Made by a program: the position numbers and the translations under genes
Assembly: GCA_004168015.1 (NCBI GenBank)
Contig: SEYW01000004.1
Location: 1 to 64,000 of the forward strand
Length of the DNA: 64,000 nt
Reading direction: 5' to 3'
DNA from: Methylolobus aquaticus
Lineage (GTDB): Bacteria > Pseudomonadota > Gammaproteobacteria > Methylococcales > Methylococcaceae
Notes under the pieces: generated by a model
What the model was told of the DNA's origin: nothing
Databases searched by the model: none
Seen by the model: the letters and a program-made list of their open reading frames with translations, nothing else
Shown: in pieces, positions 1 through 64,000 of the stretch
How the letters are laid out: each line of letters opens with the position of its first letter
How positions within the stretch are numbered: the first letter of the stretch is position 1

Positions 1-352
1 CCACCACCCCCAACGCCCGCTGCCAGCGGCGCCACGCCGTCGTGCGATCACAGCCAAACCGCCGTGCGATGTCCTGCCATTCCCACTCCTCGGCGCGCAT
101 CCACACGAGATGCCGTTGCGGTTCGTCCAGCCACAGCACCCAGCGCATGGTCTCTTCCATGCGGTCGATGGCCTCGGGCGTCGGTGGGAAGCGCAGCACC
201 CGGTCGGGATCGGTGTAAAGCTCCCGCGCCTCCCGTTTGATCGCCGGCCAGGTGTTGAAGTAGCCCTGCACCCCGACCCTGGGCAGCCGATGGGCCGTCT
301 CGGCGGCTTCGCGGAAGCGTTCCGCGACCTCATCCAGCGTCCACTCACTCAT
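1..352 (-). CDS. DUF6362-like phage protein (C-terminal part cut by window edge)
   Basis: The minus-strand frame opens with ATG at 352 and runs off the left edge. The product begins MSEWTLDEVAERFREAAE and contains a tryptophan-rich stretch (MRWVLWLDEPQRHLVWMRA) followed by a helix-turn-helix-like segment (WQDIARRFGCDRTTAWRRW). This layout resembles the DUF6362 family of small DNA-binding proteins found in prophages; I assign that name from memory of the family. The start overlaps the end of the upstream gene by 8 bases, as is usual in this densely packed operon. Its position at the distal end of a replication/recombination block suggests a late or regulatory role. Function is not known. Confidence 0.6.
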   Translation of the reverse strand, partial: MSEWTLDEVAERFREAAETAHRLPRVGVQGYFNTWPAIKREARELYTDPDRVLRFPPTPEAIDRMEETMRWVLWLDEPQRHLVWMRAEEWEWQDIARRFGCDRTTAWRRWQRALGVV

Positions 353-548
353 GGCGCACCGCCCTGCGGCCATACAGCCGCTCGGCGATCTGGGTCAGTA
401 GCTGGCGTTCCAGCCAGTCCAGGCGCTCGTCCTGCGGCGAGATCACCAGGATGCCCTGCTCCTGCCAGCCCTGGCGCTTGATGCGCTCGGGGTCGGGGCG
501 CTCCGGGAATGGGCGGCCCAAGGGGCAGCGATAGCGGAAAGCGCTCAT
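345..548 (-). CDS. small phage hypothetical protein (67 aa)
   Basis: An open frame of 67 codons starts at ATG 548. That ATG overlaps the stop codon of the RuvC-like gene in an ATGA arrangement, which is why I prefer it to a start 9 codons upstream. The product starts MSAFRYRCPLGRPFPERPD and is basic and proline-rich at the N-terminus, with a helical C-terminus (LDWLERQLLTQIAERLYGRR). I recognise no domain. The 4-base overlap at one end and 8-base overlap at the other fit translational coupling within the operon. Confidence 0.55.
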   Translation of the reverse strand: MSAFRYRCPLGRPFPERPDPERIKRQGWQEQGILVISPQDERLDWLERQLLTQIAERLYGRRAVRHE

Positions 549-1015
549 GCCACACCCTCCTGCGCCAGCGCCCACAGCAGAAGCGCCAGGGCATCGGCCT
601 CGTTGTCGTCCACGGGTTGGAAGCCGCGGGCGCGCATCGCGCGGACCATGTCCGCCTTGGTGGCATTGCCCTTGCCGGTTGCGTGTTTCTTGATCGTGCC
701 GACCGGCACGCCCTGATAGGGAATCGTGTGGTGCTCACACCAGGCTGTCAGCTGCGCCAGGAACCCACCGTACAGATGCGCCGCATCGACCCCGGCATGC
801 CGGCGGACCTCCTCGAAGTACACGGCATCCAAACCATCAGTGGATTGCTTGAGCTCGGTCAGCCAGCGCTTGAACCGCAGGAAGCGCATGCCACCCCCTT
901 CGAAGCGCCCCGGCTTGAACGTCTCGCTGCCGCTGGTGATCGTGTGGTCCGCCGACAGCAGGGCCCACCCGGTCTGGGTGCCGAGGTCGAGAGTCAGGAG
1001 GGTCACGTTAGACAT
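545..1015 (-). CDS. RuvC-like Holliday-junction resolvase
   Basis: The 156-residue product has the RNase H/RuvC fold signature. There is a first strand with an acidic residue (LLTLDLGTQTGWAL, D10), a central acidic strand (AVYFEEV, E68/E69) and a C-terminal acidic helix (DDNEADALALLLW, D136, D137 and D141). Phage RuvC-like enzymes resolve branched recombination or replication intermediates. The neighbouring ATPase, SF2 helicase and Cas4-like nuclease would make the substrates for it. Length (RuvC is about 170 residues) and motif spacing fit an intact enzyme. The family is clear; the exact subfamily and substrate are inferred. Confidence 0.8.
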   Translation of the reverse strand: MSNVTLLTLDLGTQTGWALLSADHTITSGSETFKPGRFEGGGMRFLRFKRWLTELKQSTDGLDAVYFEEVRRHAGVDAAHLYGGFLAQLTAWCEHHTIPYQGVPVGTIKKHATGKGNATKADMVRAMRARGFQPVDDNEADALALLLWALAQEGVA

Positions 1016-1292
1016 GGTGCCCCCTCCGGTACACGACTTTTCGGGACCGGACGACCGCGACGCCGCTCTTGTGATGCGTCGGACAACGACGATTGAGGTA
1101 GCGTTGCCGCAGCCCGGTTTTCACGCTGAACGGGGCCGCACAGTCCGGGCAATGGGACTGCCAGCACAACAGCACGGTAGGGTGACCATCCTGACGCCAG
1201 TACAATTCCGTTGCCACCAGTTCGTACCGCTGTCCCTGCAGCATGATGACCGTGCCCAGGGGTGGAGTGGTTTTGAAGGTGACGTCGTTCAT
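1008..1292 (-). CDS. small putative zinc-binding protein
   Basis: The 94-residue product starts at ATG 1292 and ends inside the start of the RuvC-like gene (8-base overlap). It has a compact beta-rich N-terminus (GTVIMLQGQRYELVATELYW) followed by paired metal-binding residues: CWQSHCPDC, and later RRCPTHH. This suggests a treble-clef or zinc-ribbon fold. I do not recognise a named family. It is the first gene downstream of the repeat array and of the 13-bp-arm inverted repeat at 1338-1374, so it probably opens the transcript that covers genes down to position 1. Confidence 0.5.
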   Translation of the reverse strand: MNDVTFKTTPPLGTVIMLQGQRYELVATELYWRQDGHPTVLLCWQSHCPDCAAPFSVKTGLRQRYLNRRCPTHHKSGVAVVRSRKVVYRRGHHV

Positions 1293-1337
1293 TGGCCACC
1301 CCCCAGGGCCGGCCGGGGGGACCGAGCGCCGAGGTCC

Positions 1338-1374
1338 GTAACAGAATGACCGCGATAGCGCGTCATTCTGTTAC
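1338..1374. promoter_or_regulatory. inverted repeat upstream of the 1292 gene (operator or hairpin)
   Basis: Perfect 13-bp arms GTAACAGAATGAC (1338-1350) and GTCATTCTGTTAC (1362-1374) are separated by 11 bases. The element lies 46 bases upstream of the start at 1292. Neither strand has a T-run after it, so a repressor operator or mRNA hairpin is more likely than an intrinsic terminator. Confidence 0.5.
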
Positions 1375-1393
1375 TAACGTAGTTATAGGAATT

Positions 1394-1780
1394 TCTGCAA
1401 TCTGCAATCTGGCTGAAAGCCTTGTATGGCGCGGGTTTCCGCAGATTGCGGAGGCGTTCTGCAATCTGGATTCTGCAATCTGGAATTTTCGCCAACACAT
1501 TGTTTCGGCGAACAATGTTCACGAGCCCAGAGTGCAGATTGCAGACGCACGGGCCAGATTGCAGAAAAAAACGCCCAGATTGCAGGTCCGGATTGGTGGC
1601 CAGTCTCTCGGTCGAACTTACGAGGGCATAGCCACGCCGCGCGCGGGATCCAGGCCGTCGAGACCGGATTTTGGCCACCGCATGGCCCACCGGACACAGT
1701 TGGCTCCACGACCGGTTTGAGCCAGATTGCAGCCAGATTGCAGGCTTTCTGCAAACTGGCGGGTGAAGTCTGCAATCTGG
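1394..1780. repeat. iteron-like array of CTGCAATCTG repeats; candidate replication origin
   Basis: About twelve copies of a 10-12 bp motif (TCTGCAATCTGG or its complement) sit in 390 bases without a convincing gene. Copies at 1394-1404 and 1401-1411 overlap with 7-bp periodicity. 1457-1470 and 1471-1484 are identical tandem 14-mers. Reverse-orientation copies lie at 1535-1545, 1554-1565, 1575-1585, and as an 11-bp tandem at 1721-1731 and 1732-1742. Further copies are at 1747-1759 (variant) and 1769-1780, and 1439-1451 is a palindromic variant. An inverted repeat with 8-bp arms (ACATTGTT at 1497-1504, AACAATGT at 1511-1518) lies in the centre. The array is just downstream of a primase-helicase gene. 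Iteron arrays next to replication genes are typical of plasmid origins; the role here is inferred. A partition or regulator-binding site is the alternative. Confidence 0.75.
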
Positions 1781-1812
1781 CATAACGCATTGTTTATGAA
1801 TGGACATGTCGA

Positions 1813-4023
1813 TCACTCCGGGGTGGTGCTGGGGGTTGGGGTGCATGCGTCGAGGTCCTCCTGATAAATCCAGATGTCGGGGTTTTCCACGGGCAACAAG
1901 GCGCCGGTGCGAGGGCACTTGTAGTCCGTGGGCTTGATGGGCGCGGCGACGACCGACACCTCGCCGGTGTCGAGGTCAACCGCTTGGCCGGGCCGGTGGA
2001 GGACCATGTCCTCCACGCACAGATAGCCGTATTTGCTGCGGGAGAGCGGCGCCAGGCCGTAGGCGTCGGGGTTGCGGAAGTATTTGACGTAACCCTTGGT
2101 GGCCAGCACCGACAGGCGCTCGTTGATGGTCCGGGCGGCCCCGAGACCGGCTTTGCCCTCGAAGGCCTCCGCGAACTGATTGGGGGTGTAGCAACGGCCC
2201 TGGGCCGCTTCGTCGTAAAGGAGTTGCAGGATCACCTCGCGTTTCCGCAGCCGCTCGGCATCCAGCCGCTGACCGTGCTCGCGCATGACCAGCCGACCGC
2301 CCGGCAACACCTCGCGCCACTCGCCCTGGAGCTTGTCGATGGTTTTGCTCGGGATCGCCGGGCCGTTACGCAGCTCATAGAGCACCTGGCGCTCGTTTTG
2401 CCCCTCATCGGGACGGAACAACAGCATCCCGGTGGTGTAGTAGCCGCGCAGCGCCCCGGCCCCGGCGAGCGCCTGGAACGGGTCTTCCTCGAACTGCTTC
2501 TTACCGAGCTTCCGGGTGTGGTGGGCGAGGATGATCCCGGCCTCGGGATTGACCGCCTCGCGGAGGCGATCCACCCGTTGGGACAGGAAGAACAGCATCG
2601 CGGCGTTGTCGTTTTCGCCGCCGGCCTCACCGCCGTCGAACACGTTGCGGATCGGATCGATGGCGATCAGGTCCACTGTTTGCCCCGGAAAGGCGCGAGT
2701 GACCGCCGGGATGATCCGAGTCAGCCCGTTATCATTCAGGATCAGCCGCAATTGGGGTGTGGCCACGAAGTTGGCCCGCGCGGCCGCCAAGCCGCTGGCC
2801 GGCAACCGCAGGGCTTGGGCTCGTTCGCGCAGGTAGTGGTACTGCACCTCGGCCTGCAGATAGAACACGCGCAGCGGACGGCTGGGTCGCATCCCCAGGA
2901 ACGTGACCCCGGCCGCCATGTGGGTCAGCCAGGCGAGCAGGAAGTCGCTTTTGCCAACTTTCGGCGCCCCGCCCAACACCAACAGTCCCGCCTGGGTCAT
3001 CACCCGTGGCGCGATCAGGTCGGGTGGCAGGGGCGAGTCGTCATCCAACAGCTGACCCAGGCTGTAGCACGGCACGCCGGCCGGGGCGCTACTGTCCAGG
3101 GTGATCGCTTGCCGCGGCCCCTCGCGCAGAAAGGCCCGCCAGTCGAACCCCTCGGCGATGGCATCGGCGACATCCCATTTCGGCGGTTTGTCCTCGGGTG
3201 GGATCAGAATGGCGCAGGCGCGCGCGCCGGCCGAGAGCGCCGCTTGGGCAAACCGTTCGGCATAGGCCCAGCCGGCCGGATCCTTGTCCGGCCACAGCAG
3301 CAAGCCCTTGCCGGCCAGGGGCGCGAAGTCGGTCTTGTCGATCGGGGCATTGGCGCCGCCCATCAGCGTCGTGGCGCAGACGGACTTATCGATCAGCACC
3401 TGCGCGCACTGCTCGCCTTCGACGCCGATCACGTCTTCTGCCGCCGCGATGCCCGGCAGGTTGTAGAGCGGCCGGATGGGCGGCGCACCGGCCACGCCCC
3501 GTACCACGTCGCGGGGACGGTATTCCTTGCCGGTCGGCGGGTCGTAGCGGTAGACACAGGCCAGCAATTGGCCGTCGGCGGACCAGTAGTCCCACTTGGC
3601 GGTGTGGGGCCCGAGTTCATCGACGGGCAGCATTTTCTTGGGTTTCGCGGGCGGCGCCAGCGCCCGCCCGTCGCTGCCCAGCCACCGCTCGGCGGCCAGC
3701 AACACCTGGCGAAAGTCGCGCTGGCTATCGAGCCCTTCGCGTCGGGCCAGGAACTCGAACACGTCGCCGGACTCCCCAGTGGCGTGGTCATACCCGACCC
3801 CGGCTTTGGTCCCCTGCAGTTCGATCTCCAGACTGTCGCCGGGATCGCCGTGCAGATTGCCGACGTGGAACTTCCGGCCGCGGAGCTTGCCCTGCGGAAA
3901 CACCCACTGCAGGAACGCCGGCAGGTCGGCCAGCAACCGCGCGCGGAGCGGCTCCCGGTCCAATTGCCCCGCAGCGGTCTCCGCCTCGTCGCGCTGCGGC
4001 GGTGCGTCGTTGAAGTCCAACAT
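1813..4023 (-). CDS. primase-helicase (Toprim-like plus RepA-type AAA ATPase)
   Basis: The 736-residue product appears to fuse two replication activities. The N-terminal third carries a segment seen in phage primases (VGNLHGDPGDSLEIEL near residue 54) and a Toprim-like acidic motif, LLLWPDKDPAG, near residues 241-251. The C-terminal part has a Walker A motif GGAPKVGKSD at 351-360, a Walker B-like strand DLIAIDPIRNVFDG at 451-464 and the AHHTRK sensor at 500-505. These are typical of the RepA/AAA_25 hexameric helicases of plasmids and phages. It would unwind and prime DNA at the element's own origin. It starts two bases after the sigma-like gene and is the last gene before the repeat array. 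The C-terminal tail (YKCPRTG...VENPD...YQEDL) recurs in the protein at 10933-11862. Confidence 0.8.
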   Translation of the reverse strand: MLDFNDAPPQRDEAETAAGQLDREPLRARLLADLPAFLQWVFPQGKLRGRKFHVGNLHGDPGDSLEIELQGTKAGVGYDHATGESGDVFEFLARREGLDSQRDFRQVLLAAERWLGSDGRALAPPAKPKKMLPVDELGPHTAKWDYWSADGQLLACVYRYDPPTGKEYRPRDVVRGVAGAPPIRPLYNLPGIAAAEDVIGVEGEQCAQVLIDKSVCATTLMGGANAPIDKTDFAPLAGKGLLLWPDKDPAGWAYAERFAQAALSAGARACAILIPPEDKPPKWDVADAIAEGFDWRAFLREGPRQAITLDSSAPAGVPCYSLGQLLDDDSPLPPDLIAPRVMTQAGLLVLGGAPKVGKSDFLLAWLTHMAAGVTFLGMRPSRPLRVFYLQAEVQYHYLRERAQALRLPASGLAAARANFVATPQLRLILNDNGLTRIIPAVTRAFPGQTVDLIAIDPIRNVFDGGEAGGENDNAAMLFFLSQRVDRLREAVNPEAGIILAHHTRKLGKKQFEEDPFQALAGAGALRGYYTTGMLLFRPDEGQNERQVLYELRNGPAIPSKTIDKLQGEWREVLPGGRLVMREHGQRLDAERLRKREVILQLLYDEAAQGRCYTPNQFAEAFEGKAGLGAARTINERLSVLATKGYVKYFRNPDAYGLAPLSRSKYGYLCVEDMVLHRPGQAVDLDTGEVSVVAAPIKPTDYKCPRTGALLPVENPDIWIYQEDLDACTPTPSTTPE

Positions 4024-4025
4024 CG

Positions 4026-4619
4026 TCAGTCGGCCAGGCCGTAGTGCTCGCGGGCGATCGCGCGGGCGGGACTATGGCGCCGCTGCAACTCGCGGAGCGC
4101 GCGCCACTCCAGCGTCCGGACCCGTTCGCGGGACAGCTGCAAGCGTTGCCCGGTCTCGCCGAGCGTGAGGGCCTCGCCGTCAAAGCCAAACCGCAGCCGC
4201 AGCACCGCGGCCTGCCGCTCGGGCAGGGTAGCCAGCAGGGCCTCGACCGCCTCGCGCGCCTGTTCCCGCTCCAACGCCAGGGTCGGATCGACCTGGGGAT
4301 CCGGCGCGCACAGTTGAAAGACCGCCGCGGCGGTCAACTCCACCTCAGCGGTATTCCGCACCAAGGGCTCGCATTGTTCCGGCGACCACAGGTCCGCCGG
4401 AAAGCACTGGAAGAACACACACAGCTTTTCGGCACAGGGCCGGAGATTGCCGTCGTCGTCGAACGGGGCGCGGGTCAGGTTCACATACGGCAGCAGTTGG
4501 CCGGTGTAGCTGAGGCCGACCAAGTCAGCGAACTTCTGCCCCGGGCGATGCCCGGCGCCCTCGATGGCGCGCAGCAGGCGCGCATTGCGTACCTGGCACT
4601 TCAGGCGGTAATCGCTCAT
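4026..4619 (-). CDS. sigma-70 region 4-like DNA-binding protein
   Basis: The frame begins at ATG 4619, overlapping the stop of the upstream HTH gene (ATGA), and encodes 197 residues. The C-terminal third matches sigma-70 region 4: LPERQAAVLRLRFGFDGEAL, then LTLGETGQRLQLSRERVRTLEWRALRELQRR. The N-terminal half (HRPGQKFADLVGLSYTGQLLPYVN) resembles an HTH of the kind found in phage regulators. No region 2 is visible, so it is unlikely to be a complete sigma factor. It may redirect host polymerase or act as a conventional regulator. Its place just before the primase-helicase gene suggests control of early replication genes; this is inference. Confidence 0.7.
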   Translation of the reverse strand: MSDYRLKCQVRNARLLRAIEGAGHRPGQKFADLVGLSYTGQLLPYVNLTRAPFDDDGNLRPCAEKLCVFFQCFPADLWSPEQCEPLVRNTAEVELTAAAVFQLCAPDPQVDPTLALEREQAREAVEALLATLPERQAAVLRLRFGFDGEALTLGETGQRLQLSRERVRTLEWRALRELQRRHSPARAIAREHYGLAD

Positions 4620-4864
4620 GGCGTGACCTCCCGGCGCGGCGCGGTCGTACTCGCACTGCGGGCTGACCAGGCGGTCAATTCGCTCAGGCGAAACCGGACC
4701 CGAGTCACCAAGCGGTAATGGGGAATGCGGTACTTGGCCCGCTGTTTCGGATCGGCGAACCAATACACCGGCAAGCCGAGGGCGTCGGCGGCCTGGTGCG
4801 CGTTGAGCATCGGTTCCGCCCCGCACGCGGGCGCGGGTGTCGACGGTGTTGCGGTGGGCTGCAT
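4616..4864 (-). CDS. excisionase/MerR-like helix-turn-helix protein (82 aa)
   Basis: I chose ATG 4864, which overlaps the stop of the nuclease gene by one base (TGATG), over a start 12 codons upstream. After a low-complexity N-terminus the product has LNAHQAADALGLPVYWFADP and PHYRLVTRVRFRLSELTAW. This is the layout of excisionase-type winged HTH proteins: helix-turn-helix, basic beta-wing, then a helix with a conserved Trp. Such proteins bind DNA as excision factors or regulators. It is translationally coupled on both sides. Confidence 0.6.
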   Translation of the reverse strand: MQPTATPSTPAPACGAEPMLNAHQAADALGLPVYWFADPKQRAKYRIPHYRLVTRVRFRLSELTAWSARSASTTAPRREVTP

Positions 4865-5598
4865 CAGGTATGCCTCCAGCAGCGGTCCTGCCAGGCGCAC
4901 TGGCGGCAGGTGAGATGGGTGCGATCGGTAAACGACCGGGGCAGCAGCTCACCCACAGCAGTGGCGGTGATCACCTTCACCGCGCGGTCGGACATCCGCT
5001 GCGCCAGGGCGCCGTCGAAGGGGACGAGTTCCGTGTACAGCGCCAACGTGTCGGCATTGACCGCGGTAAACAGCGCCGGGTGCTCATGCAACTGCAGGTA
5101 GGCCTGATACACGGCCACCTGTGCGGCATAGACCGGTTTGGCGACCGCCAGTCCATGCTTCTGCAACTCGCGCCAGGACTTGGCGTTGAGGCACTTGTTC
5201 TCCCACAGGCAGGGATAAGCAAAGCCCTCGGGACCGCCAACCAGAACGCCGTCGACATGACCTTGCAGTTGCCCGTCGAGCATCGAGAACCCAAATGGCT
5301 CGCCGTGGCGGTCGCGGGTCCGGAGATCGAACCCGGCCAAGCGCAGCCACTCGACCATGCAGTCCTCGATGACATGCCCACGGCGAAAGATCCGGAGCAA
5401 TTGCCCCGAGAACCCCTGCCCCGGATCGACCGGGGCCTGGGCATACTCGTATTGCAGGGCGCGTTCGCAGGCGACGCCGAGGCGCGAGGCACCGAGATAG
5501 CTGCGGCGGGTAGCCTTGGCCTCAGTAGCCTGCAGCGACTGGTCCACCAGCGCACCGAGCCTTTCGGCGGGCGTGACCGTGTGATTGAAGTCCAGCAT
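4864..5598 (-). CDS. Cas4/RecB-like PD-(D/E)XK nuclease
   Basis: The 244-residue protein shows the RecB-family nuclease core: a conserved helix (FRRGHVIEDCMVEWLRLAG), GHVDGV at 113-118, the E-x-K strand LWENKCLN at 131-138, and the QxxxY helix (QVAVYQAYLQL). A cysteine near residue 44 (VACERAL) and three near the C-terminus (CRQCAWQDRC) are arranged like the four iron-sulfur ligands of Cas4 and AddB-type exonucleases. Phage members of this group are thought to process DNA ends for recombination, which fits the nearby ATPase and helicase. No CRISPR array or other cas gene is visible, so a CRISPR role is unlikely. Confidence 0.75.
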   Translation of the reverse strand: MLDFNHTVTPAERLGALVDQSLQATEAKATRRSYLGASRLGVACERALQYEYAQAPVDPGQGFSGQLLRIFRRGHVIEDCMVEWLRLAGFDLRTRDRHGEPFGFSMLDGQLQGHVDGVLVGGPEGFAYPCLWENKCLNAKSWRELQKHGLAVAKPVYAAQVAVYQAYLQLHEHPALFTAVNADTLALYTELVPFDGALAQRMSDRAVKVITATAVGELLPRSFTDRTHLTCRQCAWQDRCWRHT

Positions 5599-6068
5599 CA
5601 GAACGGCACTCCTTTGGCAGGTGGCAAAGCGCGACGGGCTTCGAGCCGGCGGAACAGTGCGTCCTCGCTCACCGCTTCCCGCTCGGCGACCTCGAGCAGA
5701 TGCGCCTGGTAGGCGTCGACGACGAGTTCGATCAGCGTCAGGATCTCCGCTCGGCGGTACGCCGCGAGCGGGCGCTCGACACCCACTGCGACGACGTAGT
5801 CGCCCAACGGGCGCAGGGCCGAGACCATCGCGGCCTTTTCGGTCTCGCTGGCATCGATCATGATTTCTTCCTCGGCTTGGCCCTGGCGGCGCCGGGCTTC
5901 CCGGCTTTGCCGGATGGCCCCGAACAACGTTTGGCAGCGGAAGGAGCAGAACGCCGCCGTTTCCGGCCGGCTTTTTTCGCCGCTTTCCGCTTGGGTTTGG
6001 GTTGGGAGGTACTCGGGGTCTTGCCAGAGGAAGCCTCGGGGTTGACGTCGGCAGATGGCACAGGGCAT
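5598..6068 (-). CDS. DUF6511-like zinc-finger phage protein
   Basis: Starting at ATG 6068 the product is 156 residues. It opens with a zinc-binding module (MPCAICRRQPRGFLW, then FCSFRCQTLF) and continues into a helical C-terminal domain (TLIELVVDAYQAHLLEVAERE) ending in GVPF. This resembles proteins I know as DUF6511 from proteobacterial prophages. A shorter 87-residue product could start at ATG 5861, but that would drop the cysteine module. The first 211 bases lie inside the 3' half of the upstream gene in another frame. Function unknown; the stop overlaps the ATG of the nuclease gene. Confidence 0.6.
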   Translation of the reverse strand: MPCAICRRQPRGFLWQDPEYLPTQTQAESGEKSRPETAAFCSFRCQTLFGAIRQSREARRRQGQAEEEIMIDASETEKAAMVSALRPLGDYVVAVGVERPLAAYRRAEILTLIELVVDAYQAHLLEVAEREAVSEDALFRRLEARRALPPAKGVPF

Positions 6069-6247
6069 GGTCGGGGGTCTCCGGGGAATGCCTCGGGGTG
6101 TTCGCAACGCCCGAGCTGGTACATTCGGCGTTGGAACGCCTTGGTGCAGTCGATACAGGGCCAGGTGGGATCGCTCTTCGACTGCCGGGCCAGCCGCGAC
6201 CACAGGTCCCACTGCGCTTGGGACGGGAAACACGCCGGGTACGTCAT
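5858..6247 (-). CDS. phage protein with Cys cluster and Lys/Arg-rich tail
   Basis: ATG 6247 overlaps the helicase stop (ATGA). The first half of the 129-residue product looks genuine: MTYPACFPSQAQWDLWSR, then a cysteine pair CIDC and GRCEHPE, possibly a small zinc site. The second half is low-complexity and very rich in Lys, Arg, Ser and Pro. It is read from DNA that also encodes the DUF6511-like N-terminus in a different frame. The tail may be tolerated filler or a nucleic-acid-binding extension. No function is known to me; the packed context places it in the replication operon. Confidence 0.5.
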   Translation of the reverse strand: MTYPACFPSQAQWDLWSRLARQSKSDPTWPCIDCTKAFQRRMYQLGRCEHPEAFPGDPRPCPVPSADVNPEASSGKTPSTSQPKPKRKAAKKAGRKRRRSAPSAAKRCSGPSGKAGKPGAARAKPRKKS

Positions 6248-7917
6248 AGCCCCACCGCCTGGCGGATGGCGCGGTGGTTGAAGCGGAACGACAGCAGAGC
6301 CGAGGCCCGGTAGCGGGTCAGGCCAAGGTCCTGGCGGAACTGCGGCGGCAGATGTCGGAGCTGGTTCTCCGTGGCCGGCTCGTGCAGCCAGCGGCGGCTC
6401 TTGTGGGCGGCCTTCTCGGTCTCGTGGGTGTTGAGAAAATCGTCGGCTTGGGCCAGGCACACCAGCCGGTCGCCGACACCCAGGGCCGCGACGGCGCTCT
6501 GACCGGTGCTGCCCACGGCGTGCCAGACGCCGTCATGGCAGAACACCCCGGCCCAGGCCTCGAAGCCCGTGGCCAGGAACGACTGGCCGTCCTGGAACAG
6601 ATCGCACCAGAGAAAGTTGGAGACGTTGAGCAGATCGATCTCGGTCATGGCGAAATCGCGCAACTCGCCGCGCTGTTTTTCGGACGCACCGCCGGCCTGT
6701 TCCTCGGGTGCCGGCCAGGCATGCCCACAGAAGGGACACTCCAGGCACGCGAGCGGCACCAGGCCCTCGCAGTCGGGGCAGACCTTGGTCGGCGCGACGG
6801 CGTCGAGCGGTAGCTCGCCGGTAAGGTCGATCGCCTGCTCCAGGGCACCATGGGTCAGCGTCGCCGTGCCGAAATCCAGCACGAGGCAATCGGTCTTGAC
6901 GAGACTGGGATACTCATGAGGATCGACGATGCGCAGGCCCCGGCCGATCATCTGCAGCAGGGTCGAGCGATGGGAGCTCGGCCGCAGCAGCACCACACAG
7001 GCGGTCGGGGTGTAGTCGTAGCCCTCGGTGAGCACCGCGACGTTCACCACCACCTGCGCGTCCCCGTGCTCGTAGTCCCGCAGCCGCGCCTTCCGCTCCG
7101 GCTCCGGCAGCTCGCCATGGATCAACACCGTCGGGATGCCTGCGTCTTGGAAGGCTTGCACGACCGCCTCCGCATGGGCCACGGTGGAGCAGAACACGAT
7201 GGTCTTGCGGTCGCCGGCCAGTGCTTGCCAGTGGCGCACCACCGCCTCGTTGATTGGCCGGCTGTTCATAATCGCGGCGACCTCGTTCATGTCGAACTCG
7301 GCCGCGGTCTGGCGGACCTGGCGCAGCGACTCCTGTTTGCCGACATCGATCACGAAGGTCCGCGGCGGGACCAGATGACCGGAGCAGATCAATTCCCGGA
7401 GGGTGATCTGATCCGCCACATTGGAAAACACCGCCCGGAGCCCGCGGCCGTCGCCCCGCGTTGGGGTCGCGGTGACCCCGAAGATCTGCGCCGCGGGGTT
7501 CTTGTCGCGAACAGCGTCCACCACGCGGCGGTAACTGTCGGCCGCGACATGATGGGCTTCATCGATGACCAGCAAGTCCAGCGCAGGCAGCCGCCGCAGG
7601 TGAGCTTCCCGGCTCAGCGTCTGGACCATGGCGAAGGTGGCCCGGCCTGCCCAGGATTTCTCCTGGGCGTTGAAGACCGAGGTGGCCAGCCCGGGATTGA
7701 CCCGGGCGAACTTGGTCCGGTTTTGGTCGGTCAGCTCGTCGCGGTGCGCCAGGATGCAGGCCTTGGTCTCGGGCTGCGCCAGCACGCTGCCGGCCAGCGC
7801 CGACAGCATGATGGTTTTGCCCGCACCGACGATCGCAACCCCCAGGGTGTTGCCATGCGCGCGCAAGGCGGCCTGGCAGCGTTCCACCATCAGGGCTTGG
7901 CGGGGACGGAGGATCAT
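6244..7917 (-). CDS. SF2 DEAD/DEAH-box helicase
   Basis: The 557-residue protein starts at ATG 7917, preceded by a strong Shine-Dalgarno (TAAGGAGG) that decides the start. It carries the superfamily 2 motifs: a Q-like N-terminus LRPRQALMVERC, Walker A VGAGKT near residues 30-35, DEAH at 119-122, a TATPTRGD motif III region, and motif VI LLQMIGRGLRIVDP. A zinc ribbon (CPDC...CPFC) follows the helicase core. It would act as a translocase or helicase in element replication or recombination. It is expressed with the DUF669-like protein 10 bases upstream. Confidence 0.85.
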   Translation of the reverse strand: MILRPRQALMVERCQAALRAHGNTLGVAIVGAGKTIMLSALAGSVLAQPETKACILAHRDELTDQNRTKFARVNPGLATSVFNAQEKSWAGRATFAMVQTLSREAHLRRLPALDLLVIDEAHHVAADSYRRVVDAVRDKNPAAQIFGVTATPTRGDGRGLRAVFSNVADQITLRELICSGHLVPPRTFVIDVGKQESLRQVRQTAAEFDMNEVAAIMNSRPINEAVVRHWQALAGDRKTIVFCSTVAHAEAVVQAFQDAGIPTVLIHGELPEPERKARLRDYEHGDAQVVVNVAVLTEGYDYTPTACVVLLRPSSHRSTLLQMIGRGLRIVDPHEYPSLVKTDCLVLDFGTATLTHGALEQAIDLTGELPLDAVAPTKVCPDCEGLVPLACLECPFCGHAWPAPEEQAGGASEKQRGELRDFAMTEIDLLNVSNFLWCDLFQDGQSFLATGFEAWAGVFCHDGVWHAVGSTGQSAVAALGVGDRLVCLAQADDFLNTHETEKAAHKSRRWLHEPATENQLRHLPPQFRQDLGLTRYRASALLSFRFNHRAIRQAVGL

Positions 7918-7927
7918 TGGAACCTCC

Positions 7928-8563
7928 TTATTCCGCCCAGGACGGCCGGAACGGCGCAGCCGGTCCCGACGCTGGGCTCGCCGTCGCGGCGGGTGCCGGC
8001 GACGCCGTGAAGCCAGCCGGGACCGCGGGCAGCCCACTGGCCGGCGCCCGGAAGCCACCCGCGCCCATCTGCGCGGCGTAGTCCTTATGGCCGGGCTGGA
8101 GCGCGGTGTGGATGACGTTCCGGTCCTCGCCCTTGGCGTCCCGCTCCACGTCGATGCGGGCCACGAACTCCAGGCCATCGAGGTCGGCGAAGCTCTGGAT
8201 ACAGCGTGCCGCCTGAGCGGTGGGCGACGCATCGTCGGGATGGACACCCCGCGCCGAGTTCAGCACGGCGCGCAAGAACGCTCGACCCATGTTGGCCCAC
8301 TCCGGGCCTTTTTCGCTGTGGAGCCCGATCAACGACCAGACCTTGCGGCGCGCAAAGGTCCCTTCGAGGACCACGAACTCGGCCGAGAGGTAGACCGAAC
8401 CGGTGGTGGTGTTGCGGGTGGCATACCCGCCGGTCCAGCCGAAGTGGGGGTTGTCGTACCCGCCGGGCTTCAGCGTCAGCCGCACCTTGGCCAGGGTCTT
8501 GGCCGGGATCAGATCAAACGAGGCTTGTTGTTCTGCATCATTGAAGTTTTGCCAGGCAGACAT
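7928..8563 (-). CDS. DUF669-like phage protein (putative ssDNA-binding)
   Basis: Starting at ATG 8563, the 211-residue product has a beta-rich domain (FDLIPAKTLAKVRLTLKPGG, TTTGSVYLSAEFVVLEG, NMGRAFLRAVLNSARG, LDGLEFVARIDVERDAKG) and a Pro/Ala-rich disordered tail. This resembles DUF669-family proteins, which in many phages sit next to a Sak4-type ATPase and a helicase and are suspected single-strand DNA-binding proteins. The same neighbours occur here. The match is by eye and the ssDNA-binding role is inferred. Confidence 0.55.
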   Translation of the reverse strand: MSAWQNFNDAEQQASFDLIPAKTLAKVRLTLKPGGYDNPHFGWTGGYATRNTTTGSVYLSAEFVVLEGTFARRKVWSLIGLHSEKGPEWANMGRAFLRAVLNSARGVHPDDASPTAQAARCIQSFADLDGLEFVARIDVERDAKGEDRNVIHTALQPGHKDYAAQMGAGGFRAPASGLPAVPAGFTASPAPAATASPASGPAAPFRPSWAE

Positions 8564-8564
8564 A

Positions 8565-9428
8565 TCAGTGCTCCGAAGACAGGGGGAGAGAAGCATCCGG
8601 GCGCGAGAAATCCAGGCGCTCGGGGGCGGGCTTGGCGGGACCGGCGATCTTGGCCATGAGGCGTCCCAGGTGCGGTTCCTCGACGAGGTCGAGCCGGCCG
8701 GAACGGTCCTTGGCGGGATAGCCCCAGGGATTGAGGGTCTGGCAGACGAAGGCGCGCTGAAGGCTGCCGTCCTCGGCCTTCAACTCGGCGAGGGTGATGA
8801 CCTCGTCGACGATGCCGGGCAGTTCGAGGCCGGTCTTGGAGCCGTCGATCTGCAGCGAGAACACTTTCCGGTTGTAGTCGTCGACCTTCTCGTCGAGGAT
8901 CCCGACCAGGAACACGTTCTTGCCGCGTGCGTGTTGGAGATGGGTGAGCGCGGTGATGAGTTCGCTGCCCAAAAGCCCGTAGGCGCCTCGGGCATCGGGT
9001 TTTCCGGTCTTCTCCGAGAAGGCCTGCGGCTGGCCCTTGCACCACTGGAAACAAAGCCGAGAAAGTACGGTGATCGAATCGACGAAGTAGGTCTCGTACT
9101 TGGCGAGCGCTGACGGGTCTCCGAACCGCTCGAGCACGTGTCCGTAGTGCGCTTCGCTGAAGGGTTGATCGTCCCTTAGGGCTGGATTCGGTCCGGCAAG
9201 AAATACGACGAAGTCGCGGAATTCCGTCCACGTGCGAGGCCGGACGGTGTCGCCGGACCATCCTTCCACAGCGAGATCGCCAGCCTCGAGGTCGACAAAC
9301 AGCGTGGATCGTTCATTCAGGCTCCAGAGCAGGGAGGTTTTCCCAATTCCGCTTTTTCCAAAGATGACGGCTTTGATGCCACGCTTTTCTGCAAGTCGTT
9401 CATCTGCTGTGATGATCTTAAATGCCAT
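8565..9428 (-). CDS. RecA/Sak4-like ATP-binding protein
   Basis: The 287-residue protein has a Walker A motif (VIFGKSGIGKTSLLW, residues 21-35), a strand with an acidic residue (LFVDLEAGDLAV) and a Walker B-like strand (YETYFVDSITVLSRLC). This matches phage AAA_24/Sak4 single-strand-annealing ATPases. ATG 9428 lies inside the 3' end of the HNH gene, and GGGAGG in that gene serves as Shine-Dalgarno. The first 40 or so codons are much more AT-rich (about 47% GC by hand count of 120 bases) than the rest of the gene. Its N-terminus, IITADERLAEKRG, is nearly repeated at the N-terminus of the HNH protein. Confidence 0.8.
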   Translation of the reverse strand: MAFKIITADERLAEKRGIKAVIFGKSGIGKTSLLWSLNERSTLFVDLEAGDLAVEGWSGDTVRPRTWTEFRDFVVFLAGPNPALRDDQPFSEAHYGHVLERFGDPSALAKYETYFVDSITVLSRLCFQWCKGQPQAFSEKTGKPDARGAYGLLGSELITALTHLQHARGKNVFLVGILDEKVDDYNRKVFSLQIDGSKTGLELPGIVDEVITLAELKAEDGSLQRAFVCQTLNPWGYPAKDRSGRLDLVEEPHLGRLMAKIAGPAKPAPERLDFSRPDASLPLSSEH

Positions 9429-9999
9429 GATTAACCTCCCGGACATGCTTCCAGGTACGTTTCCGTACGATGGCGCTGATGGTGGAATGGCTCGCCACGC
9501 CGTAGGCGCGAGCGAGTTCCCAGAGGGAAGCGTCTCCGTTGCGGTAGCGGGTTCGGATTTCACGCACGGTGTCATCGTCGAGCTTGGCGTTGACGTTGCG
9601 CGTCCCTAGGGCGCTCCGTTGCTTGCAGACCATGTCGCGCATGTTGTCTGCAGGGGTGCCGACGAAGAGATGAGCGGGATTCACGCATCCACGGTTATCG
9701 CAGTGGTGACAGACCACCGCCCCGGGTGGAATGGCGCCATGGACTAACTCGTAAGCGAACCGGTGCGCGGCCACCATCGGCCTGCGGTAGCCCAGGCGGA
9801 ATCCACCGTAGCCGTTCGAAGAGCAACCGCCACGCCAGATCCAGCAGCCGTGACTGTCTGAATCTCGATCGACTTTGCGCCAGAAGCGTTGTTCGGTAGA
9901 TCGCGATTGCTTGGCTACGCCTTGGTCCGCCAGGACGCCCTTGACGCCCCGCGGCTCGGCGAGGCGCTGGTCGGCGGTGATGATGGGGAAGCCGCTCAT
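9418..9999 (-). CDS. HNH homing endonuclease fused to a truncated ATPase N-terminus
   Basis: The 193-residue product has three parts. Residues 1-24 (MSGFPIITADQRLAEPRGVK...) copy the ATPase N-terminus. Residues 40-120 are an HNH_3 nuclease, with the motif around CHHCDNRGCVNPAH (H98, H99, N107, H110). The C-terminal DNA-binding region (NVNAKLDDDTVREIRTRY, YGVASHSTISAIVRKRTWKHV) is of the type found in homing endonucleases. Its ATG is the original first codon of the ATPase gene and overlaps the upstream stop. It looks like a mobile endonuclease that inserted in frame after about codon 23 of the ATPase gene, whose 5' end was then restored downstream. Confidence 0.8.
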   Translation of the reverse strand: MSGFPIITADQRLAEPRGVKGVLADQGVAKQSRSTEQRFWRKVDRDSDSHGCWIWRGGCSSNGYGGFRLGYRRPMVAAHRFAYELVHGAIPPGAVVCHHCDNRGCVNPAHLFVGTPADNMRDMVCKQRSALGTRNVNAKLDDDTVREIRTRYRNGDASLWELARAYGVASHSTISAIVRKRTWKHVREVNHGI

Positions 10000-10475
10000 T
10001 GCTCACCCCCATCCAGCAATGCCAGCCGGAAGCCGGGCTTGCCGGTTTTCAGGGTGCGCGCGGGGGCAAACACCCGGCGGAGTGATTCCGGCCAGGCGTT
10101 GAACTTCGTCTCGCTGACCCGGTAGGTCACCTCGACGAACTCAGCCGGGTCGTCACCGTTGGCCTGGATGCGCTGGACGATCTCGGCCAGACGCGGCTGG
10201 TCCCATTCGACTTTCTTCGGCAGGTCGGCCGAGATGCGCACGGCCCCGTCATCGAAGTGGACGACGCCAGTGTCCTTGCCCTGAGAGAGGCGCAGCGCTT
10301 TGGCCGTCTCAGCGTATTTCCGGTCCAAGGCCTGCTCGAGCTGGTCGGCCAGTGCCTTGGCAGCCGCCAGTCGCTCCGTCGCCGCTTGGCGGAGTTCGAA
10401 CAGCGTCTCGGGGGACAAGGCGGCGATGTCGCCGACGCCCAGTGTGGGGAGGGTGTCCAGGGTGACGGGGTTCAT
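9996..10475 (-). CDS. phage hypothetical protein (159 aa)
   Basis: The product (MNPVTLDTLPTLGVGDIAAL) has a long central helix likely to form a coiled coil (LRQAATERLAAAKALADQLEQAL). A conserved-looking C-terminal domain follows (VHFDDGAVRISADLPKKVEW, FVEVTYRVSETKFNAWPESL). I recognise no named family. It is coupled by ATGA overlaps to the HTH gene upstream and to the original ATPase start downstream, so it was probably the ATPase gene's direct neighbour before the HNH insertion. Confidence 0.55.
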   Translation of the reverse strand: MNPVTLDTLPTLGVGDIAALSPETLFELRQAATERLAAAKALADQLEQALDRKYAETAKALRLSQGKDTGVVHFDDGAVRISADLPKKVEWDQPRLAEIVQRIQANGDDPAEFVEVTYRVSETKFNAWPESLRRVFAPARTLKTGKPGFRLALLDGGEQ

Positions 10476-10684
10476 GCCGCACCTCCGGTGTGGACCGCGT
10501 GACCCGGGCTGCGGCGCAGGTGCCGCGCCTCATAGGCCTCGATGTCTTCCTGCCGGTACAGCACCCGGCCGTGCAGTTTGAGATAGACCGGGCCGATGCC
10601 CTCAGACCGCCAACGCTCCAGCGAAGCTTCGCTGAGGCCCCAGCGGTCAGCCAGTTGCCGTTGATTGAGATGTTTCACGCTCAC
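10472..10684 (-). CDS. AlpA/excisionase-like HTH protein (70 aa)
   Basis: A short protein with an N-terminal helix-turn-helix (LNQRQLADRWGLSEASLERW) and a beta-wing plus helix (GPVYLKLHGRVLYRQEDIEAYEA). This is the standard architecture of AlpA/Xis-type regulators of prophages. It is the first gene of the minus-strand replication operon, so it is a good candidate for the regulator or excision factor of the element. The upstream noncoding interval holds a long palindrome and TGATAT boxes. Confidence 0.7.
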   Translation of the reverse strand: MSVKHLNQRQLADRWGLSEASLERWRSEGIGPVYLKLHGRVLYRQEDIEAYEARHLRRSPGHAVHTGGAA

Positions 10685-10932
10685 GTTGCCCTCCTGTGGG
10701 CTGGTTTAAACGCAAGCGCAGGATCCGCCCCGGAATATCAGGCGGTCCTAGGGGTCAATATCACACGATATCAGGAGCGGTCGTAAGATTCTGTTCAGAA
10801 ATAGATTTTGATCTCCGTCGGAGATCAAATCGGCGTGAAATCGGTCGAAGTCCAGCCTGATTTGACTGCGGCACTATGGGCCACGAGCGCGTTCAAGCGC
10901 ACAGGTTGGAATGTCAGGAGCAACTCGAGGGA
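10685..10932. promoter_or_regulatory. control region of the replication operon
   Basis: This 248-base interval has no gene. A 23-bp palindrome at 10807-10829 has perfect 11-bp arms (TTTGATCTCCG and its complement around one central T). Closer to the start at 10684 are three ATATCA/TGATAT boxes, around 10735, 10759 and 10767. Arrays like this often bind phage repressors. I could not pick a convincing -35/-10 pair. Confidence 0.45.
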
Positions 10933-11862
10933 TCAGACATTGAGCCGGTACCAGCCGCGTTTGAGGCTGGCGATATACACCTTCCAGTCCGGACGGCGGC
11001 TGAACAGATGGGAAACGGTCGGCGCCTCGGTCTTGGCGGCCTTCAGCAGTTCCGCCGCTTTCACATCCGGCGACCGCTGCCTCCAGGCCTGATAGAGTCG
11101 GTCGATCAACGCGATCTGCTGATCGCCGGTGAACTGCGTAACTGGCTTTCCGGGCAGGCGCAGTTCCCCCGAGGCCGGGTTGAAGTAGACCTCATCGGCC
11201 GCGACCAGCGCCTCGCGCGGCAGGCCGATTACCTGAGCCAGGTAATGGTGATCGAGTTGGGCCGTTCCGTCCTCCTCGATCAGGCAGTGCTCGAGCGCCA
11301 GCACTACGAAGTGCCCGCTCGCCGCGGGCAGCGGCAGCCGGGGTGGAGCGGTCGTGAACAGGAGGGATGGCTGGCGGTAGCGTCGGCCATAGAGCACGCC
11401 GCTGAGCGTGTCGGTGTGACGGTCGAAGCGGCGGCACAGCAGGACATCGGCTAGACGATCCCCGATCGGGTGGGGCCCGAGATCGAACAGGACGTCGGGA
11501 ATCAGGGTCGCGACGGGACGCGCGAATGTCGGGGTCAGCGCACGCCCGACGAAGGCGGTCAACCATGTGAGATCCACGGCATACGTCCGGACGTCCGGCT
11601 CGGCCACCGTGATCCAGATGCCGGTTTCCGGACACTTGTAGCGACGGAACTGGGATGGATCCGGATGCGCCTCCAGATCCACTGGGACTTCATCGTCACG
11701 ATACGCCACCCAGATCGTGTCCGGAACGGGTAAGACCCGCAACGCGCCGACACGGGCGAGGGCGCCAGTCTCCCGCAGGCTTTGCGCATGTTCGGGTGCA
11801 AGTTCGAGGTCCGGCAACTCACAAAGCCGCAGCAGCCGTTTGATCGCGGCGAGGCTAGGCAT
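10933..11862 (-). CDS. unrecognised protein of a two-gene module (309 aa)
   Basis: The 309-residue product has no domain I can name. It starts MPSLAAIKRLLRLCELPDLE, then has YKCPETG...VAEPDV...YAVDL (about residues 74-97), a pattern that also ends the primase-helicase protein. The last 60 residues are basic and helical (FTGDQQIALIDRLYQAWRQR, PTVSHLFSRRPDWK) and may be a winged helix. Its start lies within the 3' end of the upstream gene (8-base overlap), so the two are probably made together. The module is separated from the replication operon by the 10685-10932 control region. Confidence 0.6.
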   Translation of the reverse strand: MPSLAAIKRLLRLCELPDLELAPEHAQSLRETGALARVGALRVLPVPDTIWVAYRDDEVPVDLEAHPDPSQFRRYKCPETGIWITVAEPDVRTYAVDLTWLTAFVGRALTPTFARPVATLIPDVLFDLGPHPIGDRLADVLLCRRFDRHTDTLSGVLYGRRYRQPSLLFTTAPPRLPLPAASGHFVVLALEHCLIEEDGTAQLDHHYLAQVIGLPREALVAADEVYFNPASGELRLPGKPVTQFTGDQQIALIDRLYQAWRQRSPDVKAAELLKAAKTEAPTVSHLFSRRPDWKVYIASLKRGWYRLNV

Positions 11863-13060
11863 CGCCGGGCGCAGCGTCAGCTTGAAGCAAGTGCCATGCT
11901 TTCAGGTATTTCTCGGCCAGTTGCCGGTCCTTGTCGCAGTGGCTCTTGATGTTGCAGCCGTTGGGGAGGCTGATCACGATCGTCAGCGCCTTGGAACGGC
12001 GCTGCTGCGGGCGTTTGTGGAAACCGATGACGAGGGTCGCCTGGTTGATCTCATAGGCTTGCGCCAACGGGCTGAGGTGGCCAAAGACCTCCCAGGCCAA
12101 CTGCCAAATAGTGCGCGTCTCACCGGCACCCAGCTTCAGGGTGATGGAACTGCGGCGGGTACCCGCCTTGAGCCGCAGCTGCGAGACCCGGACGCTGGCG
12201 ATGTCCGGGTCGGTGACCGGAAAGGGGCGCGGCTCGGAGAGACTGGAGAGGTCGTAACAGCGCTTTGGGATCGCGACGGGATCGATCTCGCGCTGCAGGA
12301 TGTGGCGCGCGAAGCGGCGGAAGATGTCCGGATGCAGGTTGCGCTGGCGACTGTAGATCTCGACCACGCCGTTGGACGGCTCGTAGGTGATCTTGATCGA
12401 GTTCAACGGACAAAAGTAGACCAGTGTCCGGTCGCCATCCTCGGCGATGGTCTCCACGCTCTGCTGGTCGTCGTTGTGATCGATGCTGAACTGGTGCAGT
12501 TCGATCTCCTCGCCCGCCTCGATGTCATGCCGGGGGCGCACGAAGTGGTCGAACAACATCGGGGAATGATTCGGAAAGAGCTCAGCCAGCGAGGTCAGCA
12601 AGGCATCTTGTTCCTTCGCCGTCACCGTGACCCCGACGGGGCCCTCGAAGGCCGCGTAGATGCGGGGCGAACCGCGATACTCATCAGCGTAGCGCGTATC
12701 CTCGGCCCGCTGAAAATTGGCCGGTTCCTCCAGGTACAACCACAGGCTGCGGCCGTACTGGTCGAGCTGCTGTTCGAACATTTCGGGCGCGACGATCTCG
12801 TCGCGAAGATACCGGATCGCTTCGACGCCCGCTTCGTCGGTCATCCGGTCGATGCGCTCGGCCACCTCATCCAAGTGCCGGCGCCGTTCATCCGGCAGGT
12901 CGTGGGCGGCTTGCTTCAGGTGTTTGCGGAGCGCCTTGTCGGCTTGCTGCCAGTCGATGGTTGGCGCGAAGTCGGGATCGATCTGCTCAAGGAATCGTCG
13001 CACCAGGATCAGCGGTGCGCGCTGCGCGATCCGGGCGAAATGCGGGGTATCACTCTGCAT
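11855..13060 (-). CDS. unrecognised protein of a two-gene module (401 aa)
   Basis: ATG 13060 is chosen over a start 8 codons upstream because AAGGAGG lies 8 bases before it. The 401-residue product begins with a helical region (FARIAQRAPLILVRRFLEQI, LDEVAERIDRMTDEAGVEAI). The mixed alpha/beta middle includes RSLWLYLEEPANFQ, IYAAFEGPVGVTVTAKEQDA and LVYFCPLNSIKITYEPSNG. The C-terminus is basic. No nuclease, ATPase or HTH signature is evident to me. With the 309-residue partner it forms an autonomous bicistron between the SRAP gene and the replication operon. A defence, exclusion or regulatory role is possible but unproven. Confidence 0.6.
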   Translation of the reverse strand: MQSDTPHFARIAQRAPLILVRRFLEQIDPDFAPTIDWQQADKALRKHLKQAAHDLPDERRRHLDEVAERIDRMTDEAGVEAIRYLRDEIVAPEMFEQQLDQYGRSLWLYLEEPANFQRAEDTRYADEYRGSPRIYAAFEGPVGVTVTAKEQDALLTSLAELFPNHSPMLFDHFVRPRHDIEAGEEIELHQFSIDHNDDQQSVETIAEDGDRTLVYFCPLNSIKITYEPSNGVVEIYSRQRNLHPDIFRRFARHILQREIDPVAIPKRCYDLSSLSEPRPFPVTDPDIASVRVSQLRLKAGTRRSSITLKLGAGETRTIWQLAWEVFGHLSPLAQAYEINQATLVIGFHKRPQQRRSKALTIVISLPNGCNIKSHCDKDRQLAEKYLKAWHLLQADAAPGDA

Positions 13061-13237
13061 CGGACGGCCTCCTTGCGAAAACAAAGTGCCCCGATGTTAA
13101 GGAAATGGTGACCGCGGTTGCTGTGAAATATTACCCATTTCTCCCGGGCGATCTGACCGGTGTACCGCCAAGTTATCGTCGCGACTCGCGCAAGCTCGAA
13201 AGATTCATCCGAAGATCGCGCGGGTCACACCCGCAGT

Positions 13238-13903
13238 TTACGCCAGGGGTGTCAGCAACTCGGGATAGTCATTCCGAGCCTGGTTCACTGCCGGCGTCAC
13301 CGCCCAGCCGCGCAGTTGGTCGGCGTCGAAGGGCTGCAGCAGCCCGCGGATCGTATCGAGCGGCGCCGCGGGATCGAGCCAGGTCCGGTACGCACTGTCC
13401 GGCAGGATCAGCGGCATGCGGTCGTGCACGGTGGACACCAGTTCGTTCGCCGGCCCGACCAGGATGGTGCAGGAGCGGAGCGTGAAGCCATCGGGGGCGT
13501 GCCAGGTATCCCACAGCCCAGCCAACGCGAGGCCTTCATCCCCGGCACTGGTGAAATAGTGCGGAAGTTTCTTGCCATCTTCCGTTCTCCACTCGAGCCA
13601 CCCTGAGGCCGGGATCAGGCAGCGCCGAGATTTGAACGGCGCCCGGAACACCGGCTTGGTCTCGACCGTTTCGAGCCGCGCGTTGAAGGTACTGTAGGGC
13701 AGCTTGGACTCCTTGGCCCAGAACGGCACCAGGCCCCAGCGGCAATCTTCCATCACGTAGTCGCCGTCCTCGGACTGGCGGATCGCAGCAATCATCTGGG
13801 TCGGCGCGATGTTGTAATGCGGCGTGCGTTCGGGAAATTCCGTCGCGAGGACCTGCTCGATCCGCTCGAAGCGGGTTTGCGCCACTGCAAAGCGTCCACA
13901 CAT
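13238..13903 (-). CDS. SRAP-domain protein (HMCES/YedK family)
   Basis: Translation from ATG 13903 exposes Cys2, which must be the mature N-terminal residue in this family (MCGRFAVAQ); this decides the start. Other hallmarks are HYNIAPTQ near residues 29-36, RWGLVPFWAK, the NARLETVETKPVFR stretch, CLIPASGWLEWR with the catalytic Glu, and STVHDRMPLIL with the active-site His. Length (221) matches YedK. SRAP proteins crosslink to abasic sites in single-stranded DNA and protect replicating DNA. In this element it could protect replication or recombination intermediates. A GGAAGA-A-TCTTCC palindrome lies just upstream at 13917-13929. Confidence 0.9.
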   Translation of the reverse strand: MCGRFAVAQTRFERIEQVLATEFPERTPHYNIAPTQMIAAIRQSEDGDYVMEDCRWGLVPFWAKESKLPYSTFNARLETVETKPVFRAPFKSRRCLIPASGWLEWRTEDGKKLPHYFTSAGDEGLALAGLWDTWHAPDGFTLRSCTILVGPANELVSTVHDRMPLILPDSAYRTWLDPAAPLDTIRGLLQPFDADQLRGWAVTPAVNQARNDYPELLTPLA

Positions 13904-14081
13904 GGCTCGGTGCTCCGGAAGAATCTTCCTGCACTTTGCCGGGGCGCGTTGATTTGAACAAGTGCGACGACCGGAGTGCCCAAGGCCGAGAAAAAATTCG
14001 CCCGCTTTTCGCAATCACCCGCAGACGCCCCTAAACGCTTGAAATTCCGGGATGGTCGAGCACGAGTTCGGTCGTCACAAT

Positions 14082-14115
14082 GGTGTCCAGTTCCTTCTCG
14101 CAACGACTGGACACC
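14082..14115. promoter_or_regulatory. inverted repeat just before the integration-module genes
   Basis: Perfect 10-bp arms GGTGTCCAGT (14082-14091) and ACTGGACACC (14106-14115) with a 14-base spacer end two bases before the ATG at 14118. The site could be an operator, or an mRNA hairpin that limits translation of the recombinase module. It lies in the divergent interval between the SRAP gene and the plus-strand genes. Confidence 0.5.
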
Positions 14116-14117
14116 GC

Positions 14118-14312
14118 ATGACGCCCAAGTTCCTCACCCCACCCGATCAACTCACCCCCGCCGCACGCGCCGCTGAAGTCACCGCCATCCTGGCGCGCTG
14201 CATTCTGCGCCAGCACGCCGAAGCGCCCAACAGAGAACGCCAAGTTGACCTTGGCTTCTGCCCGGGAAGAAGGGTTCATACAACTCCTTCTCAACCGGAG
14301 CCGTTGTCATGA
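14118..14312 (+). CDS. small conserved protein upstream of the DUF2924/recombinase pair
   Basis: A 64-residue product (MTPKFLTPPDQLTPAARAAE) has a helical core (AEVTAILARCILRQHAE) and a C-terminal motif (VDLGFCPGRRVHTTPS). Small proteins with this helix and an LxFxPxxxVH ending commonly precede DUF2924 and serine recombinase genes in proteobacterial mobile elements; I recall the pattern rather than a family name. Its stop overlaps the DUF2924 ATG (ATGA), which supports it as a real coupled gene. Function unknown. Confidence 0.6.
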   Translation: MTPKFLTPPDQLTPAARAAEVTAILARCILRQHAEAPNRERQVDLGFCPGRRVHTTPSQPEPLS

Positions 14313-14767
14313 ACGCACCCTCGAACCCAACCGTCGCCGCCCAGGTGGCGGGCCTGCCGTCCCTGCCCATGAAAGAACTCTGGGCGCTGTGGGACCGCTA
14401 CTTTCCGCGCCGGCCCAACAAGACCAATCGCGCTTACCTCGAGGCGCGGATCGCCTACAAACTCCAAGAGGAGGCCTACGGCGGGCTGTCGGCGGCGACG
14501 AAGGAACGCTTGATCGCCATCGGCCGCAAGCACTCCAAGATCAAATCCGGTCCGACCCGCAGCGAGTTCCACTTCGCGCCTGGGACGACGCTCATCCGCG
14601 AATGGGGCGATCGGGATCACCAGGTCACCGTGACCGCCGAAGGGCGGTTCGAGTACGCGGGCCAGACCTACAAGAGCCTGTCGGCGGTGGCGCGGCAGAT
14701 CACCGGGGCGCATTGGTCGGGGCCGTTATTTTTCGGCCTCCGCAAGGCCGTGGAGACAACCCGATGA
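14309..14767 (+). CDS. DUF2924 protein
   Basis: The 152-residue product contains the DUF2924 signature: LPSLPMKELWALWDRYFPRRP, then YLEARIAYKLQEEAYGGLS and a C-terminal beta domain FHFAPGTTLIREWGD...VTVTAEGRFEYAGQTYKSLS...ARQITGAHWSGPLFFGL. Proteins of this family nearly always sit directly before a large serine recombinase, as here (ATGA overlap), and probably assist or direct recombination. The molecular role is not established. It is intact in length. Confidence 0.85.
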   Translation: MNAPSNPTVAAQVAGLPSLPMKELWALWDRYFPRRPNKTNRAYLEARIAYKLQEEAYGGLSAATKERLIAIGRKHSKIKSGPTRSEFHFAPGTTLIREWGDRDHQVTVTAEGRFEYAGQTYKSLSAVARQITGAHWSGPLFFGLRKAVETTR

Positions 14768-16140
14768 ACGCCGCCGTCCTGCCCCACACGGGCGTGGCGC
14801 GGAAGCGTTGCGCCGTCTACACCCGGAAATCCACCGACGAAGGTCTGGATCAGGCCTTCAACTCCATCGATGCCCAGCGCGAAGCGGGACAGGCCTACAT
14901 CGCCAGCCAGCGCGCCGAGGGCTGGATTCCGGTTACGGAAGACTACGATGACCCGGCCTATTCTGGCGGGAACATGGAGCGCCCGGCCTTGAAGCGCCTG
15001 TTGGCCGACATCGAGCGCGGCCAGATCGACATCGTCGTGGTGTACAAGCTGGATCGGCTGTCACGCAGTCTCGCCGACTTCGCGCGGATGGTCGAGATCT
15101 TCGACCGTCACGGGGTGAGTTTCAGTGCGGTGACGCAGCAGCTCAACTCCGCGACGTCGATGGGCCGGCTGATGCTGAACGTGCTGTTGAGCTTCGCCCA
15201 GTTCGAGCGGGAGGTTACCGGCGAGCGCATCCGCGACAAGATCGCCGCCAGTAAGCGCAAGGGATTATGGATGGGGGGCGTACCGCCGCTGGGCTACGAC
15301 GTCGTCAACCGGCAGTTGGTCATCAACCAAGCGGAAGCCGCGATCGTGCGATGCGTGTTCGAGGACATGCTGACCCTCGGGTCGACGACCCGGATCGCGG
15401 CGGCCCTGAACGCCGAGGGCAAGACCACCAAGGCCTGGACCACCCAGGAGGGCCGGCGGCGAGAAGGGACGCGGTTCGACAAGAAGTATCTCTACAAGCT
15501 GCTGCGCAACCGGATCTATCTCGGCGAGCTATCTCACCGTGGCACGTGGTTTCCCGGCCAGCACGATTCTATCGTCGATGCGAAGACGTGGGCGGCAGTG
15601 CACGCGGTGCTGGCGGTCGCGTCGCAGAAACGGGCGGCGGCCACCCAAGCGCAGGGGCGTACCGATGCCCTGCTCCGGGGACTGCTGTTCGACGCCACCG
15701 GTGGGAAGATGCACCCGACCTTCACGCGGAAGCCGGGGAGGGCATACCGGTATTACATCAGCAAGGCGGAGAAACGCTTCGGGGCGGCCGCCCGGACCTG
15801 CGAGCGCATCCCGGCTGACGCGGTAGAAACGGCGACAGTGGCGCAGATCAAAACCGTGCTGAGCAGTCCCGAAGCCATCGCCGCGGTGTGCCGGGAGCTT
15901 GAGGGACGATCCGTTTCCGAGGACGTGGCCGTGCTGGCCCTGACCCGCCTTGGCGACACCTGGGACCAGTTGTTCCCGGTCGAGCAGCACCGGCTGGTGA
16001 ACCTGATGATCGAACGGATTCACCTGGTCGAGGGCGGACTCAAGATCACCTGGCGGGCACTGGGTTGGAAGGCACTGCTGGGCGAGTTCGCCCCCAACAC
16101 CATCGGCGCCGAGCAGGTCGCCTGGGAGGCGGTGGCATGA
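14764..16140 (+). CDS. large serine recombinase (integrase of the element)
   Basis: The 458-residue protein has the serine-recombinase catalytic domain: VYTRKSTDEG with nucleophile Ser23, FNSIDAQREA, DYDDPAYSGGNMERPAL, VVVYKLDRLSRSLADFARM and the LSFAQFEREVTGERIRDK helix. A Recombinase (PF07508-type) domain follows (GGVPPLGYDV, YLYKLLRNRIYLGE). The usual cysteine zinc ribbon is replaced by LLFDATGGKMHPTFTRK with no cysteines, as in other DUF2924-linked recombinases. It presumably integrates and excises the element by att x att recombination. Attachment sites could not be identified because only one element end is visible. Confidence 0.9.
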   Translation: MNAAVLPHTGVARKRCAVYTRKSTDEGLDQAFNSIDAQREAGQAYIASQRAEGWIPVTEDYDDPAYSGGNMERPALKRLLADIERGQIDIVVVYKLDRLSRSLADFARMVEIFDRHGVSFSAVTQQLNSATSMGRLMLNVLLSFAQFEREVTGERIRDKIAASKRKGLWMGGVPPLGYDVVNRQLVINQAEAAIVRCVFEDMLTLGSTTRIAAALNAEGKTTKAWTTQEGRRREGTRFDKKYLYKLLRNRIYLGELSHRGTWFPGQHDSIVDAKTWAAVHAVLAVASQKRAAATQAQGRTDALLRGLLFDATGGKMHPTFTRKPGRAYRYYISKAEKRFGAAARTCERIPADAVETATVAQIKTVLSSPEAIAAVCRELEGRSVSEDVAVLALTRLGDTWDQLFPVEQHRLVNLMIERIHLVEGGLKITWRALGWKALLGEFAPNTIGAEQVAWEAVA

Positions 16141-16502
16141 ACGGCCCGTGCCCAGCCCAAAGCTTCGTCCCATTTCAACTCCGCCGCAGCAAGGGGCGGC
16201 TGGTAGACACTGAGCGAACCGGCCATGAGCCGGTGCTCCTCGAAGCCATTGGCCGAGCGCTGCACTGGCAAGCGCTGCTGGAGGCCGGGGCCGTGGCCAG
16301 CCACCGCGAGCTTGCCCACAAGGAAGGACTCCACTGGTCCACCGTCAACAAACTGCTGACGCTCGCCCTGCTGTCGCCTGATCTCATCGAGCAGTGCCTC
16401 GCCGGCCGGCAGCCGCGGACCCTGACCTTGCGCTGGCTGCAGCGGCATCGGCTGCCGAATGACTGGCCGGCGCAGCGCGAGGTCATTGATCGTTTCGAGT
16501 GA
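16137..16502 (+). CDS. HTH protein downstream of the recombinase, copy 1
   Basis: The 121-residue product starts at ATG 16137 (ATGA overlap with the recombinase stop). After a basic N-terminus it has LLEAIGRALHWQALLEAGAV, then a helix-turn-helix (ASHRELAHKEGLHWSTVNKLL) and LALLSPDLIEQCLAGRQP. This core is typical of small proteins that follow DUF2924-linked recombinases. It is similar to the next gene product over about 50 residues. It may be a recombination directionality factor or regulator; this is inference from position. Confidence 0.65.
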   Translation: MNGPCPAQSFVPFQLRRSKGRLVDTERTGHEPVLLEAIGRALHWQALLEAGAVASHRELAHKEGLHWSTVNKLLTLALLSPDLIEQCLAGRQPRTLTLRWLQRHRLPNDWPAQREVIDRFE

Positions 16503-16512
16503 GGTGTCATTC

Positions 16513-17001
16513 ATGCCAAGAAAGGGCGAAGGGCGGATGAACGGCCGCCCGGTCACGAACGCGATCCCGAGTCCCGCCGGGGGCGTCAAGCTGGAAACGT
16601 TCATCCCGTGGACACTGGTGAAGCGGGGCGTGAAGCAGCAAGTGATTACCCCGCTCGACGTACCGGAGGCGTTTACGGTGGAGGCCGTGAAGGCGCGACG
16701 CGCGGAGGAGGACGCGCAGGTAACGGCGAGCGTCAGGGCGTTGGGCCTGGCCCACTACTGGCAGCACTTGCTCGAGACCGGCCGGTTCGAGTCGCTGACC
16801 GAGATCGCTGCCGCCGAAGGGATGGATCTGGGTCAGGCTAGCCGGATGGCGCGGTTGGCGTGGGTGCCAGCGGGCGTAGTGGAAGCGGGTTTGGTGGGAG
16901 CGGTAGAGGCGGTGACGTTGGCGGCCATGCATCAGCAAGGGCCAAGAATGGAGCGGTTTCCAATAGTGACATCGAAGGAGTCACCCGACAACGCAAGATA
17001 A
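16513..17001 (+). CDS. HTH protein downstream of the recombinase, copy 2
   Basis: ATG 16513 has a GAGGTG Shine-Dalgarno. The 162-residue product has an extra N-terminal basic region, then the same core as the preceding protein: LAHYWQHLLETGRFESLTEI, AAAEGMDLGQASRMARLAWV, PAGVVEAGLVG. The pair is probably an old tandem duplication. It is the last gene of the recombinase module; the next gene (chrB) has its own promoter, so the element border probably lies between about 17.0 and 17.04 kb, or the chromate operon is cargo. Confidence 0.6.
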   Translation: MPRKGEGRMNGRPVTNAIPSPAGGVKLETFIPWTLVKRGVKQQVITPLDVPEAFTVEAVKARRAEEDAQVTASVRALGLAHYWQHLLETGRFESLTEIAAAEGMDLGQASRMARLAWVPAGVVEAGLVGAVEAVTLAAMHQQGPRMERFPIVTSKESPDNAR

Positions 17002-17035
17002 GCACGCACCGTAGCCGGCACGGAAACGGTAGCCC

Positions 17036-17071
17036 TTGACGCCGAACCAATAGGAGTGCGTAATAATTACG
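17036..17071 (+). promoter_or_regulatory. chromate operon promoter with operator-like palindrome
   Basis: TTGACG at 17036-17041 is a good -35 element. A TAATAA/TAATAAT -10-like sequence starts at 17061 (19-base spacer), or CGTAAT at 17059 (17-base spacer). A 13-bp palindrome, CGTAAT-A-ATTACG, at 17059-17071 overlaps the -10, where a repressor would block polymerase. ChrB regulators are known to control chr promoters, so this is the likely ChrB site. The chrB ATG follows 27 bases later. Confidence 0.55.
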
Positions 17072-17097
17072 ACAGACCTGTAATACTCGCACACAAA

Positions 17098-18048
17098 ATG
17101 ACTCCTGCGTGGGCAATGCTAATCCTGAGCCTGCCGACCCAACATGCCACAGCACGCATGCGGATCTGGCGGGCACTGAAAGCGCTCGGCTGCGGTGTCT
17201 TGCGCGACGGCGTGTATCTCTTGCCGAACTCAGCGCAGCTCCGGCAGACACTCGAGGCCCAGGCGGGAGAAATCAATGCCAGCGGCGGAAGCGCGTACGT
17301 GCTGGCCCTGAACGCCCTTGATCAGGAACAGCAGGAGACGTTCGAACGATTGTTCGACCGCTCGGAGGACTATGCGCGGCTACTCGAGGTTACACAGCAG
17401 CTCAGCCGGGAGTTGAAAGCGGAGGATGTCGCCCCACTGCAGCGGCGTATTGCACGCCTGCGCAAGGACTTCGATCAACTCGCGGCGCTGGATTTCTTTC
17501 CGGGCGAGGCCCGGCAGCAGACGGCGCTGGCCTTGAACGAGTTCGAACAGGCGCTGCTGTCGCGGGCCTGTCCCGACGAGCCCCATGCCGTCGAGCGGTC
17601 GATCCCACGGCTGCGCCGCGAGGATCATCAGGCGCGTACCTGGGCCACGCGGCAACGGCCGTGGATCGATCGCCTCGCCAGCGCGTGGTTAATCCGGCGT
17701 TTCATCGACCCCACTGCACGTTTTCTGTGGCTGACGCAACCCGACGAATGTCCACCGGACGCACTGGGCTTCGACTTCGACGGCGCAGTCTTCACCCATG
17801 TCGGCGGCAAGGTCACCTTCGAAGTGCTGCTGACCAGCTTCGGCTTGGCGGGTGAACCGGCGCTTGAGCACTTAGGCAGACTGGTGCACGTTCTCGACGT
17901 CGGTGGTATCCCGGTGGTGGAAGCACCGGGGCTCGCGGCACTGATCCGCGGGATGCAGCAGCGGTTCGAGGACGACGATCAGTTACTCAAGGAAGCGGAA
18001 AAGGTCTTCGATTCGTTCTATTCGGCTTTCTCAGGAAATGACGCATGA
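17098..18048 (+). CDS. chrB: chromate resistance regulator ChrB
   Basis: I start at ATG 17098 (MTPAWAMLILSLPTQHATAR) because an upstream GTG at 17056 would lie on the predicted -10. The 316-residue protein has an N-terminal winged-helix region (MRIWRALKALGCGVLRDGVYLLPN), a helical linker, and the C-terminal ChrB domain (RPWIDRLASAWLIRRFIDP, CPPDALGFDFDGAVFTHVGGKVTFEVLL). ChrB is the chromate-responsive regulator of chr operons. It is followed directly by chrA (ATGA overlap). A shorter protein with only the C-terminal domain is encoded at the end of the operon. Confidence 0.85.
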   Translation: MTPAWAMLILSLPTQHATARMRIWRALKALGCGVLRDGVYLLPNSAQLRQTLEAQAGEINASGGSAYVLALNALDQEQQETFERLFDRSEDYARLLEVTQQLSRELKAEDVAPLQRRIARLRKDFDQLAALDFFPGEARQQTALALNEFEQALLSRACPDEPHAVERSIPRLRREDHQARTWATRQRPWIDRLASAWLIRRFIDPTARFLWLTQPDECPPDALGFDFDGAVFTHVGGKVTFEVLLTSFGLAGEPALEHLGRLVHVLDVGGIPVVEAPGLAALIRGMQQRFEDDDQLLKEAEKVFDSFYSAFSGNDA

Positions 18049-19430
18049 AACAAACCGACTCCTCGCAAGCGGCTCCGCTTCCCGTATCCCGCGGCCAAGC
18101 CTTCTGGTATTGGCTCAAACTCGGCTTCATCAGCTTTGGCGGTCCGGCCGGACAGATCGCCATCATGCACCAGGACCTGGTCGAGAAACGGCGCTGGATT
18201 TCCGAGAACCGCTACCTGCACGCATTGAACTACTGCATGCTGCTGCCGGGACCCGAGGCCCAGCAACTCGCGACGTATATCGGCTGGCTGATGCACCGAG
18301 GCTGGGGAGCGGTGATGGCGGGCAGCCTGTTCGTGTTGCCGTCGGTGTTGATCCTGATCGGCCTGGGCTGGATTTATCTGGCGCTCGGTCATCTGCCCGC
18401 AGTGGCCGGCGTGCTCTACGGTATCAAGCCAGCGGTCACCGCCATCGTGCTGTTCGCGGCCTACCGGATCGGGTCGCGCGCCCTGAAGAACTGGGTGCTG
18501 TGGACGATTGCCGTACTGGCTTTCGTGGCCATTTTCGTGCTGGATGCGCCGTTTCCGTTGATTGTCCTCGCCGCGGCATTACTCGGTGCCGTGGGCGGAA
18601 AAGTCGCGCCGAAGAAATTCGCGCTGGGTGGTGGTCATGGTGCCGCGAAGGCCAGTTATGGCCCGGCGCTGATCGACGACAATACGCCGACGCCCGCGCA
18701 TGCCCGCTTCACCTGGTGGCGCCTGACCCGGGTGGTCACGATCGGCCTGGCGCTATGGGGCGGAGCGATCGGGTTCCTTTGCGCCCGCTACGGTTGGCAC
18801 GGTGCCTTGACTCAGATGGGCTGGTTTTTCACCAAGGCGGCACTGCTGACCTTCGGCGGGGCTTATGCAGTGCTGCCTTATGTCTATCAGGGCGCCGTCG
18901 AGCACTATCACTGGCTGACGCCAACGCAGATGATCGACGGGCTGGCGCTCGGCGAAACGACGCCCGGACCGCTGATCATGGTCGTGACCTTCGTCGGTTT
19001 CGTCGCCGGCTGGACCCAGCAGGTGTTCGGTTCTGATCAGGTCTTCCTCGGCGGCGTGGTGGCCGCGCTGGTCGTGACTTATTTCACATTCCTCCCCAGC
19101 TTCCTGTTCATCTTGGCGGGTGGTCCGCTGGTCGAGTCTACGCACGGTGACCTCAAGTACACCGCGCCGTTGACGGCGATCACCGCGGCTGTGGTTGGGG
19201 TGATCCTGAATCTGGCGGTGTTTTTCGCCTATCACACACTCTGGCCGTCCGGGTTCGGTGGACGCTTCGACGGTGTTTCCGCGCTGATCGGCCTCGCCGC
19301 GTTACTGGCGCTGTTCCGCTGCAAGGTGGGCGTCATCCCGGTCATCGGCGCCGCTGGCGTGGCGGGATTGCTGTTGACCTTGCTCAAACCCTGGCTGCTG
19401 GCTCAACTCGGAGGTCTGCTATGTTCATGA
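18045..19430 (+). CDS. chrA: chromate efflux transporter ChrA
   Basis: The 461-residue membrane protein contains two CHR domains, the long-chain form of the family. The first half has KLGFISFGGPAGQIAIMHQ, LVEKRRWISENRYLHALN and LLPGPEAQQLATYIG. The second half repeats the pattern: FTKAALLTFGGAYAVLPYV, HWLTPTQMIDGLALGETTPG. About ten to twelve hydrophobic segments are visible. ChrA exports chromate from the cytoplasm using the proton-motive force. It overlaps chrB at its start and the DUF1259 gene by 10 bases at its end, indicating one transcript. Confidence 0.92.
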   Translation: MKQTDSSQAAPLPVSRGQAFWYWLKLGFISFGGPAGQIAIMHQDLVEKRRWISENRYLHALNYCMLLPGPEAQQLATYIGWLMHRGWGAVMAGSLFVLPSVLILIGLGWIYLALGHLPAVAGVLYGIKPAVTAIVLFAAYRIGSRALKNWVLWTIAVLAFVAIFVLDAPFPLIVLAAALLGAVGGKVAPKKFALGGGHGAAKASYGPALIDDNTPTPAHARFTWWRLTRVVTIGLALWGGAIGFLCARYGWHGALTQMGWFFTKAALLTFGGAYAVLPYVYQGAVEHYHWLTPTQMIDGLALGETTPGPLIMVVTFVGFVAGWTQQVFGSDQVFLGGVVAALVVTYFTFLPSFLFILAGGPLVESTHGDLKYTAPLTAITAAVVGVILNLAVFFAYHTLWPSGFGGRFDGVSALIGLAALLALFRCKVGVIPVIGAAGVAGLLLTLLKPWLLAQLGGLLCS

Positions 19431-20326
19431 TGCGTTATGTTCGGCTTTCCCTGCTGACATTCGGTGCTCTACTCCATGGGCAGGCTGCCGCTGCAGCGGC
19501 ACCAGGCCAGCCGCTTTCGCTGGATACCGCCAAGATCGAACGCTTGACCGGTGTGAAGGGCAAGCTCGACCCCGCCGAGAACGCCTTCAAGGTCAGCGTG
19601 CCGCGTGCCGATCTCAACGTGACCGTGGCCGGGGTCCACATGATCCCGCCGATGGGGCTGACCTCCTGGGCCGCCTTCGCGAAGTCCGGTTCGGCAACCC
19701 AGGTCACGGGCGATCTGGTGCTGCTGGAAGATCAGGTCAGCCCGGTGCTGGACGCGGTGCTGGCGGGCGGGCTGGAGGTTACGGCCCTCCACAACCATTT
19801 CCTGTGGGACACGCCCCGCGTCATGTTTATGCACATCGCCGGCCAGGGCAATGAAGATAAGCTCGCGGCGGCCGTGGGCGGCGCATTCGCCGAAATCGGG
19901 GAAACCGCGGGCGCCAAGGGCCAGAGCCCGAAGATGCCCATCGACCCCAAGCAATCCACGCTCGATCCCGCCCCGATCGAGGCGATCCTCGGCGTCAAGG
20001 GCGAACTGGCCGGTGGTGTCTACAAGATCGGCATCGGCCGCTCCACCACCCTAAGCGGTCATGCACTCGGGAACACGATGGGCGTCAATACCTGGGCCTC
20101 CTTCGCCGGCTCCAACGAACGTGCGGTCGTGGACGGCGATTTCGTCATGTACGAAGCGGAACTGCAGCCGGTGCTGAGGGCGCTGCGCGGAGCGGGCATT
20201 CACGTGGTGGCGATCCATCAGCACATGGTGGGCGAATCGCCGAGAATGATGTTTCTGCATTACTGGGGTGTGGGGCGGACCGGCGACCTGGCACGGGGAC
20301 TCAAGTCGGCGCTGGCAATGCAATAG
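19421..20326 (+). CDS. DUF1259 (LppY/LpqO family) secreted protein
   Basis: The 301-residue product has a signal peptide (MFMMRYVRLSLLTFGALLHG, AAAAA) and two tandem DUF1259 repeats. Repeat 1 has LTSWAAFAKSG, VTGDLVLLEDQVSPVL and LEVTALHNHFLWDTPRVMFMH. Repeat 2 has NTWASFAGS, VDGDFVMYEAELQPVL and IHVVAIHQHMVGESPRMMFLH. The repeated His-x-His motifs suggest a metal site. Such proteins occur next to chrA in several chromate operons. Role unknown; a periplasmic sensor or metal-handling accessory is possible. Confidence 0.8.
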   Translation: MFMMRYVRLSLLTFGALLHGQAAAAAAPGQPLSLDTAKIERLTGVKGKLDPAENAFKVSVPRADLNVTVAGVHMIPPMGLTSWAAFAKSGSATQVTGDLVLLEDQVSPVLDAVLAGGLEVTALHNHFLWDTPRVMFMHIAGQGNEDKLAAAVGGAFAEIGETAGAKGQSPKMPIDPKQSTLDPAPIEAILGVKGELAGGVYKIGIGRSTTLSGHALGNTMGVNTWASFAGSNERAVVDGDFVMYEAELQPVLRALRGAGIHVVAIHQHMVGESPRMMFLHYWGVGRTGDLARGLKSALAMQ

Positions 20327-20380
20327 CCATAGCGGATACTCAATCGCTTGGCTCAAGGGCCGAAAAGCGGGAGGTGCACG

Positions 20381-21364
20381 ATGTACGGTGTGAGTTTTCT
20401 GAAAAGCACACGATGGGCGGTGTTCCTGTTTCTGCTGTGCGGTCAGCCGCCCGCTTGGGCTAAGCAAACGCAATCCGTAGCGGGTACGGCCTATGTAACC
20501 TCCTGGTTCGGCGGCGTGGTCGCGGTAGTCGATCTCGCCTCGGGCGCGGTGAAGCAGACGATTCCGGTGGGCGTCCACGCGCACAATGTCGCCCTGCGGC
20601 CTGATCAGAAACAGGCCTGGGTGACGAATAACAATGCCGGCACCGTTTCAATCATCGACACGGACACGAACACGGTGATCGGTACCTTACCGACCGGCCG
20701 TGGCCCGCGTCATACCTATTTCAGGCCGGACGGCCGAGAAGCCTATGTCACCAATGAATTCGACGACCGCGTCGAACTCTTCGATACCGAAAACCTGGAT
20801 CAACCTCTGGGCTCAGTCGAGGTCGGCCACATGCCTCACTTCGCGCTGGCCGCGGGTGACAAGGTATTCGTCACCAACTTCGGCGGCGGCGACGTGACGG
20901 TATTGTCCCGCGCAAAACGCAAGACACTGGCCACAGTGCCGGTTGGGGCGGGGCCTTTGGGCGCGGGCGCCCTCAAGAATGGCAAACGGATCTACATTGC
21001 TTGCCACAATGCCAACCACGTGGCGGTCATCGACGGCGAGACTCACAAGGTGCTCGCGTATATACCTACCGGCGCCGGGCCAGTCCAGGTTACCGTGACC
21101 CCTGACCAGGCCCATGCCTATGTGGCCAACGACGGCGCCGGCACCGTGCAGAAAATCGATCTGGCCACACACACCGTTTTGAAAACCATTCACATCGCAC
21201 GCGATGCCGGCAGCCATGGCGTCGGTTTTGCCGGCGAGGGACGCTGGCTGCTGATCACCAACACGGGTGCCGCCACTGTCTCGGTCATCGATACCACGAA
21301 CGACGCGGTGGTGAAGACGATTCCTGTGCCCAAGGCGCCCGAGGGCATCGCCGTGAAGCGTTGA
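20381..21364 (+). CDS. secreted YVTN-type beta-propeller protein
   Basis: ATG 20381 follows a GGGAGGTG Shine-Dalgarno. The 327-residue product has a signal peptide (STRWAVFLFLLCGQPPAWA) and about seven blades with the YVTN/PNVVAVID pattern: GTAYVTSWFGGVVAVVDLAS, AWVTNNNAGTVSIIDTDTN, AYVTNEFDDRVELFD, VFVTNFGGGDVTVL, IYIACHNANHVAVIDG and AYVANDGAGTVQKIDL. These periplasmic propellers bind proteins or small ligands; no catalytic residues are predictable. It lies 54 bases after the DUF1259 gene and is probably co-transcribed with the chr genes. Its link to chromate is by position only. Confidence 0.8.
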   Translation: MYGVSFLKSTRWAVFLFLLCGQPPAWAKQTQSVAGTAYVTSWFGGVVAVVDLASGAVKQTIPVGVHAHNVALRPDQKQAWVTNNNAGTVSIIDTDTNTVIGTLPTGRGPRHTYFRPDGREAYVTNEFDDRVELFDTENLDQPLGSVEVGHMPHFALAAGDKVFVTNFGGGDVTVLSRAKRKTLATVPVGAGPLGAGALKNGKRIYIACHNANHVAVIDGETHKVLAYIPTGAGPVQVTVTPDQAHAYVANDGAGTVQKIDLATHTVLKTIHIARDAGSHGVGFAGEGRWLLITNTGAATVSVIDTTNDAVVKTIPVPKAPEGIAVKR

Positions 21365-21423
21365 ATGCTGTTCACGATGAATGAGCCGTATTGCCGCCCG
21401 TTAGACTGACACGAGAGACTCCG

Positions 21424-22155
21424 TTGATTCCGGAAATCCTCCCAGCCATCGTCTTAGTCTCCCTGGTTCAATCCGTTTTTGGCGTCGGCATGCTGTTGCT
21501 CGGAATTCCGGTTTTATTACTGCTTGGCCTGGATTTCGTGCAGACGCTGTGGGTTTTGTTGCCGGCCTCGCTGACGATCAATCTGCTGCAACTCGTGAAA
21601 GCTCCCGGCGAGATCGACGGCCGCTTTTATCGCAGACTCCTGCTGTTCAGTCTGCCCCCCATCATCCTGTCACTGGCGTTGGTCATACAGATTCGGCTCA
21701 ACTTCGCGTTGCTCATCGGCACTTTCCTTCTTCTGCTAACGCTGAAAGAGGCTCTCCCCCCATTTCAGGCTGCGTTTGATCGGTTGATGCAGCACGAAAA
21801 GACGTATTTTCTACTGACTGGGATCGTTCACGGCTCCAGCGGCCTCGGCGGCTTGCTGCTTACCGCTGCGATACATCACAAACAGTACGGCAAAGACATG
21901 GCTCGGGTTAATGCGGCGGCCGGGTACGCGGCATTTGCCTTGATCCAGATGGCGACCTTGCTCGCTTTGAAACCAAGCCACATCGGCATCTCCTACGCCG
22001 ACTGCGGGATCGGTGCCGCTACGGCCGGGTTAGTGTTTCTGTTGGTCGATGAAATGCTATTCATCCATCTCGATCCGGCATCTTACCGACAGGGGTTCAC
22101 TTGGTTCTTGGGATTGTCCGCTGTGTTTTTGATCATTAAGGGGGTAGCGGCATGA
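21424..22155 (+). CDS. TauE/SafE-family membrane permease
   Basis: I favour TTG 21424 (MIPEILPAIVLVSLVQSVFG) as the start, because the 11 residues encoded upstream from TTG 21391 are polar and unlike the family. The 243-residue protein has about eight hydrophobic helices and the duplicated small-residue motifs of TauE/SafE permeases (SVFGVGMLLLGIPVLLLLG; GIVHGSSGLGGLLLTAAI). These transport sulfite, sulfoacetate or related anions. Here it may move a sulfur oxyanion, or chromate, which mimics sulfate; this is inferred from the operon. Confidence 0.75.
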   Translation: MIPEILPAIVLVSLVQSVFGVGMLLLGIPVLLLLGLDFVQTLWVLLPASLTINLLQLVKAPGEIDGRFYRRLLLFSLPPIILSLALVIQIRLNFALLIGTFLLLLTLKEALPPFQAAFDRLMQHEKTYFLLTGIVHGSSGLGGLLLTAAIHHKQYGKDMARVNAAAGYAAFALIQMATLLALKPSHIGISYADCGIGAATAGLVFLLVDEMLFIHLDPASYRQGFTWFLGLSAVFLIIKGVAA

Positions 22156-22229
22156 AATACATAGCGTCCGAAGCCCCAAAGGGCTGGTGTGAAGCGCGGC
22201 GGCACGAAGCTTGGAAAGCTCGCAGGTAA
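22152..22229 (+). CDS. possible 25-aa coupled microprotein
   Basis: An ATG overlaps the permease stop (ATGA) and opens a frame encoding MKYIASEAPKGWCEARRHEA and five more residues, ending in TAA. The overlap is the usual coupling pattern in this operon, but the peptide is short, very basic and resembles nothing I know. It may be a remnant or non-functional. Confidence 0.25.
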   Translation: MKYIASEAPKGWCEARRHEAWKARR

Positions 22230-22295
22230 GTCGGAATAAGGTCAAGCAGTTGGATTTCGTTCACACTTTGTCCCTAGGCTAGAGGTGATCCCACC

Positions 22296-22952
22296 ATGAC
22301 ACGCTCCCCACCTTTCTCTTTCGCCGCCACCCACGAACCCAAACCCTTGCTCTTCGACCCCGCCAAGCTGGACGGCTTGTCCGAAAAGCTGATTCGTTCC
22401 CATTGGGAGAACAACTACGGCGGTTCGGTGAAGGCGTTGAACGCCGTCAAGCAGCGCCTCGCGGCGGCGCTGGGTGATCCCGACCTGCCGCCGTTCATCT
22501 ACAACGATCTCAAGCGCGAGCACCTCATGCGCACCGGTTCGGTGGTCCTGCACGAATTGTATTTCAGCAATCTGGGCGGCGGCGACAAGATGGATGCGGG
22601 GTTACGCAAAGCCCTCTCGGACACGTTCGGCTCGGCCGAGACCTGGGAACAGGAGTTCCGGCGCATGGGTGCGGGTCTCGGCGGCGGCTCCGGTTGGGTG
22701 ACGTTCGGGTATAACCTGCACAGCGGCCTGCTAGAGAATTACTGGCAGTGGGATCATCTGCACGCCCCGGCCGCGACCCTGCCGCTTCTGGTCATGGACA
22801 TGTATGAGCATTCCTATCAGATGGACTTTGGCGCGGCGGCGCCGGCCTATGTCGATGCGTTCTTCAGGAACATCCACTGGGCGGTGGTGGCCGAACGACT
22901 CGACAAGGCGCTCAAAGCCCGGGCGCTGTGGACAGCGGAGCGTGGCCGATGA
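22296..22952 (+). CDS. chrC: Fe/Mn superoxide dismutase (ChrC type)
   Basis: The 218-residue product has the four metal ligands in family order: His in IRSHWENNYGG, His in VVLHELYFSNLGGG, and Asp plus His in VMDMYEHSYQMDFG. The Fe/Mn fold landmarks GAGLGGGSGWV and WAVVAERLDKA are present. ChrC proteins are the Fe-superoxide dismutases of chromate operons and remove superoxide made during chromate reduction. It lacks a signal peptide, so it is cytoplasmic. It overlaps the next gene by 4 bases. Confidence 0.88.
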   Translation: MTRSPPFSFAATHEPKPLLFDPAKLDGLSEKLIRSHWENNYGGSVKALNAVKQRLAAALGDPDLPPFIYNDLKREHLMRTGSVVLHELYFSNLGGGDKMDAGLRKALSDTFGSAETWEQEFRRMGAGLGGGSGWVTFGYNLHSGLLENYWQWDHLHAPAATLPLLVMDMYEHSYQMDFGAAAPAYVDAFFRNIHWAVVAERLDKALKARALWTAERGR

Positions 22953-23401
22953 AATGGATCACCCGTGAACGCCCGAAGATAGACCGGATCGCCTGCCCCT
23001 GGCTCATCGCCCGGTTCATCGACAAAGATGCCGAGTTTCTCTATGTGCCGGCCGGAGATGTGTTCCGCATGGCCAACGAAACAGGCGCGGTGCCGTATGA
23101 CATTCCCGGCGCCGAGTTGTCCCACGACGGGGAGTTATGCAGCTTCGACACTTTCTTGCGGAAATACGACCTGTCCGATCCAGCGTTACTGCAATTGGCT
23201 GTCATCGTGCGGGGGGCCGATACCTCAAGGCTGGACCTGACGCCGCAGTCCGCCGGCTTGTACGCGCTTTCATTGGGCTTATCACACCAGTTCGCGGACG
23301 ATCACGAGATGCTGCGCCATGGTCTGGTCATGTACGATGCCTTGTACGCTTGGTGCCGGCATTGCCAGGCTGAAACACATAACTGGCCGCCCGATACCTG
23401 A
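22949..23401 (+). CDS. short ChrB C-terminal-domain protein
   Basis: The 150-residue protein consists only of the domain that ends ChrB: RPKIDRIACPWLIARFIDKD, AEFLYVPAGDVFRMA and VPYDIPGAELSHDGELCSFD, then FDTFLRKYDLSDPALLQL. It therefore lacks the DNA-binding half and cannot be a classical regulator. Stand-alone ChrB-C proteins are found in several chr operons, and a chromate-sensing or enzymatic role has been suggested for the domain. ATGA coupling with chrC places it in the operon as the last gene. The stop codon lies in a 10-bp-arm inverted repeat. Confidence 0.8.
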   Translation: MKWITRERPKIDRIACPWLIARFIDKDAEFLYVPAGDVFRMANETGAVPYDIPGAELSHDGELCSFDTFLRKYDLSDPALLQLAVIVRGADTSRLDLTPQSAGLYALSLGLSHQFADDHEMLRHGLVMYDALYAWCRHCQAETHNWPPDT

Positions 23402-23585
23402 GCGTTGCCTGGCGATCAGGTATCGCCGCAACAGCCACACCCGCCTGCCCTTCGAACGAGTTGCCGTCGGCACCATTCGCTACGCCTTCGCCATCGGTCA
23501 CGGTGCCGGCTCCCCCGGGCCTAAACGGAGCCGGAAATGTCCGAAGCGCACGCTAGCGCGGCGGGCTGCCGATGTAGCCCGCCGC
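23392..23585. terminator. two hairpins between convergent metal-resistance operons
   Basis: One inverted repeat (CGATACCTGA at 23392-23401, TCAGGTATCG at 23416-23425) starts in the stop codon of the last chr gene. A second, very GC-rich one (GCGGCGGGCT at 23558-23567, AGCCCGCCGC at 23576-23585) lies before the 3' end of the MFS gene. Neither has a clear T-run. Their position between converging operons suggests termination. Confidence 0.4.
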
Positions 23586-23624
23586 CGTCCATCCTTCGTA
23601 GCTCGCAACACTGTATCGTGCCGT

Positions 23625-24965
23625 TCAGGTATGCGCGTGATCGTGATGGGGCTTTCGCGAAAGTATGCCCGCGACCACGATGACGAGACAGGCCATGCCG
23701 GCCAACGTGAAGGTCAAGGGCGAGCCAAGTTTGCTCACGCCGTGCCCAATGGCTGGATAAGTCACGAGCCAGAACGCATGGGTCAGCGCAAAATGCGCTG
23801 CGTATGCACGGCCCCGCTGCCCGGCCTGCGTGTGTTCCGCGAGTAGCGTGGCGGAGGAAATCTCGATGAGCGCCTGGCCGGCGCCGTTCATGAACCACAG
23901 CGCAGCGAACACCGGCAACGGCGGGAGGCAGATGCCTGGCAACAGCAGCAGGCCGAGAACAGTGCCGCCGAGCAGCAGGGCACCGTCCGACCAGCGGTGT
24001 CGCCGTCCGTGCAGCTCCGATGGGCCGTTGGCCCGGGATTCATAGCGGCCGGTGGCTTTGCCCAGCACCATGGCCGTGGTCGTCGACCCGAGCCCGAGCG
24101 CGACCATGGCCACGACGAACTCGTTCTCGCCCAGCCCCAGTTCGTCCCGCACGTAGACCACGCTGGCCACGATGGCCGCCGCCCCGGCGATCGCATCGGC
24201 GATACCGAACAGCAACGCGCGCCGCAAGGCAGCTTCGCGCCACAGGAGCCTCGTACCGTGCGTCAGTTCCTGGAACAGCGTGCGGAACCGGACTTGAAAG
24301 GCTGCTGCGGGTCGGCGTGGCAATACGCTGGCCGCGACGAGCGCTGCGGACACCAGATAGGTTACTGCGTCGAACCAGAACAGCCATTTCAGACCGAACA
24401 GGGCGACCAGTGCCGCGGCGAGGGCGGGAGAGGCTACGGCTTCCATATCCGCCGTGACCCGCCCCAGCGACAGCGCTTTGACGTAGTGCTCGCGTCCCGC
24501 CACGTCCGGAATGGTCGAATCGTACACCGGCGTGAAGAACGCGGTGGCCACGTTGATCAGAAAGATCATCACGTAGACCTGCCAGACGCTCTGCACCCAT
24601 GGAAACAGCGCCATCAAGGCGCAGCGAGCGAGGTCGGCGACGATCAGCAGGCGCTTCCGGTGCAGTTGGTCCGCGAGGACCCCGGCCGGCTGGGAGAACA
24701 TCAGGAACGCTAGAATCCTCAGCATCAGCGCGTTCCCGATGACGGCGGCGGCGGAATCGCCCGGCACCAAGTCATGGGCGAACAAGGCCAACCCGACGGT
24801 GGTGACCCCGCTGCCGGTCAGCGAGATGACCTGTGCGGAAAACAACAGCAGGAAATTGCGGTTCTTGAAGAGTGGGCCGGCAGAAAACACGCAGGAGGGC
24901 AGGCTTGATCCGGCTTGACGGCCGCGCTGTGCAGCCTTTCGACGTCTACCGGCCGTTTTGCCCAT
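23625..24965 (-). CDS. MFS exporter, NreB-like, with His-rich tail
   Basis: The 446-residue protein begins at ATG 24965 and has about 12 transmembrane helices. MFS landmarks are NRNFLLLFSAQVISLTGSG, the loop motif ADQLHRKRLLIVADLARCAL, and AGQALIEISSATLLAEHTQA. The C-terminus is histidine-rich (KPHHDHAHT), as in NreB nickel exporters. It is the last gene of the adaptor-RND-MFS operon, 7 bases after the RND stop. Export of a divalent metal such as nickel or cobalt is plausible; the substrate is not proven by sequence. Confidence 0.75.
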   Translation of the reverse strand: MGKTAGRRRKAAQRGRQAGSSLPSCVFSAGPLFKNRNFLLLFSAQVISLTGSGVTTVGLALFAHDLVPGDSAAAVIGNALMLRILAFLMFSQPAGVLADQLHRKRLLIVADLARCALMALFPWVQSVWQVYVMIFLINVATAFFTPVYDSTIPDVAGREHYVKALSLGRVTADMEAVASPALAAALVALFGLKWLFWFDAVTYLVSAALVAASVLPRRPAAAFQVRFRTLFQELTHGTRLLWREAALRRALLFGIADAIAGAAAIVASVVYVRDELGLGENEFVVAMVALGLGSTTTAMVLGKATGRYESRANGPSELHGRRHRWSDGALLLGGTVLGLLLLPGICLPPLPVFAALWFMNGAGQALIEISSATLLAEHTQAGQRGRAYAAHFALTHAFWLVTYPAIGHGVSKLGSPLTFTLAGMACLVIVVAGILSRKPHHDHAHT

Positions 24966-24972
24966 GTGGGTG

Positions 24973-27900
24973 CTAGACAGCCTGATCCCGCCAGGCACCG
25001 AACCGCAGGTAAAGTGCCGGCACCACGAACAGGTTGAGCACCGTCGAGGTCAGCAACCCGAACAGAATGACGATGGCCATGGGCGCCTGAATCTCGCTGC
25101 CCGGTTCGCCGCCGCTGAAGGCGAGGGGCGCCAGCCCCAGCCCCGCGGCCAAGGCGGTCATCAGAATCGGAATCAGCCGTTCAACTGCACCTCGCCGCAC
25201 GGCTTCGGAAAAGTCGCTGACGCCTTCCTGTTCCGACAGGTGGCGGATATGCGTGATCAACATGACGCCGTTGCGCGTCGCGATACCGAACAAGGTGATG
25301 AACCCGATCATCGACGCCACCGACAAGACGCCACCCGCCGCGTAGACGCCGATCACGCCCCCGACCAGCGCCAACGGCAGGTTCAGCATGATCAGGAGGG
25401 CGTCGCGCAGCGAGCGGAACGCCACATACAGCAGCAGAAAGATGCCGGCCGTCGCGGCCGCCCCGGCGATCAGCAGCGTACGCCCCGCTTCCTGGGCGCT
25501 TTCGAACTGTCCGCCGTATTCGATGTGATAACCGGCCGGCAACCGCACCCGTTCGCTCACCCGCTGCCGCATGTCGCTCACGACACCTGCCAGATCACGC
25601 CCGGCCACATTGGCCATGACGACCAGTTTGCGCTGCACCTCTTCCCGATTGATCGTATCGGGACCGCGGGTCTTCTGAATGTCGGCCAGGGCATGCAACG
25701 GCAGTTGCGCGCCGCTCGCGGTGGTCAACAGCGTGTTCCGTACCGCGTCGAGATTCTCCTTGACCTCACGCGGATAGCGCACCACCAGATCGAAGGCGGT
25801 CTGTCCCTCGAAAATCCGCGACACGGCGTTGCCCTGGTATGCGGTTTCGAGGGTTTCGGCGGCCTGCTCCATCGTGAAGCCATAACGCGCCAAGGCCGCC
25901 CGATCGAAACGCACCGACAGGAACGGTACGCCCGCCGGGTTGTCGATGGCCACATCCACCGCACCGGGGATGTCTTGCACCAGACCCTTCACCTGCTGGG
26001 CCAGACGGCGGAGTTCCGACAGATCGTCGCCGAAGATCTTGATCGCGATGTTGGCGCGAGTACCCGACAGCATATGATCGATCCGGTGCGAGATCGGCTG
26101 GCCGATGACCACGTTGGCGCCCGGAACCAGGGTCAGCTTCCGCCGCAACTCGGCGAGCACGTCGTCCTTGCCACGGTCCTTCATCGCCAGGCGCACGTCG
26201 ATCTCGGATGCATACACGGCCTGGGCGTGCGGATCCAGCTCTGCCCGACCGGTGCGGCGGGCCGTGGCCGCAGTCTCCGGGAGCTGCAGGATGATCTTTT
26301 CGGCCATCTGGCCGATCTGATCGGACTGTTCCAGCGACGTCCCCGGCAAGGTCACGACACTGATGGTAAGGCTTCCCTCGTTGAACTCCGGCAGGAACGA
26401 GCGGCCGGTCAGCGCCAAAGCGATGAGTGTTGCGAGCAGTGCTGCGAGCGACAAAGTGAGCACCCAACGCCAGCGCGGCAGCACCCGTTCCACCCAGGCC
26501 CCGTAATAGCCCTTCAGGACGATCGCCACCCGGCTCTCGCGTGCGTCCGTTACCGTGTGCGAGCGCGGCAGCAGGAAGCTGCTCAGTGCCGGCGTGATGG
26601 TCACGGCGACCAGCAGCGAGGCTGCGATCGCCACCACGTAAGCGAAACCCAGCGGCTGCAGCAACCGGCCTTCGATACCGGAGAGGAAGAACAACGGGAC
26701 GAAGACCAGCATGATGATCAGCGTGGCATAGACGATGGAGCCCAGGATTTCGCGGCTCGCGGACAGTACCGTATCCGGTATGGAGGCGGGCGATTCGCGC
26801 CTGGCTCGCTCACGCAAGCGACGCACGATGTTCTCCACCACGATGATGGCGTCATCGACCAGGGCGCCCAGCGCGATCGCCAGACCCCCGAGGGTCATCG
26901 TGTTGAGGGTCGCACCGGAGACGCTCATCGCCAGCACCGCAGCAATCAGGGACAAGGGGAGTGCGACCAAGGTGATGAGGGTGGCGGGGAGGCTGAGCAG
27001 AAACACCGCGACGATGACCACCACGAGTGCCGCACCATCGCGGAGCGACTGCCGCAGGTTGGCGACCGCCACGGCGATGAAATCGGCCTGCCGGAAAATG
27101 TCGCTGTCGATGCGCATTCCCTCCGGCAGCGCACTCTGAATGTCCGCCAGCGTTCGTTCCAGCCGCTCGGTCAAGTCCAGGGTGTTGACCGCCGGTTGTT
27201 TCTGGATGCCGACGATGACTGCGGGCTGGCCATTGTGGGCACCGGTCCCCCGTTTATGGGCCGGTCCGATCCGGATAGTGGCCAGGTGTTTTAGCAGCAC
27301 GGGGCCTTGCGGCCCCTGCACCGCCGTCTGCGCCAGATCGTCGACCGTTCTGGCCCGTCCGAGTCCTTGTATCAGGTATTCCTGGCCGCCGCTCACCAGA
27401 AAACCCGCAGACGCATTGGTATTCGAGGCGCGCACCGCGTCGATCACGTCGCTCAGCGAGAGCCCATAGGCCACCAGCCGCTCCGGCCGGATTTCCACCT
27501 GATATTGCTTGGTGTCGCCGCCGATGCTGATCACCTCGGCCACGCCGGGTACGGCCAGCAAACGCCGCCGCAGGGTCCAGTCGGCGGTGGTTTTCAGCGT
27601 CATGCCGTCATGGCGATCGGAACGCAGCGCAATGAACAGGATCTCGCCCATGACGGAGGAGATGGGCGTCAGAATGGGCGAGGGCAGATCCTGCGGCAAG
27701 GCGCTCCGCGCCAATTGCAGCTTTTCTGCCACGATCTGGCGCGCCTGGTAGATATCCGTGCCCCAGGCGAATTCCACGTTGATCACGGCGAAGCCGACGC
27801 CGGTGGTGGAGCGGACCCGACGCACTCCTGGAGCGCCGTTCATGGCGGCTTCGATCGGGAAGGTGACCAGCTGCTCCACTTCCATCGGCGCCATCCCGTG

Positions 27901-28059
27901 CGCTTCGCTCATGAGGGTCACGGTGGGTGCCGTCAGGTCCGGAAAGACATCCACCGGCATGCGCGTGGTCGCGTAGCCGCCCCACGCCAGCAACAGCATG
28001 GCTGAAAGCAGTACGAACAGCCGGTTCTTGAGCGACCACTCCAGCAGCCAACCGATCAT
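24973..28059 (-). CDS. RND efflux pump, heavy-metal (CzcA/CusA) family
   Basis: The 1028-residue protein has the RND architecture: an N-terminal helix, the MPVDVFPDLTAPTVTLMSEA start of the first porter loop, a second large loop after LPEFNEGSLTISVVTLPGTS, and 12 transmembrane helices. Transmembrane helix 4 reads ALGALVDDAIIVVENIVRRL; the two adjacent Asp residues carry protons. Overall similarity is to the HME group, which exports divalent or monovalent metals from the periplasm. The adaptor gene ends 8 bases upstream. No outer-membrane channel gene is present in the operon. Confidence 0.85.
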   Translation of the reverse strand: MIGWLLEWSLKNRLFVLLSAMLLLAWGGYATTRMPVDVFPDLTAPTVTLMSEAHGMAPMEVEQLVTFPIEAAMNGAPGVRRVRSTTGVGFAVINVEFAWGTDIYQARQIVAEKLQLARSALPQDLPSPILTPISSVMGEILFIALRSDRHDGMTLKTTADWTLRRRLLAVPGVAEVISIGGDTKQYQVEIRPERLVAYGLSLSDVIDAVRASNTNASAGFLVSGGQEYLIQGLGRARTVDDLAQTAVQGPQGPVLLKHLATIRIGPAHKRGTGAHNGQPAVIVGIQKQPAVNTLDLTERLERTLADIQSALPEGMRIDSDIFRQADFIAVAVANLRQSLRDGAALVVVIVAVFLLSLPATLITLVALPLSLIAAVLAMSVSGATLNTMTLGGLAIALGALVDDAIIVVENIVRRLRERARRESPASIPDTVLSASREILGSIVYATLIIMLVFVPLFFLSGIEGRLLQPLGFAYVVAIAASLLVAVTITPALSSFLLPRSHTVTDARESRVAIVLKGYYGAWVERVLPRWRWVLTLSLAALLATLIALALTGRSFLPEFNEGSLTISVVTLPGTSLEQSDQIGQMAEKIILQLPETAATARRTGRAELDPHAQAVYASEIDVRLAMKDRGKDDVLAELRRKLTLVPGANVVIGQPISHRIDHMLSGTRANIAIKIFGDDLSELRRLAQQVKGLVQDIPGAVDVAIDNPAGVPFLSVRFDRAALARYGFTMEQAAETLETAYQGNAVSRIFEGQTAFDLVVRYPREVKENLDAVRNTLLTTASGAQLPLHALADIQKTRGPDTINREEVQRKLVVMANVAGRDLAGVVSDMRQRVSERVRLPAGYHIEYGGQFESAQEAGRTLLIAGAAATAGIFLLLYVAFRSLRDALLIMLNLPLALVGGVIGVYAAGGVLSVASMIGFITLFGIATRNGVMLITHIRHLSEQEGVSDFSEAVRRGAVERLIPILMTALAAGLGLAPLAFSGGEPGSEIQAPMAIVILFGLLTSTVLNLFVVPALYLRFGAWRDQAV

Positions 28060-28067
28060 GGCGCGGG

Positions 28068-29639
28068 CTAATGGACGTGGCCGTGCACGGCGGCGCCGGG
28101 CGCGGTCGCGGCCAGATAAACGAGATACGCGCCTTTCGTGACGATGCGGTCCCCGGCGTGGAGGCCCTCCTTGACCTCCACGTAGCCGGCATCACGCACC
28201 CCTGGCTTGACCGGCCGGCGTTCGAAGGACTCGCCGCCGGTCTGAATGAAGACCACGGCGACGCCGTTGTCCTCCACCAGCGCCGAGTCCGGCACAGCCA
28301 GGGTTGCCGCTAGCTGTCCGGTAAACAGCCGGACCTGAGCGAAAGCGCCCAGCGGGAGGTGCAGATCCGGGCGGTAGAGTTCGAAGATGACGGGCAAGGT
28401 GCGGTGAACGGGATCGACGACCGTGGCCAATGACACCAGGCGGCCGTTCTCACCGGGTTCGATCTCGAAGGCACCGTCGAAACCATCGACCTTGAACGCA
28501 GCGCCCTTCACTTGGGCCAAACGAAACGAATCCGCTTCCGGTAACCGCGCTTCGAGCCAAAGACGGTCGCGGTCGACGATATGGAACAGCTTTTCGCCGG
28601 CCTCCACGTAGCGACCGTTGCTGGCGAACGATTGTGCGACCGAGCCGGCGATCGGTGATTGGACGGGAATGCCGGTGGCGCCGGCCCCGGCGGGTTGCCG
28701 ATATTGGCTGAGCCGCTTTTCGGCGGTCTCCAACTCGGCATGTGCCACTTCATGGCTCGTTCGGGCCGCCAGTAGCTGCCGCTCGGCCACCACACCGCTC
28801 TCGAGCAGCATCTTGACACGGTCTTGTTCCCGATGCGCCTGGTCATGACGCAGCTGCGCCGTGTGCTGCTGTTCGACCAACCAGGCCATGTCGCCACGCT
28901 CCGCGAGCCGCGGCACGATGGAGGCAAGGAGTTGTCCGCGCCGTACGGCATGACCTACCAGCGGCATGACCCCGGGAAAGATCAGAATGCCGGAACTCGG
29001 CGCGGCAATGGTCGCCTCGGCATTCGAGGGCGCCCGCAATACGCCCGTGGCCGGCAATGAGGCACGCAGGGATCGCATGCCGACCAGGGCAGTGGCAAAT
29101 TCCACCTGCCATTGTTGTTCTTTCAGAAAGGCGATCTCGCCGGGTGCTTTCCCTTCCTCCTTGGCTTCGGGCGCCGACTTCACGTCCGGATAGATTGGCA
29201 CCGGACCCAAACGGTGAATCGACAGCGTGTTCGGCGATTCCACCGTAACTACCAGTTGGCGTTCACCGGCGTACACCGGTTTCACAACGGGCCGGAATAT
29301 GCCGGGGTTTTGGGAGGGACCCGCGGCAAAACGTTCATCGGGCTGCCCACCACCCGACAAGGTCACCACGACCCTGCCCTCGGTGAGGGCCGAGAAATCG
29401 GACAGCTTCGTCAGATGTGCCGCAAAGGGCGATTCCTCACCGACAACGAGGGCCTTGAATTCGACGAACAGTTCGCTGGTATCGGTGTAGCTTGTGTAAC
29501 TCAGCGCTTCTCTTTCGGGCGGGTCCGGTTCCTTGGCCAGGACGGCAAGAGAGAAGCACAATAGAGTCAGAAAGGTTGATGGCTTCAAGGATCGATTTGG
29601 CGGAAAGACGCGGTAAAAGACGCGGTAAAAGACGCGCAT
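28068..29639 (-). CDS. RND periplasmic adaptor (HlyD/CusB-like)
   Basis: I start at ATG 29639 (MRVFYRVFYRVF), although TTG about 18 codons later, just before a good signal peptide (LKPSTFLTLLCFSLAVLA), is an alternative. An extra N-terminal beta domain (YTDTSELFVEFKALVVGEES, FAAHLTKLSDFSALTEG) precedes the adaptor core: barrel-sandwich ATIAAPSSGILIF, helical hairpin EQQHTAQLRHDQAHREQD, and IPVQSPIAGSVAQSFASNG. The C-terminus ends in HGHVH. It links the RND pump to an outer-membrane channel. A 12-bp tandem repeat (GACGCGGTAAAA) encodes the FYRVFYRVF duplication at the N-terminus. Confidence 0.85.
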   Translation of the reverse strand: MRVFYRVFYRVFPPNRSLKPSTFLTLLCFSLAVLAKEPDPPEREALSYTSYTDTSELFVEFKALVVGEESPFAAHLTKLSDFSALTEGRVVVTLSGGGQPDERFAAGPSQNPGIFRPVVKPVYAGERQLVVTVESPNTLSIHRLGPVPIYPDVKSAPEAKEEGKAPGEIAFLKEQQWQVEFATALVGMRSLRASLPATGVLRAPSNAEATIAAPSSGILIFPGVMPLVGHAVRRGQLLASIVPRLAERGDMAWLVEQQHTAQLRHDQAHREQDRVKMLLESGVVAERQLLAARTSHEVAHAELETAEKRLSQYRQPAGAGATGIPVQSPIAGSVAQSFASNGRYVEAGEKLFHIVDRDRLWLEARLPEADSFRLAQVKGAAFKVDGFDGAFEIEPGENGRLVSLATVVDPVHRTLPVIFELYRPDLHLPLGAFAQVRLFTGQLAATLAVPDSALVEDNGVAVVFIQTGGESFERRPVKPGVRDAGYVEVKEGLHAGDRIVTKGAYLVYLAATAPGAAVHGHVH

Positions 29640-29714
29640 GGTAGCACTGGTCACCTCGGGCGCAGCGATGATATCCGGCCATGTGACAACGATCTCCCCG
29701 AGCCTGCTGCGAAC

Positions 29715-29780
29715 TCGACGTGATTGGCACGTCGACTGAGGGCTGAATGCCACCCCGTCATTCAATGGGACGGTGGCATT
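29715..29780. promoter_or_regulatory. two inverted repeats upstream of the efflux operon
   Basis: TCGACGTG (29715-29722) and CACGTCGA (29728-29735) form perfect 8-bp arms around ATTGG, 76 bases upstream of the adaptor start, a good position for a metal-responsive operator. A second structure at 29746-29780 (AATGCCACC ... GGTGGCATT with an inner CGTC/GACG stem) could be a terminator or another operator. Confidence 0.4.
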
Positions 29781-29886
29781 TCATTCTCAATCAGGGCAAT
29801 CACCGAGTCTGGACAGCCGCCTGCTGGCTCAGATGCAGGGTAGATCTTCTACCTATCAGTAATTTTTCCGTTTCCAGTCGCCCCCT

Positions 29887-30120
29887 CCCACCAAACCCCC
29901 GCTCCAACCCCATCCCCGCAACCCATTGGTTTTCCTCGAAACCGATGCCTTGACAGTCAAGGCATCGACCGAGAGGAGAGAGGCGAAATGGCTAGATTTC
30001 ACCCAGAAATTGGCGTTTCGGCCGAGCGGCCGTCAAGAGACATTTTCTGGAAACCGCGCCAGCCGTGCGGCTCAGGGCGCGCATGAACATAAACAAGCCA
30101 GAGAAGGTTCTGTGGTTGGC
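29887..30120. repeat. direct repeat R, copy 1
   Basis: This stretch is an imperfect copy of 32721-32950. Shared blocks include CCAACCCCATCC, GCAACCCATTGG, GTCAAGGCATCGACCGAGAG, GCCGAGCGGCCGTCAAGAGA and CGCCAGCCGTGCGGCTCAGG. A hairpin with 12-bp arms (29943-29954, 29956-29967) precedes GAGGAGAGAGG and an ATG at 29988 that opens a 32-codon frame. Most differences between the two copies in that frame change the amino acid, so it is probably not under coding selection. A mobile or recombinogenic intergenic element is more likely. Confidence 0.8.
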
Positions 30121-30254
30121 GGGGACTGGGGTCACCATGCGCGCAGCGGGCCTGGGCAGACCTATGGGCGACAATGACGGGGGTGAGGTACTGGCAGAAG
30201 TCCCGCTCGGTGCAGGCCACTACCGGCTCACCGTCCGCATCGCGGCCAACGGGT

Positions 30255-31769
30255 TCAACGGACTTCGTCCGCTCCCAGGTCAAGGCTCGCGCCCTGGTGG
30301 CGCGGCTGGCCGTCGAAGTCCACCGTGCCGGAGGCGGTCAGGGTTTGGCCCTTGTCAATCGCCGGAGAGGCGGCTTGCAGGTGCAGGTTGGGGGTGGCGG
30401 TGCTGATGAAGAGCGGATTCTGCTGGTTCAGGGAATGCGCATCGTTGCCGGTTCCGGCTTTGTAGGCCGCGAAGGTGGCGTAGGTGACGTTTTTCCACTG
30501 CCAACTGCCGCCGCCGCCGGGGACGAAGAACAGGTTGGTGTCGAGCACGTTCCCGGTCATCACCGCGCTCCACGAACTGATGAACACCTTCTGGGCGTTG
30601 GCGTAGAAGATGTTGTTCTTGATGACGTTGTAGCGCGTGTCGTATTGCACCAGCAGTTCGCCGTTGCCGGAATGGTGGGTGTCGTTGTTGAGCAGGGTGT
30701 TGTTGACGATGGTGCAGCGTTCGGTGCGCCCGCGCAAGGTATCGTAGCCGCCGATGGTGATGCCCACTTCGGTGTTGGCGTAGATAAAGTTGTTGCGCAG
30801 GGTGACATAACTGGTGGCTCGCCTGGCATGTTCGCTGGCCAGTTCCACGCCCAGGTTGCAGTGATGCGCCACATTGCGCTCGATGACAATCTGCTTGCCG
30901 CCGTCCACGTACAGGCAACCCGCGCTGCGCTCCGCGCCGTAGGCCGGGTTTCCATACGAATCCACGTTGTAGACCCGATTGCCGCGCACCACGCCGTTGC
31001 GCGCCTGGTCGTAGGCCGGGTCGGGCGACTGGCCCTCGAAGCCGATGGCGTCAATGCCGATGTTGTTCGTGTCATGCACCACATTGCTGAGAACCTGCCA
31101 GCCGTTGACGTTCCCGTTGATGGCCAGCGCCTCGCTCGACCCCAGTTTCAGGTTGTAGAGCCGGTTCCCGGAAATAACGATGCTGGTCAGCGCGGCGGGC
31201 GCCGCCGTGCCGTAGACCGCAATCCCGTGCGCGTCGCCGTCCACTGCGCCGGGATAGTTGGTCTCGATATGATGGATCCGATTCTTGTGCAGTTGGATGT
31301 GGCTGCCCGCGCCGCTGACGAAAATCCCGATCGGGATGCGCTCCGCCAGGCTGGTGCGATAGTTGCGGAGTTCAAAACCCCGGACGATGATGTAACTTTT
31401 GTTCTGAATCCAGACCAGGGGCGACCAGCCCACCCGGACGGTGAGCGTGCTACCGTCTAAGATGGTGGTTTCGCCGGGGTAGCTTTGGAACGTGATATAG
31501 CCGCCCGCCGCCGAGCCGGAAACATTGATTTTGACCGCTTCCGCATAGACGCCACCCCGCGCGCAGACCACGTTCCCCGCTTCGGCGGTATTCGCCGCCT
31601 TTTGGAGGGTGCGCCAGGGTGCGGCCAGCGTGCCGGGGTTGGTGTCCTTGCCGGTGGTGGCGACGTAATGCGTGCAGGCGGCAGCGGCCTGGGTCGCGCC
31701 AGGGTGGGTCAGGAAACCGGCGACCAGCGCCAACGTCAGACAGAAACGCGCCAAGGAATTGTAATTCAT
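30255..31769 (-). CDS. secreted right-handed beta-helix protein
   Basis: The 504-residue product starts at ATG 31769 with a signal peptide (LARFCLTLALVAGFLTHPG, ATQAAAAC). It then has the pectate-lyase-like entry motif YVATTGKDTNPGTLAAPWRT, LQKAANTAEAGNVVCARGG. Repeated coils with asparagine ladders follow (SIVISGNRLYNLKLG, QVLSNVVHDTNNIGIDAIG, VTLRNNFIYANTEVGITIGG, CTIVNNTLLNNDTHHSG). It ends in a DFDGQPRHQGASLDLGADE signature of choice-of-anchor/parallel beta-helix proteins. Such proteins bind or cleave polysaccharides. It begins two bases after the stop of the broken GH4 gene and has no clear ribosome site. Confidence 0.8.
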   Translation of the reverse strand: MNYNSLARFCLTLALVAGFLTHPGATQAAAACTHYVATTGKDTNPGTLAAPWRTLQKAANTAEAGNVVCARGGVYAEAVKINVSGSAAGGYITFQSYPGETTILDGSTLTVRVGWSPLVWIQNKSYIIVRGFELRNYRTSLAERIPIGIFVSGAGSHIQLHKNRIHHIETNYPGAVDGDAHGIAVYGTAAPAALTSIVISGNRLYNLKLGSSEALAINGNVNGWQVLSNVVHDTNNIGIDAIGFEGQSPDPAYDQARNGVVRGNRVYNVDSYGNPAYGAERSAGCLYVDGGKQIVIERNVAHHCNLGVELASEHARRATSYVTLRNNFIYANTEVGITIGGYDTLRGRTERCTIVNNTLLNNDTHHSGNGELLVQYDTRYNVIKNNIFYANAQKVFISSWSAVMTGNVLDTNLFFVPGGGGSWQWKNVTYATFAAYKAGTGNDAHSLNQQNPLFISTATPNLHLQAASPAIDKGQTLTASGTVDFDGQPRHQGASLDLGADEVR

Positions 31770-31771
31770 CG

Positions 31772-32257
31772 TTAGACTTGTTGGGTTTTGAACTGCGGCA
31801 GGTAATCTTGGTGCAGCGCGGACAGATCGTTGGTCATCTGCCGGATTTCGGCCAGGGACAGCGCAGCGGCAGTCAGAGGGTCTTGGCAGGTGGCGCGGCA
31901 GACCAGAGTTGGGTCGCCGGTCAGGGCGGCGGCAGTCGCTATGTATTCGAAGCCGGAGAAAAGGTCGGTCATCAGGGCGCATTCGGCCGGCAGCGCGCCA
32001 ACGTGCATGGGATGGGATCCAGCTCTGTCCACCAGCACCGACACTGCCACGCACGCGCCCTGCGGCAGGTTGGTGACCGGGCCGGTATTTGGGACGTTGC
32101 CGTTGAATTTGTATAGTTCGCGGCCCATGAGGGCGTTGACGATATACGGGGCATACTCGCCGCCGCGCTCCAGGTCTTCACGGGTCAGCGCCTGGTCGAG
32201 CCGTACACGCACACCCTCTTTCCAGGCGGCCTCGGTATGCTGGCAAGGATAAGAAAT
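31772..32257 (-). pseudogene. 3' fragment of a glycoside hydrolase family 4 gene
   Basis: The frame open from 32257 to 31772 encodes residues typical of the C-terminal third of GH4 alpha-galactosidases: HTEAAWKEG, GGEYAPYIVNALMGRELYKF, NGNVPNTGPVTNLPQGA, VLVDRAGSHPMHVGALP, ALTGDPTLV, DPLTAAALSLAEIRQM. The NAD-binding N-terminal domain and catalytic metal site are missing. An in-frame TGA lies at 32258-32260, where a perfect hairpin begins. Only a GTG at 32212 could start translation. I read this as a decayed remnant cut by rearrangement. Confidence 0.8.
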
Positions 32258-32282
32258 TCAATGGGCGCTGCCGCCCATTGAA
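32257..32282 (-). terminator. perfect hairpin at the GH4 break point
   Basis: TTCAATGGGCG (32257-32267) and CGCCCATTGAA (32272-32282) pair perfectly around CTGC. Read leftwards the hairpin is followed by TTTCTTATCC, a weak U-tract, so it could terminate transcription coming from the tRNA. It also marks the point where GH4 similarity stops. Confidence 0.45.
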
Positions 32283-32720
32283 GGAGATGATGCGCCCGCG
32301 GTGGGGTGCTGTCAAAGCGCGAGAACGATAAGGAATGGCGCGGAATGGGGCGCCGGACGAGAAACGCGAACCGCCAGAAGGCGTGCCCTTCGGCTTCTGG
32401 CTCGGTTCCGAGCAGAGACGGCGCAAGGGGGGCTGCGCCAAGCTCGAGGAGCCAGTCGGCGAGTCATGTTGGAGGCGAGTCGGCTACGAGCTGACCCTTT
32501 GATCGAACGCGAATTCGGGCGCCTGTTCGCCCGCTTCGGGCCGCGGTTGAGATTCGTCCCCATCGACGGTGTCCCAAAGAGGCGGCAGACGGGCGGGTAA
32601 GACGCGCGGCGGCGGCGCGGGTTCGCTGATGTACCGCAGGTTCCGTCGGCAGTGTCGAGGACCGTGCAGCCACCTCATGGGACTGCGATGGTCCCCGATT
32701 TCGAACCCGAGTTCCGACCG
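32283..32720. other. no gene recognised between GH4 remnant and repeat R copy 2
   Basis: These 438 bases contain only short overlapping frames with arginine-rich, family-free translations. I see no RNA gene or clear promoter. It looks like junction or decayed DNA between the GH4 remnant and repeat R2. Confidence 0.5.
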
Positions 32721-32950
32721 CCCACCAAACTTCCGTTCCAACCCCATCCGCGCAACCCATTGGTTTTTATCGAATCCGATGCGTTGACAGTCAAGGCATC
32801 GACCGAGAGGAGAGAGGCGAAATGGCTAAATTTCAGCCAGAAATCTCGGGTTCGGCCGAGCGGCCGTCAAGAGACACTTCGTGGAACCCGCGCCAGCCGT
32901 GCGGCTCAGGGCGCGTGCGAAAAACGTAGAGAGGATTCTGCGGTGGGTGA
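32721..32950. repeat. direct repeat R, copy 2, abutting tRNA-Ala
   Basis: Second copy of the element at 29887-30120, in the same orientation, 2.8 kb away. The hairpin is kept (32777-32788 and 32790-32801, one mismatch), as is the GAGGAGAGAGG box and an ATG at 32822 opening a 35-codon frame. Similarity fades within a few bases of the tRNA 3' end at 32952. The two copies flank the beta-helix gene and GH4 remnant. Confidence 0.8.
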
Positions 32951-32951
32951 T

Positions 32952-33027
<76 letters not shown>

Positions 33028-33383
33028 ACGCGGAGGCCGTAGCATAGCCGATGGCGCCGGCCGACAACAAGAGTGCGCGGGCCGGCGCCTGCGGACGGTT
33101 CGGCTGCGTTTTTGTGCGGTTTCCGGAGTCTGCAAACAAGGATCGGCGATGGCCGCTTTCCGACATCGATGAACCGCGTCGGCGGGCGGGCGCGCTGGCC
33201 CGTTGGCCGCCTTGCACAGCGGGTGTTGGCGCCTCCTCTTGGTGCGTTGCGGGAGGGCTTTGCCGCGCTTTGGCGCCGGTTAGGCGCTGGTGAGGCCCGT
33301 GCCTGCTGGCGTGACGGGGTGGCGCGATTCTTGGTAAGGTTAGGGTCTACCCCTGTTTCCCTGCACTCTCGGAGATCCGCCCG
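33028..33383. other. intergenic region upstream of gltA
   Basis: No gene is evident in these 356 bases between divergently transcribed tRNA-Ala and gltA. It must carry both promoters. A GGAGAT Shine-Dalgarno precedes the gltA ATG. I see no riboswitch or strong inverted repeat. Confidence 0.5.
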
Positions 33384-34682
33384 ATGGAAAAGACTGCCCA
33401 GTTAGAAATCGAAGGACGACCCTACAGCCTTCCCATCGTCGAGGGTACCGAGGACGAAAAAGCCATAGACGTCCAGCGCTTGCGCGCGGACACCGGTTAC
33501 ATCACGCTCGATCCGAGCTATGGCAATACCGGCGCCTGTGTCTCGACGATCACCTACATCGATGGCGACAAGGGCATCCTGCGCTACCGCGGTTATGACA
33601 TCGCGGAGCTGTGCGAGCGCTCGACGTTCATGGAAGTCTGTTTCCTGCTGATTTACGGCGAGTTGCCGACGGATGAGGAATTCTCGCGTTTCAAGGAGCG
33701 GGTGCTGGCTCACTCGCTGATCCACGAGGATATGAAGAGCTTTTTCCAGAGCTACCCGGGACACGCCCACCCGATGGCGATCCTGTCGGCGATGGTGTGC
33801 TCGCTGTCCGTCTATCATCCCCAGTTGCTGAAGGCCGAGCAGACCGGCGAGGAGCGCGAGGAGACGATTTCGCGCCTGCTGTCGAAGGTGCGGGTGCTGG
33901 CCGCGTTCGCCTACAAGCGTTCGGTGGGTGAGGCTTTCGTGTACAGCCGTCCGGAGCTGGATTACCTAGCCAATTTCCTGCACATGATGTTCACGACGCC
34001 GATGCGGACCTACGAGCCCGATTCGGTGATACGCAAGGCGTTGGACGTGCTGTTCATCATCCACGCCGATCATGAACAGAACTGTTCGACGTCGACGGTG
34101 CGCATGGTCGGCTCTTCCAAGGCGAATCTGTTCGCGGCCATTTCCGCTGGCATCTGCGCGCTGTGGGGGCCGTGGCACGGGGGCGCGAACCAGTCGGTCA
34201 TCGAGATGCTCGAGGAAATCCACGCGGCCGGCGGCAACTACAAGAAGTTCATCGAGAAGGCCAAGGATAAGAATGACCCGTTCCGGTTGATGGGCTTCGG
34301 GCACCGCGTCTACAAGAACTACGATCCGCGGGCCGAGATCATCAAGAAATACTGCGATCAGGTGCTCGACCACCTCGGCATCAACGACCCGACGCTGGAG
34401 ATCGCCAAGGGTCTCGAAGAAGCGGCGCTGACCGATCAGTATTTCATCGAGCGCAAGCTGTACCCGAACGTCGACTTCTATTCTGGCATCATTTATCGGG
34501 CGCTGCAGATTCCGACGAACATGTTCACGGTGATGTTTGCGCTGGGGCGCTTGCCGGGCTGGATTGCCCACTGGAAGGAGATGATCGAGGAACCGGGCAT
34601 GCGGATCGCCCGGCCGCGGCAGATCTACATGGGGGCGACGCGCCGCGACTATGTTCCTCTTGCCCAGCGCGGTTCGAACTGA
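33384..34682 (+). CDS. gltA: citrate synthase
   Basis: The 432-residue protein is a full-length type II citrate synthase of the Gram-negative, NADH-sensitive hexameric kind. It has the N-terminal beta domain (AQLEIEGRPYSLPIVEGTE), YGNTGACVSTITYIDGDKG, and catalytic regions HADHEQNCSTSTVRMVGSS, LWGPWHGGANQSVIEML and FGHRVYKNYDPRA. The active-site His residues are in the second and third and the catalytic Asp is near NVDFYSG. It condenses oxaloacetate and acetyl-CoA to start the TCA cycle. It stands alone with its own upstream region. Confidence 0.95.
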   Translation: MEKTAQLEIEGRPYSLPIVEGTEDEKAIDVQRLRADTGYITLDPSYGNTGACVSTITYIDGDKGILRYRGYDIAELCERSTFMEVCFLLIYGELPTDEEFSRFKERVLAHSLIHEDMKSFFQSYPGHAHPMAILSAMVCSLSVYHPQLLKAEQTGEEREETISRLLSKVRVLAAFAYKRSVGEAFVYSRPELDYLANFLHMMFTTPMRTYEPDSVIRKALDVLFIIHADHEQNCSTSTVRMVGSSKANLFAAISAGICALWGPWHGGANQSVIEMLEEIHAAGGNYKKFIEKAKDKNDPFRLMGFGHRVYKNYDPRAEIIKKYCDQVLDHLGINDPTLEIAKGLEEAALTDQYFIERKLYPNVDFYSGIIYRALQIPTNMFTVMFALGRLPGWIAHWKEMIEEPGMRIARPRQIYMGATRRDYVPLAQRGSN

Positions 34683-34788
34683 CACCATCGGCGCAGCGCG
34701 CGGCTGACCGGCCGCGAGTCACCGGACTGTCCGGGCGGCTCGTGCCGGGGCGGCGTGCTGCGTACCCTGTGTCAATCGGAATCACGCC

Positions 34789-35085
34789 ATGCATGTCACC
34801 CTGGTCCATGTTCACGTAAAGCCCGGCTGCCTCGAGGCTTTCATTGCCGCCACGGCGGCCAACCACGCTGCCTCGGTGCGCGAGCCCGGTAACCGGCGCT
34901 TCGACGTCCTGCAGAATCCCGACGAACCGACCCGTTTCATCCTGTACGAGGCCTACGTATCGGCGGAGGATGCCGCGGCCCACAAGGCCACGCCGCACTA
35001 TGCCGCGTGGCGCGACGCGGTAGCCGACATGATGGCCGAGCCGCGCGTCGGGGTGCCGATGAACGGGCTGTATCCGGAGAGCTGA
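34789..35085 (+). CDS. antibiotic biosynthesis monooxygenase-domain protein (YgiN/LsrG-like)
   Basis: The 98-residue protein has the ABM ferredoxin-like fold pattern: VTLVHVHVKPGCLEAFIAA, ATAANHAASVREPGNRRFDV, LQNPDEPTRFILYEAYVS, and AAAHKATPHYAAWRDAV. Related proteins are quinol monooxygenases or enzymes that degrade autoinducer-2 or other small metabolites. The family is clear and the substrate unknown. It is followed after one base by the Fe-alcohol dehydrogenase gene, suggesting a shared aldehyde or quinone detoxification role. Confidence 0.8.
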   Translation: MHVTLVHVHVKPGCLEAFIAATAANHAASVREPGNRRFDVLQNPDEPTRFILYEAYVSAEDAAAHKATPHYAAWRDAVADMMAEPRVGVPMNGLYPES

Positions 35086-35086
35086 T

Positions 35087-36277
35087 GTGATCGCACCTTT
35101 CGCGATAGGCCGTCTGCCGCGGATCGAATTCGGTTCCGGCAGCCTCGACAAATTGCCCGGTGTTGCGGCGCAGTTCGGCCAGCGTTTGCTGCTGGTGCTG
35201 GGTGCGCGTTCGTTCAGCGGCACGCCGCGCGCGGAGGCGCTGTTCGAGTCCCTGCGGGCCGCAGGCCTAACCTGGCATGTTGTGCGTATCCTTGGTGAGC
35301 CCTCTCCGGAGATTGTCGATGCGGCCGTGGCCGAATGGCGCGGGGCCGGAATCCATGCCGTCGTCGGCATCGGCGGCGGCAGCGTCCTGGATGCGGCCAA
35401 GGCGATTGCCGGTCTGCTGCAGCCCGGCAACTCGGTCATGGATCACCTCGAAGGCGTCGGTCCCGAGAAGCCTTATCTCGGGCCGTCCACGCCGTTCATC
35501 GCCGTGCCGGCGACGGCCGGCACCGGATCGGAGGCGACCAAGAACGCCGTGCTGTCCCGGCTCGGGCCGGACGGCTTCAAGAAGTCGTTTCGCGATGACA
35601 AGCTGATGGCCGAGTTCGCGATCCTCGATCCCGACTTGCTCGCGAGCTGTCCGCCGGACCTGATCGCGGCCAACGGCATGGATGCGTTCACGCAGTTGCT
35701 CGAGTCCTACGTGTCGATTCGCGCCAACCCGATCACCGATGCGCTGGCGCTGACCGGCATGGCCGCGGCGCGCGATGGGCTGCTGGCGTGGTATCGGGGC
35801 GGAGACGACGCGGCGCCCGCCCGCGAACGGATGGCGCTCGCCTCGCTCCTGTCGGGCATTTGTCTGGCGCAGGCCGGTCTCGGCTCGGTCCACGGACTGG
35901 CCCAGCCGCTCGGCTCGCTGTTTCCGATACCGCATGGCGTCGTGTGCGGCACGCTGGTAGCCGCCGCGACACGGCTCAATATCGAGGTGATGCGCGCGCG
36001 CGATCCGGGCAATCCGGCGCTCGCGAAGTATGCCGCGGTCGGCCGCTTGTTCGCCGCGCAGGACGCTGTCGCCGACGAGGAAGCCCAGGACCGGCTGGTT
36101 GCCGTTCTGGATGAGTGGACCGACACGATGGCACTGCCGGGCTTGTCGACGCTGGGCGTCGCCGAGGCTGATTTCCCACGGATCATCGCCAACTGTCGCG
36201 GTTCCAGCATGAAGACGAACCCGGTCGTTCTGAGCGACGGGGAAGTGGGGCAACTGCTCGCGGCGCGACTGGTCTGA
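35087..36277 (+). CDS. iron-containing alcohol dehydrogenase
   Basis: The 396-residue group III alcohol dehydrogenase uses a GTG start one base after the preceding stop. It has the NAD-binding GIGGGSVLDAAKAIAGLL motif, PATAGTGSEATKNAVLS, the metal-ligand region NGMDAFTQLLESYVS, and LGSVHGLAQPLGSLFPIPHG, with conserved His residues for Fe2+. Enzymes of this group interconvert alcohols and aldehydes with NAD(P)H. In a methylotroph it could act on C1-C4 alcohols or aldehydes; the true substrate is unknown. Confidence 0.88.
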   Translation: MIAPFAIGRLPRIEFGSGSLDKLPGVAAQFGQRLLLVLGARSFSGTPRAEALFESLRAAGLTWHVVRILGEPSPEIVDAAVAEWRGAGIHAVVGIGGGSVLDAAKAIAGLLQPGNSVMDHLEGVGPEKPYLGPSTPFIAVPATAGTGSEATKNAVLSRLGPDGFKKSFRDDKLMAEFAILDPDLLASCPPDLIAANGMDAFTQLLESYVSIRANPITDALALTGMAAARDGLLAWYRGGDDAAPARERMALASLLSGICLAQAGLGSVHGLAQPLGSLFPIPHGVVCGTLVAAATRLNIEVMRARDPGNPALAKYAAVGRLFAAQDAVADEEAQDRLVAVLDEWTDTMALPGLSTLGVAEADFPRIIANCRGSSMKTNPVVLSDGEVGQLLAARLV

Positions 36278-36288
36278 TTCGCCCGGTT

Positions 36289-38046
36289 TCAGCCCGCCGT
36301 TCGGGTGCCTTCCATGTACTCGATCTTCAACTGCACGGTCCGATTGCCGCGGAAGTCGTTGACATCCAGCCGGTAGGCCGCGGTGATGCGGCCGACGTCC
36401 AGCCATTGGTGAGGGTCGTCGACGAAGAACGCGATCGCATCGACGCGGCGGTCCGATCCGGTCGGGCGCAGTTGCAGCTTGAGGTGCTGGGCGCCGACGA
36501 CGGCGCGCTCGACCACATCGAACGCGCCGTCGAACAGTGGTTCCGGGAAGGCCTGTCCCCAGGGGCCGGCTGCGCGGAGCGACTCCGCCGTGCCGATGTC
36601 GATCTGCCCCGGCTCCAGCGCGCCGTCGCTTTGTAGCAGCAGGCCTTCCTCTGTGCCGCCCAGGCGCTCGCCCACCATGCGCCCGAAACAATCGCGGAAT
36701 GCGTCGAGATGTTCGCGTGGGATGCTCAAGCCGGCGGCCATCGCATGACCGCCGAAACGCCCGATCAGGTCCGGCTGGGCTGCGGCCATGTCGCTGAGCA
36801 GGTCACGAATATGCAGGCCCGGGATGGAGCGGGCCGAGCCTTTCAGTTCGCCGTTCGCGGCTTCGGCGAAGGCGATGACCGGGCGATGGAAGCGGTCCTT
36901 GATGCGCGCGGCGAGCAGGCCGACGACACCGGCGTGCCAGGCTTCGTCGAACAGACACAGCCCGCCGCGCTCGAGCGGGGTGTCGATGGCGTCCAGCCGC
37001 CGGACATGGACCAGCGCATCCTCCTTCATCTGCCGCTCGATCTCCTTGCGCTGCCGGTTCAGCTCGTCCAGCCGGGTCGCCAGCGTCAGGGCTTCATCCT
37101 TTTCGTTGGCCAGCAGGCAGGCGATGCCGAGGCTCATGTCCTCCAGCCGCCCGGCCGCGTTCAGGCGCGGTGCCACCGCGAAGCCGAGGTCCTCGGCGGT
37201 CAGGCCGGTGTGCGCCTTGCCCGCCACCTGCAGCAAGGCGGCGATGCCGGGGTGCACCCGGCCGCTTCGAATGCGTTGCAGCCCCTGGTGTACCAGGATG
37301 CGGTTCACGAAGTCGAACGGGACGACGTCGGCGACCGTGCCCAGGGCGACGTAGTCGAGCAGTTCCGCCAGATTGGGCTCGGGACGACTGCCGCCGAACC
37401 CGCCCGTTTCTCGCAGTCGCGAGCGCAGCGCGCTGAGCACGTAGAACATCACGCCGACGCCGGCCATCGCCTTGCTCGGGAAGGCGTCGCCCGACAGGTT
37501 CGGATTGACGATCGCGTCCGCCTCGGGCAGCGTCGCGCCGGGCAGATGGTGATCGGTGACGATGACCTGCCAGCCCAGATCCCGGGCGGCGCGAACGCCT
37601 TCGTGCGAGGAGATGCCGTTGTCGACGGTGATCAGCACGTCCGGATGACGGCTCTGTGCGACCTGAACGATTTCCGGGGTCAGGCCATAGCCGAATTCGA
37701 AACGGTTCGGCACCAGGAAGTCGACGCGCCGTGCTCCGAGCGCGCGCAGGCCTTGCAGCGCGACCGCGCAGCTGGTCGCGCCGTCGGCATCGAAGTCGGC
37801 AATGACCAGCAGGGCCCGATCCGCCCGAATCGCGTCGGCGAGCAGGCTTACCGCTTGATCGATGCCCGACAGCAGCCGCGGTGAGGGCAGGCGGGCGAGG
37901 GAGTGGTCGAGTTCTTCAGCCGCCGTGATCCGGCGCCCTGCGTAGACCCGCCGCAGCAGCTCCGGCAGTGCAGCGAGTTCGGTCTTGGCGGGGATCGAGC
38001 GCCGAGCGATCGTGCGGGGTCTGGGGTGAAACAGCATGTCCGCCAC
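36289..38046 (-). CDS. recJ: single-stranded-DNA-specific exonuclease RecJ
   Basis: The 585-residue protein has the DHH phosphoesterase motifs: VIADFDADGATSCAV, VLITVDNGISSHEGV, VIVTDHHLPGATLPEAD and LDYVALGTVADVVPF. The DHHA1 and OB regions follow (GLCLFDEAWHAGVVGLLAARI; RFGGHAMAAGLSIPREHLD). RecJ degrades single strands 5' to 3' in RecF-pathway recombination, base-excision and mismatch repair. Length matches the E. coli enzyme (577). It is convergent with the dehydrogenase gene, 11 bases apart. Confidence 0.95.
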   Translation of the reverse strand: MADMLFHPRPRTIARRSIPAKTELAALPELLRRVYAGRRITAAEELDHSLARLPSPRLLSGIDQAVSLLADAIRADRALLVIADFDADGATSCAVALQGLRALGARRVDFLVPNRFEFGYGLTPEIVQVAQSRHPDVLITVDNGISSHEGVRAARDLGWQVIVTDHHLPGATLPEADAIVNPNLSGDAFPSKAMAGVGVMFYVLSALRSRLRETGGFGGSRPEPNLAELLDYVALGTVADVVPFDFVNRILVHQGLQRIRSGRVHPGIAALLQVAGKAHTGLTAEDLGFAVAPRLNAAGRLEDMSLGIACLLANEKDEALTLATRLDELNRQRKEIERQMKEDALVHVRRLDAIDTPLERGGLCLFDEAWHAGVVGLLAARIKDRFHRPVIAFAEAANGELKGSARSIPGLHIRDLLSDMAAAQPDLIGRFGGHAMAAGLSIPREHLDAFRDCFGRMVGERLGGTEEGLLLQSDGALEPGQIDIGTAESLRAAGPWGQAFPEPLFDGAFDVVERAVVGAQHLKLQLRPTGSDRRVDAIAFFVDDPHQWLDVGRITAAYRLDVNDFRGNRTVQLKIEYMEGTRTAG

Positions 38047-38113
38047 TATCCGGGGCGAACCTGTCGGCGACGGTCGGTTGGCCGGCGGCCATCATCCGTG
38101 CGCATAGCGCACG

Positions 38114-39019
38114 CTACACCAGCTCGCGCGCCTTTTCGAATGCGGCACGGAAATCCAGGAACACCGGCTTGTCCGTCTCGAGCAGCAGGGCCAGCAGCCG
38201 GTTCTGCAGCTGGTACTTGATGTCGCCGATGGCCAGCGCACCGATGCCGACGGCGCCGGGGCTGTCGCTCGCATGGACCAGCGGTTCGCCGCAATGCTTC
38301 AGCTTGATGCCTTCGATGCCGAGCGGGGGCACGGCATTGACGTCACCTGCGACCTTGAGCTCCTTGGCGTCGGCGAGCACCGACGCGTTCAATACCTGGA
38401 CCCCCGCCTTGGCGGTACAGAACACGATGTCTGCCTTGGCGATCAGACGCGCCTTATCGGCGTCCGAGCTGGCGAAGGTGCCGCGCAGCGTGCTGCCACA
38501 GCGCTGGTTGTATTCGTCGGCCTTCTCCATTGCCGCGGCGATGTTGAACGGATCGACCAGCGTTATGTCAGCGCCGGCCAGCGAGGCGATGACCCCGGTG
38601 GCGACGCCGACCGGGCCGGTGCCGCCGAAGACGACACCCTGTTGTCCCTTCAGCGAGAGGCCGTGACGCTCCTTGAGCTTCTTCTCGACCAGAGCGACCA
38701 GCGCGGCGGCCGTCGTGAAGGCGCCGCTGGGATCGGCCAGTACCGATACCTCGAACGGGGGCACCATGGCTTTCCTCGCCGCATCGAGCATGTTCAGCGC
38801 CACACCGATATCGCGTCCGCCGATGAACACGCCGGTCCGCTTCACGCCGGCCGGGCCGCGCGAGAAGATCGCATCCTGCACCAGACCGTTGACCTGCTCG
38901 GTCTGCACGTTGTCGTAGGGCACGAGCACATCGAAGCCTGCGTCCACCGCCATGTTGATATCGAACGGGCTCACATGCGGCATCGGATCGAACATGTGAA
39001 GAATGGAACGCTTTTCCAT
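38114..39019 (-). CDS. mtdB: methylene-tetrahydromethanopterin dehydrogenase (MtdB/MtdC type), copy 1
   Basis: The 301-residue protein begins with the MtdB signature SILHMFDPMPHVSPFDINMA and VDAGFDVLVPY, followed by VQDAIFSRGPAGVKRTGVFI, GGRD, the Rossmann GGTGPVGVATGV, DVNAVPPLGIEGI and VGIGALAIGDIKYQ. MtdB oxidises methylene-H4MPT to methenyl-H4MPT with NAD(P)+ in formaldehyde oxidation of methylotrophs. It is separated from copy 2 by a terminator, so it has its own promoter in 39020-39087. MtdC, the NADP-specific relative, is the alternative name. Confidence 0.85.
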   Translation of the reverse strand: MEKRSILHMFDPMPHVSPFDINMAVDAGFDVLVPYDNVQTEQVNGLVQDAIFSRGPAGVKRTGVFIGGRDIGVALNMLDAARKAMVPPFEVSVLADPSGAFTTAAALVALVEKKLKERHGLSLKGQQGVVFGGTGPVGVATGVIASLAGADITLVDPFNIAAAMEKADEYNQRCGSTLRGTFASSDADKARLIAKADIVFCTAKAGVQVLNASVLADAKELKVAGDVNAVPPLGIEGIKLKHCGEPLVHASDSPGAVGIGALAIGDIKYQLQNRLLALLLETDKPVFLDFRAAFEKARELV

Positions 39020-39087
39020 GGTGTCGCCTCGGGTTCGGTCAATTAGATCGGCATAGGGTAGCAGCGTAACCGGGGCCCTGACAGGGA

Positions 39088-39110
39088 AAAAGCCGGCAAG
39101 CCGGCTTTTC
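39088..39110 (-). terminator. intrinsic terminator after mtd copy 2
   Basis: AAAAGCCGGC and GCCGGCTTTT pair as a tight hairpin; on the minus strand the stem is followed by TTTTTCCC. It lies 30 bases past the stop at 39140, ending that transcript before copy 1. Confidence 0.8.
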
Positions 39111-39139
39111 CGATGAGCCTGTCGGGTGCGGGGCCCGGC

Positions 39140-40045
39140 TCAGTCCCGGACGGCCTCGCGCGCGACGGCAAAGGCGTCGTGGTAAGCCAGGAATTCGGGG
39201 TTGCCCTCGCGCATGCGTTCCAGCAGGCGCTGCTGCGCCTTGTATTTGATCACGCCGATGGCCAGCGCGCCGATGCCGACGGCGCCGCTCTTCGATCCGG
39301 CGATCGGCGTCCCCTTGTGATGCGCTTCCAGACCCGCGATACCGGGGGGCGGTACGGCATTGACGTCGGCGGCCACCTTCAATTGCGGGCCCGCGGCGAC
39401 CAGTTCGGCGCTCAATACTTCGATGCCGGCCGCGGCGGTCGCGAAGACGACGTCCGCCGTCTTGATCAGTTCGCCCTTGTTGGTATCGGCCTCACCCGCA
39501 ATCGCGGTCTCGCCGTTCCCATAGGCTTCGTTGCACAACTCGGCGACGCGCTGCGCCTTCTCGAGTTGGCGGCCGACGATCTTGACGTTCGCACCGGCCT
39601 TCGCCGCGAGCACGGCGGCGATCTGGCCGACCGGGCCGGTGCCGCCCAGCGCCAGCACGTTCTTGCCGGCGAGATCGGTGTCGAAACGCTGCTTCAGTTC
39701 CCGTTCCACCATGGCAACCATCGCGGCAGCCGTCGTGAACGACCCGCTAGGGTCCGCGAACGCCGACACCTGGAAGCCGAAGTCCGGCACCATCGAGGCT
39801 TTCGCCGCTGCCAGCATGTCCATCGCCATCTTGACGTCGCGTCCGCCAATGAAGATGCCGGTGCGCTTCAGGCCCTTGGGCTTGCGGGAGAAGATCACGT
39901 CCTGGACCAGTGCGGTGATCTCACCGAGTTCGATGTTCAGGTAGGGAATCAGTGCATCCCAGCCGGCGTCCAGTCCCATGTTCACGTCGAACGGGCTGAG
40001 GTTTTTCTCGGGGGTGAACATGTGGAGGATAAAGGGCTTATCCAT
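39140..40045 (-). CDS. methylene-tetrahydromethanopterin dehydrogenase (MtdB/MtdC type), copy 2
   Basis: From ATG 40045 the product is 301 residues, the same length as copy 1. It has the same blocks: FILHMFTPEKNLSPFDVNMG, LDAGWDALIPY, LVQDVIFSRKPKGLKRTGIF, FADPSGSFTTAAAMVAM, LGGTGPVGQIAAVLAAKAGA, VAADVNAVPPPGIAGLE and VGIGALAIGVIKYK. The two proteins differ throughout, so this is an old duplication or a functional pair (for example NAD- and NADP-preferring forms). The loop after the Rossmann motif differs (VKIVGRQLEKAQ here, ITLVDPFNIAAAM in copy 1), which could change cofactor preference; that is inference. Confidence 0.85.
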   Translation of the reverse strand: MDKPFILHMFTPEKNLSPFDVNMGLDAGWDALIPYLNIELGEITALVQDVIFSRKPKGLKRTGIFIGGRDVKMAMDMLAAAKASMVPDFGFQVSAFADPSGSFTTAAAMVAMVERELKQRFDTDLAGKNVLALGGTGPVGQIAAVLAAKAGANVKIVGRQLEKAQRVAELCNEAYGNGETAIAGEADTNKGELIKTADVVFATAAAGIEVLSAELVAAGPQLKVAADVNAVPPPGIAGLEAHHKGTPIAGSKSGAVGIGALAIGVIKYKAQQRLLERMREGNPEFLAYHDAFAVAREAVRD

Positions 40046-40226
40046 GAAGCGCGCCTCGGTGGTTCTTGGTGTTTTGACGGGTGGGACCATCCTCGCCAGG
40101 GCGCGGACGGCCGGTTCGGCGCGGAGGATACCACATAACGACCGGCGGGACGGGCCGGTCCCAGGCGGTAGCCCGGTCCCGGCGCCGAGCCTGGCACCGG
40201 GACCGGATGGGAAGCCAACCGGGCGG

Positions 40227-42950
40227 TTATGCGGGATCGGCCAGCAGCTTGGCATGCGCCGCCGCGAGCCGGGCGACCGGCACGCGCGGCGCCGAGCACG
40301 AGACATAGTCGAGTCCGACGCTCTGGCAGAAGCGGATCGAGGCAGGGTGTCCGCCCTGTTCGCCGCAGATGCCGACCTTCAGGTTCGGCTTGGTCTGGCG
40401 GCCGCGCTCGACCGCCATCTTCATCAGCGTGCCTACACCGTTGACATCCAGCACCTCGAACGGGTTGTCCTTCAGGATGCCGGTCTCGATGTACAGCGGC
40501 AGGAACTTGTTCTCGGCGTCCTCACGCGAGAACGACAGCGTCGCCTGGGTCAAATCGTTGGTCCCGAACGAGAAGAACTCGGCGACGCCGGCGAGCGAAT
40601 CGGCGCGGGTGCAAGCCCGTACGGTTTCGATCATGCTGCCGAACTTGACATTCAGCGTGACGCCGTACTGGGCTTCGATCTCACCGCGCAGCCGGTCCAC
40701 GCAGGTCTTGACCCATTTGAGTTCCTCCGCGCTGATGACCTGCGGCACCATGATTTCGGGCGCGACGGCAACGCCGGCCTTGAGACATTCAGCCGCGGCT
40801 TCGAGGATGCCGCGGAGCTGCATCTCGTAGATTTCCGGGTAGGTGATGCCGAGCCGGACACCGCGGTGGCCGAGCATCGGGTTGACCTCGAACAATTCGG
40901 CGACCTTTTTCAGCATCGCTTCCTTACGCGCGATCACGGCGTTGACCTGATCTTCGCCAATGTCGCTGGTTGCGATGCCGCCGAGCATCATCGCGGCGGC
41001 ATTCCGGCCGCGGACGGCCAGGCGGTATTCCTTTAATGCTTCAATCTCGTCCAGCAACTGGTGTTCGCCGGGCAGGAATTCGTGCATCGGCGGGTCGAGC
41101 AGCCGCACCGTGACCGGTCGCGGCGCCATCGCCGTGAAGATCTCCTTGAAGTCCTGACGCTGGAACGGTAGCAGCTTGTCGAGCGCAGCCTTACGTTCCT
41201 CGGTGTTGTGCGCGAGGATCATCTCGACGACCACCGGCAGCCGATCGGTCGCATTGAACATGCGCTCGGTGCGACACAGGCCGATACCCATCGCGCCGTA
41301 CTCGCGGGCCCGCTGCGCCGCGGCCGGCGTGTCGGCATTCGCCATGACCTTCAGTTGCGACCGCTCGTCGGCCCATCCCAGCAGGGTCTTCAGTTCGTCG
41401 GAGAAGACCGGCGGGATGGTCGGAATCTCGCCGAGATAGACGTTACCGGTGCTGCCGTCGATCGTGATGACATCGCCCTCGCGCAGCGTGATGTCCCCGA
41501 TGATCGCGATGCGTGCACGGGAATCGACCTTGATCCCTTCCGCGCCGGCCACGCAGGCCTTGCCCATGCCGCGCGCGACGACTGCCGCGTGCGAGGTCTT
41601 GCCGCCGCGGCTGGTCAGGATGCCCTGGGAGGCGAAGAAACCGTGGATGTCTTCAGGCTTGGTCTCCTCCCGGACGAGAATCACTTTGGTGCCGTTGCGT
41701 CCCAGCAGTTCGGCCTGGTCGGCATCGAACACGCACTGGCCGCTCGCGGCGCCCGGCGAGGCCGGCAGGCCTTGTGCTAGGGCTTCCTGGGAATGGGACG
41801 GGTCCAGTGCCGGATGCAGCAACTGCTCCAGCAGTTCCGGGTTAACGCGGAGCAGAGCTTGTTCCTTGGTGATCAGGCCTTCGCCGACCATCTCGACCGA
41901 GGTGCGGACCATGCCGGTCGCATTCATCTTGCCGTTGCGGGTCTGCAGGCAGTACAGCACGCCCTTTTCGATGGTGTACTCGTAGTCCTGCACTTCCTTG
42001 TAGTGGCCTTCGAGTTTGTTCCGCAGGTCGACCAGCTGGCGGTACAGGTCGGGCATCTCGGTGGCCATCTCGTGCACCGGTTTCGGTGTGCGGATACCGG
42101 CGACGACGTCCTCGCCCTGGGCGTTGACGAGATACTCGCCGTACATTTCGTTCTCGCCGGTGCCGGGATTGCGCGTGAAGCCGACGCCGGTTGCGCAGTC
42201 ATCGCCCATGTTGCCGAAGACCATCGTCACGACATTGACGGCCGTGCCGTTGGCCATTTCCGGCGTAATGTGGAACTCCCGGCGGTAGTCGACCGCGCGC
42301 TTGCCCATCCACGAGTTGAAGACCGCCTGGATGGCGATTTCGAGTTGCTCGTAGACGTCTTCCGGGAACGGCTTGCCGGTATGTTCCTTGACGACGACCA
42401 GAAAACGTTCGGCGATGTCCTTCAGATGGGCGGCGTTCAGACCGATATCGGCCTTGACGCCGGCCTGACGCTTGACCTCGTCGAACTGCCGGTCGAACAG
42501 TTCATCGGGTACGCCGAGCGCGACCTTGCCGAACAGCTGGATGAAGCGGCGATAGGCGTCGTAGCCGAAGCGCTCGTTTTGCGTCTGCGCGATCAGTCCT
42601 TGCAGGGTTTGGCCGTTCAGGCCGAGGTTCAGGATCGTGTCCATCATGCCGGGCATCGACATCGCGGAGCCGGAGCGTACCGACACCAGCAGCGGGTTGT
42701 CGGCGCCGCCGAAGCCCTTGCCGGTTTTCTGCTCCAGTGCCGCGACATGGCTGCGAACCTCGTCGATCAGGCCGTTCGGCAGACGCTTGACGTCGAGGTA
42801 CTCCAGGCAGGCGGCGGTCGTGATGACGAAGCCGGGCGGCACGTTCAGTCCGATCTGCGTCATCTCACAGAGGTTGGCGCCCTTGCCACCCAGCAGATGC
42901 TTGTTTTTGCCGTCGCCCTCGTGAAACGCGTAGACGTATTTGCTGTTCAC
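40227..42950 (-). CDS. ppdK: pyruvate phosphate dikinase
   Basis: The 907-residue protein is a complete PPDK. The N-terminal nucleotide-binding domain has VYAFHEGDGKNKHLLGGKGA, MPGMMDTILNLGLN and YGEYLVNAQGEDVVAGIRTP. The phosphohistidine domain has GGKTSHAAVVARGMGKACV. The C-terminal PEP-binding barrel has GLCRTERMF, FGTNDLTQATLSFSREDA and GICGEQGGHPASIRFCQSVG, with the catalytic Cys in DYVSCSAPRVPVARLAAAHA. It reversibly converts ATP, phosphate and pyruvate to AMP, PPi and PEP. Methanotrophs use PPi-dependent glycolytic enzymes, which fits the neighbouring C1 genes. An AAGGGAG Shine-Dalgarno precedes ATG 42950. Confidence 0.95.
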   Translation of the reverse strand: MNSKYVYAFHEGDGKNKHLLGGKGANLCEMTQIGLNVPPGFVITTAACLEYLDVKRLPNGLIDEVRSHVAALEQKTGKGFGGADNPLLVSVRSGSAMSMPGMMDTILNLGLNGQTLQGLIAQTQNERFGYDAYRRFIQLFGKVALGVPDELFDRQFDEVKRQAGVKADIGLNAAHLKDIAERFLVVVKEHTGKPFPEDVYEQLEIAIQAVFNSWMGKRAVDYRREFHITPEMANGTAVNVVTMVFGNMGDDCATGVGFTRNPGTGENEMYGEYLVNAQGEDVVAGIRTPKPVHEMATEMPDLYRQLVDLRNKLEGHYKEVQDYEYTIEKGVLYCLQTRNGKMNATGMVRTSVEMVGEGLITKEQALLRVNPELLEQLLHPALDPSHSQEALAQGLPASPGAASGQCVFDADQAELLGRNGTKVILVREETKPEDIHGFFASQGILTSRGGKTSHAAVVARGMGKACVAGAEGIKVDSRARIAIIGDITLREGDVITIDGSTGNVYLGEIPTIPPVFSDELKTLLGWADERSQLKVMANADTPAAAQRAREYGAMGIGLCRTERMFNATDRLPVVVEMILAHNTEERKAALDKLLPFQRQDFKEIFTAMAPRPVTVRLLDPPMHEFLPGEHQLLDEIEALKEYRLAVRGRNAAAMMLGGIATSDIGEDQVNAVIARKEAMLKKVAELFEVNPMLGHRGVRLGITYPEIYEMQLRGILEAAAECLKAGVAVAPEIMVPQVISAEELKWVKTCVDRLRGEIEAQYGVTLNVKFGSMIETVRACTRADSLAGVAEFFSFGTNDLTQATLSFSREDAENKFLPLYIETGILKDNPFEVLDVNGVGTLMKMAVERGRQTKPNLKVGICGEQGGHPASIRFCQSVGLDYVSCSAPRVPVARLAAAHAKLLADPA

Positions 42951-42978
42951 TGAAAGAACTCCCTTGGCTTTGTAGAGG

Positions 42979-43006
42979 ATTATGCGTTGTGGCGCGAAAC
43001 CGCCAA
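42979..43006 (-). promoter_or_regulatory. predicted ppdK promoter
   Basis: On the minus strand TTGGCG (43006-43001) and CATAAT (42984-42979) are spaced by 16 bases. They lie 28 bases upstream of the ppdK ATG, leaving a short leader. The match to sigma-70 consensus is fair. Confidence 0.45.
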
Positions 43007-43168
43007 ATTGTTGTGGTTATGATACCTGATTGGGGTATGGCCGAGCCTGTGAATGCCGGGACGCGACACTGAATTTCGCGGGGGTATCGAGGTGACCGTT
43101 GTCGGGCAGGACGCGCCGGTTGGGCGGCCTCGGCCAGCGAGACTCTCTTCTCGCTCGGCTTGGGCCGT

Positions 43169-44164
43169 TCAGCGAATGCGCAGCACGAGTTTTCCCGTCG
43201 AGTGTCCCTCTTCGATGGTAGCGTGTGCGGCTGCAGCCTCGGCCAGCGGAAAAGTGTCCGCGACATGGACGCGCAGCCGGCCCTGGTCGATCCATTCTCC
43301 ACAACGGCTCAGTATCTCGATCTGGTGATCGCGCGCGGCATCAAGGTTTCGCAGCATCGGTGTGAGCATCAACTCGAACCCAATGCGCAGATTTCGCATC
43401 CGTGCCTCGGCGAGTGCGGTGTCCCTGATGTCGAGCAGCGTGACCAGATCGCCGAAGTGCGCGGTGCAAGCGATGCTTTGTTGAAAGACCGCGGGCCCGA
43501 CCGTGTCGAACACGACGTCGGCGCCTGCGCCTCCGGTCAGATCATTGACGGCCATCGCGAAGTCCGTGCCCCGGTAGTCGATGATCTCGTCGGCGCCCAG
43601 AGCGCGGACGAAGGCCGCCTTGTCCGCCGAACCGACGGTGGCGATGACCCGCGCGCCGTGGAGCTTGGCCAGCTGGATTGCGACATGTCCGACGCCGCCC
43701 GCGCCGGCATGGATCAGCACCGTGTGGCCCGGCTGGAGGCGTGCCCGGTCATACAGTGCGCCCCAGGCCGTGATCAGCACCAGCGGCGCCGCCGCGGCCT
43801 CGTCGAAACGCAGACTGGCCGGCATGGGTACGGCCCAGCGCTGGTCTAGCACGGTATATTCGGCGTAGTTGCCGGGGTCGCCGCCCAGTCCGCCGTGACA
43901 GAAGTAGACCCGGTCGCCAAGCTGGAAGCGATGCGCGTCCGCGCCCTTGTCGACGACGATGCCGGCGCCGTCGCAGCCGAGCACGCAGGGCAGGGCATCC
44001 GGGAAAAACACCCCGCGCTGCCGCACTTTGGTATCGATCGGATTGATTCCCGCGGCGTGCAGCGCGACCTTGATCTGTGTCGGGGCGGTGATGGCGGGTT
44101 CGGGTATTTCGGCCAGTTGCAGCACGGACGGCTGGCCGACTGCGGTCATCAACATCGCTTTCAT
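43169..44164 (-). CDS. zinc-independent quinone oxidoreductase (MDR family)
   Basis: From ATG 44164 the 331-residue product is a medium-chain reductase: MKAMLMTAVGQPSVLQLAEI, AGINPIDTKVRQRG, PCVLGCDGAGIVVDKGA, a Rossmann motif HAGAGGVGHVAIQLAKLHGA, and VVFDTVGPAVFQQSIACTA. The Cys/His zinc ligands of alcohol dehydrogenases are missing, so it belongs with QOR/crotonase-like NADPH-dependent reductases. It would reduce quinones or enones in the cytoplasm. The gene stands between ppdK and an NlpC/P60 lipoprotein gene, all on the minus strand. Confidence 0.85.
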   Translation of the reverse strand: MKAMLMTAVGQPSVLQLAEIPEPAITAPTQIKVALHAAGINPIDTKVRQRGVFFPDALPCVLGCDGAGIVVDKGADAHRFQLGDRVYFCHGGLGGDPGNYAEYTVLDQRWAVPMPASLRFDEAAAAPLVLITAWGALYDRARLQPGHTVLIHAGAGGVGHVAIQLAKLHGARVIATVGSADKAAFVRALGADEIIDYRGTDFAMAVNDLTGGAGADVVFDTVGPAVFQQSIACTAHFGDLVTLLDIRDTALAEARMRNLRIGFELMLTPMLRNLDAARDHQIEILSRCGEWIDQGRLRVHVADTFPLAEAAAAHATIEEGHSTGKLVLRIR

Positions 44165-44223
44165 AGAGGGTGCTCTCGGTTTGTTCGGTGAGTGTGCCCG
44201 GCGCGCAGCTCCGGCGCTGCCGG

Positions 44224-44745
44224 TCAGCGGCGGAGCGGGGGAGGTCGGCCTATCGCAACCAGATGTTCGCGCCAATAGCGTTTGTTGAGGTCGGAAATGA
44301 TCACCTGTCCGGCCTTGGCGCTGGAGGCGTGAACGAATGCGTCGCGGCCTATGTAAATGCCCACGTGTGACACCGGCGGCGTGCCGGTATCGAAGAACAC
44401 CAGGTCTCCCGGGCGGCGCGCATGGACCGGCACCTTGGGTAGCCAGGACGCCTGTTCGACCGCGCGCCGGGGCAGATGGATGCCGTAGCGGCCGAAGACA
44501 TACCGCACGAATCCACTGCAGTCGAAGCCCTCGGCCGGGGAATTGCCGCCCCAGCGGTAGGGGGTGCCCTTCAGGCTCAGCGCGAACGGGATGACCATCG
44601 GCTGCGGTAATGCCGCGCGGGGGCGCGGTGTTGCGGCAGGTGGGGCTTTCGGCGCGCTGGAGCAGGCGGCCAGGCAGCACAGCACGCCGGCGAGGGTGAG
44701 ACGCCGCCAGTCAGGAGTCAAATGCGCGGATTGGGTGCCCAGCAT
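44224..44745 (-). CDS. NlpC/P60 family lipoprotein (cell-wall endopeptidase)
   Basis: The 173-residue product has a lipoprotein signal with lipobox LAAC (acylated Cys near residue 28) and a complete NlpC/P60 domain. The catalytic Cys is in GFDCSGFVRYVFGRYGI, the catalytic His in PVSHVGIYIG, and the third polar residue is His in FVHASSAKAGQV. The sequence TPYRWGGNSPAEGFDCSG is the usual Spr/NlpC entry. It probably cleaves peptidoglycan cross-links from the periplasmic side of a membrane, like E. coli Spr/MepS. Confidence 0.88.
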   Translation of the reverse strand: MLGTQSAHLTPDWRRLTLAGVLCCLAACSSAPKAPPAATPRPRAALPQPMVIPFALSLKGTPYRWGGNSPAEGFDCSGFVRYVFGRYGIHLPRRAVEQASWLPKVPVHARRPGDLVFFDTGTPPVSHVGIYIGRDAFVHASSAKAGQVIISDLNKRYWREHLVAIGRPPPLRR

Positions 44746-44817
44746 GCCCGGTGCGCCATCAGAAGTTCGGTGCGCGAGTTTTTACTCCGGACCCGGGGGC
44801 CTGTAAAGACCGGGCGG

Positions 44818-45816
44818 CTAGAAGGCGACCGCGAACCCGGCCAGGCCGATGAAGCCCGGCGCATCGCCGATGCCGGCATTGGCGCTCCCAAAGACTTCCA
44901 GGGTGTCATCCAGGGTCCAGGTGGCGCCGGCCCCGAAGACCTGTCCGTTGAAGCTCCGGAACAGTCCATCGCGATCGGCGCGCACGGTAGATCCGCGCGG
45001 CAAAGCGGCGCCGTTGTGGTAACCATGCACGAACAGGGCGACGTCTTCGGTCAGATCGCGTTGCAGCGACCAGGACAGGGTTTCCTCCACGAGGTTCGAT
45101 TCGTGGTTGAGGAAAATGCTCGTCAAGCCGATATTCCACTCGAGACCCAGCCCGAAGGGCAGGGTGTGGTCCAGGTTGACGGACCAGGCCCATTGCGTGT
45201 GATTGCTCAGTGAGGACGAGCCCCAGGTCGTTTGGACGTAGGTTTCGAGGGCAACGGCCGGGATGCGATAAGCCAGGTTTTCCTCCCAGATCTGATATTT
45301 GACATCGAACGTCAACGGGCTGAAACCGACCGTCGTCGGTGCGCCCTCGACCACGGTCAAGCCATTCGTGAACAGACGAAATTCCAGATTGTCCGTTACG
45401 CCATACCTCAAGAACAGCTCCCAGTCGTATTGCGGGGCCGTCCGCTGCGTGGCCGAGTAATAGCCCACCGGCGAATTCTCGAAATAGAAACGGCCTTCGG
45501 GCAGCGTGAAGGCGCTGTTCGGGAAGTTGGCCGTGTCCGGTCCAGGGGTGCTGATATCGGGCTGCGCCCGCTCTTGCGGGGTTGCCGGATCTCGGTACAG
45601 ATAAGGTGCCCAAATCCACTCACGCGTCGCGGGGCTGGATTCCGGAACCTCGGAACGCGTGAGACCCTTGCCGCGGCGTTCCAGGTTGGTTGGGGTCGCA
45701 GCTTCCGATTCCGACCCCCCTGCAGGCCTGCCGCGTCCGGCACAGCTCGTCAAAATCAGTGCGGCCACGACGATCAGAAGCCGCCATGCAACATGCCGGG
45801 CGCACCCGCGCATCAT
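44818..45816 (-). CDS. putative outer-membrane beta-barrel lipoprotein, paralog 1
   Basis: The 332-residue product has a lipoprotein signal (WRLLIVVAALILTSC), a polar linker, and then a region that looks like a beta-barrel with alternating hydrophobic strands ending in aromatic residues (GLAGFAVAF). A distinctive block, QPDISTPGPDTANFPNSAFT, LPEGRFYFENSP, is shared with the protein at 62125-63303. Other shared parts are EWNIGLTSIFLNHE, LQRDLTEDVALFVHGYHNG, and FGAGATWTLDDTLEVFGSAN. It resembles the phenol/MetA-pathway outer-membrane transporter group. Substrate unknown. Confidence 0.65.
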   Translation of the reverse strand: MMRGCARHVAWRLLIVVAALILTSCAGRGRPAGGSESEAATPTNLERRGKGLTRSEVPESSPATREWIWAPYLYRDPATPQERAQPDISTPGPDTANFPNSAFTLPEGRFYFENSPVGYYSATQRTAPQYDWELFLRYGVTDNLEFRLFTNGLTVVEGAPTTVGFSPLTFDVKYQIWEENLAYRIPAVALETYVQTTWGSSSLSNHTQWAWSVNLDHTLPFGLGLEWNIGLTSIFLNHESNLVEETLSWSLQRDLTEDVALFVHGYHNGAALPRGSTVRADRDGLFRSFNGQVFGAGATWTLDDTLEVFGSANAGIGDAPGFIGLAGFAVAF

Positions 45817-46063
45817 CCGGCCGCGGAAGGAGTGGGGCGGAACACGCCGCGCGCCGGTCTGGTAGTGTGCGGCGGGCGCCGCAAGGCGCTGAATTCACAA
45901 CTTCGGGTGGGCTCGGGTATCATCCGCCGTCCGTCCTGCACCGCATTTCGGTCCCCTGCCGAGCGTTCGGCAGGGCCCGAGCCTGATCAACCCTCTTGCC
46001 CTCCAGGACAACATCCGTGTTCGAGGTCATGTTTGCCGTCACTGTTTCGGACATCCAGCTTAC

Positions 46064-47389
46064 ATGAATCGCAGCCCGCGCAAAGCCATCGTCGCCGGTA
46101 TTGCCGGTAATGCCATCGAGTGGTACGACTTCGCACTGTACGGCCATTTCTCGGTGATCATCGGCGAGACCTTTTTCCCAAAGGAGGAGCCGGGGCTGGC
46201 GATGCTGGCAGCATTCGCCGTGTTCAGCGTCAGCTTTTTCATGCGGCCGCTCGGCGCGCTGCTGTTCAGTGCGATCGGCGATCGCTGGGGCCGCAAGCGC
46301 GCGCTGTCTCTCTCGATGCTCGGCATGGCGCTGCCTACCGCTGCGATCGGGCTGCTGCCCTCGTTCGGGGATATCGGCGTTGCCGCGACGGTCCTGCTGG
46401 TCCTGCTGCGGCTGCTCCAGGGCATTTCGCTGGGCGGTGAGATGGGCGGGGCCGTGACCTATGTGATGGAGCATACGCCGGGTCATCGCATCGGCCTCGC
46501 ATCCAGCCTGATTCAGGCGAGTACCTGTCTGGGCCTGTTGTCGGGGACGCTGATTTCCAGCGCAATTTCGGCGTGGCTGACGCCGGAGCAGTTCCTGTCC
46601 TGGGGTTGGCGGATCCCGTTCCTGCTGGGTCTCGGAGCCGCGTGGATCGGCTTTCGGATTCGACAGAAGATGCCGGAAAGTGCTCTGTACGAAGCCGCCA
46701 AGGCGCAGAACACCCTGCACCGCAATCCGGTCGCGGCGGTCATTGCCCGTCACAAGCGGCGGGTCCTGATCGGAGTGGCCGTGGTGACGCCGATGACCTG
46801 CTGCTTTTTCTTCGCGTTCGTGTATTTCAACAGCTTCATGCTGGCCAACCTACAGTTTCCGCCCAGTCGTGCGTTGCTCGTGACTTCGGCCGGCCTGATC
46901 GTGTCCCTGGCAACGACCTTGCTGGGGGGCTGGCTGGCGGATCGCTGGGGCTACAAGCGCATTCTGGCCATCGGGATCGTGGGGCTGGTCGTCGGCGTCC
47001 ATCCGCTGTTCGACGCCATGTCCGGCCACCCCGAACCGCGTTGGGTGCTGCCGGCGTTCTTCGCGTTCACGGTCCTGATCGGCATCTACACCAGCTCGGC
47101 CTTTGCCGCCGTGACGGGCCTGTTCGCGACCGGAGTGCGCTACAGCGGTGTCAGTCTCGCGGTCAACATCGCCTCGCCGGTGTTCGGCAGCACCGCACCC
47201 TTGCTCGCCGCCTGGCTGGTGCGCGATTACGGGACTAACGATGGTTTCGCGGTATTCGGCTACTACCTGACGGCCTTGTGCGCGGCAGCCGTGCTGGCGA
47301 TCCGGGTGCTGGATCACGGCGCCTTCGATGGCTGGGGCGTGCCGCCCGGCGAGGTGTCCGCCAGGCAACACCATCGAACGGGCCGGTAA
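46064..47389 (+). CDS. MFS transporter, metabolite:H+ symporter (ProP/ShiA-like)
   Basis: The 441-residue protein carries the MHS-subfamily start (AGIAGNAIEWYDFALYGHFS), the loop-2/3 motif FSAIGDRWGRKRALSLSM, LRLLQGISLGGEMGGAVTY, and GWRIPFLLGLGAAWIGFRIR before helix 7. The second-half loop motif is GGWLADRWGYKRILAI. About 12 membrane helices are visible. Members import organic acids, betaine, proline, shikimate or citrate with protons. The substrate cannot be told from sequence. Confidence 0.85.
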   Translation: MNRSPRKAIVAGIAGNAIEWYDFALYGHFSVIIGETFFPKEEPGLAMLAAFAVFSVSFFMRPLGALLFSAIGDRWGRKRALSLSMLGMALPTAAIGLLPSFGDIGVAATVLLVLLRLLQGISLGGEMGGAVTYVMEHTPGHRIGLASSLIQASTCLGLLSGTLISSAISAWLTPEQFLSWGWRIPFLLGLGAAWIGFRIRQKMPESALYEAAKAQNTLHRNPVAAVIARHKRRVLIGVAVVTPMTCCFFFAFVYFNSFMLANLQFPPSRALLVTSAGLIVSLATTLLGGWLADRWGYKRILAIGIVGLVVGVHPLFDAMSGHPEPRWVLPAFFAFTVLIGIYTSSAFAAVTGLFATGVRYSGVSLAVNIASPVFGSTAPLLAAWLVRDYGTNDGFAVFGYYLTALCAAAVLAIRVLDHGAFDGWGVPPGEVSARQHHRTGR

Positions 47390-47442
47390 CGAGCTGAGTC
47401 GCGCGATTATCCGGGTCGGTCCGTCGGGCCGTGCGGCTCGGC

Positions 47443-48426
47443 TTATGGGCTTTCGGCCAGCACCACGGCGCGCTGCGGCGCCGGCAGGCCCTCGCAGGTC
47501 AGGGACGGGTTGTGCGGGTCGAGAAAGTCCGTCAGAGACTGGAAACGCATCCAGGCCGTGGCCCGTTGTTCCAGGGGCGTTGTGGCGGCAACGTCCACGA
47601 CCCGCACATTGCGGTAACCGCAGCGCCGCAGCCAGCCGACCAGAGTCATGCAGGACGGGATGAACCAGACGTTCCGCATCTGGGCGTAGCGATCTTCGGG
47701 CAGCAGGCTGTGCCCTTCCGGGCCGTCGATCACCAGCGTCTCGAGAACCAGCTCCCCTCCGGGTCGCAAACACCCCTTCAACTCGAGCAGGTGATCCAGC
47801 GGCGAGCGCCGGTGGTAGAGCACGCCCATCGAGAACACCGTGTCGAACGCCTGCAGTTGTGGTGGGACCTGTTCGATGCCCAGCGGCAGCAGCTGCACCG
47901 GCCATGTTCCCGCGTAACGCTTCACTGCCAGAAATTGCGCGATATGGACCAGCGTGGGGTCGATGCCGACGACCAGTTCGGCGCCGGCGCCCAGCATGCG
48001 CCATGCGTAGTAGCCGTTGCCGCAGCCCACATCGAGGATCCGCCGTCCGTGCAAGGGCGCGATGGCTGCCTGTAGTCGCTGCCACTTCAGATTCGACCGC
48101 CATTCCGCGTCGATATCGATGCCGAATAGCCGGAACGGGCCCTTGCGCCAGGGATGTAGCCGTTGCAACAGGGTCGTGAGCTGTTCCCGCGCGGGTTCCG
48201 CGATGTCGTCCGGTGCGCCGATGGTCACGGCCTCGCAAGTGAAGTCCAGTGCCGACGGGCTGGCCGGTGGCAGCTCCGCCACGGTGTTCAGCCACTCACG
48301 CCAGCGACCATGGCGGCCGTTCGCGAACACGGCCTCCAGGTCGGTGCGCAACGTGTCGCGCCAGTCTTTCGGGAAGCCCGGCTCGTCGATCGCGGCCAGT
48401 CCCGGCCAGCCTGCGGGCTCGCTCAT
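47443..48426 (-). CDS. cmoB: tRNA U34 carboxymethyltransferase CmoB
   Basis: ATG 48426 is preferred to a GTG two codons earlier. The 327-residue protein has the CmoB N-terminus and the carboxy-SAM-binding region: LTTLLQRLHPWRKGPFRLFG, EWRSNLKWQRLQ, ILDVGCGNGYYAWRMLGAGA, VVGIDPTLVHIAQFLAVKRY and MGVLYHRRSPLDHLLELK. It completes uridine-5-oxyacetic acid at wobble position 34 of tRNAs using carboxy-S-adenosylmethionine. CmoB is mainly gammaproteobacterial. Its partner cmoA is not in the window. Confidence 0.93.
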   Translation of the reverse strand: MSEPAGWPGLAAIDEPGFPKDWRDTLRTDLEAVFANGRHGRWREWLNTVAELPPASPSALDFTCEAVTIGAPDDIAEPAREQLTTLLQRLHPWRKGPFRLFGIDIDAEWRSNLKWQRLQAAIAPLHGRRILDVGCGNGYYAWRMLGAGAELVVGIDPTLVHIAQFLAVKRYAGTWPVQLLPLGIEQVPPQLQAFDTVFSMGVLYHRRSPLDHLLELKGCLRPGGELVLETLVIDGPEGHSLLPEDRYAQMRNVWFIPSCMTLVGWLRRCGYRNVRVVDVAATTPLEQRATAWMRFQSLTDFLDPHNPSLTCEGLPAPQRAVVLAESP

Positions 48427-48509
48427 GGGCACGGGCTGCGCCCGGCAAGCCCTGTGATAGACTCGGCGGGTCTGTCCGTGGTGCCGCGACGACGGGTGGC
48501 GCCCTTTAG

Positions 48510-50132
<1,623 letters not shown>

Positions 50133-50249
50133 TGCGTTGTTTCCTAGAGGACCTTTCCCAGCACGTTATAATAGCGCGCCCGGCCACAATAGACTATCGG
50201 CTCGATATGACGACGCGCTTCGCTGACGTCGTCCGGCTCTCCCTTCTGA

Positions 50250-51281
<1,032 letters not shown>

Positions 51282-51311
51282 CCGCGCTGTCCGTTTCCGG
51301 GACGAGAAGCC

Positions 51312-52151
51312 ATGAGCCTGCCGCCAGACCTGTACGCTGTTTTCGGCCACCCCATCGGCCATAGCAAATCGCCCCGTATCCACCGGCTGTTCGCCGAGCA
51401 GACGGGCCAGAGCCTGCATTACGAGGCCAGGGATGTCGACCTGCCGCAGTTCGAGGCGGCGGTGCGCGCCTTCGTGGGCGCGGAAGGCGGGCGTGGCCTG
51501 AACTGCACCTTGCCGCTCAAGGAAGCCGCGTGGCGGCTGGCCGATACGCTCAGCGATCGGGCGCGGTGCGCGCAGGCCGTCAACACGCTGGCGCTCCGCT
51601 CCGATGGCTCGCTGTTCGGGGACAACACGGACGGCGTAGGTCTGTTGCGCGATCTGATGTGCCGACTCGGCGTGATCGTGCGGAGTGGGCGCATCCTGGT
51701 GATCGGGGCCGGTGGTGCCGCCCGTGGCATCCTCGCCCCGTTGCTTGGGGAATCGCCCGCTGCCGTGGTCATCGCCAACCGTACCTTGGAGCGCGCCCGG
51801 GGGCTGGCGAGGGATTTCTCCAGTCTCGGGTCCGTCGGTGCGGTGAGTTTCGACGAGCTTGCGGGTCGGCAGTTCGATCTGGTCATCAACGCCAGTGCCG
51901 CGAGTCTTACTGGCGAGCTTCCTCCGCTGCCGGACGATCTGCTCGCTTCGGGGGCGGGCTGTTACGATCTCGCCTACGGCACGGAGCCGACGCCGTTCCT
52001 GTTGTGGGGGCAGGAGCGCGGCGCGAGGATCAGTGCGGATGGGCTCGGCATGTTGGTCGAGCAGGCGGCCGAAGCCTTTGAACTGTGGCGGGGAGTGCGC
52101 CCGGATACGCGCTCCGTGATCGAACTGCTGAGCAACGAACGGGGTTTCTAG
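51312..52151 (+). CDS. aroE: shikimate dehydrogenase
   Basis: The 279-residue protein has the AroE signature: YAVFGHPIGHSKSPRIHRLF, GGRGLNCTLPLKEAAWRLAD (catalytic Lys), AQAVNTLALRSDGSLFGDNT, DGVGLL, the NADP Rossmann loop VIGAGGAARGILAPLLGES with NRTLERA, and DLAYGTEPTPFLLWGQERGA with GLGMLVEQAAEAFELW. It reduces 3-dehydroshikimate with NADPH. It follows hemB by 30 bases on the same strand and may be co-transcribed. Confidence 0.95.
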   Translation: MSLPPDLYAVFGHPIGHSKSPRIHRLFAEQTGQSLHYEARDVDLPQFEAAVRAFVGAEGGRGLNCTLPLKEAAWRLADTLSDRARCAQAVNTLALRSDGSLFGDNTDGVGLLRDLMCRLGVIVRSGRILVIGAGGAARGILAPLLGESPAAVVIANRTLERARGLARDFSSLGSVGAVSFDELAGRQFDLVINASAASLTGELPPLPDDLLASGAGCYDLAYGTEPTPFLLWGQERGARISADGLGMLVEQAAEAFELWRGVRPDTRSVIELLSNERGF

Positions 52152-52200
52152 CGGGCAGTACGCGCGGACCTGACGGTTGACAGCCGCCCGCGCAGCGCTG

Positions 52201-52725
52201 TTAGGCAGAGTAAAGGTTCTTCAGCCGCACGTAGCCGTTTTTCGAGATTTCAAAGAACGCCAGTTCTGCCTCGGTCAGCGGCCGTGACTGTCGTGCAGGT
52301 GAGCCGACGTAGAGGAAGCCGCTCGTGAGCCGCTTGCCCGGCGGGACCAATGCGCCGGCGCCGATCATGACACGGTCCTCGACGAATGCTCCATCCATGA
52401 CGATCGCGCCGATGCCGATCAGGCACAGATCGCCAATCGTGCAGCCGTGCAGCACGACGCGATGACCGATCGTCACGCCATTGCCGATGATGAGCGGATG
52501 GCCGTCGGGATTCGAGGCCGTCTTCTGTGTCACATGCAGTACGCAGCCGTCCTGTATGTTGGTTTCATGCCCGACCCTGATCGCGTTGACGTCGCCGCGG
52601 ATCACGGTCGTCGGCCACACCGAGGCCTCATCGCCCAGGGCGACGTCGCCGATAACGACCGCGCTGCCGGCGATGTAGACATTCCGTCCGAGCGTGGGCG
52701 TTATGCCGTTGAAGGTTTCGATCAT
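52201..52725 (-). CDS. gamma-carbonic anhydrase family protein (YrdA-like)
   Basis: The 174-residue protein shows the left-handed beta-helix hexapeptide pattern ([40 protein letters not shown]). Three histidines sit at the usual metal positions ([34 protein letters not shown]). Family members are carbonic anhydrases or related acyltransferase-like proteins whose activity is often unproven. It ends the his transcript: its ATG overlaps the hisE stop (ATGA), which is unusual for this family. Confidence 0.85.
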
Positions 52726-53045
52726 GGCTTCGTGCGGGAGGCTTTCTCGGCATGGCCCGACAGGCCGAAACGCCGTTCGAGTTCGCTCAGCACCGCCCCC
52801 GGCTCAAGCCCTTGATGAGCCAGCAGCACCAGGCAATGGAACCACAGATCGGCCATTTCGTAGACGATCTTCTCCGGGCTGCCGTCCTTGCCGGCGATGA
52901 CCGTTTCGGTGGCCTCTTCGCCGATCTTTTTCAGGATGCTGTCCAGACCTTTGGCGTACAGGCTGGCGACATAGGATTTGTCGGGCGCTTCCGACTTGCG
53001 CTGTTCCAGCACTGCCGCCAGTTGCCGCAATACATCGGTGGTCAC
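52722..53045 (-). CDS. hisE: phosphoribosyl-ATP pyrophosphatase
   Basis: A GTG start overlapping the hisI stop (GTGA) gives a 107-residue His[41 protein letters not shown] and [20 protein letters not shown]. The EExxE-type metal-binding helices ([19 protein letters not shown]) of the MazG-like fold are visible. It hydrolyses phosphoribosyl-ATP to PR-AMP and PPi, the second histidine step. It is separate from HisI, not fused as in enteric bacteria. Confidence 0.92.
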
Positions 53046-53431
53046 GAGCGGTAAATCTCTTCGGGTTTCTTCAGCACCGGGTCCACGGTTTCCCACGCGC
53101 CGTCGTCGAGTTTGCGGAAGAAGCAATGGTGACGGCCGGTGTGGCAGGCGATGCCGCCGGCCTGCTCGACTTTCAGCAATACCGTGTCGCCGTCGCAATC
53201 GAGGCGGATCTCGCTGACCTTCTGGCGGTGTCCGGACTCTTCGCCCTTGCGCCAGAAACGATTCCGCGACCGCGACCAGTACACCGCATACCCTTCGGCC
53301 AGCGTCATCGCCAGGGCTTCGCGGTTCATCCAGGCCACCATCAACACGTCGCCGGTGCTGGCTTCCTGAGCGACGACCGGAACCAGTCCATCGCTGTTCC
53401 AGGTCACCTCGTCCAGCCAGGTCGTGCTCAC
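53042..53431 (-). CDS. hisI: phosphoribosyl-AMP cyclohydrolase
   Basis: The GTG at 53431 overlaps the hisF stop (GTGA) and gives 129 residues. Conserved parts are [52 protein letters not shown] segment ([20 protein letters not shown]), the metal-binding [20 protein letters not shown] and GRHHCFFR. HisI opens the adenine ring of PR-AMP in the third histidine step. Downstream hisE and upstream hisF are both coupled to it. Confidence 0.93.
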
Positions 53432-54192
53432 AGGCGTACCTCGATCCCGCGCGCCGCCATGAACTCCTTGGCTTCGCGGACCGTGAATTCGGCAAAATGA
53501 AAAATGCTGGCCGCCAATACGGCATCGGCCTTGCCTTCGAGCACGCCATCGGCCAGATGCTGCAGATTGCCGACGCCGCCCGAGGCGATGATCGGCACCG
53601 GGACCGCCTCGCTGATCGCGCGCGTCACCGCGAGGTCGAAGCCGATACGGGTACCATCGCGGTCCATGCTGGTCAGCAGGATCTCCCCGGCACCATAGTC
53701 GACCATACGCTGCGCCCATTCGACCGCGTCGAGCCCGGTCGGCTTGCGCCCGCCGTGCGTAAAGATTTCCCAGCGGAGCGGGTCGGTGCCGACGCACTTG
53801 GCATCGATCGCGACGACGATGCATTGCGAGCCGAAGCGCTCGGCCGCGGCCTTGACGAATTCGGGCTCGAACACAGCCGCGGTGTTGATGCTGACCTTGT
53901 CGGCCCCGGCATTCAACATACGACGGATATCGTCGAGTTTGCGTATGCCGCCGCCAACCGTCAGCGGGATGAATACCTCGCCGGCCACCTGCTCGACCAC
54001 GTGCACCATCGTATCGCGATTCTCGTGGCTGGCCGTGATATCGAGGAAGGTCAGTTCGTCCGCGCCTTCCTGATCGTAACGCCGAGCGATCTCGACCGGA
54101 TCGCCCGCATCGCGAATGTCGACGAAGCGAACGCCCTTGACGACGCGGCCGTTGTCGACGTCCAGGCAGGGAATGATGCGTTTCGCGAGCAT
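53428..54192 (-). CDS. hisF: imidazole glycerol phosphate synthase, cyclase subunit
   Basis: The 254-residue TIM barrel has catalytic Asp11 in [20 protein letters not shown] and the second Asp in [20 protein letters not shown]. Phosphate-binding loops are [20 protein letters not shown] and [20 protein letters not shown]. It uses ammonia from HisH to form imidazole glycerol phosphate and AICAR. It lies 29 bases after hisA. Confidence 0.96.
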
Positions 54193-54221
54193 CGGGCGGT
54201 GGTGGCGTTGGTTCCGGTGGC

Positions 54222-54953
54222 TCAGTATTCGGCGGCGATCTTTCGCGCGGCCGCGAAATCGAGCGTGCCCTCGTAGATCGCGCGACCGGTGATCGCGCCC
54301 ATGACGCCGTCGCCCGCGATCGCACCGAGTGCCCGGATGTCGTCGAGGTTCGTGATGCCGCCCGAGGCGATCACCGGGATCTTTATCGAGCGGGCAAGAT
54401 GGGCGGTCGCCTCGATGTTGACGCCACCCAGCATGCCGTCGCGGCTGATGTCGGTGTAGATGATCGCGACGACGCCGTCATCCTCGAATTTCGTCGCCAA
54501 ATCGATGACATCGTGATGCGATAGCTTGGACCAGCCGTCGATCGCGACCTTGCCGTTCTTGGCGTCGAGCCCGATGATGATGTGGTTGGGGAACTCGGCG
54601 GCCACGTCGGTCACGAAATGGGGCGCGCTGACGGCTTTCGTGCCGATGATCACGAAGTCGACGCCGGCGTTCAAATAGCCCTGCACCGTTTCCTCGTCGC
54701 GGATGCCGCCACCGACCTGGATCTCGACATCGGGGTAGGCTTCCCGGATCGCGTGAATGACGGTGCCGTTGCGCGGTACGCCGGCGAAGGCGCCGTCGAG
54801 GTCGACCAGATGCAAACGGGTGGCGCCGTCCTGCACCCAGCGTCCGGCGACCGCCACCGGATCATCGGAAAATACCGTGTCGTCCTCCATCCGCCCCTGG
54901 CGCAGGCGGACGCACTTGCCGTCCTTCAAGTCGATAGCCGGTATCAGTAGCAT
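54222..54953 (-). CDS. hisA: phosphoribosylformimino-AICAR-P isomerase
   Basis: The 243-residue HisA barrel starts [20 protein letters not shown] with the first catalytic Asp, and has [24 protein letters not shown] phosphate loop ([20 protein letters not shown]) and the second Asp in [20 protein letters not shown], plus [17 protein letters not shown]. It performs the Amadori rearrangement of ProFAR to PRFAR. Its order between hisH and hisF matches other proteobacteria. Confidence 0.96.
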
Positions 54954-55000
54954 CGTGTCCTAAGCCTCGATCAGCCGTTCAGTAGGGGAGCAAAGCAGGG

Positions 55001-55651
55001 TCAGGGTTCAGGCCGCCAGCGCAGGAAGTTGGCCAGCAGTCGGAGTCCGTCGGCCTGGCTTTTTTCCGGATGGAACTGCACCGCGATAATGTTACCTTTC
55101 GCCACCGCCGAAGCAAACGGCTCGGGGTAGTAGGTTGTGGCGGCGATGCAGCGCGGGTCCGTCGGCTGCGCATAGTAGCTGTGGACGAAATAGAACCAGC
55201 GGTCATGGTCCAGCCCGTCCCAGACCGGGTGGGCGCGCAGCGGATGCACCCGGTTCCAGCCCATGTGCGGCACCTTCAGCTCCTGTTGGCTGGACGACGC
55301 GTTGCCGGTCGATTCGGCAAAGCGGACGACCCGCCCGGGGATCAGCCCGAGACAGGGGGTGCCGCCGTTTTCTTCGCTCGAGTCGAGCAGGGCCTGCATC
55401 CCGAGGCAGATTCCGAGCAATGGCTTCTCGGCTGCGGCTTCGCGAATCACCGCGTCGAGTCGCAGGCGTTGCAGCGCCGCCATGCAGTCGCGGATCGCAC
55501 CGACGCCGGGGAACACCACGCGATCGGCATGCAGGATCGTCTCGCGGTCAGCCGTCACGGTGACGATGACCGATGGGTCGGCATGCTGCAGCGCTTTGGC
55601 GATGGAATGGAGATTGCCCATTCCGTAATCGATTACGGCGACGGTCGACAT
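55001..55651 (-). CDS. hisH: imidazole glycerol phosphate synthase, glutaminase subunit
   Basis: The 216-residue class I glutaminase has VAVIDYGMGNLHSIAKALQH, VVFPGVGAIRDCMAAL, the nucleophile Cys in PLLGICLGMQALLDSSEENG, VPHMGWNRVHPL, and the His-x-Glu pair in IIAVQFHPEKSQADGLRLL. It supplies ammonia to HisF. It lies 37 bases downstream of hisB and 47 upstream of hisA. Confidence 0.96.
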   Translation of the reverse strand: MSTVAVIDYGMGNLHSIAKALQHADPSVIVTVTADRETILHADRVVFPGVGAIRDCMAALQRLRLDAVIREAAAEKPLLGICLGMQALLDSSEENGGTPCLGLIPGRVVRFAESTGNASSSQQELKVPHMGWNRVHPLRAHPVWDGLDHDRWFYFVHSYYAQPTDPRCIAATTYYPEPFASAVAKGNIIAVQFHPEKSQADGLRLLANFLRWRPEP

Positions 55652-55688
55652 GTCCTGGGGAGTGCGAAGGTCTGGGAACGGCGTGGGT

Positions 55689-56288
55689 TCAGAGGGCGCC
55701 CTTGGTGCTGGGCAAGACGCCTTGCATACGGGTATCGGGTTCGGCCGCCATGCGCAGCGCGCGTCCGAATGCCTTGAAGATCGTTTCGGCGACGTGGTGC
55801 GCGTTCGTGCCCTTGAGATTGTCGATGTGCAGGGTGACCTGGGCGTGATTCACGAAGCCGCGGAAGAATTCCAGCAGCAGATCGACATCGAAATCGCCGA
55901 TCCGTGCCCGCGGGAAAGTGACTTCATACCACAGTCCAGACCGGCCCGAGAGGTCGATCGTGACGCGGGTCAGGGCTTCGTCCAGTGCGACATAAGCATG
56001 GCCGTAGCGACGGATGCCCTGTTTCGTGCCCAGCGCCCGACTGACGGCTTGCCCGACGGTGATGCCGACGTCTTCGACCGTGTGGTGGGCGTCGATGTGC
56101 AAATCGCCCGTGGCGGCGATGTCAAGGTCGATCAGACCATGGCGGGCCACTTGATCGAGCATGTGCTCGAGGAAGGGGACGCCCGTGCGCAGCGCGGAGA
56201 CGCCGGTTCCATCGAGGTTCAGACGGACGGCGATCTGCGTTTCGAGCGTATTGCGCTCGACCGCCGCGGTCCTGGGCTGAGTAGACAT
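55689..56288 (-). CDS. hisB: imidazoleglycerol-phosphate dehydratase
   Basis: ATG 56288 gives 199 residues, a monofunctional HisB. Landmarks are [60 protein letters not shown] (manganese ligands), [40 protein letters not shown] and [17 protein letters not shown]. The phosphatase domain found in the E. coli fusion is absent, as in most non-enteric bacteria. It is the first gene of the his cluster here. Confidence 0.95.
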
Positions 56289-56601
56289 CGCTAGGGGTAC
56301 GAAGACATGTTTGGCCAGCCGCAATGGTATCCGATTTTCGCGCGCCGGGTGGAGCGGAAAAAAGACACGGACTTACCCCGCCGACTCACGAAGCCTTGCG
56401 CGTCCCGCTTCGCTGCGTCCGAGTTCGGCGTGGGTAACTCCGTGCGCTGGACCCCCGGCAGGAAAACTGGACCTGATGCGGGCATTGGATGACCTATGCG
56501 GCCGCAACCGGGTTTGCGGGTCGTCATGTGGCGGCGGTGTCGGCATGCCCGGCGACCGCCTCATTGTACGTATCGGAACGATACGAGGTCAATCGATTGT
56601 C
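56289..56601. other. intergenic region between rsmC and hisB
   Basis: No gene is evident in these 313 bases. The his promoter should lie here. The only structure I note is an inverted repeat CGTATCG-GAA-CGATACG at 56569-56585, close to the rsmC 3' end; it could be a weak terminator. Confidence 0.45.
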
Positions 56602-57708
56602 CTATCCATCGCGATGTCTCCCGCGTTGTGATGTCAGCCGCGGCGAGCGCTCGTTGCGTCGGGTATCGATCGGATGAGACGCGCGGTAGACCTTGTAGCC
56701 TGCCGTCTGACCGAGGTCGACGACGTGTGAGAAACGAGTCGCCAGGAGGGTCTCATAGGGCAGATGGCGATTGGCGACCAGCCATAGGGTGCCGCGTGGG
56801 CGCAGGCTGTTCGCGGCGGTCGCGATGAACTGCTGCCCCAGCGCTGGTTCGGTCGCGGAACCGGAATGAAACGGCGGATTCATGACGATCCAATCGTAGC
56901 GTTGCGTCGGCAGCGTCGCCGTCAGGTCGGTCCAGTGGTACCCCAACTCCACGCGATCTTCCCAGGCCGCGAGATTGCGCCGCGCGGCCGCGAGCGCCTT
57001 TGCTTCCGACTCGTAGAGGTCGAGTGCGCGGAGGTCGGGAGAACGTTCCAGCACGTGCCGGCTCAACGCGCCGTAGCCGGCGCCGAAATCCGCACCCCAT
57101 CCGGTCAACGGACCGTCGAGCGCATCGCACAGCAACCGGGTGCCGGCATCGATCGCATGGGCCGAGAACATGCCCGGCCCGGCCACGAGGCCGGCGCCGG
57201 GAATCTCCTTGAAGGCGCCCAGTGCCAGCCATTCGGGTGGGGGCGGCGTGTCGCAGTCGGGGGGGCGGGTTAGTGCGATGACCCGGCATTTCGCCTTCGA
57301 ATAGACACTGGCGACCGGCAAGCCGCAGTCCCGCAGCTTTTTCCCCAGCGACTCGCCGCCGAGGGAGTTGGCGGCGGTGAGCACCAGCATGCCGCCAGGG
57401 GCGAGTAGCGACCAGCCCAGCGCGATGTGATACAGGTTCTCTTCCCGGTCCCGCGTGGCTTCGATCAGGCACAGATTGAAGGAGCCTGATGCCTCGCTGA
57501 CCACCTTCAATCCCGCGCGCTCGAGCGCCGCCGCGTGCCGGCGCTCGGTCTGCAGGCAGGTGATCCGTCGGGGTTCGAACCCTGACAGACCGGCGGTCGA
57601 GGTGCTCCGTATCGCCAGGATCGACCCTGTGTCGGGGATGGGTATGTGCGTTTGCTCGAAAAAACGAGCCAGTGCGTGGCCTTGAGCGTTCTCGGAGGGG
57701 GCTGGCAT
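56602..57708 (-). CDS. rsmC: RsmC-like 16S rRNA guanine-N2 methyltransferase
   Basis: The 368-residue protein has the two-domain layout of RsmC/RlmG. A degenerate N-terminal methyltransferase-like half ([31 protein letters not shown]) is followed by a functional C-terminal half with the SAM-binding [36 protein letters not shown] and the catalytic NPPF motif in [14 protein letters not shown]. RsmC methylates G1207 of 16S rRNA in E. coli. The C-terminal tail is basic. RlmG is the close alternative, though length favours RsmC. Confidence 0.8.
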
Positions 57709-57792
57709 GTGTTGCGGCGGGGTTGGATGGAGAGAGGCCGATGTCGGTTGGCAGGGTGGATCAGGAGCAAGAGGCGCGCGCCGGAGGATCGC

Positions 57793-58138
57793 TATAATGC
57801 GCGCTCGTCATCATATGGAGTTCCCCATGAGCCAATTCGACAATGTCAGCGTACTGACGCAGGCCAATGTTTATTTCGACGGCAAGTGCGTCAGCCATAC
57901 CGTGATCCTCGGCGACGGCAGCCGCAAGACGCTGGGCGTGTTGTTGCCGTCGACGCTGACTTTCAGCACCGGCGCCCCCGAAACCATGGAAATCACCGGC
58001 GGAACTTGCCGTGTGCGTCTGGACGGCCAGGGCGAGTGGAAATCCTACTCCGCTGGACAGTCGTTCTCCGTTCCTGCCGACAGTCGCTTCGATATCGAAG
58101 CGCTCGACGTCGTGAACTATATCTGTCATTTCGGCTGA
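57793..58138 (+). CDS. ppnP: pyrimidine/purine nucleoside phosphorylase PpnP, with promoter element
   Basis: The coding part runs from ATG 57827 to 58138 (103 residues); the span begins at a TATAAT box (57793-57798) 28 bases upstream, which lacks a clear -35. The small cupin has [60 protein letters not shown] and [17 protein letters not shown], matching PpnP (formerly DUF1255/YaiE). It phosphorolyses several nucleosides to free bases. A GGAG Shine-Dalgarno precedes the start. Confidence 0.9.
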
Positions 58139-58147
58139 GACCAGCCG

Positions 58148-58678
58148 CTAAAAGCCGAGCAGCGCGAGGATGAGCGTCGTCAGCACGACCGCGAGTATCC
58201 AGGCCAGAGGCACGGTGATCAGGACTGCCGCCGTGCCGGCGGCGATCTTCCGCGGCAGGCTCAGAGGCTGCCACCAGCGGTTGAACCGATCGAGCGCCTG
58301 CTGCCACCAGCCCAGGGCTTGTTCCTTTTTCTGCTCGCGCCAGGTCGGCCATTGCGCCTTGGCAGCGCGAGCGAGTCGCGTGCCGCGCCGAATCGAGATG
58401 AAGAGCAGGGCCAGAAAGACAAAAAGTCCGGTCCAGGCCGTCGCGACCTGGCCGTAGTAGTGGCCGAACCCCAGTGTCTCGCTAAAGATGTGCTCGAGTT
58501 CCTGTTCGGCGAACTCGATCGCCGTGATGAGGACCTCTTCAAGGATCGGCCAGGTGATGTCGAACGCGAAAATCAACGCGGCGGCGATCACCGCCAAAAG
58601 GCCGTAGAAGACCTTTCTGGCGGTGGCCAGCCACTGCTTGCGCTGCGAGGAGCGCCGCGTCGATAACGGAATTCGCAT
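58148..58678 (-). CDS. small membrane protein of unknown function
   Basis: The 176-residue product has a basic N-terminus and three hydrophobic segments: FYGLLAVIAAALIFAFDITW, ATAWTGLFVFLALLFISIRR, and a C-terminal one, AVLITVPLAWILAVVLTTLI. Between the second and third lies a soluble, tryptophan-rich amphipathic stretch (AAKAQWPTWREQKKEQALGW). I recognise no family. It is downstream of pntB on the same strand after about 60 bases but need not be functionally linked. Confidence 0.65.
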   Translation of the reverse strand: MRIPLSTRRSSQRKQWLATARKVFYGLLAVIAAALIFAFDITWPILEEVLITAIEFAEQELEHIFSETLGFGHYYGQVATAWTGLFVFLALLFISIRRGTRLARAAKAQWPTWREQKKEQALGWWQQALDRFNRWWQPLSLPRKIAAGTAAVLITVPLAWILAVVLTTLILALLGF

Positions 58679-58738
58679 GCGTGCGACTCGTGACTGTCGT
58701 CGGGGCGGCAGGGCCGCCCCGCGGTGGGGGCGGACCGG

Positions 58739-60139
58739 TTAGCCGGCCTTCAATGCACTCAGCACTTCATCCAGCATCTTCTTGGCGTCCCCGAACAACA
58801 TCCGGTTATTGTCCTTGTAGAACAGCGGGTTGTCTACGCCAGCATAGCCCGATGCCATCGAGCGCTTCATGACGATCGAGGTTTTCGCCTTCCAGACTTC
58901 CAGCACCGGCATGCCGGCAATGGGGCTGTTCGGGTCTTCCTGTGCCGCCGGGTTGACGATGTCATTGGCGCCGATGACCATCGCGACGTCGGTCTCGGGA
59001 AAGTCCTCGTTGATCTCGTCCATCTCCATGACGATGTCGTAAGGCACTTTTGCCTCGGCCAACAGCACATTCATGTGGCCCGGCATCCGCCCCGCGACCG
59101 GGTGGATGGCGAAGCGAACGTCGACGCCCTTGTCGCGCAACAGCTTGGTGATCTCGAACACCGTGTGCTGGGCCTGGGCGACCGCCATGCCGTAACCCGG
59201 CACGATGATCACATGGCCCGCGTCACGCAGCAGCTCGGCCGTGTCCGCGGCGCTGATCGGTTGCACTTCACCTTCCGGCTGCATGCCGCCAGCGGCCGGG
59301 GCGCCGCCTTCGGTGCCGAAACCGCCGGCGATGACCGACAGAAAGTGCCGGTTCATCGCGCGGCACATGATGTAGGAAAGGATCGCGCCGGAGGAACCGA
59401 CCAGCGCGCCGGTCACGATAAGCAAGTCGTTGGACAGCATGAAGCCGGTGGCCGATGCGGCCCAGCCCGAGTAGCTGTTCAGCATCGAGACGACGACCGG
59501 CATGTCGGCGCCGCCGATGGCCATGACCATGTGGATGCCGAACAGCAGCGCGATCGCCGTCATGATGCCGAGGTAGATCAGGGCTGTCTGACCGTCCGCG
59601 TGCAGGAACAGGGCGCCGACGTAGATCACGCCGATCAGCCCGGCCAGGTTCAGCCAGTGCCGGGCCGGTAGCAACATCGGCTTGCCGCTGATCTTGCCGG
59701 ACAGCTTGCCGAACGCGATCACCGAACCGGAGAAGGTCACGGCGCCGATCAGGATGCCGATGTACATCTCGACTTCATGAATCGTCTTCTCGACCCCTTC
59801 GAGGCTGATCGTCGTGTCAAAGAAGTTCGCGTAGCCGACCAGCACCGCGGCCAGGCCGACCAGGCTGTGCATCAGTGCGACCAGTTCGGGCATTTCGGTC
59901 ATCTTGACCTTGGCCGCGGCGAACAGGCCGATGCCGCCGCCAAGGGCCATCGCGATGACGAGGGGTAGGTAGCTCGTGACCTTGGGGCCGAACACGGTTG
60001 CAAGAATCGCGATCCCCATGCCGACCATGCCGTAGAGGTTGCCGCGCCGCGCCGTTTCCGGATTGCTGAGGCCGCCCAGGCTCAGGATGAACAGGATGGT
60101 GGCTCCGATATACGAAACCGACATCAAACCTTCGCTCAT
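58739..60139 (-). CDS. pntB: NAD(P) transhydrogenase subunit beta
   Basis: From ATG 60139 the 466-residue protein has the multi-helix membrane domain ([60 protein letters not shown]) and the NADP(H)-binding domain ([75 protein letters not shown]). With PntA it couples proton translocation to hydride transfer from NADH to NADP+, supplying NADPH. Both membrane and domain III parts are complete. Confidence 0.96.
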
Positions 60140-60149
60140 GGTGTTCCCC

Positions 60150-61715
60150 TTATTTCCTGAACATGCGCAGCATGCGCTGCGTGACCGCAAAGCCGCCGGC
60201 CATGTTGATACTGGTCAGTACGACCGCGAGTCCCGCCAGCACGAGCATCAGCGTGCCCGGGGAGGAAATCTGGATCAGCGCGCCGATCGCGATGATGCTG
60301 CTGATGGCGTTGGTCACGCTCATCAGCGGTGTGTGCAGCGCCGGGGTCACGTTCCAGATCACCATGTAGCCGACGAAGCAGGCCAGCACGAACACCGTGA
60401 AATGCTCCAGAAAGGCGGCCGGTGCCGTTGCGCCGATGAAACCGAATACCAGCGCTACGGCGGCGATGGCCAGGCTGGCCGACAGCCAGGTCGGTATGGC
60501 CGGTTCCTTGGCCTTGGGTGCCACGACGGGACCGGCTGGCGTGGCCATCTTTTGTGTCGGGGCCGCCGAGATCTTGGGGGGCGGGGGCGGCCAGGTGATG
60601 CTGCCCTCCTTGATGACGGTGGTGCCGCGGATGACTTCGTCATCCATGTTGACGTTCAGCGCGCCGTCCTTGCCGGGGCACAGTTCCTCGATCAACCGCA
60701 GCAGGTTAGTCGCGTAGAGCTGGCTGGACTGGCGGGCGAGGCGGCTCGGCAGATCGGTGTAGCCGATGATCGTGACGCCGTGCCGGACGACGACCTGACC
60801 CGGGACCGTCAGTTCGCAGTTGCCGCCCTGTTCGGCCGCCATGTCGACGATGACGCTGCCGTCCTTCATCGACTCGACCATGCCGGCCGAGATCAGTTTG
60901 GGCGCGGGTTTGCCCGGAATCAGCGCGGTCGTTATGACGATGTCGCACTCGATGCACTGACGCGCGATCATCTCGCGCTGGGCCTTCTGGTAGCCCTCGC
61001 TCATGAGCTTGGCATAGCCGCCGACGCCGCCACCTTCCTCCTGGTAGTCGACCTCGATGAACTCGGCGCCCATGCTCTTGACCTGGTCCTTGACCTCCGG
61101 ACGGGTGTCGGTCGACCGCACGATCGCGCCGAGCCCGCCGGCGGCGCCCAATGCCGCCAGCCCGGCCACGCCCGCGCCGATGATGAAGACCTTGGCCGGC
61201 GGCACCTTGCCTGCGGCCGTGATCTGACCGGTGAAGAAGCGACCGAAATGGTGGGCTGCCTCGATCACGGCCCGGTATCCGGCGATGTTCGCCATCGAAC
61301 TCAGGGCATCGAGCTTCTGCGCCCGGGAGATGCGCGGTACGCTGTCCATGGCGAGCACGGTCGCCTTCTTGGCGGCGAGCCGGTCCATCAGTTCGGGATG
61401 CTGGGCCGGCCAGATGAAGCTGATCAGACAGTTGCCCTCGCGCAGCAATTCGACTTCGTCTGCCGCGACCTCAGGCTGACTTTCGGGCGCTCGCACCTTC
61501 AGAATGATGTCCGACGTTTTCCATAGCGTCTTCGCATCGTCGACTATGGTCACCCCGACTTGGCGAAATGCATCGTCGGGCAAGTCGGCGTGTTCGCCGG
61601 CGCCGGTCTGAATGGCGACCGTGAAGCCCAGCTTCATCAGTTTCTCGGCCACGTCGGGTGTGGTCGCGACACGCTTCTCACCGGCGTGTATCTCTTTGGG
61701 TATCCCGATCTGCAT
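60150..61715 (-). CDS. pntA: NAD(P) transhydrogenase subunit alpha
   Basis: The 521-residue protein, starting at ATG 61715, has the NAD(H)-binding domain ([80 protein letters not shown]) and C-terminal membrane helices ([40 protein letters not shown]). It is thus the full-length two-subunit form, not the split PntAA/PntAB. It precedes pntB by 10 bases. A Gly/Pro/Ala-rich linker joins the two parts. Confidence 0.96.
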
Positions 61716-62124
61716 CAACGATCTCCTCCACTCGTTATGGGTCAGGCAAAAGTCCACGCCAGTCGTCGAACCAGCGCGTCAAAGCGCGTCTCGGCGCGGA
61801 CGCAGACCGGGCCAAGCTGCGGAGCCGCCGGGTTCGAGCCTCGTCGCGGCGAAACCGGTCGGGGTCGGTGGGCGTCGATTTTACCCACGAAAGCGCACGC
61901 CAGCGAACAGTTTCGCCACCGGTGGCGTGTGGTTTGGTTCGAGCGAACAGGTGGCGCTGGGCCAGGGCGCACCCGACAAAGTCGGTGGACTTCCCGCGGA
62001 GGGCGGTGCGACGCAATGTAGGCCACGTATTCATAAAGGCGGGGCGGGTGACGATTCGCGTCAATGCGCGGCGCACGAGATGCGCCTGCAGTGCGCTGTG
62101 CGCACGAAACGCCTGCATGGTGGG
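61716..62124. other. intergenic region upstream of pntA
   Basis: About 409 bases separate pntA from the 3' end of the next gene. Open frames here translate to arginine-rich, family-free sequences. A pntA promoter is expected near 61.75-61.8 kb, and the leader has a GGAGGAG Shine-Dalgarno (on the minus strand near 61730). I see no RNA gene. Confidence 0.5.
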
Positions 62125-63303
62125 TCAGAACGACACGGCGAACCCGAGCATGCTGATCGTCGAGGGCGTGAACTTCGTCGTACCGGCGCTGACCTGACCG
62201 CACAGCGCGAAACGCCGGTTGGCGGTCCAGATGAACCCGGCGCCGACCGCATTCTGCTTGACGTCGTCGTAGAAACTCCGTGGCACGGTCACGTTGGGCA
62301 GTCGCGGCAGTGACATCGCGTTATAGAAGCCGTGGATGAATACGGCGAAGTCCTCGTCGAACAGGTCGCGTTGCAGCGCCCACTGGAAACTGAATTCCCA
62401 GACGTTGACGCCGTCGCTGGCCTGGACCCGCGTGGCGCCGAGGTTGTATTCGAAGTCGATCTCGAATGGCAGGGATTGGTCGAAGTTGAACGTGAACGAG
62501 GGTTGGGTGCCGGCATTGAACGGGGCGGTTCCGAACCACTGGGTCAGCAGGTAGGCTTCGAATCCGGCCGCTGGGAGGTAATAATCGGGTTTCTCGGTCC
62601 AGAGCTGGATCTTGGTGTCGAAGGCGATCGGCGCAAAGCCCGCGGAGCTCTTGGCGCCTCCCATCCAGCTCGGGCCATTGCCGAACAGGCGGAGCTCTAT
62701 GTCGTCGGTCAGGCCGTAACGCAACAGGTACTCGGCGTTGTATTGGACGGGTTGTCCGGTCGCGGTACCGTAGAACGTGAATGGCGACATCTCGATGTAC
62801 GCACGTCCGGTCGGAAGCGTAAAAGCACTGTTCGGGAAATTGGCGAGGTCGGGGCCGGGGTTGGCGATGTCCGGTTGGGAACGCCAGCGTTCGATGTTCT
62901 CCGGCAAGCGTGCCCGGGACCGGTTGTAGCGGCCGCGAAAAAAGGTCTCCCTCGCATCCGTCGCCTGTTCCTGTGCGAGAGCGGTAAGGTCAGTGCGTGC
63001 CGCAAAGGTTCGGGTCGGCGGAGGTGTGTCGGACGACCGGGTACGGGCCCGCGCCTGGTTCCACAGGGTCTTCGCTTCGATACGGCCGTACTCGCGAAAA
63101 CTCGCGCAGCAGATCAGCCGGTCCTTTTGCGTTGCGGGCGTCGTGGCCGCGTCCGCGGCGCGGAACGTGTCGGTCGGGGCCTGAGGTGCGACCGTTGCAG
63201 GTGGTGAGTGTATCGGGGTGGCCGTCGCCGGCCCGTTCAGCGCGACGAGCAGCACCAAGGCGGCGCGGTCGTTGTTGCAGGGGTGTCCCGATGCGGTGTT
63301 CAC
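62125..63303 (-). CDS. putative outer-membrane beta-barrel protein, paralog 2
   Basis: I start at GTG 63303, one base after the preceding stop, which gives 392 residues with a possible signal (AALVLLVALNGPATATP). An N-terminal region (about 140 residues, with CC in DRLICCASFREYGRIEAKT) precedes the domain shared with the protein at 44818-45816: SQPDIANPGPDLANFPNSAF, TLPTGRAYIEMSPFTFYGT, LLRYGLTDDIELRLFGNGPS, LQRDLFDEDFAVFIHGFYNA, GAGFIWTANRRFALCGQVSA. Strand-like alternation and a C-terminal Phe (LGFAVSF) suggest a beta-barrel. Substrate unknown. Confidence 0.65.
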   Translation of the reverse strand: MNTASGHPCNNDRAALVLLVALNGPATATPIHSPPATVAPQAPTDTFRAADAATTPATQKDRLICCASFREYGRIEAKTLWNQARARTRSSDTPPPTRTFAARTDLTALAQEQATDARETFFRGRYNRSRARLPENIERWRSQPDIANPGPDLANFPNSAFTLPTGRAYIEMSPFTFYGTATGQPVQYNAEYLLRYGLTDDIELRLFGNGPSWMGGAKSSAGFAPIAFDTKIQLWTEKPDYYLPAAGFEAYLLTQWFGTAPFNAGTQPSFTFNFDQSLPFEIDFEYNLGATRVQASDGVNVWEFSFQWALQRDLFDEDFAVFIHGFYNAMSLPRLPNVTVPRSFYDDVKQNAVGAGFIWTANRRFALCGQVSAGTTKFTPSTISMLGFAVSF

Positions 63304-63304
63304 G

Positions 63305-63781
63305 TCACTCCAGCAACGGCAGTTCCTCGGCGATACCCGCCTCGACCGCGGCGCGGATCTTCGATTCGAGCTGGTAGTACCTGGCCAGCTTGCGGATCGG
63401 CAGCACCTTCTCGAATCGCGGCAGATAACTCCGGCGCAGCCGGTTGCGCTCCTCCTCAATCTTCAGGCGATTGAGCAGGATCTTTTTGGCCATGCTGTCC
63501 GACATCGCGTCGAAGTTTTCGCCGAACTCGGCGATCAAGGCTCTGCGGCGCTCGGTCAGTCGGGTGAGATCGCGCTCGTACTCCTCGTACAGGGGCCAGA
63601 AAGCCCGTGACTCGGCGGCCGTCAACGCCAGGTTCTCGGTGATCAGGCGACGGCGGTCACGGTGGTAGCGGTCAGTCAGCTCTGCCAGCGGGTCGGCGGT
63701 CTGGGCCCGTGGGCTGTCGTTCATCCCGCTGCCTGCTGCAATCAGGAGCAGGACACCCCAGATGCCGCGCACGCCTTTCAC
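63305..63781 (-). CDS. secreted helical protein, Spy/CpxP-like
   Basis: A GTG start at 63781 gives a 158-residue product with a signal-like N-terminus (VRGIWGVLLLIAAGSG). The rest is long charged helices (DRYHRDRRRLITENLALTAA, ESRAFWPLYEEYERDLTRLT, ERRRALIAEFGENFD, LLNRLKIEEERNRLRRSYLP, RFEKVLPIRKLARYYQLESK). This resembles periplasmic helical chaperone or metal-sensor proteins such as Spy and CpxP, without their LTxxQ signature. It is directly followed by the barrel protein gene, so the two probably act together in the envelope. Confidence 0.6.
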   Translation of the reverse strand: MKGVRGIWGVLLLIAAGSGMNDSPRAQTADPLAELTDRYHRDRRRLITENLALTAAESRAFWPLYEEYERDLTRLTERRRALIAEFGENFDAMSDSMAKKILLNRLKIEEERNRLRRSYLPRFEKVLPIRKLARYYQLESKIRAAVEAGIAEELPLLE

Positions 63782-63809
63782 CGGCAGGATCTGTGTCGGC
63801 GCCCGGTGG

Positions 63810-64000
63810 TTAGCGGCGCGATCGCCGCGGGTAGCGCCGTTCCAGATCATCGAGGAAGCGGTTGATCTGACGGATGCTGCCCTTGAAGACGCCCGGCGCA
63901 TGCCCGCTGAGCCACCGCTCCGCGTGCTTGTTGGTCGCGGGACTGACGATCAATCCTCCGATCAGCAGGAAGGGCACGCCGAGTACGCCCGGCATCACCA
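63810..64000 (-). CDS. small membrane protein, 5' end outside the window
   Basis: The frame is open to the right edge. The visible product has a hydrophobic segment (MPGVLGVPFLLIGGLIVSPA) followed by a basic, soluble tail (NKHAERWLSGHAPGVFKGSI, RQINRFLDDLERRYPRR). It may begin at ATG 63998 or continue beyond the window. The layout is reminiscent of small DUF454 or PGPGW-type membrane proteins, but I cannot assign a family. Confidence 0.45.
   Translation of the reverse strand, partial: VMPGVLGVPFLLIGGLIVSPATNKHAERWLSGHAPGVFKGSIRQINRFLDDLERRYPRRSRR

What the first reader, a model, noticed from the sequence alone, without database searches (positions are those of the whole stretch)
9418..9999. 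HNH endonuclease inserted into the 5' end of the ATPase gene, with the ATPase N-terminus restored from a divergent donor
The HNH protein begins with IITADQRLAEPRG, nearly the same as the ATPase N-terminus IITADERLAEKRG just downstream. Yet the DNA of the two copies differs strongly, and the downstream copy (about the first 40 codons) is visibly AT-rich compared with the rest of the ATPase gene. This looks like in-frame insertion of a mobile endonuclease after codon 23, with the lost 5' end supplied by a lower-GC homolog (a co-conversion tract). The HNH 3' end also carries the Shine-Dalgarno for the restored ATPase gene, so the invader has taken over its translation start. The arrangement is neither intron nor intein.
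Basis: partly seen in the sequence, partly recalled or inferred. Interest (0 to 1): 0.7.

Follow-up and report, generated by a model that had tools for sequence, protein, structure and literature searches.

The report
Homing nuclease captured recombinase gene's start
In a cluster of phage-type genes, a DNA-cutting enzyme's gene begins with the first 24 codons of a DNA-recombination gene, which follows it as a complete hybrid of two divergent versions; the enzyme likely cut and copied itself into the gene, bringing a relative's front part to replace the one it broke, a bacterial counterpart of hybrid genes known from fungal mitochondria.

Summary
HNH codons 1-24 match, residue for residue, the N-terminus of P0002, an ATPase of the same Sak4-like (AAA_24) family. 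The ATPase downstream is a hybrid: residues 1-174 are 71% identical to P0002, residues 175-272 are 99%. Trees of the two parts conflict (p-AU 8.7e-6). Blind segmentation of third-position GC finds one low-GC block whose left edge is HNH codon 26. So one imported block (about 1.0 kb, window ~8907-9927) likely carries the HNH core plus the 5' ~174 ATPase codons. A second, 89% identical protein (P0121) has the same fusion and tail. Free-standing HNHs with their own starts lie between the upstream gene and this ATPase gene in 5 other distinct loci, of several ATPase lineages with HNH-free relatives: the inferred donor arrangement. Most likely mechanism: one-sided homing, with a cut near the Walker-A codons, homologous repair on the right and illegitimate joining on the left. 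Cleavage is untested. Against uniqueness: Paracoccus marinus has a duplicated ATPase 5' end without any HNH, HNH-free mosaics occur in the family, and no close donor was found. New variant of a known kind (fungal mitochondrial endonuclease hybrid genes; T-even free-standing homing endonucleases).

The parts
9418..9999 (-). HNH endonuclease ORF (193 aa)
   Evidence: PF13392 HNH_3 E 7.8e-14; PHROG endonuclease families; 16 columns invariant across 24 aligned sequences, window included; best fold match I-HmuI 1u3e, E 0.041
9928..9999 (-). HNH codons 1-24 = captured 5' end of the resident ATPase gene, including its start codon (4-nt ATGA overlap with the upstream gene)
   Evidence: 24/24 residues identical to the N-terminus of the ATPase P0002; GC3 24/24; the same start overlap in HNH-free relatives L221 and L083; low confidence in the structure model, pLDDT 50-59 for residues 1-30
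9919..9927 (-). left junction, HNH codons 25-27, where P0002 has the first Walker-A codons (GKS)
   Evidence: P0002 reads GVLAGKSGLGKTS, HNH GVLADQGVAKQS, P0121 GVLAGQGVAKQS; blind GC3 breakpoint at HNH codon 26
9442..9918 (-). HNH core, codons 28-186; several free-standing relatives start at or near the position of V28
   Evidence: alignment A1; 14 of 22 relatives end within two residues of the W-[K/R]-H-[V/I/L]-type motif that closes this core, 6 have tails of 4-16 residues; GC3 of HNH codons 25-191 0.70 against 0.83-0.87 in the upstream gene, ATPase 3' part and downstream gene
9418..9441 (-). HNH tail REVNHGI plus stop, read through the ATPase SD and start region
   Evidence: identical in P0121; a tail of this length is not unusual by itself (6 of 22 relatives have tails of 4-16 residues)
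9435..9440 (-). Shine-Dalgarno-like GGGAGG for the ATPase, 6 nt before its ATG
   Evidence: sequence; similar context ggaggactaatcATGGCTTTT in HNH-free L088 and L219
8565..9428 (-). ATPase gene, AAA_24 / Sak4-like ssDNA annealing protein family, intact Walker A GKSGIGKTS
   Evidence: PF13479 E 1.2e-42; phrog_124 E 1.9e-41
8907..9428 (-). imported ATPase part, codons 1-174 (divergent donor)
   Evidence: 50/174 mismatches to P0002 against 1/98 after the breakpoint, LLR 21.3, 0 of 5000 permutations; tree conflict p-AU 8.7e-6
8565..8906 (-). resident ATPase 3' part, codons 175-287 and stop
   Evidence: 97 of 98 residues identical to P0002 over 175-272; C-part clade with P0002 100/98
8907..9927 (-). 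inferred single imported block (HNH core + 5' ATPase)
   Evidence: GC3 0.686 inside against 0.849 outside, Fisher 2.5e-8; HNH core and ATPase N-part alike (0.701, 0.672, p 0.64)
9996..10475 (-). upstream gene, phrog_2480 family, neighbour of the ATPase in relatives
   Evidence: phrog_2480 E 4.6e-33; directly upstream of the ATPase in 34 of 99 HNH-free loci with enough upstream DNA; of the 65 others 40 were printed, 34 of these with it 280-339 nt away
7928..8563 (-). downstream gene, phrog_2300 family
   Evidence: E 4.2e-44; adjacent to the ATPase in 97 of 99 loci

Best explanation
An HNH gene that begins with the first 24 codons of a Sak4-like ATPase gene is followed by a complete but hybrid copy of that ATPase gene, and the likely cause is one-sided homing: an HNH that sat just 5' of a divergent ATPase gene would have cut the resident gene near its Walker-A codons and been copied in together with the donor's 5' ATPase half. 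Shown by sequence: the captured start, the hybrid ATPase with its breakpoint near codon 174, and the low-GC block that covers the HNH core and the ATPase front. Inferred: the right side was repaired by homology inside the ATPase gene (breakpoint ~codon 174), while the left side lacked usable homology and was joined illegitimately at the cut. The HNH would thereby have lost its own start codon (position of V28, now GTA) and taken the resident ATPase start, which overlaps the end of the upstream gene. The donor ATPase would have arrived with its own SD and ATG, so the gene stayed whole. Predicted: the 24-codon leader is a disordered passenger on a working nuclease.
For: HNH codons 1-24 identical to P0002's N-terminus. 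ATPase mosaic: changepoint after residue 174, 50/174 then 1/98 mismatches, 0 of 5000 permutations; window+P0002 clade rejected for residues 1-172 (p-AU 8.7e-6) and supported 100/98 for 173-272. Blind GC3 segmentation starts at HNH codon 26 (LLR 18.1, 0 of 300 permutations); HNH core and ATPase N-part have the same GC3, both below the flanks. 154 HNH-free ATPase genes show no 5' GC3 drop; none reaches the window's N-to-C difference. P0121, 89% identical over the whole HNH, shares fusion, junction and tail. Donor-type arrangement seen directly: phrog_2480 gene, free-standing HNH with its own start, ATPase in 5 distinct loci: Eleftheria terrae L330, L343, L421, L422/L423 and L424/L425. HNH-free relatives with the phrog_2480 gene directly before the ATPase: L332 (of L330), L339 (of L343), L083 and L221 (of L421 and L422). 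L421 also has an AT-rich ATPase 5' end (reached by 4 of 154 HNH-free genes). One-sided homing with illegitimate junctions is on record for phage T4 (PMC2988022, passage).
Against: No donor closer than 79% to the N-part was found. The window N-part is not in the ATPase clade of L330 and L343 (held together: p-AU 0.014; L330 ranks 191 of 191 by identity over residues 1-174, although 11 rare residues are shared in the N-part and none in the C-part). The window HNH is only 39-42% identical to the HNHs of L330 and L343. L330 and L343 show no clear AT-rich ATPase 5' end (13 and 55 of 154 HNH-free genes exceed them). Between L421 and L422 the HNH (84%) is no more alike than the upstream gene (85%), which suggests descent rather than recent homing there. 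HNH-free mosaics occur in the family (50 pairs among 191 proteins) and L221 has a duplicated 5' end without an HNH, so recombination here does not require an HNH. GC3 puts the right edge at codon 126, homology at 174. The DNA around P0002 and P0121 could not be read, so P0002's locus is not known to be HNH-free. Cleavage was not tested.
Confidence: 0.66

Rival explanations
1. Two steps: the HNH first inserted alone at codon 24/25 of the resident gene and broke it; later recombination with a divergent allele placed a complete 5' end behind the HNH.
For: The HNH's left border lies close to where free-standing relatives start; mosaics in the family are not rare.
Against: Needs a second crossover exactly at the HNH's 3' end; HNH core and ATPase N-part share one low GC3; HNHs flush against the ATPase start already exist in 5 other distinct loci.
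Confidence: 0.15
2. Ordinary illegitimate recombination between two related elements, one of which carried an HNH 5' of its ATPase; the nuclease did not make the cut.
For: L221 (Paracoccus marinus) has a 176-bp tandem, 89% identical copy of the upstream-gene end and ATPase 5' end without any HNH, joined bluntly with no microhomology; HNH-free mosaics exist.
Against: The left junction falls both near the HNH gene's own 5' border and in the Walker-A codons, a coincidence under random joining; HNHs recur in the same gap in several ATPase lineages.
Confidence: 0.12
3. Duplication first: an L221-like event made a redundant 5' copy, and the HNH later inserted harmlessly into that spare copy.
For: L221 shows such an HNH-free duplicated state; HNH-bearing L421 and L422 are close ATPase relatives of L221.
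Against: No trace of an upstream-gene end between HNH and ATPase start, which L221 has; one shared GC3 block; L221 is of another ATPase lineage.
Confidence: 0.05
4. Assembly artefact joining two strains.
For: The mosaic itself is seen in one contig only (P0001 cluster: 2 members, 1 contig).
Against: P0121, 11% different, has the same fusion and the same tail.
Confidence: 0.02

Closest known systems
Mitochondrial endonuclease-ORF (mORF) hybrid genes: atp6 of Allomyces macrogynus; atp6, atp9, cox2, nad3 of Glomus sp. (PMC3630166, passages)
   Same: A mobile endonuclease ORF arrives with a foreign gene terminus, the resident terminus is displaced but still recognisable, and the gene becomes a hybrid
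   Different: There the C-terminus is replaced in mitochondria (LAGLIDADG, GIY-YIG for atp9); here the N-terminal ~174 codons in a bacterial phage-type gene cluster, by an HNH that keeps the resident start as its own
Free-standing HNH homing endonucleases of T-even phages (mobA, mobE) and split genes (PMC2988022, passages and section 17)
   Same: HNH next to or inside a DNA-metabolism gene, co-conversion of flanking DNA, overlap with the upstream ORF
   Different: The mobE and mobA insertions into coding genes leave the host gene split in two; here the gene is whole again
HNH_3 endonucleases between the phrog_2480 gene and Sak4-like ATPases (L330, L343, L421, L422, L424), found here
   Same: Same gap, same Pfam family, 3' end overlapping the ATPase start
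   Different: They have their own start and no ATPase leader; those of L330 and L343 are 39-42% identical to the window HNH
One-sided (illegitimate) double-strand-break repair during T4 intron homing (PMC2988022, passage)
   Same: Homology on one side only, illegitimate joining on the other
   Different: An intron in experiments, not a natural free-standing HNH

Membership tests
HNH_3 (His-Me finger) homing endonuclease, free-standing type | HNH_3 domain above the curated cut-off, with the columns conserved in relatives | tested here: met
   PF13392 51.5 bits against cut-off 24.8; 16 columns invariant across 24 aligned sequences including the window; their catalytic role is recalled, not tested
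HNH_3 (His-Me finger) homing endonuclease, free-standing type | fold like I-HmuI, with a C-terminal helical DNA-binding part | tested here: inconclusive
   best PDB match 1u3e I-HmuI, prob 1.00 but E 0.041 and TM 0.34; HTH-type PHROG match over residues 131-180
HNH_3 (His-Me finger) homing endonuclease, free-standing type | HNH-free alleles exist at the same site | tested here: met
   106 HNH-free ATPase loci; upstream gene directly before the ATPase in 34 of the 99 with enough upstream DNA
HNH_3 (His-Me finger) homing endonuclease, free-standing type | cuts the HNH-free allele and spreads to it | not testable with these tools
   needs cleavage and cross assays
Intron-encoded endonuclease / group I intron | intron RNA around the ORF | tested here: not met
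   no Rfam match up to E 1 in 8400-10600
Intein | one ORF with host parts on both sides of the nuclease | tested here: not met
   HNH has its own stop; ATPase has its own start
Fungal mORF hybrid-gene element (works like) | endonuclease ORF plus foreign gene terminus, resident terminus displaced | tested here: met
   at the 5' instead of the 3' end
Fungal mORF hybrid-gene element (membership) | 3'-terminal replacement in mitochondrial DNA by LAGLIDADG or GIY-YIG enzymes | tested here: not met
   bacterial genome, HNH_3, 5' end

The most novel reading that the evidence does not exclude
A guild of HNH homing endonucleases specialises on the 5' end of phage Sak4-type recombinase genes, and by one-sided homing it repeatedly swaps the N-terminal half of the recombinase, the very enzyme family expected to help repair the cut; capture of the target's start codon then locks the nuclease to the target's expression.
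Probability: 0.3. Interest if true: 0.78.

Novelty: new variant of a known kind. Interest (0 to 1): 0.6.

Why it matters
It is a readable snapshot of how a selfish nuclease can enter the coding part of a gene without destroying it: the nuclease takes the old start and brings a replacement front for the gene. The same logic was known for 3' gene ends in fungal mitochondria; a 5' version in bacterial phage-type DNA would explain some mosaic recombinase genes and gives a concrete, testable cleavage site. The 5 free-standing HNHs in the same gap, with HNH-free relatives, give natural occupied and empty sites to compare.

Tried and rejected
HNH query in viral contigs: no relative. The 62-aa fusion query in genome contigs: 17 loci, no further fusion; only six peptide patterns were scanned. 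Survey for captured N-termini: 76 of 86 HNH loci testable (80 viral, 5 phage, window): window z 14.4, next L315 3.7 (match 1458 nt away), L270 3.6, L236 3.0. L270 was rejected after reading its sequence: the 'leader' is an out-of-frame reading of the upstream gene; L315 and L236 were not examined further. Second set: 73 of 91 testable (partly duplicate contigs), best z 2.9. I considered the donor to be of the Eleftheria-type ATPase clade; the tree does not support it (p-AU 0.014). In the larger tree the window N-part no longer groups specifically with the P0023 clade as. Intron and intein rejected (ORFs). Plain 5' codon bias rejected (154 controls). A GATC microhomology that I first read into the L221 junction is not there; the join is blunt. 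L471 (ATPase-like hit E 1.5e-5, about 520 nt from its HNH) was not counted as an HNH-ATPase pair; L358 has an HNH downstream, not in the gap, and was not counted.

Counting notes: one search set 106 ATPase loci after dropping window copies, duplicate places and L225/L226 (HNH-only matches); its printed list of loci without a direct upstream neighbour was cut at 40 of 65. One search used 154 distinct HNH-free genes after dropping identical sequences, short ones, L221, L343 and L358. The 5 distinct HNH-ATPase pairs are L330, L343 (=L412), L421, L422 (=L423, 100% over the compared parts) and L424 (=L425, 99.8-100%). L333-L338 and L340-L342 are HNH-free but have the phrog_2480 gene about 1.0 kb or more upstream, so they are not exact empty sites. 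The ATPase of L422/L423 has one in-frame stop in its N-terminal part; it was described only.

Full report
What is there. On the minus strand the order is a phrog_2480 gene (9996-10475), an HNH_3 endonuclease (9418-9999), a Sak4-like AAA_24 ATPase (8565-9428) and a phrog_2300 gene (7928-8563). Sak4 proteins are phage RecA-like single-strand annealing recombinases (PMC5928155 and PMC5499656, search listing only). The host is an unnamed draft genome of 42 contigs in which a search at E <= 1 finds only this copy of either gene, plus their mutual N-terminal match.

The captured start. HNH residues 1-24 are identical to the first 24 residues of P0002, a 286-aa ATPase; P0002's own DNA could not be read. 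Several free-standing HNH relatives start at or near the position aligned with V28 of the window protein, so the window protein has an ATPase leader. Of 22 relatives, 14 end within two residues of the closing W-motif and 6 carry tails of 4-16 residues, so the 7-residue tail REVNHGI is not unusual in length; it is notable because it reads through the ATPase's SD and start. The structure model is confident over most of the HNH core and weak over residues 1-30 (block means 50-59). All 24 leader codons end in G or C, against 0.70 for the rest of the HNH.

The hybrid ATPase. Against P0002 the window ATPase has 50 mismatches in residues 1-174 and 1 in 175-272 (LLR 21.3; 0 of 5000 permutations reach it). 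In trees of 38 proteins chosen from the hits, residues 173-272 place it with P0002 at 100/98, while residues 1-172 reject that pair at p-AU 8.7e-6. The nearest listed protein over the N-part is only 79% identical, so the donor lineage is unsampled. Mosaics as such are not unique: 50 of 18145 pairs among 191 homologs have one side at 97% or more and the other at 78% or less, many of them through P0274, P0083 and P0097.

One block. Third-position GC along the four genes, segmented without reference to homology, gives a low block from HNH codon 26 to ATPase codon 126 (0 of 300 permutations). The homology-defined block (HNH codon 25 to ATPase codon 174) has 234/341 against 434/511 outside (Fisher 2.5e-8), and its two halves do not differ (0.701 and 0.672, p 0.64). 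Among 154 HNH-free ATPase genes there is no 5' drop; none reaches the window's N-to-C difference and 1 of 154 reaches the codon 1-45 difference.

Recurrence. P0121 (2 member sequences, 2 contigs) is 89% identical over the full HNH and shares leader, junction and tail, so the fusion is real and has persisted; its flanking DNA was out of reach. In one search, 110 loci encode an ATPase match and only the 4 window copies also hold an HNH; in the curated set of 106 other loci none has an HNH. A plasmid search then revealed Eleftheria terrae NZ_CP106953.1, where a free-standing HNH with its own start lies between the phrog_2480 and ATPase genes. L343 has the same order. A search with the Eleftheria HNH added L421, L422/L423 and L424/L425, again with a phrog_2480-like gene before and the ATPase directly after the HNH: 5 distinct loci in all. 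HNH-free relatives with the phrog_2480 gene directly before the ATPase are L332 for L330, L339 for L343, and L083 and L221 for L421 and L422. In the 5 loci the HNH's own terminal codons (TGGAGG or TGGAGA) stand 5-7 nt before the ATPase ATG, so an HNH 3' end that can double as ribosome-binding site looks like a shared habit. In the window the SD lies a few codons later and resembles the native start context of L088 and L219. L421 has an AT-rich ATPase 5' end (reached by 4 of 154 HNH-free genes); L330 and L343 do not stand out (13 and 55 of 154). L421 and L422 HNHs are no more alike than their upstream genes (84% and 85%), so that pair may share the HNH by descent.

Mechanism. The simplest reading is homing from a donor with the HNH flush against its ATPase: a cut near the Walker-A codons of the resident gene, homologous resolution on the right inside the ATPase gene, illegitimate joining on the left near the HNH's border. 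For T4, one-sided homing with microhomology junctions, co-conversion, and HNH insertion into coding genes are reviewed in PMC2988022 (passages; section 17). The fungal analogue, with displaced resident C-termini and foreign ones brought by endonuclease ORFs, is in PMC3630166 (passages); PMC4019555 offers a different explanation for such duplicated ends (passages). That nuclease genes occupy boundaries of exchange between phages is the title claim of PMC10448857 (passages), and PMC13096335 reports segmental amplification driven by the phage homing endonuclease SegB (passages). Searches for a 5' case in phages or prophages showed none among the listed titles and abstract openings; most listed papers were not opened, one search listed 12 of 45 papers, and the library is limited to open-licence papers.

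Against this reading. L221 (Paracoccus marinus) has a tandem 176-bp copy (157 of 176 identical) of the upstream-gene end and the first ~49 ATPase codons with no HNH, joined bluntly, so 5' duplications arise without an HNH. The window N-part is not in the Eleftheria-type clade (p-AU 0.014), although it shares 11 residues with L330 that are rare in the other homologs, all in the N-part. GC3 and homology disagree on the right border (126 against 174). Cleavage is untested.

Verdict. Observation confirmed and extended; interpretation partly supported; new variant of a known kind.

Noticed in passing
L221:4427-4640 (Paracoccus marinus, contig NZ_VJYZ01000009.1): Tandem 176-bp duplication (157 of 176 identical) of the upstream-gene end plus the first ~49 ATPase codons without any HNH; blunt junction.
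   Followed up: partly
L330:2935-3447, L343:2014-2523, L421:1400-1918, L422:2501-3019, L424:562-1059: A lineage of free-standing HNHs between phrog_2480-like genes and Sak4-like ATPases of several lineages; the HNH's terminal codons form an SD-like TGGAGG/TGGAGA 5-7 nt before the ATPase start.
   Followed up: partly
L422 and L423, about 3195: The ATPase gene behind the HNH has one in-frame stop in its N-terminal part; whether it still works is unknown.
   Followed up: no
P0274, P0083, P0097 (metagenome proteins): Strong mosaics within the same ATPase family with breakpoints near residue 210; their longest contigs are about 1.1 kb, so they could be assembly chimeras.
   Followed up: no
window 14245-16140 (+): Large serine recombinase (Resolvase and Recombinase domains) beside the phage-type genes, next to an SRAP-domain protein at 13238-14014 (-).
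   Followed up: no
window 17056-20326 (+): ChrB-like protein, chromate transporter and DUF1259 protein a short way beyond the serine recombinase: a likely metal-resistance cassette beside the element.
   Followed up: no
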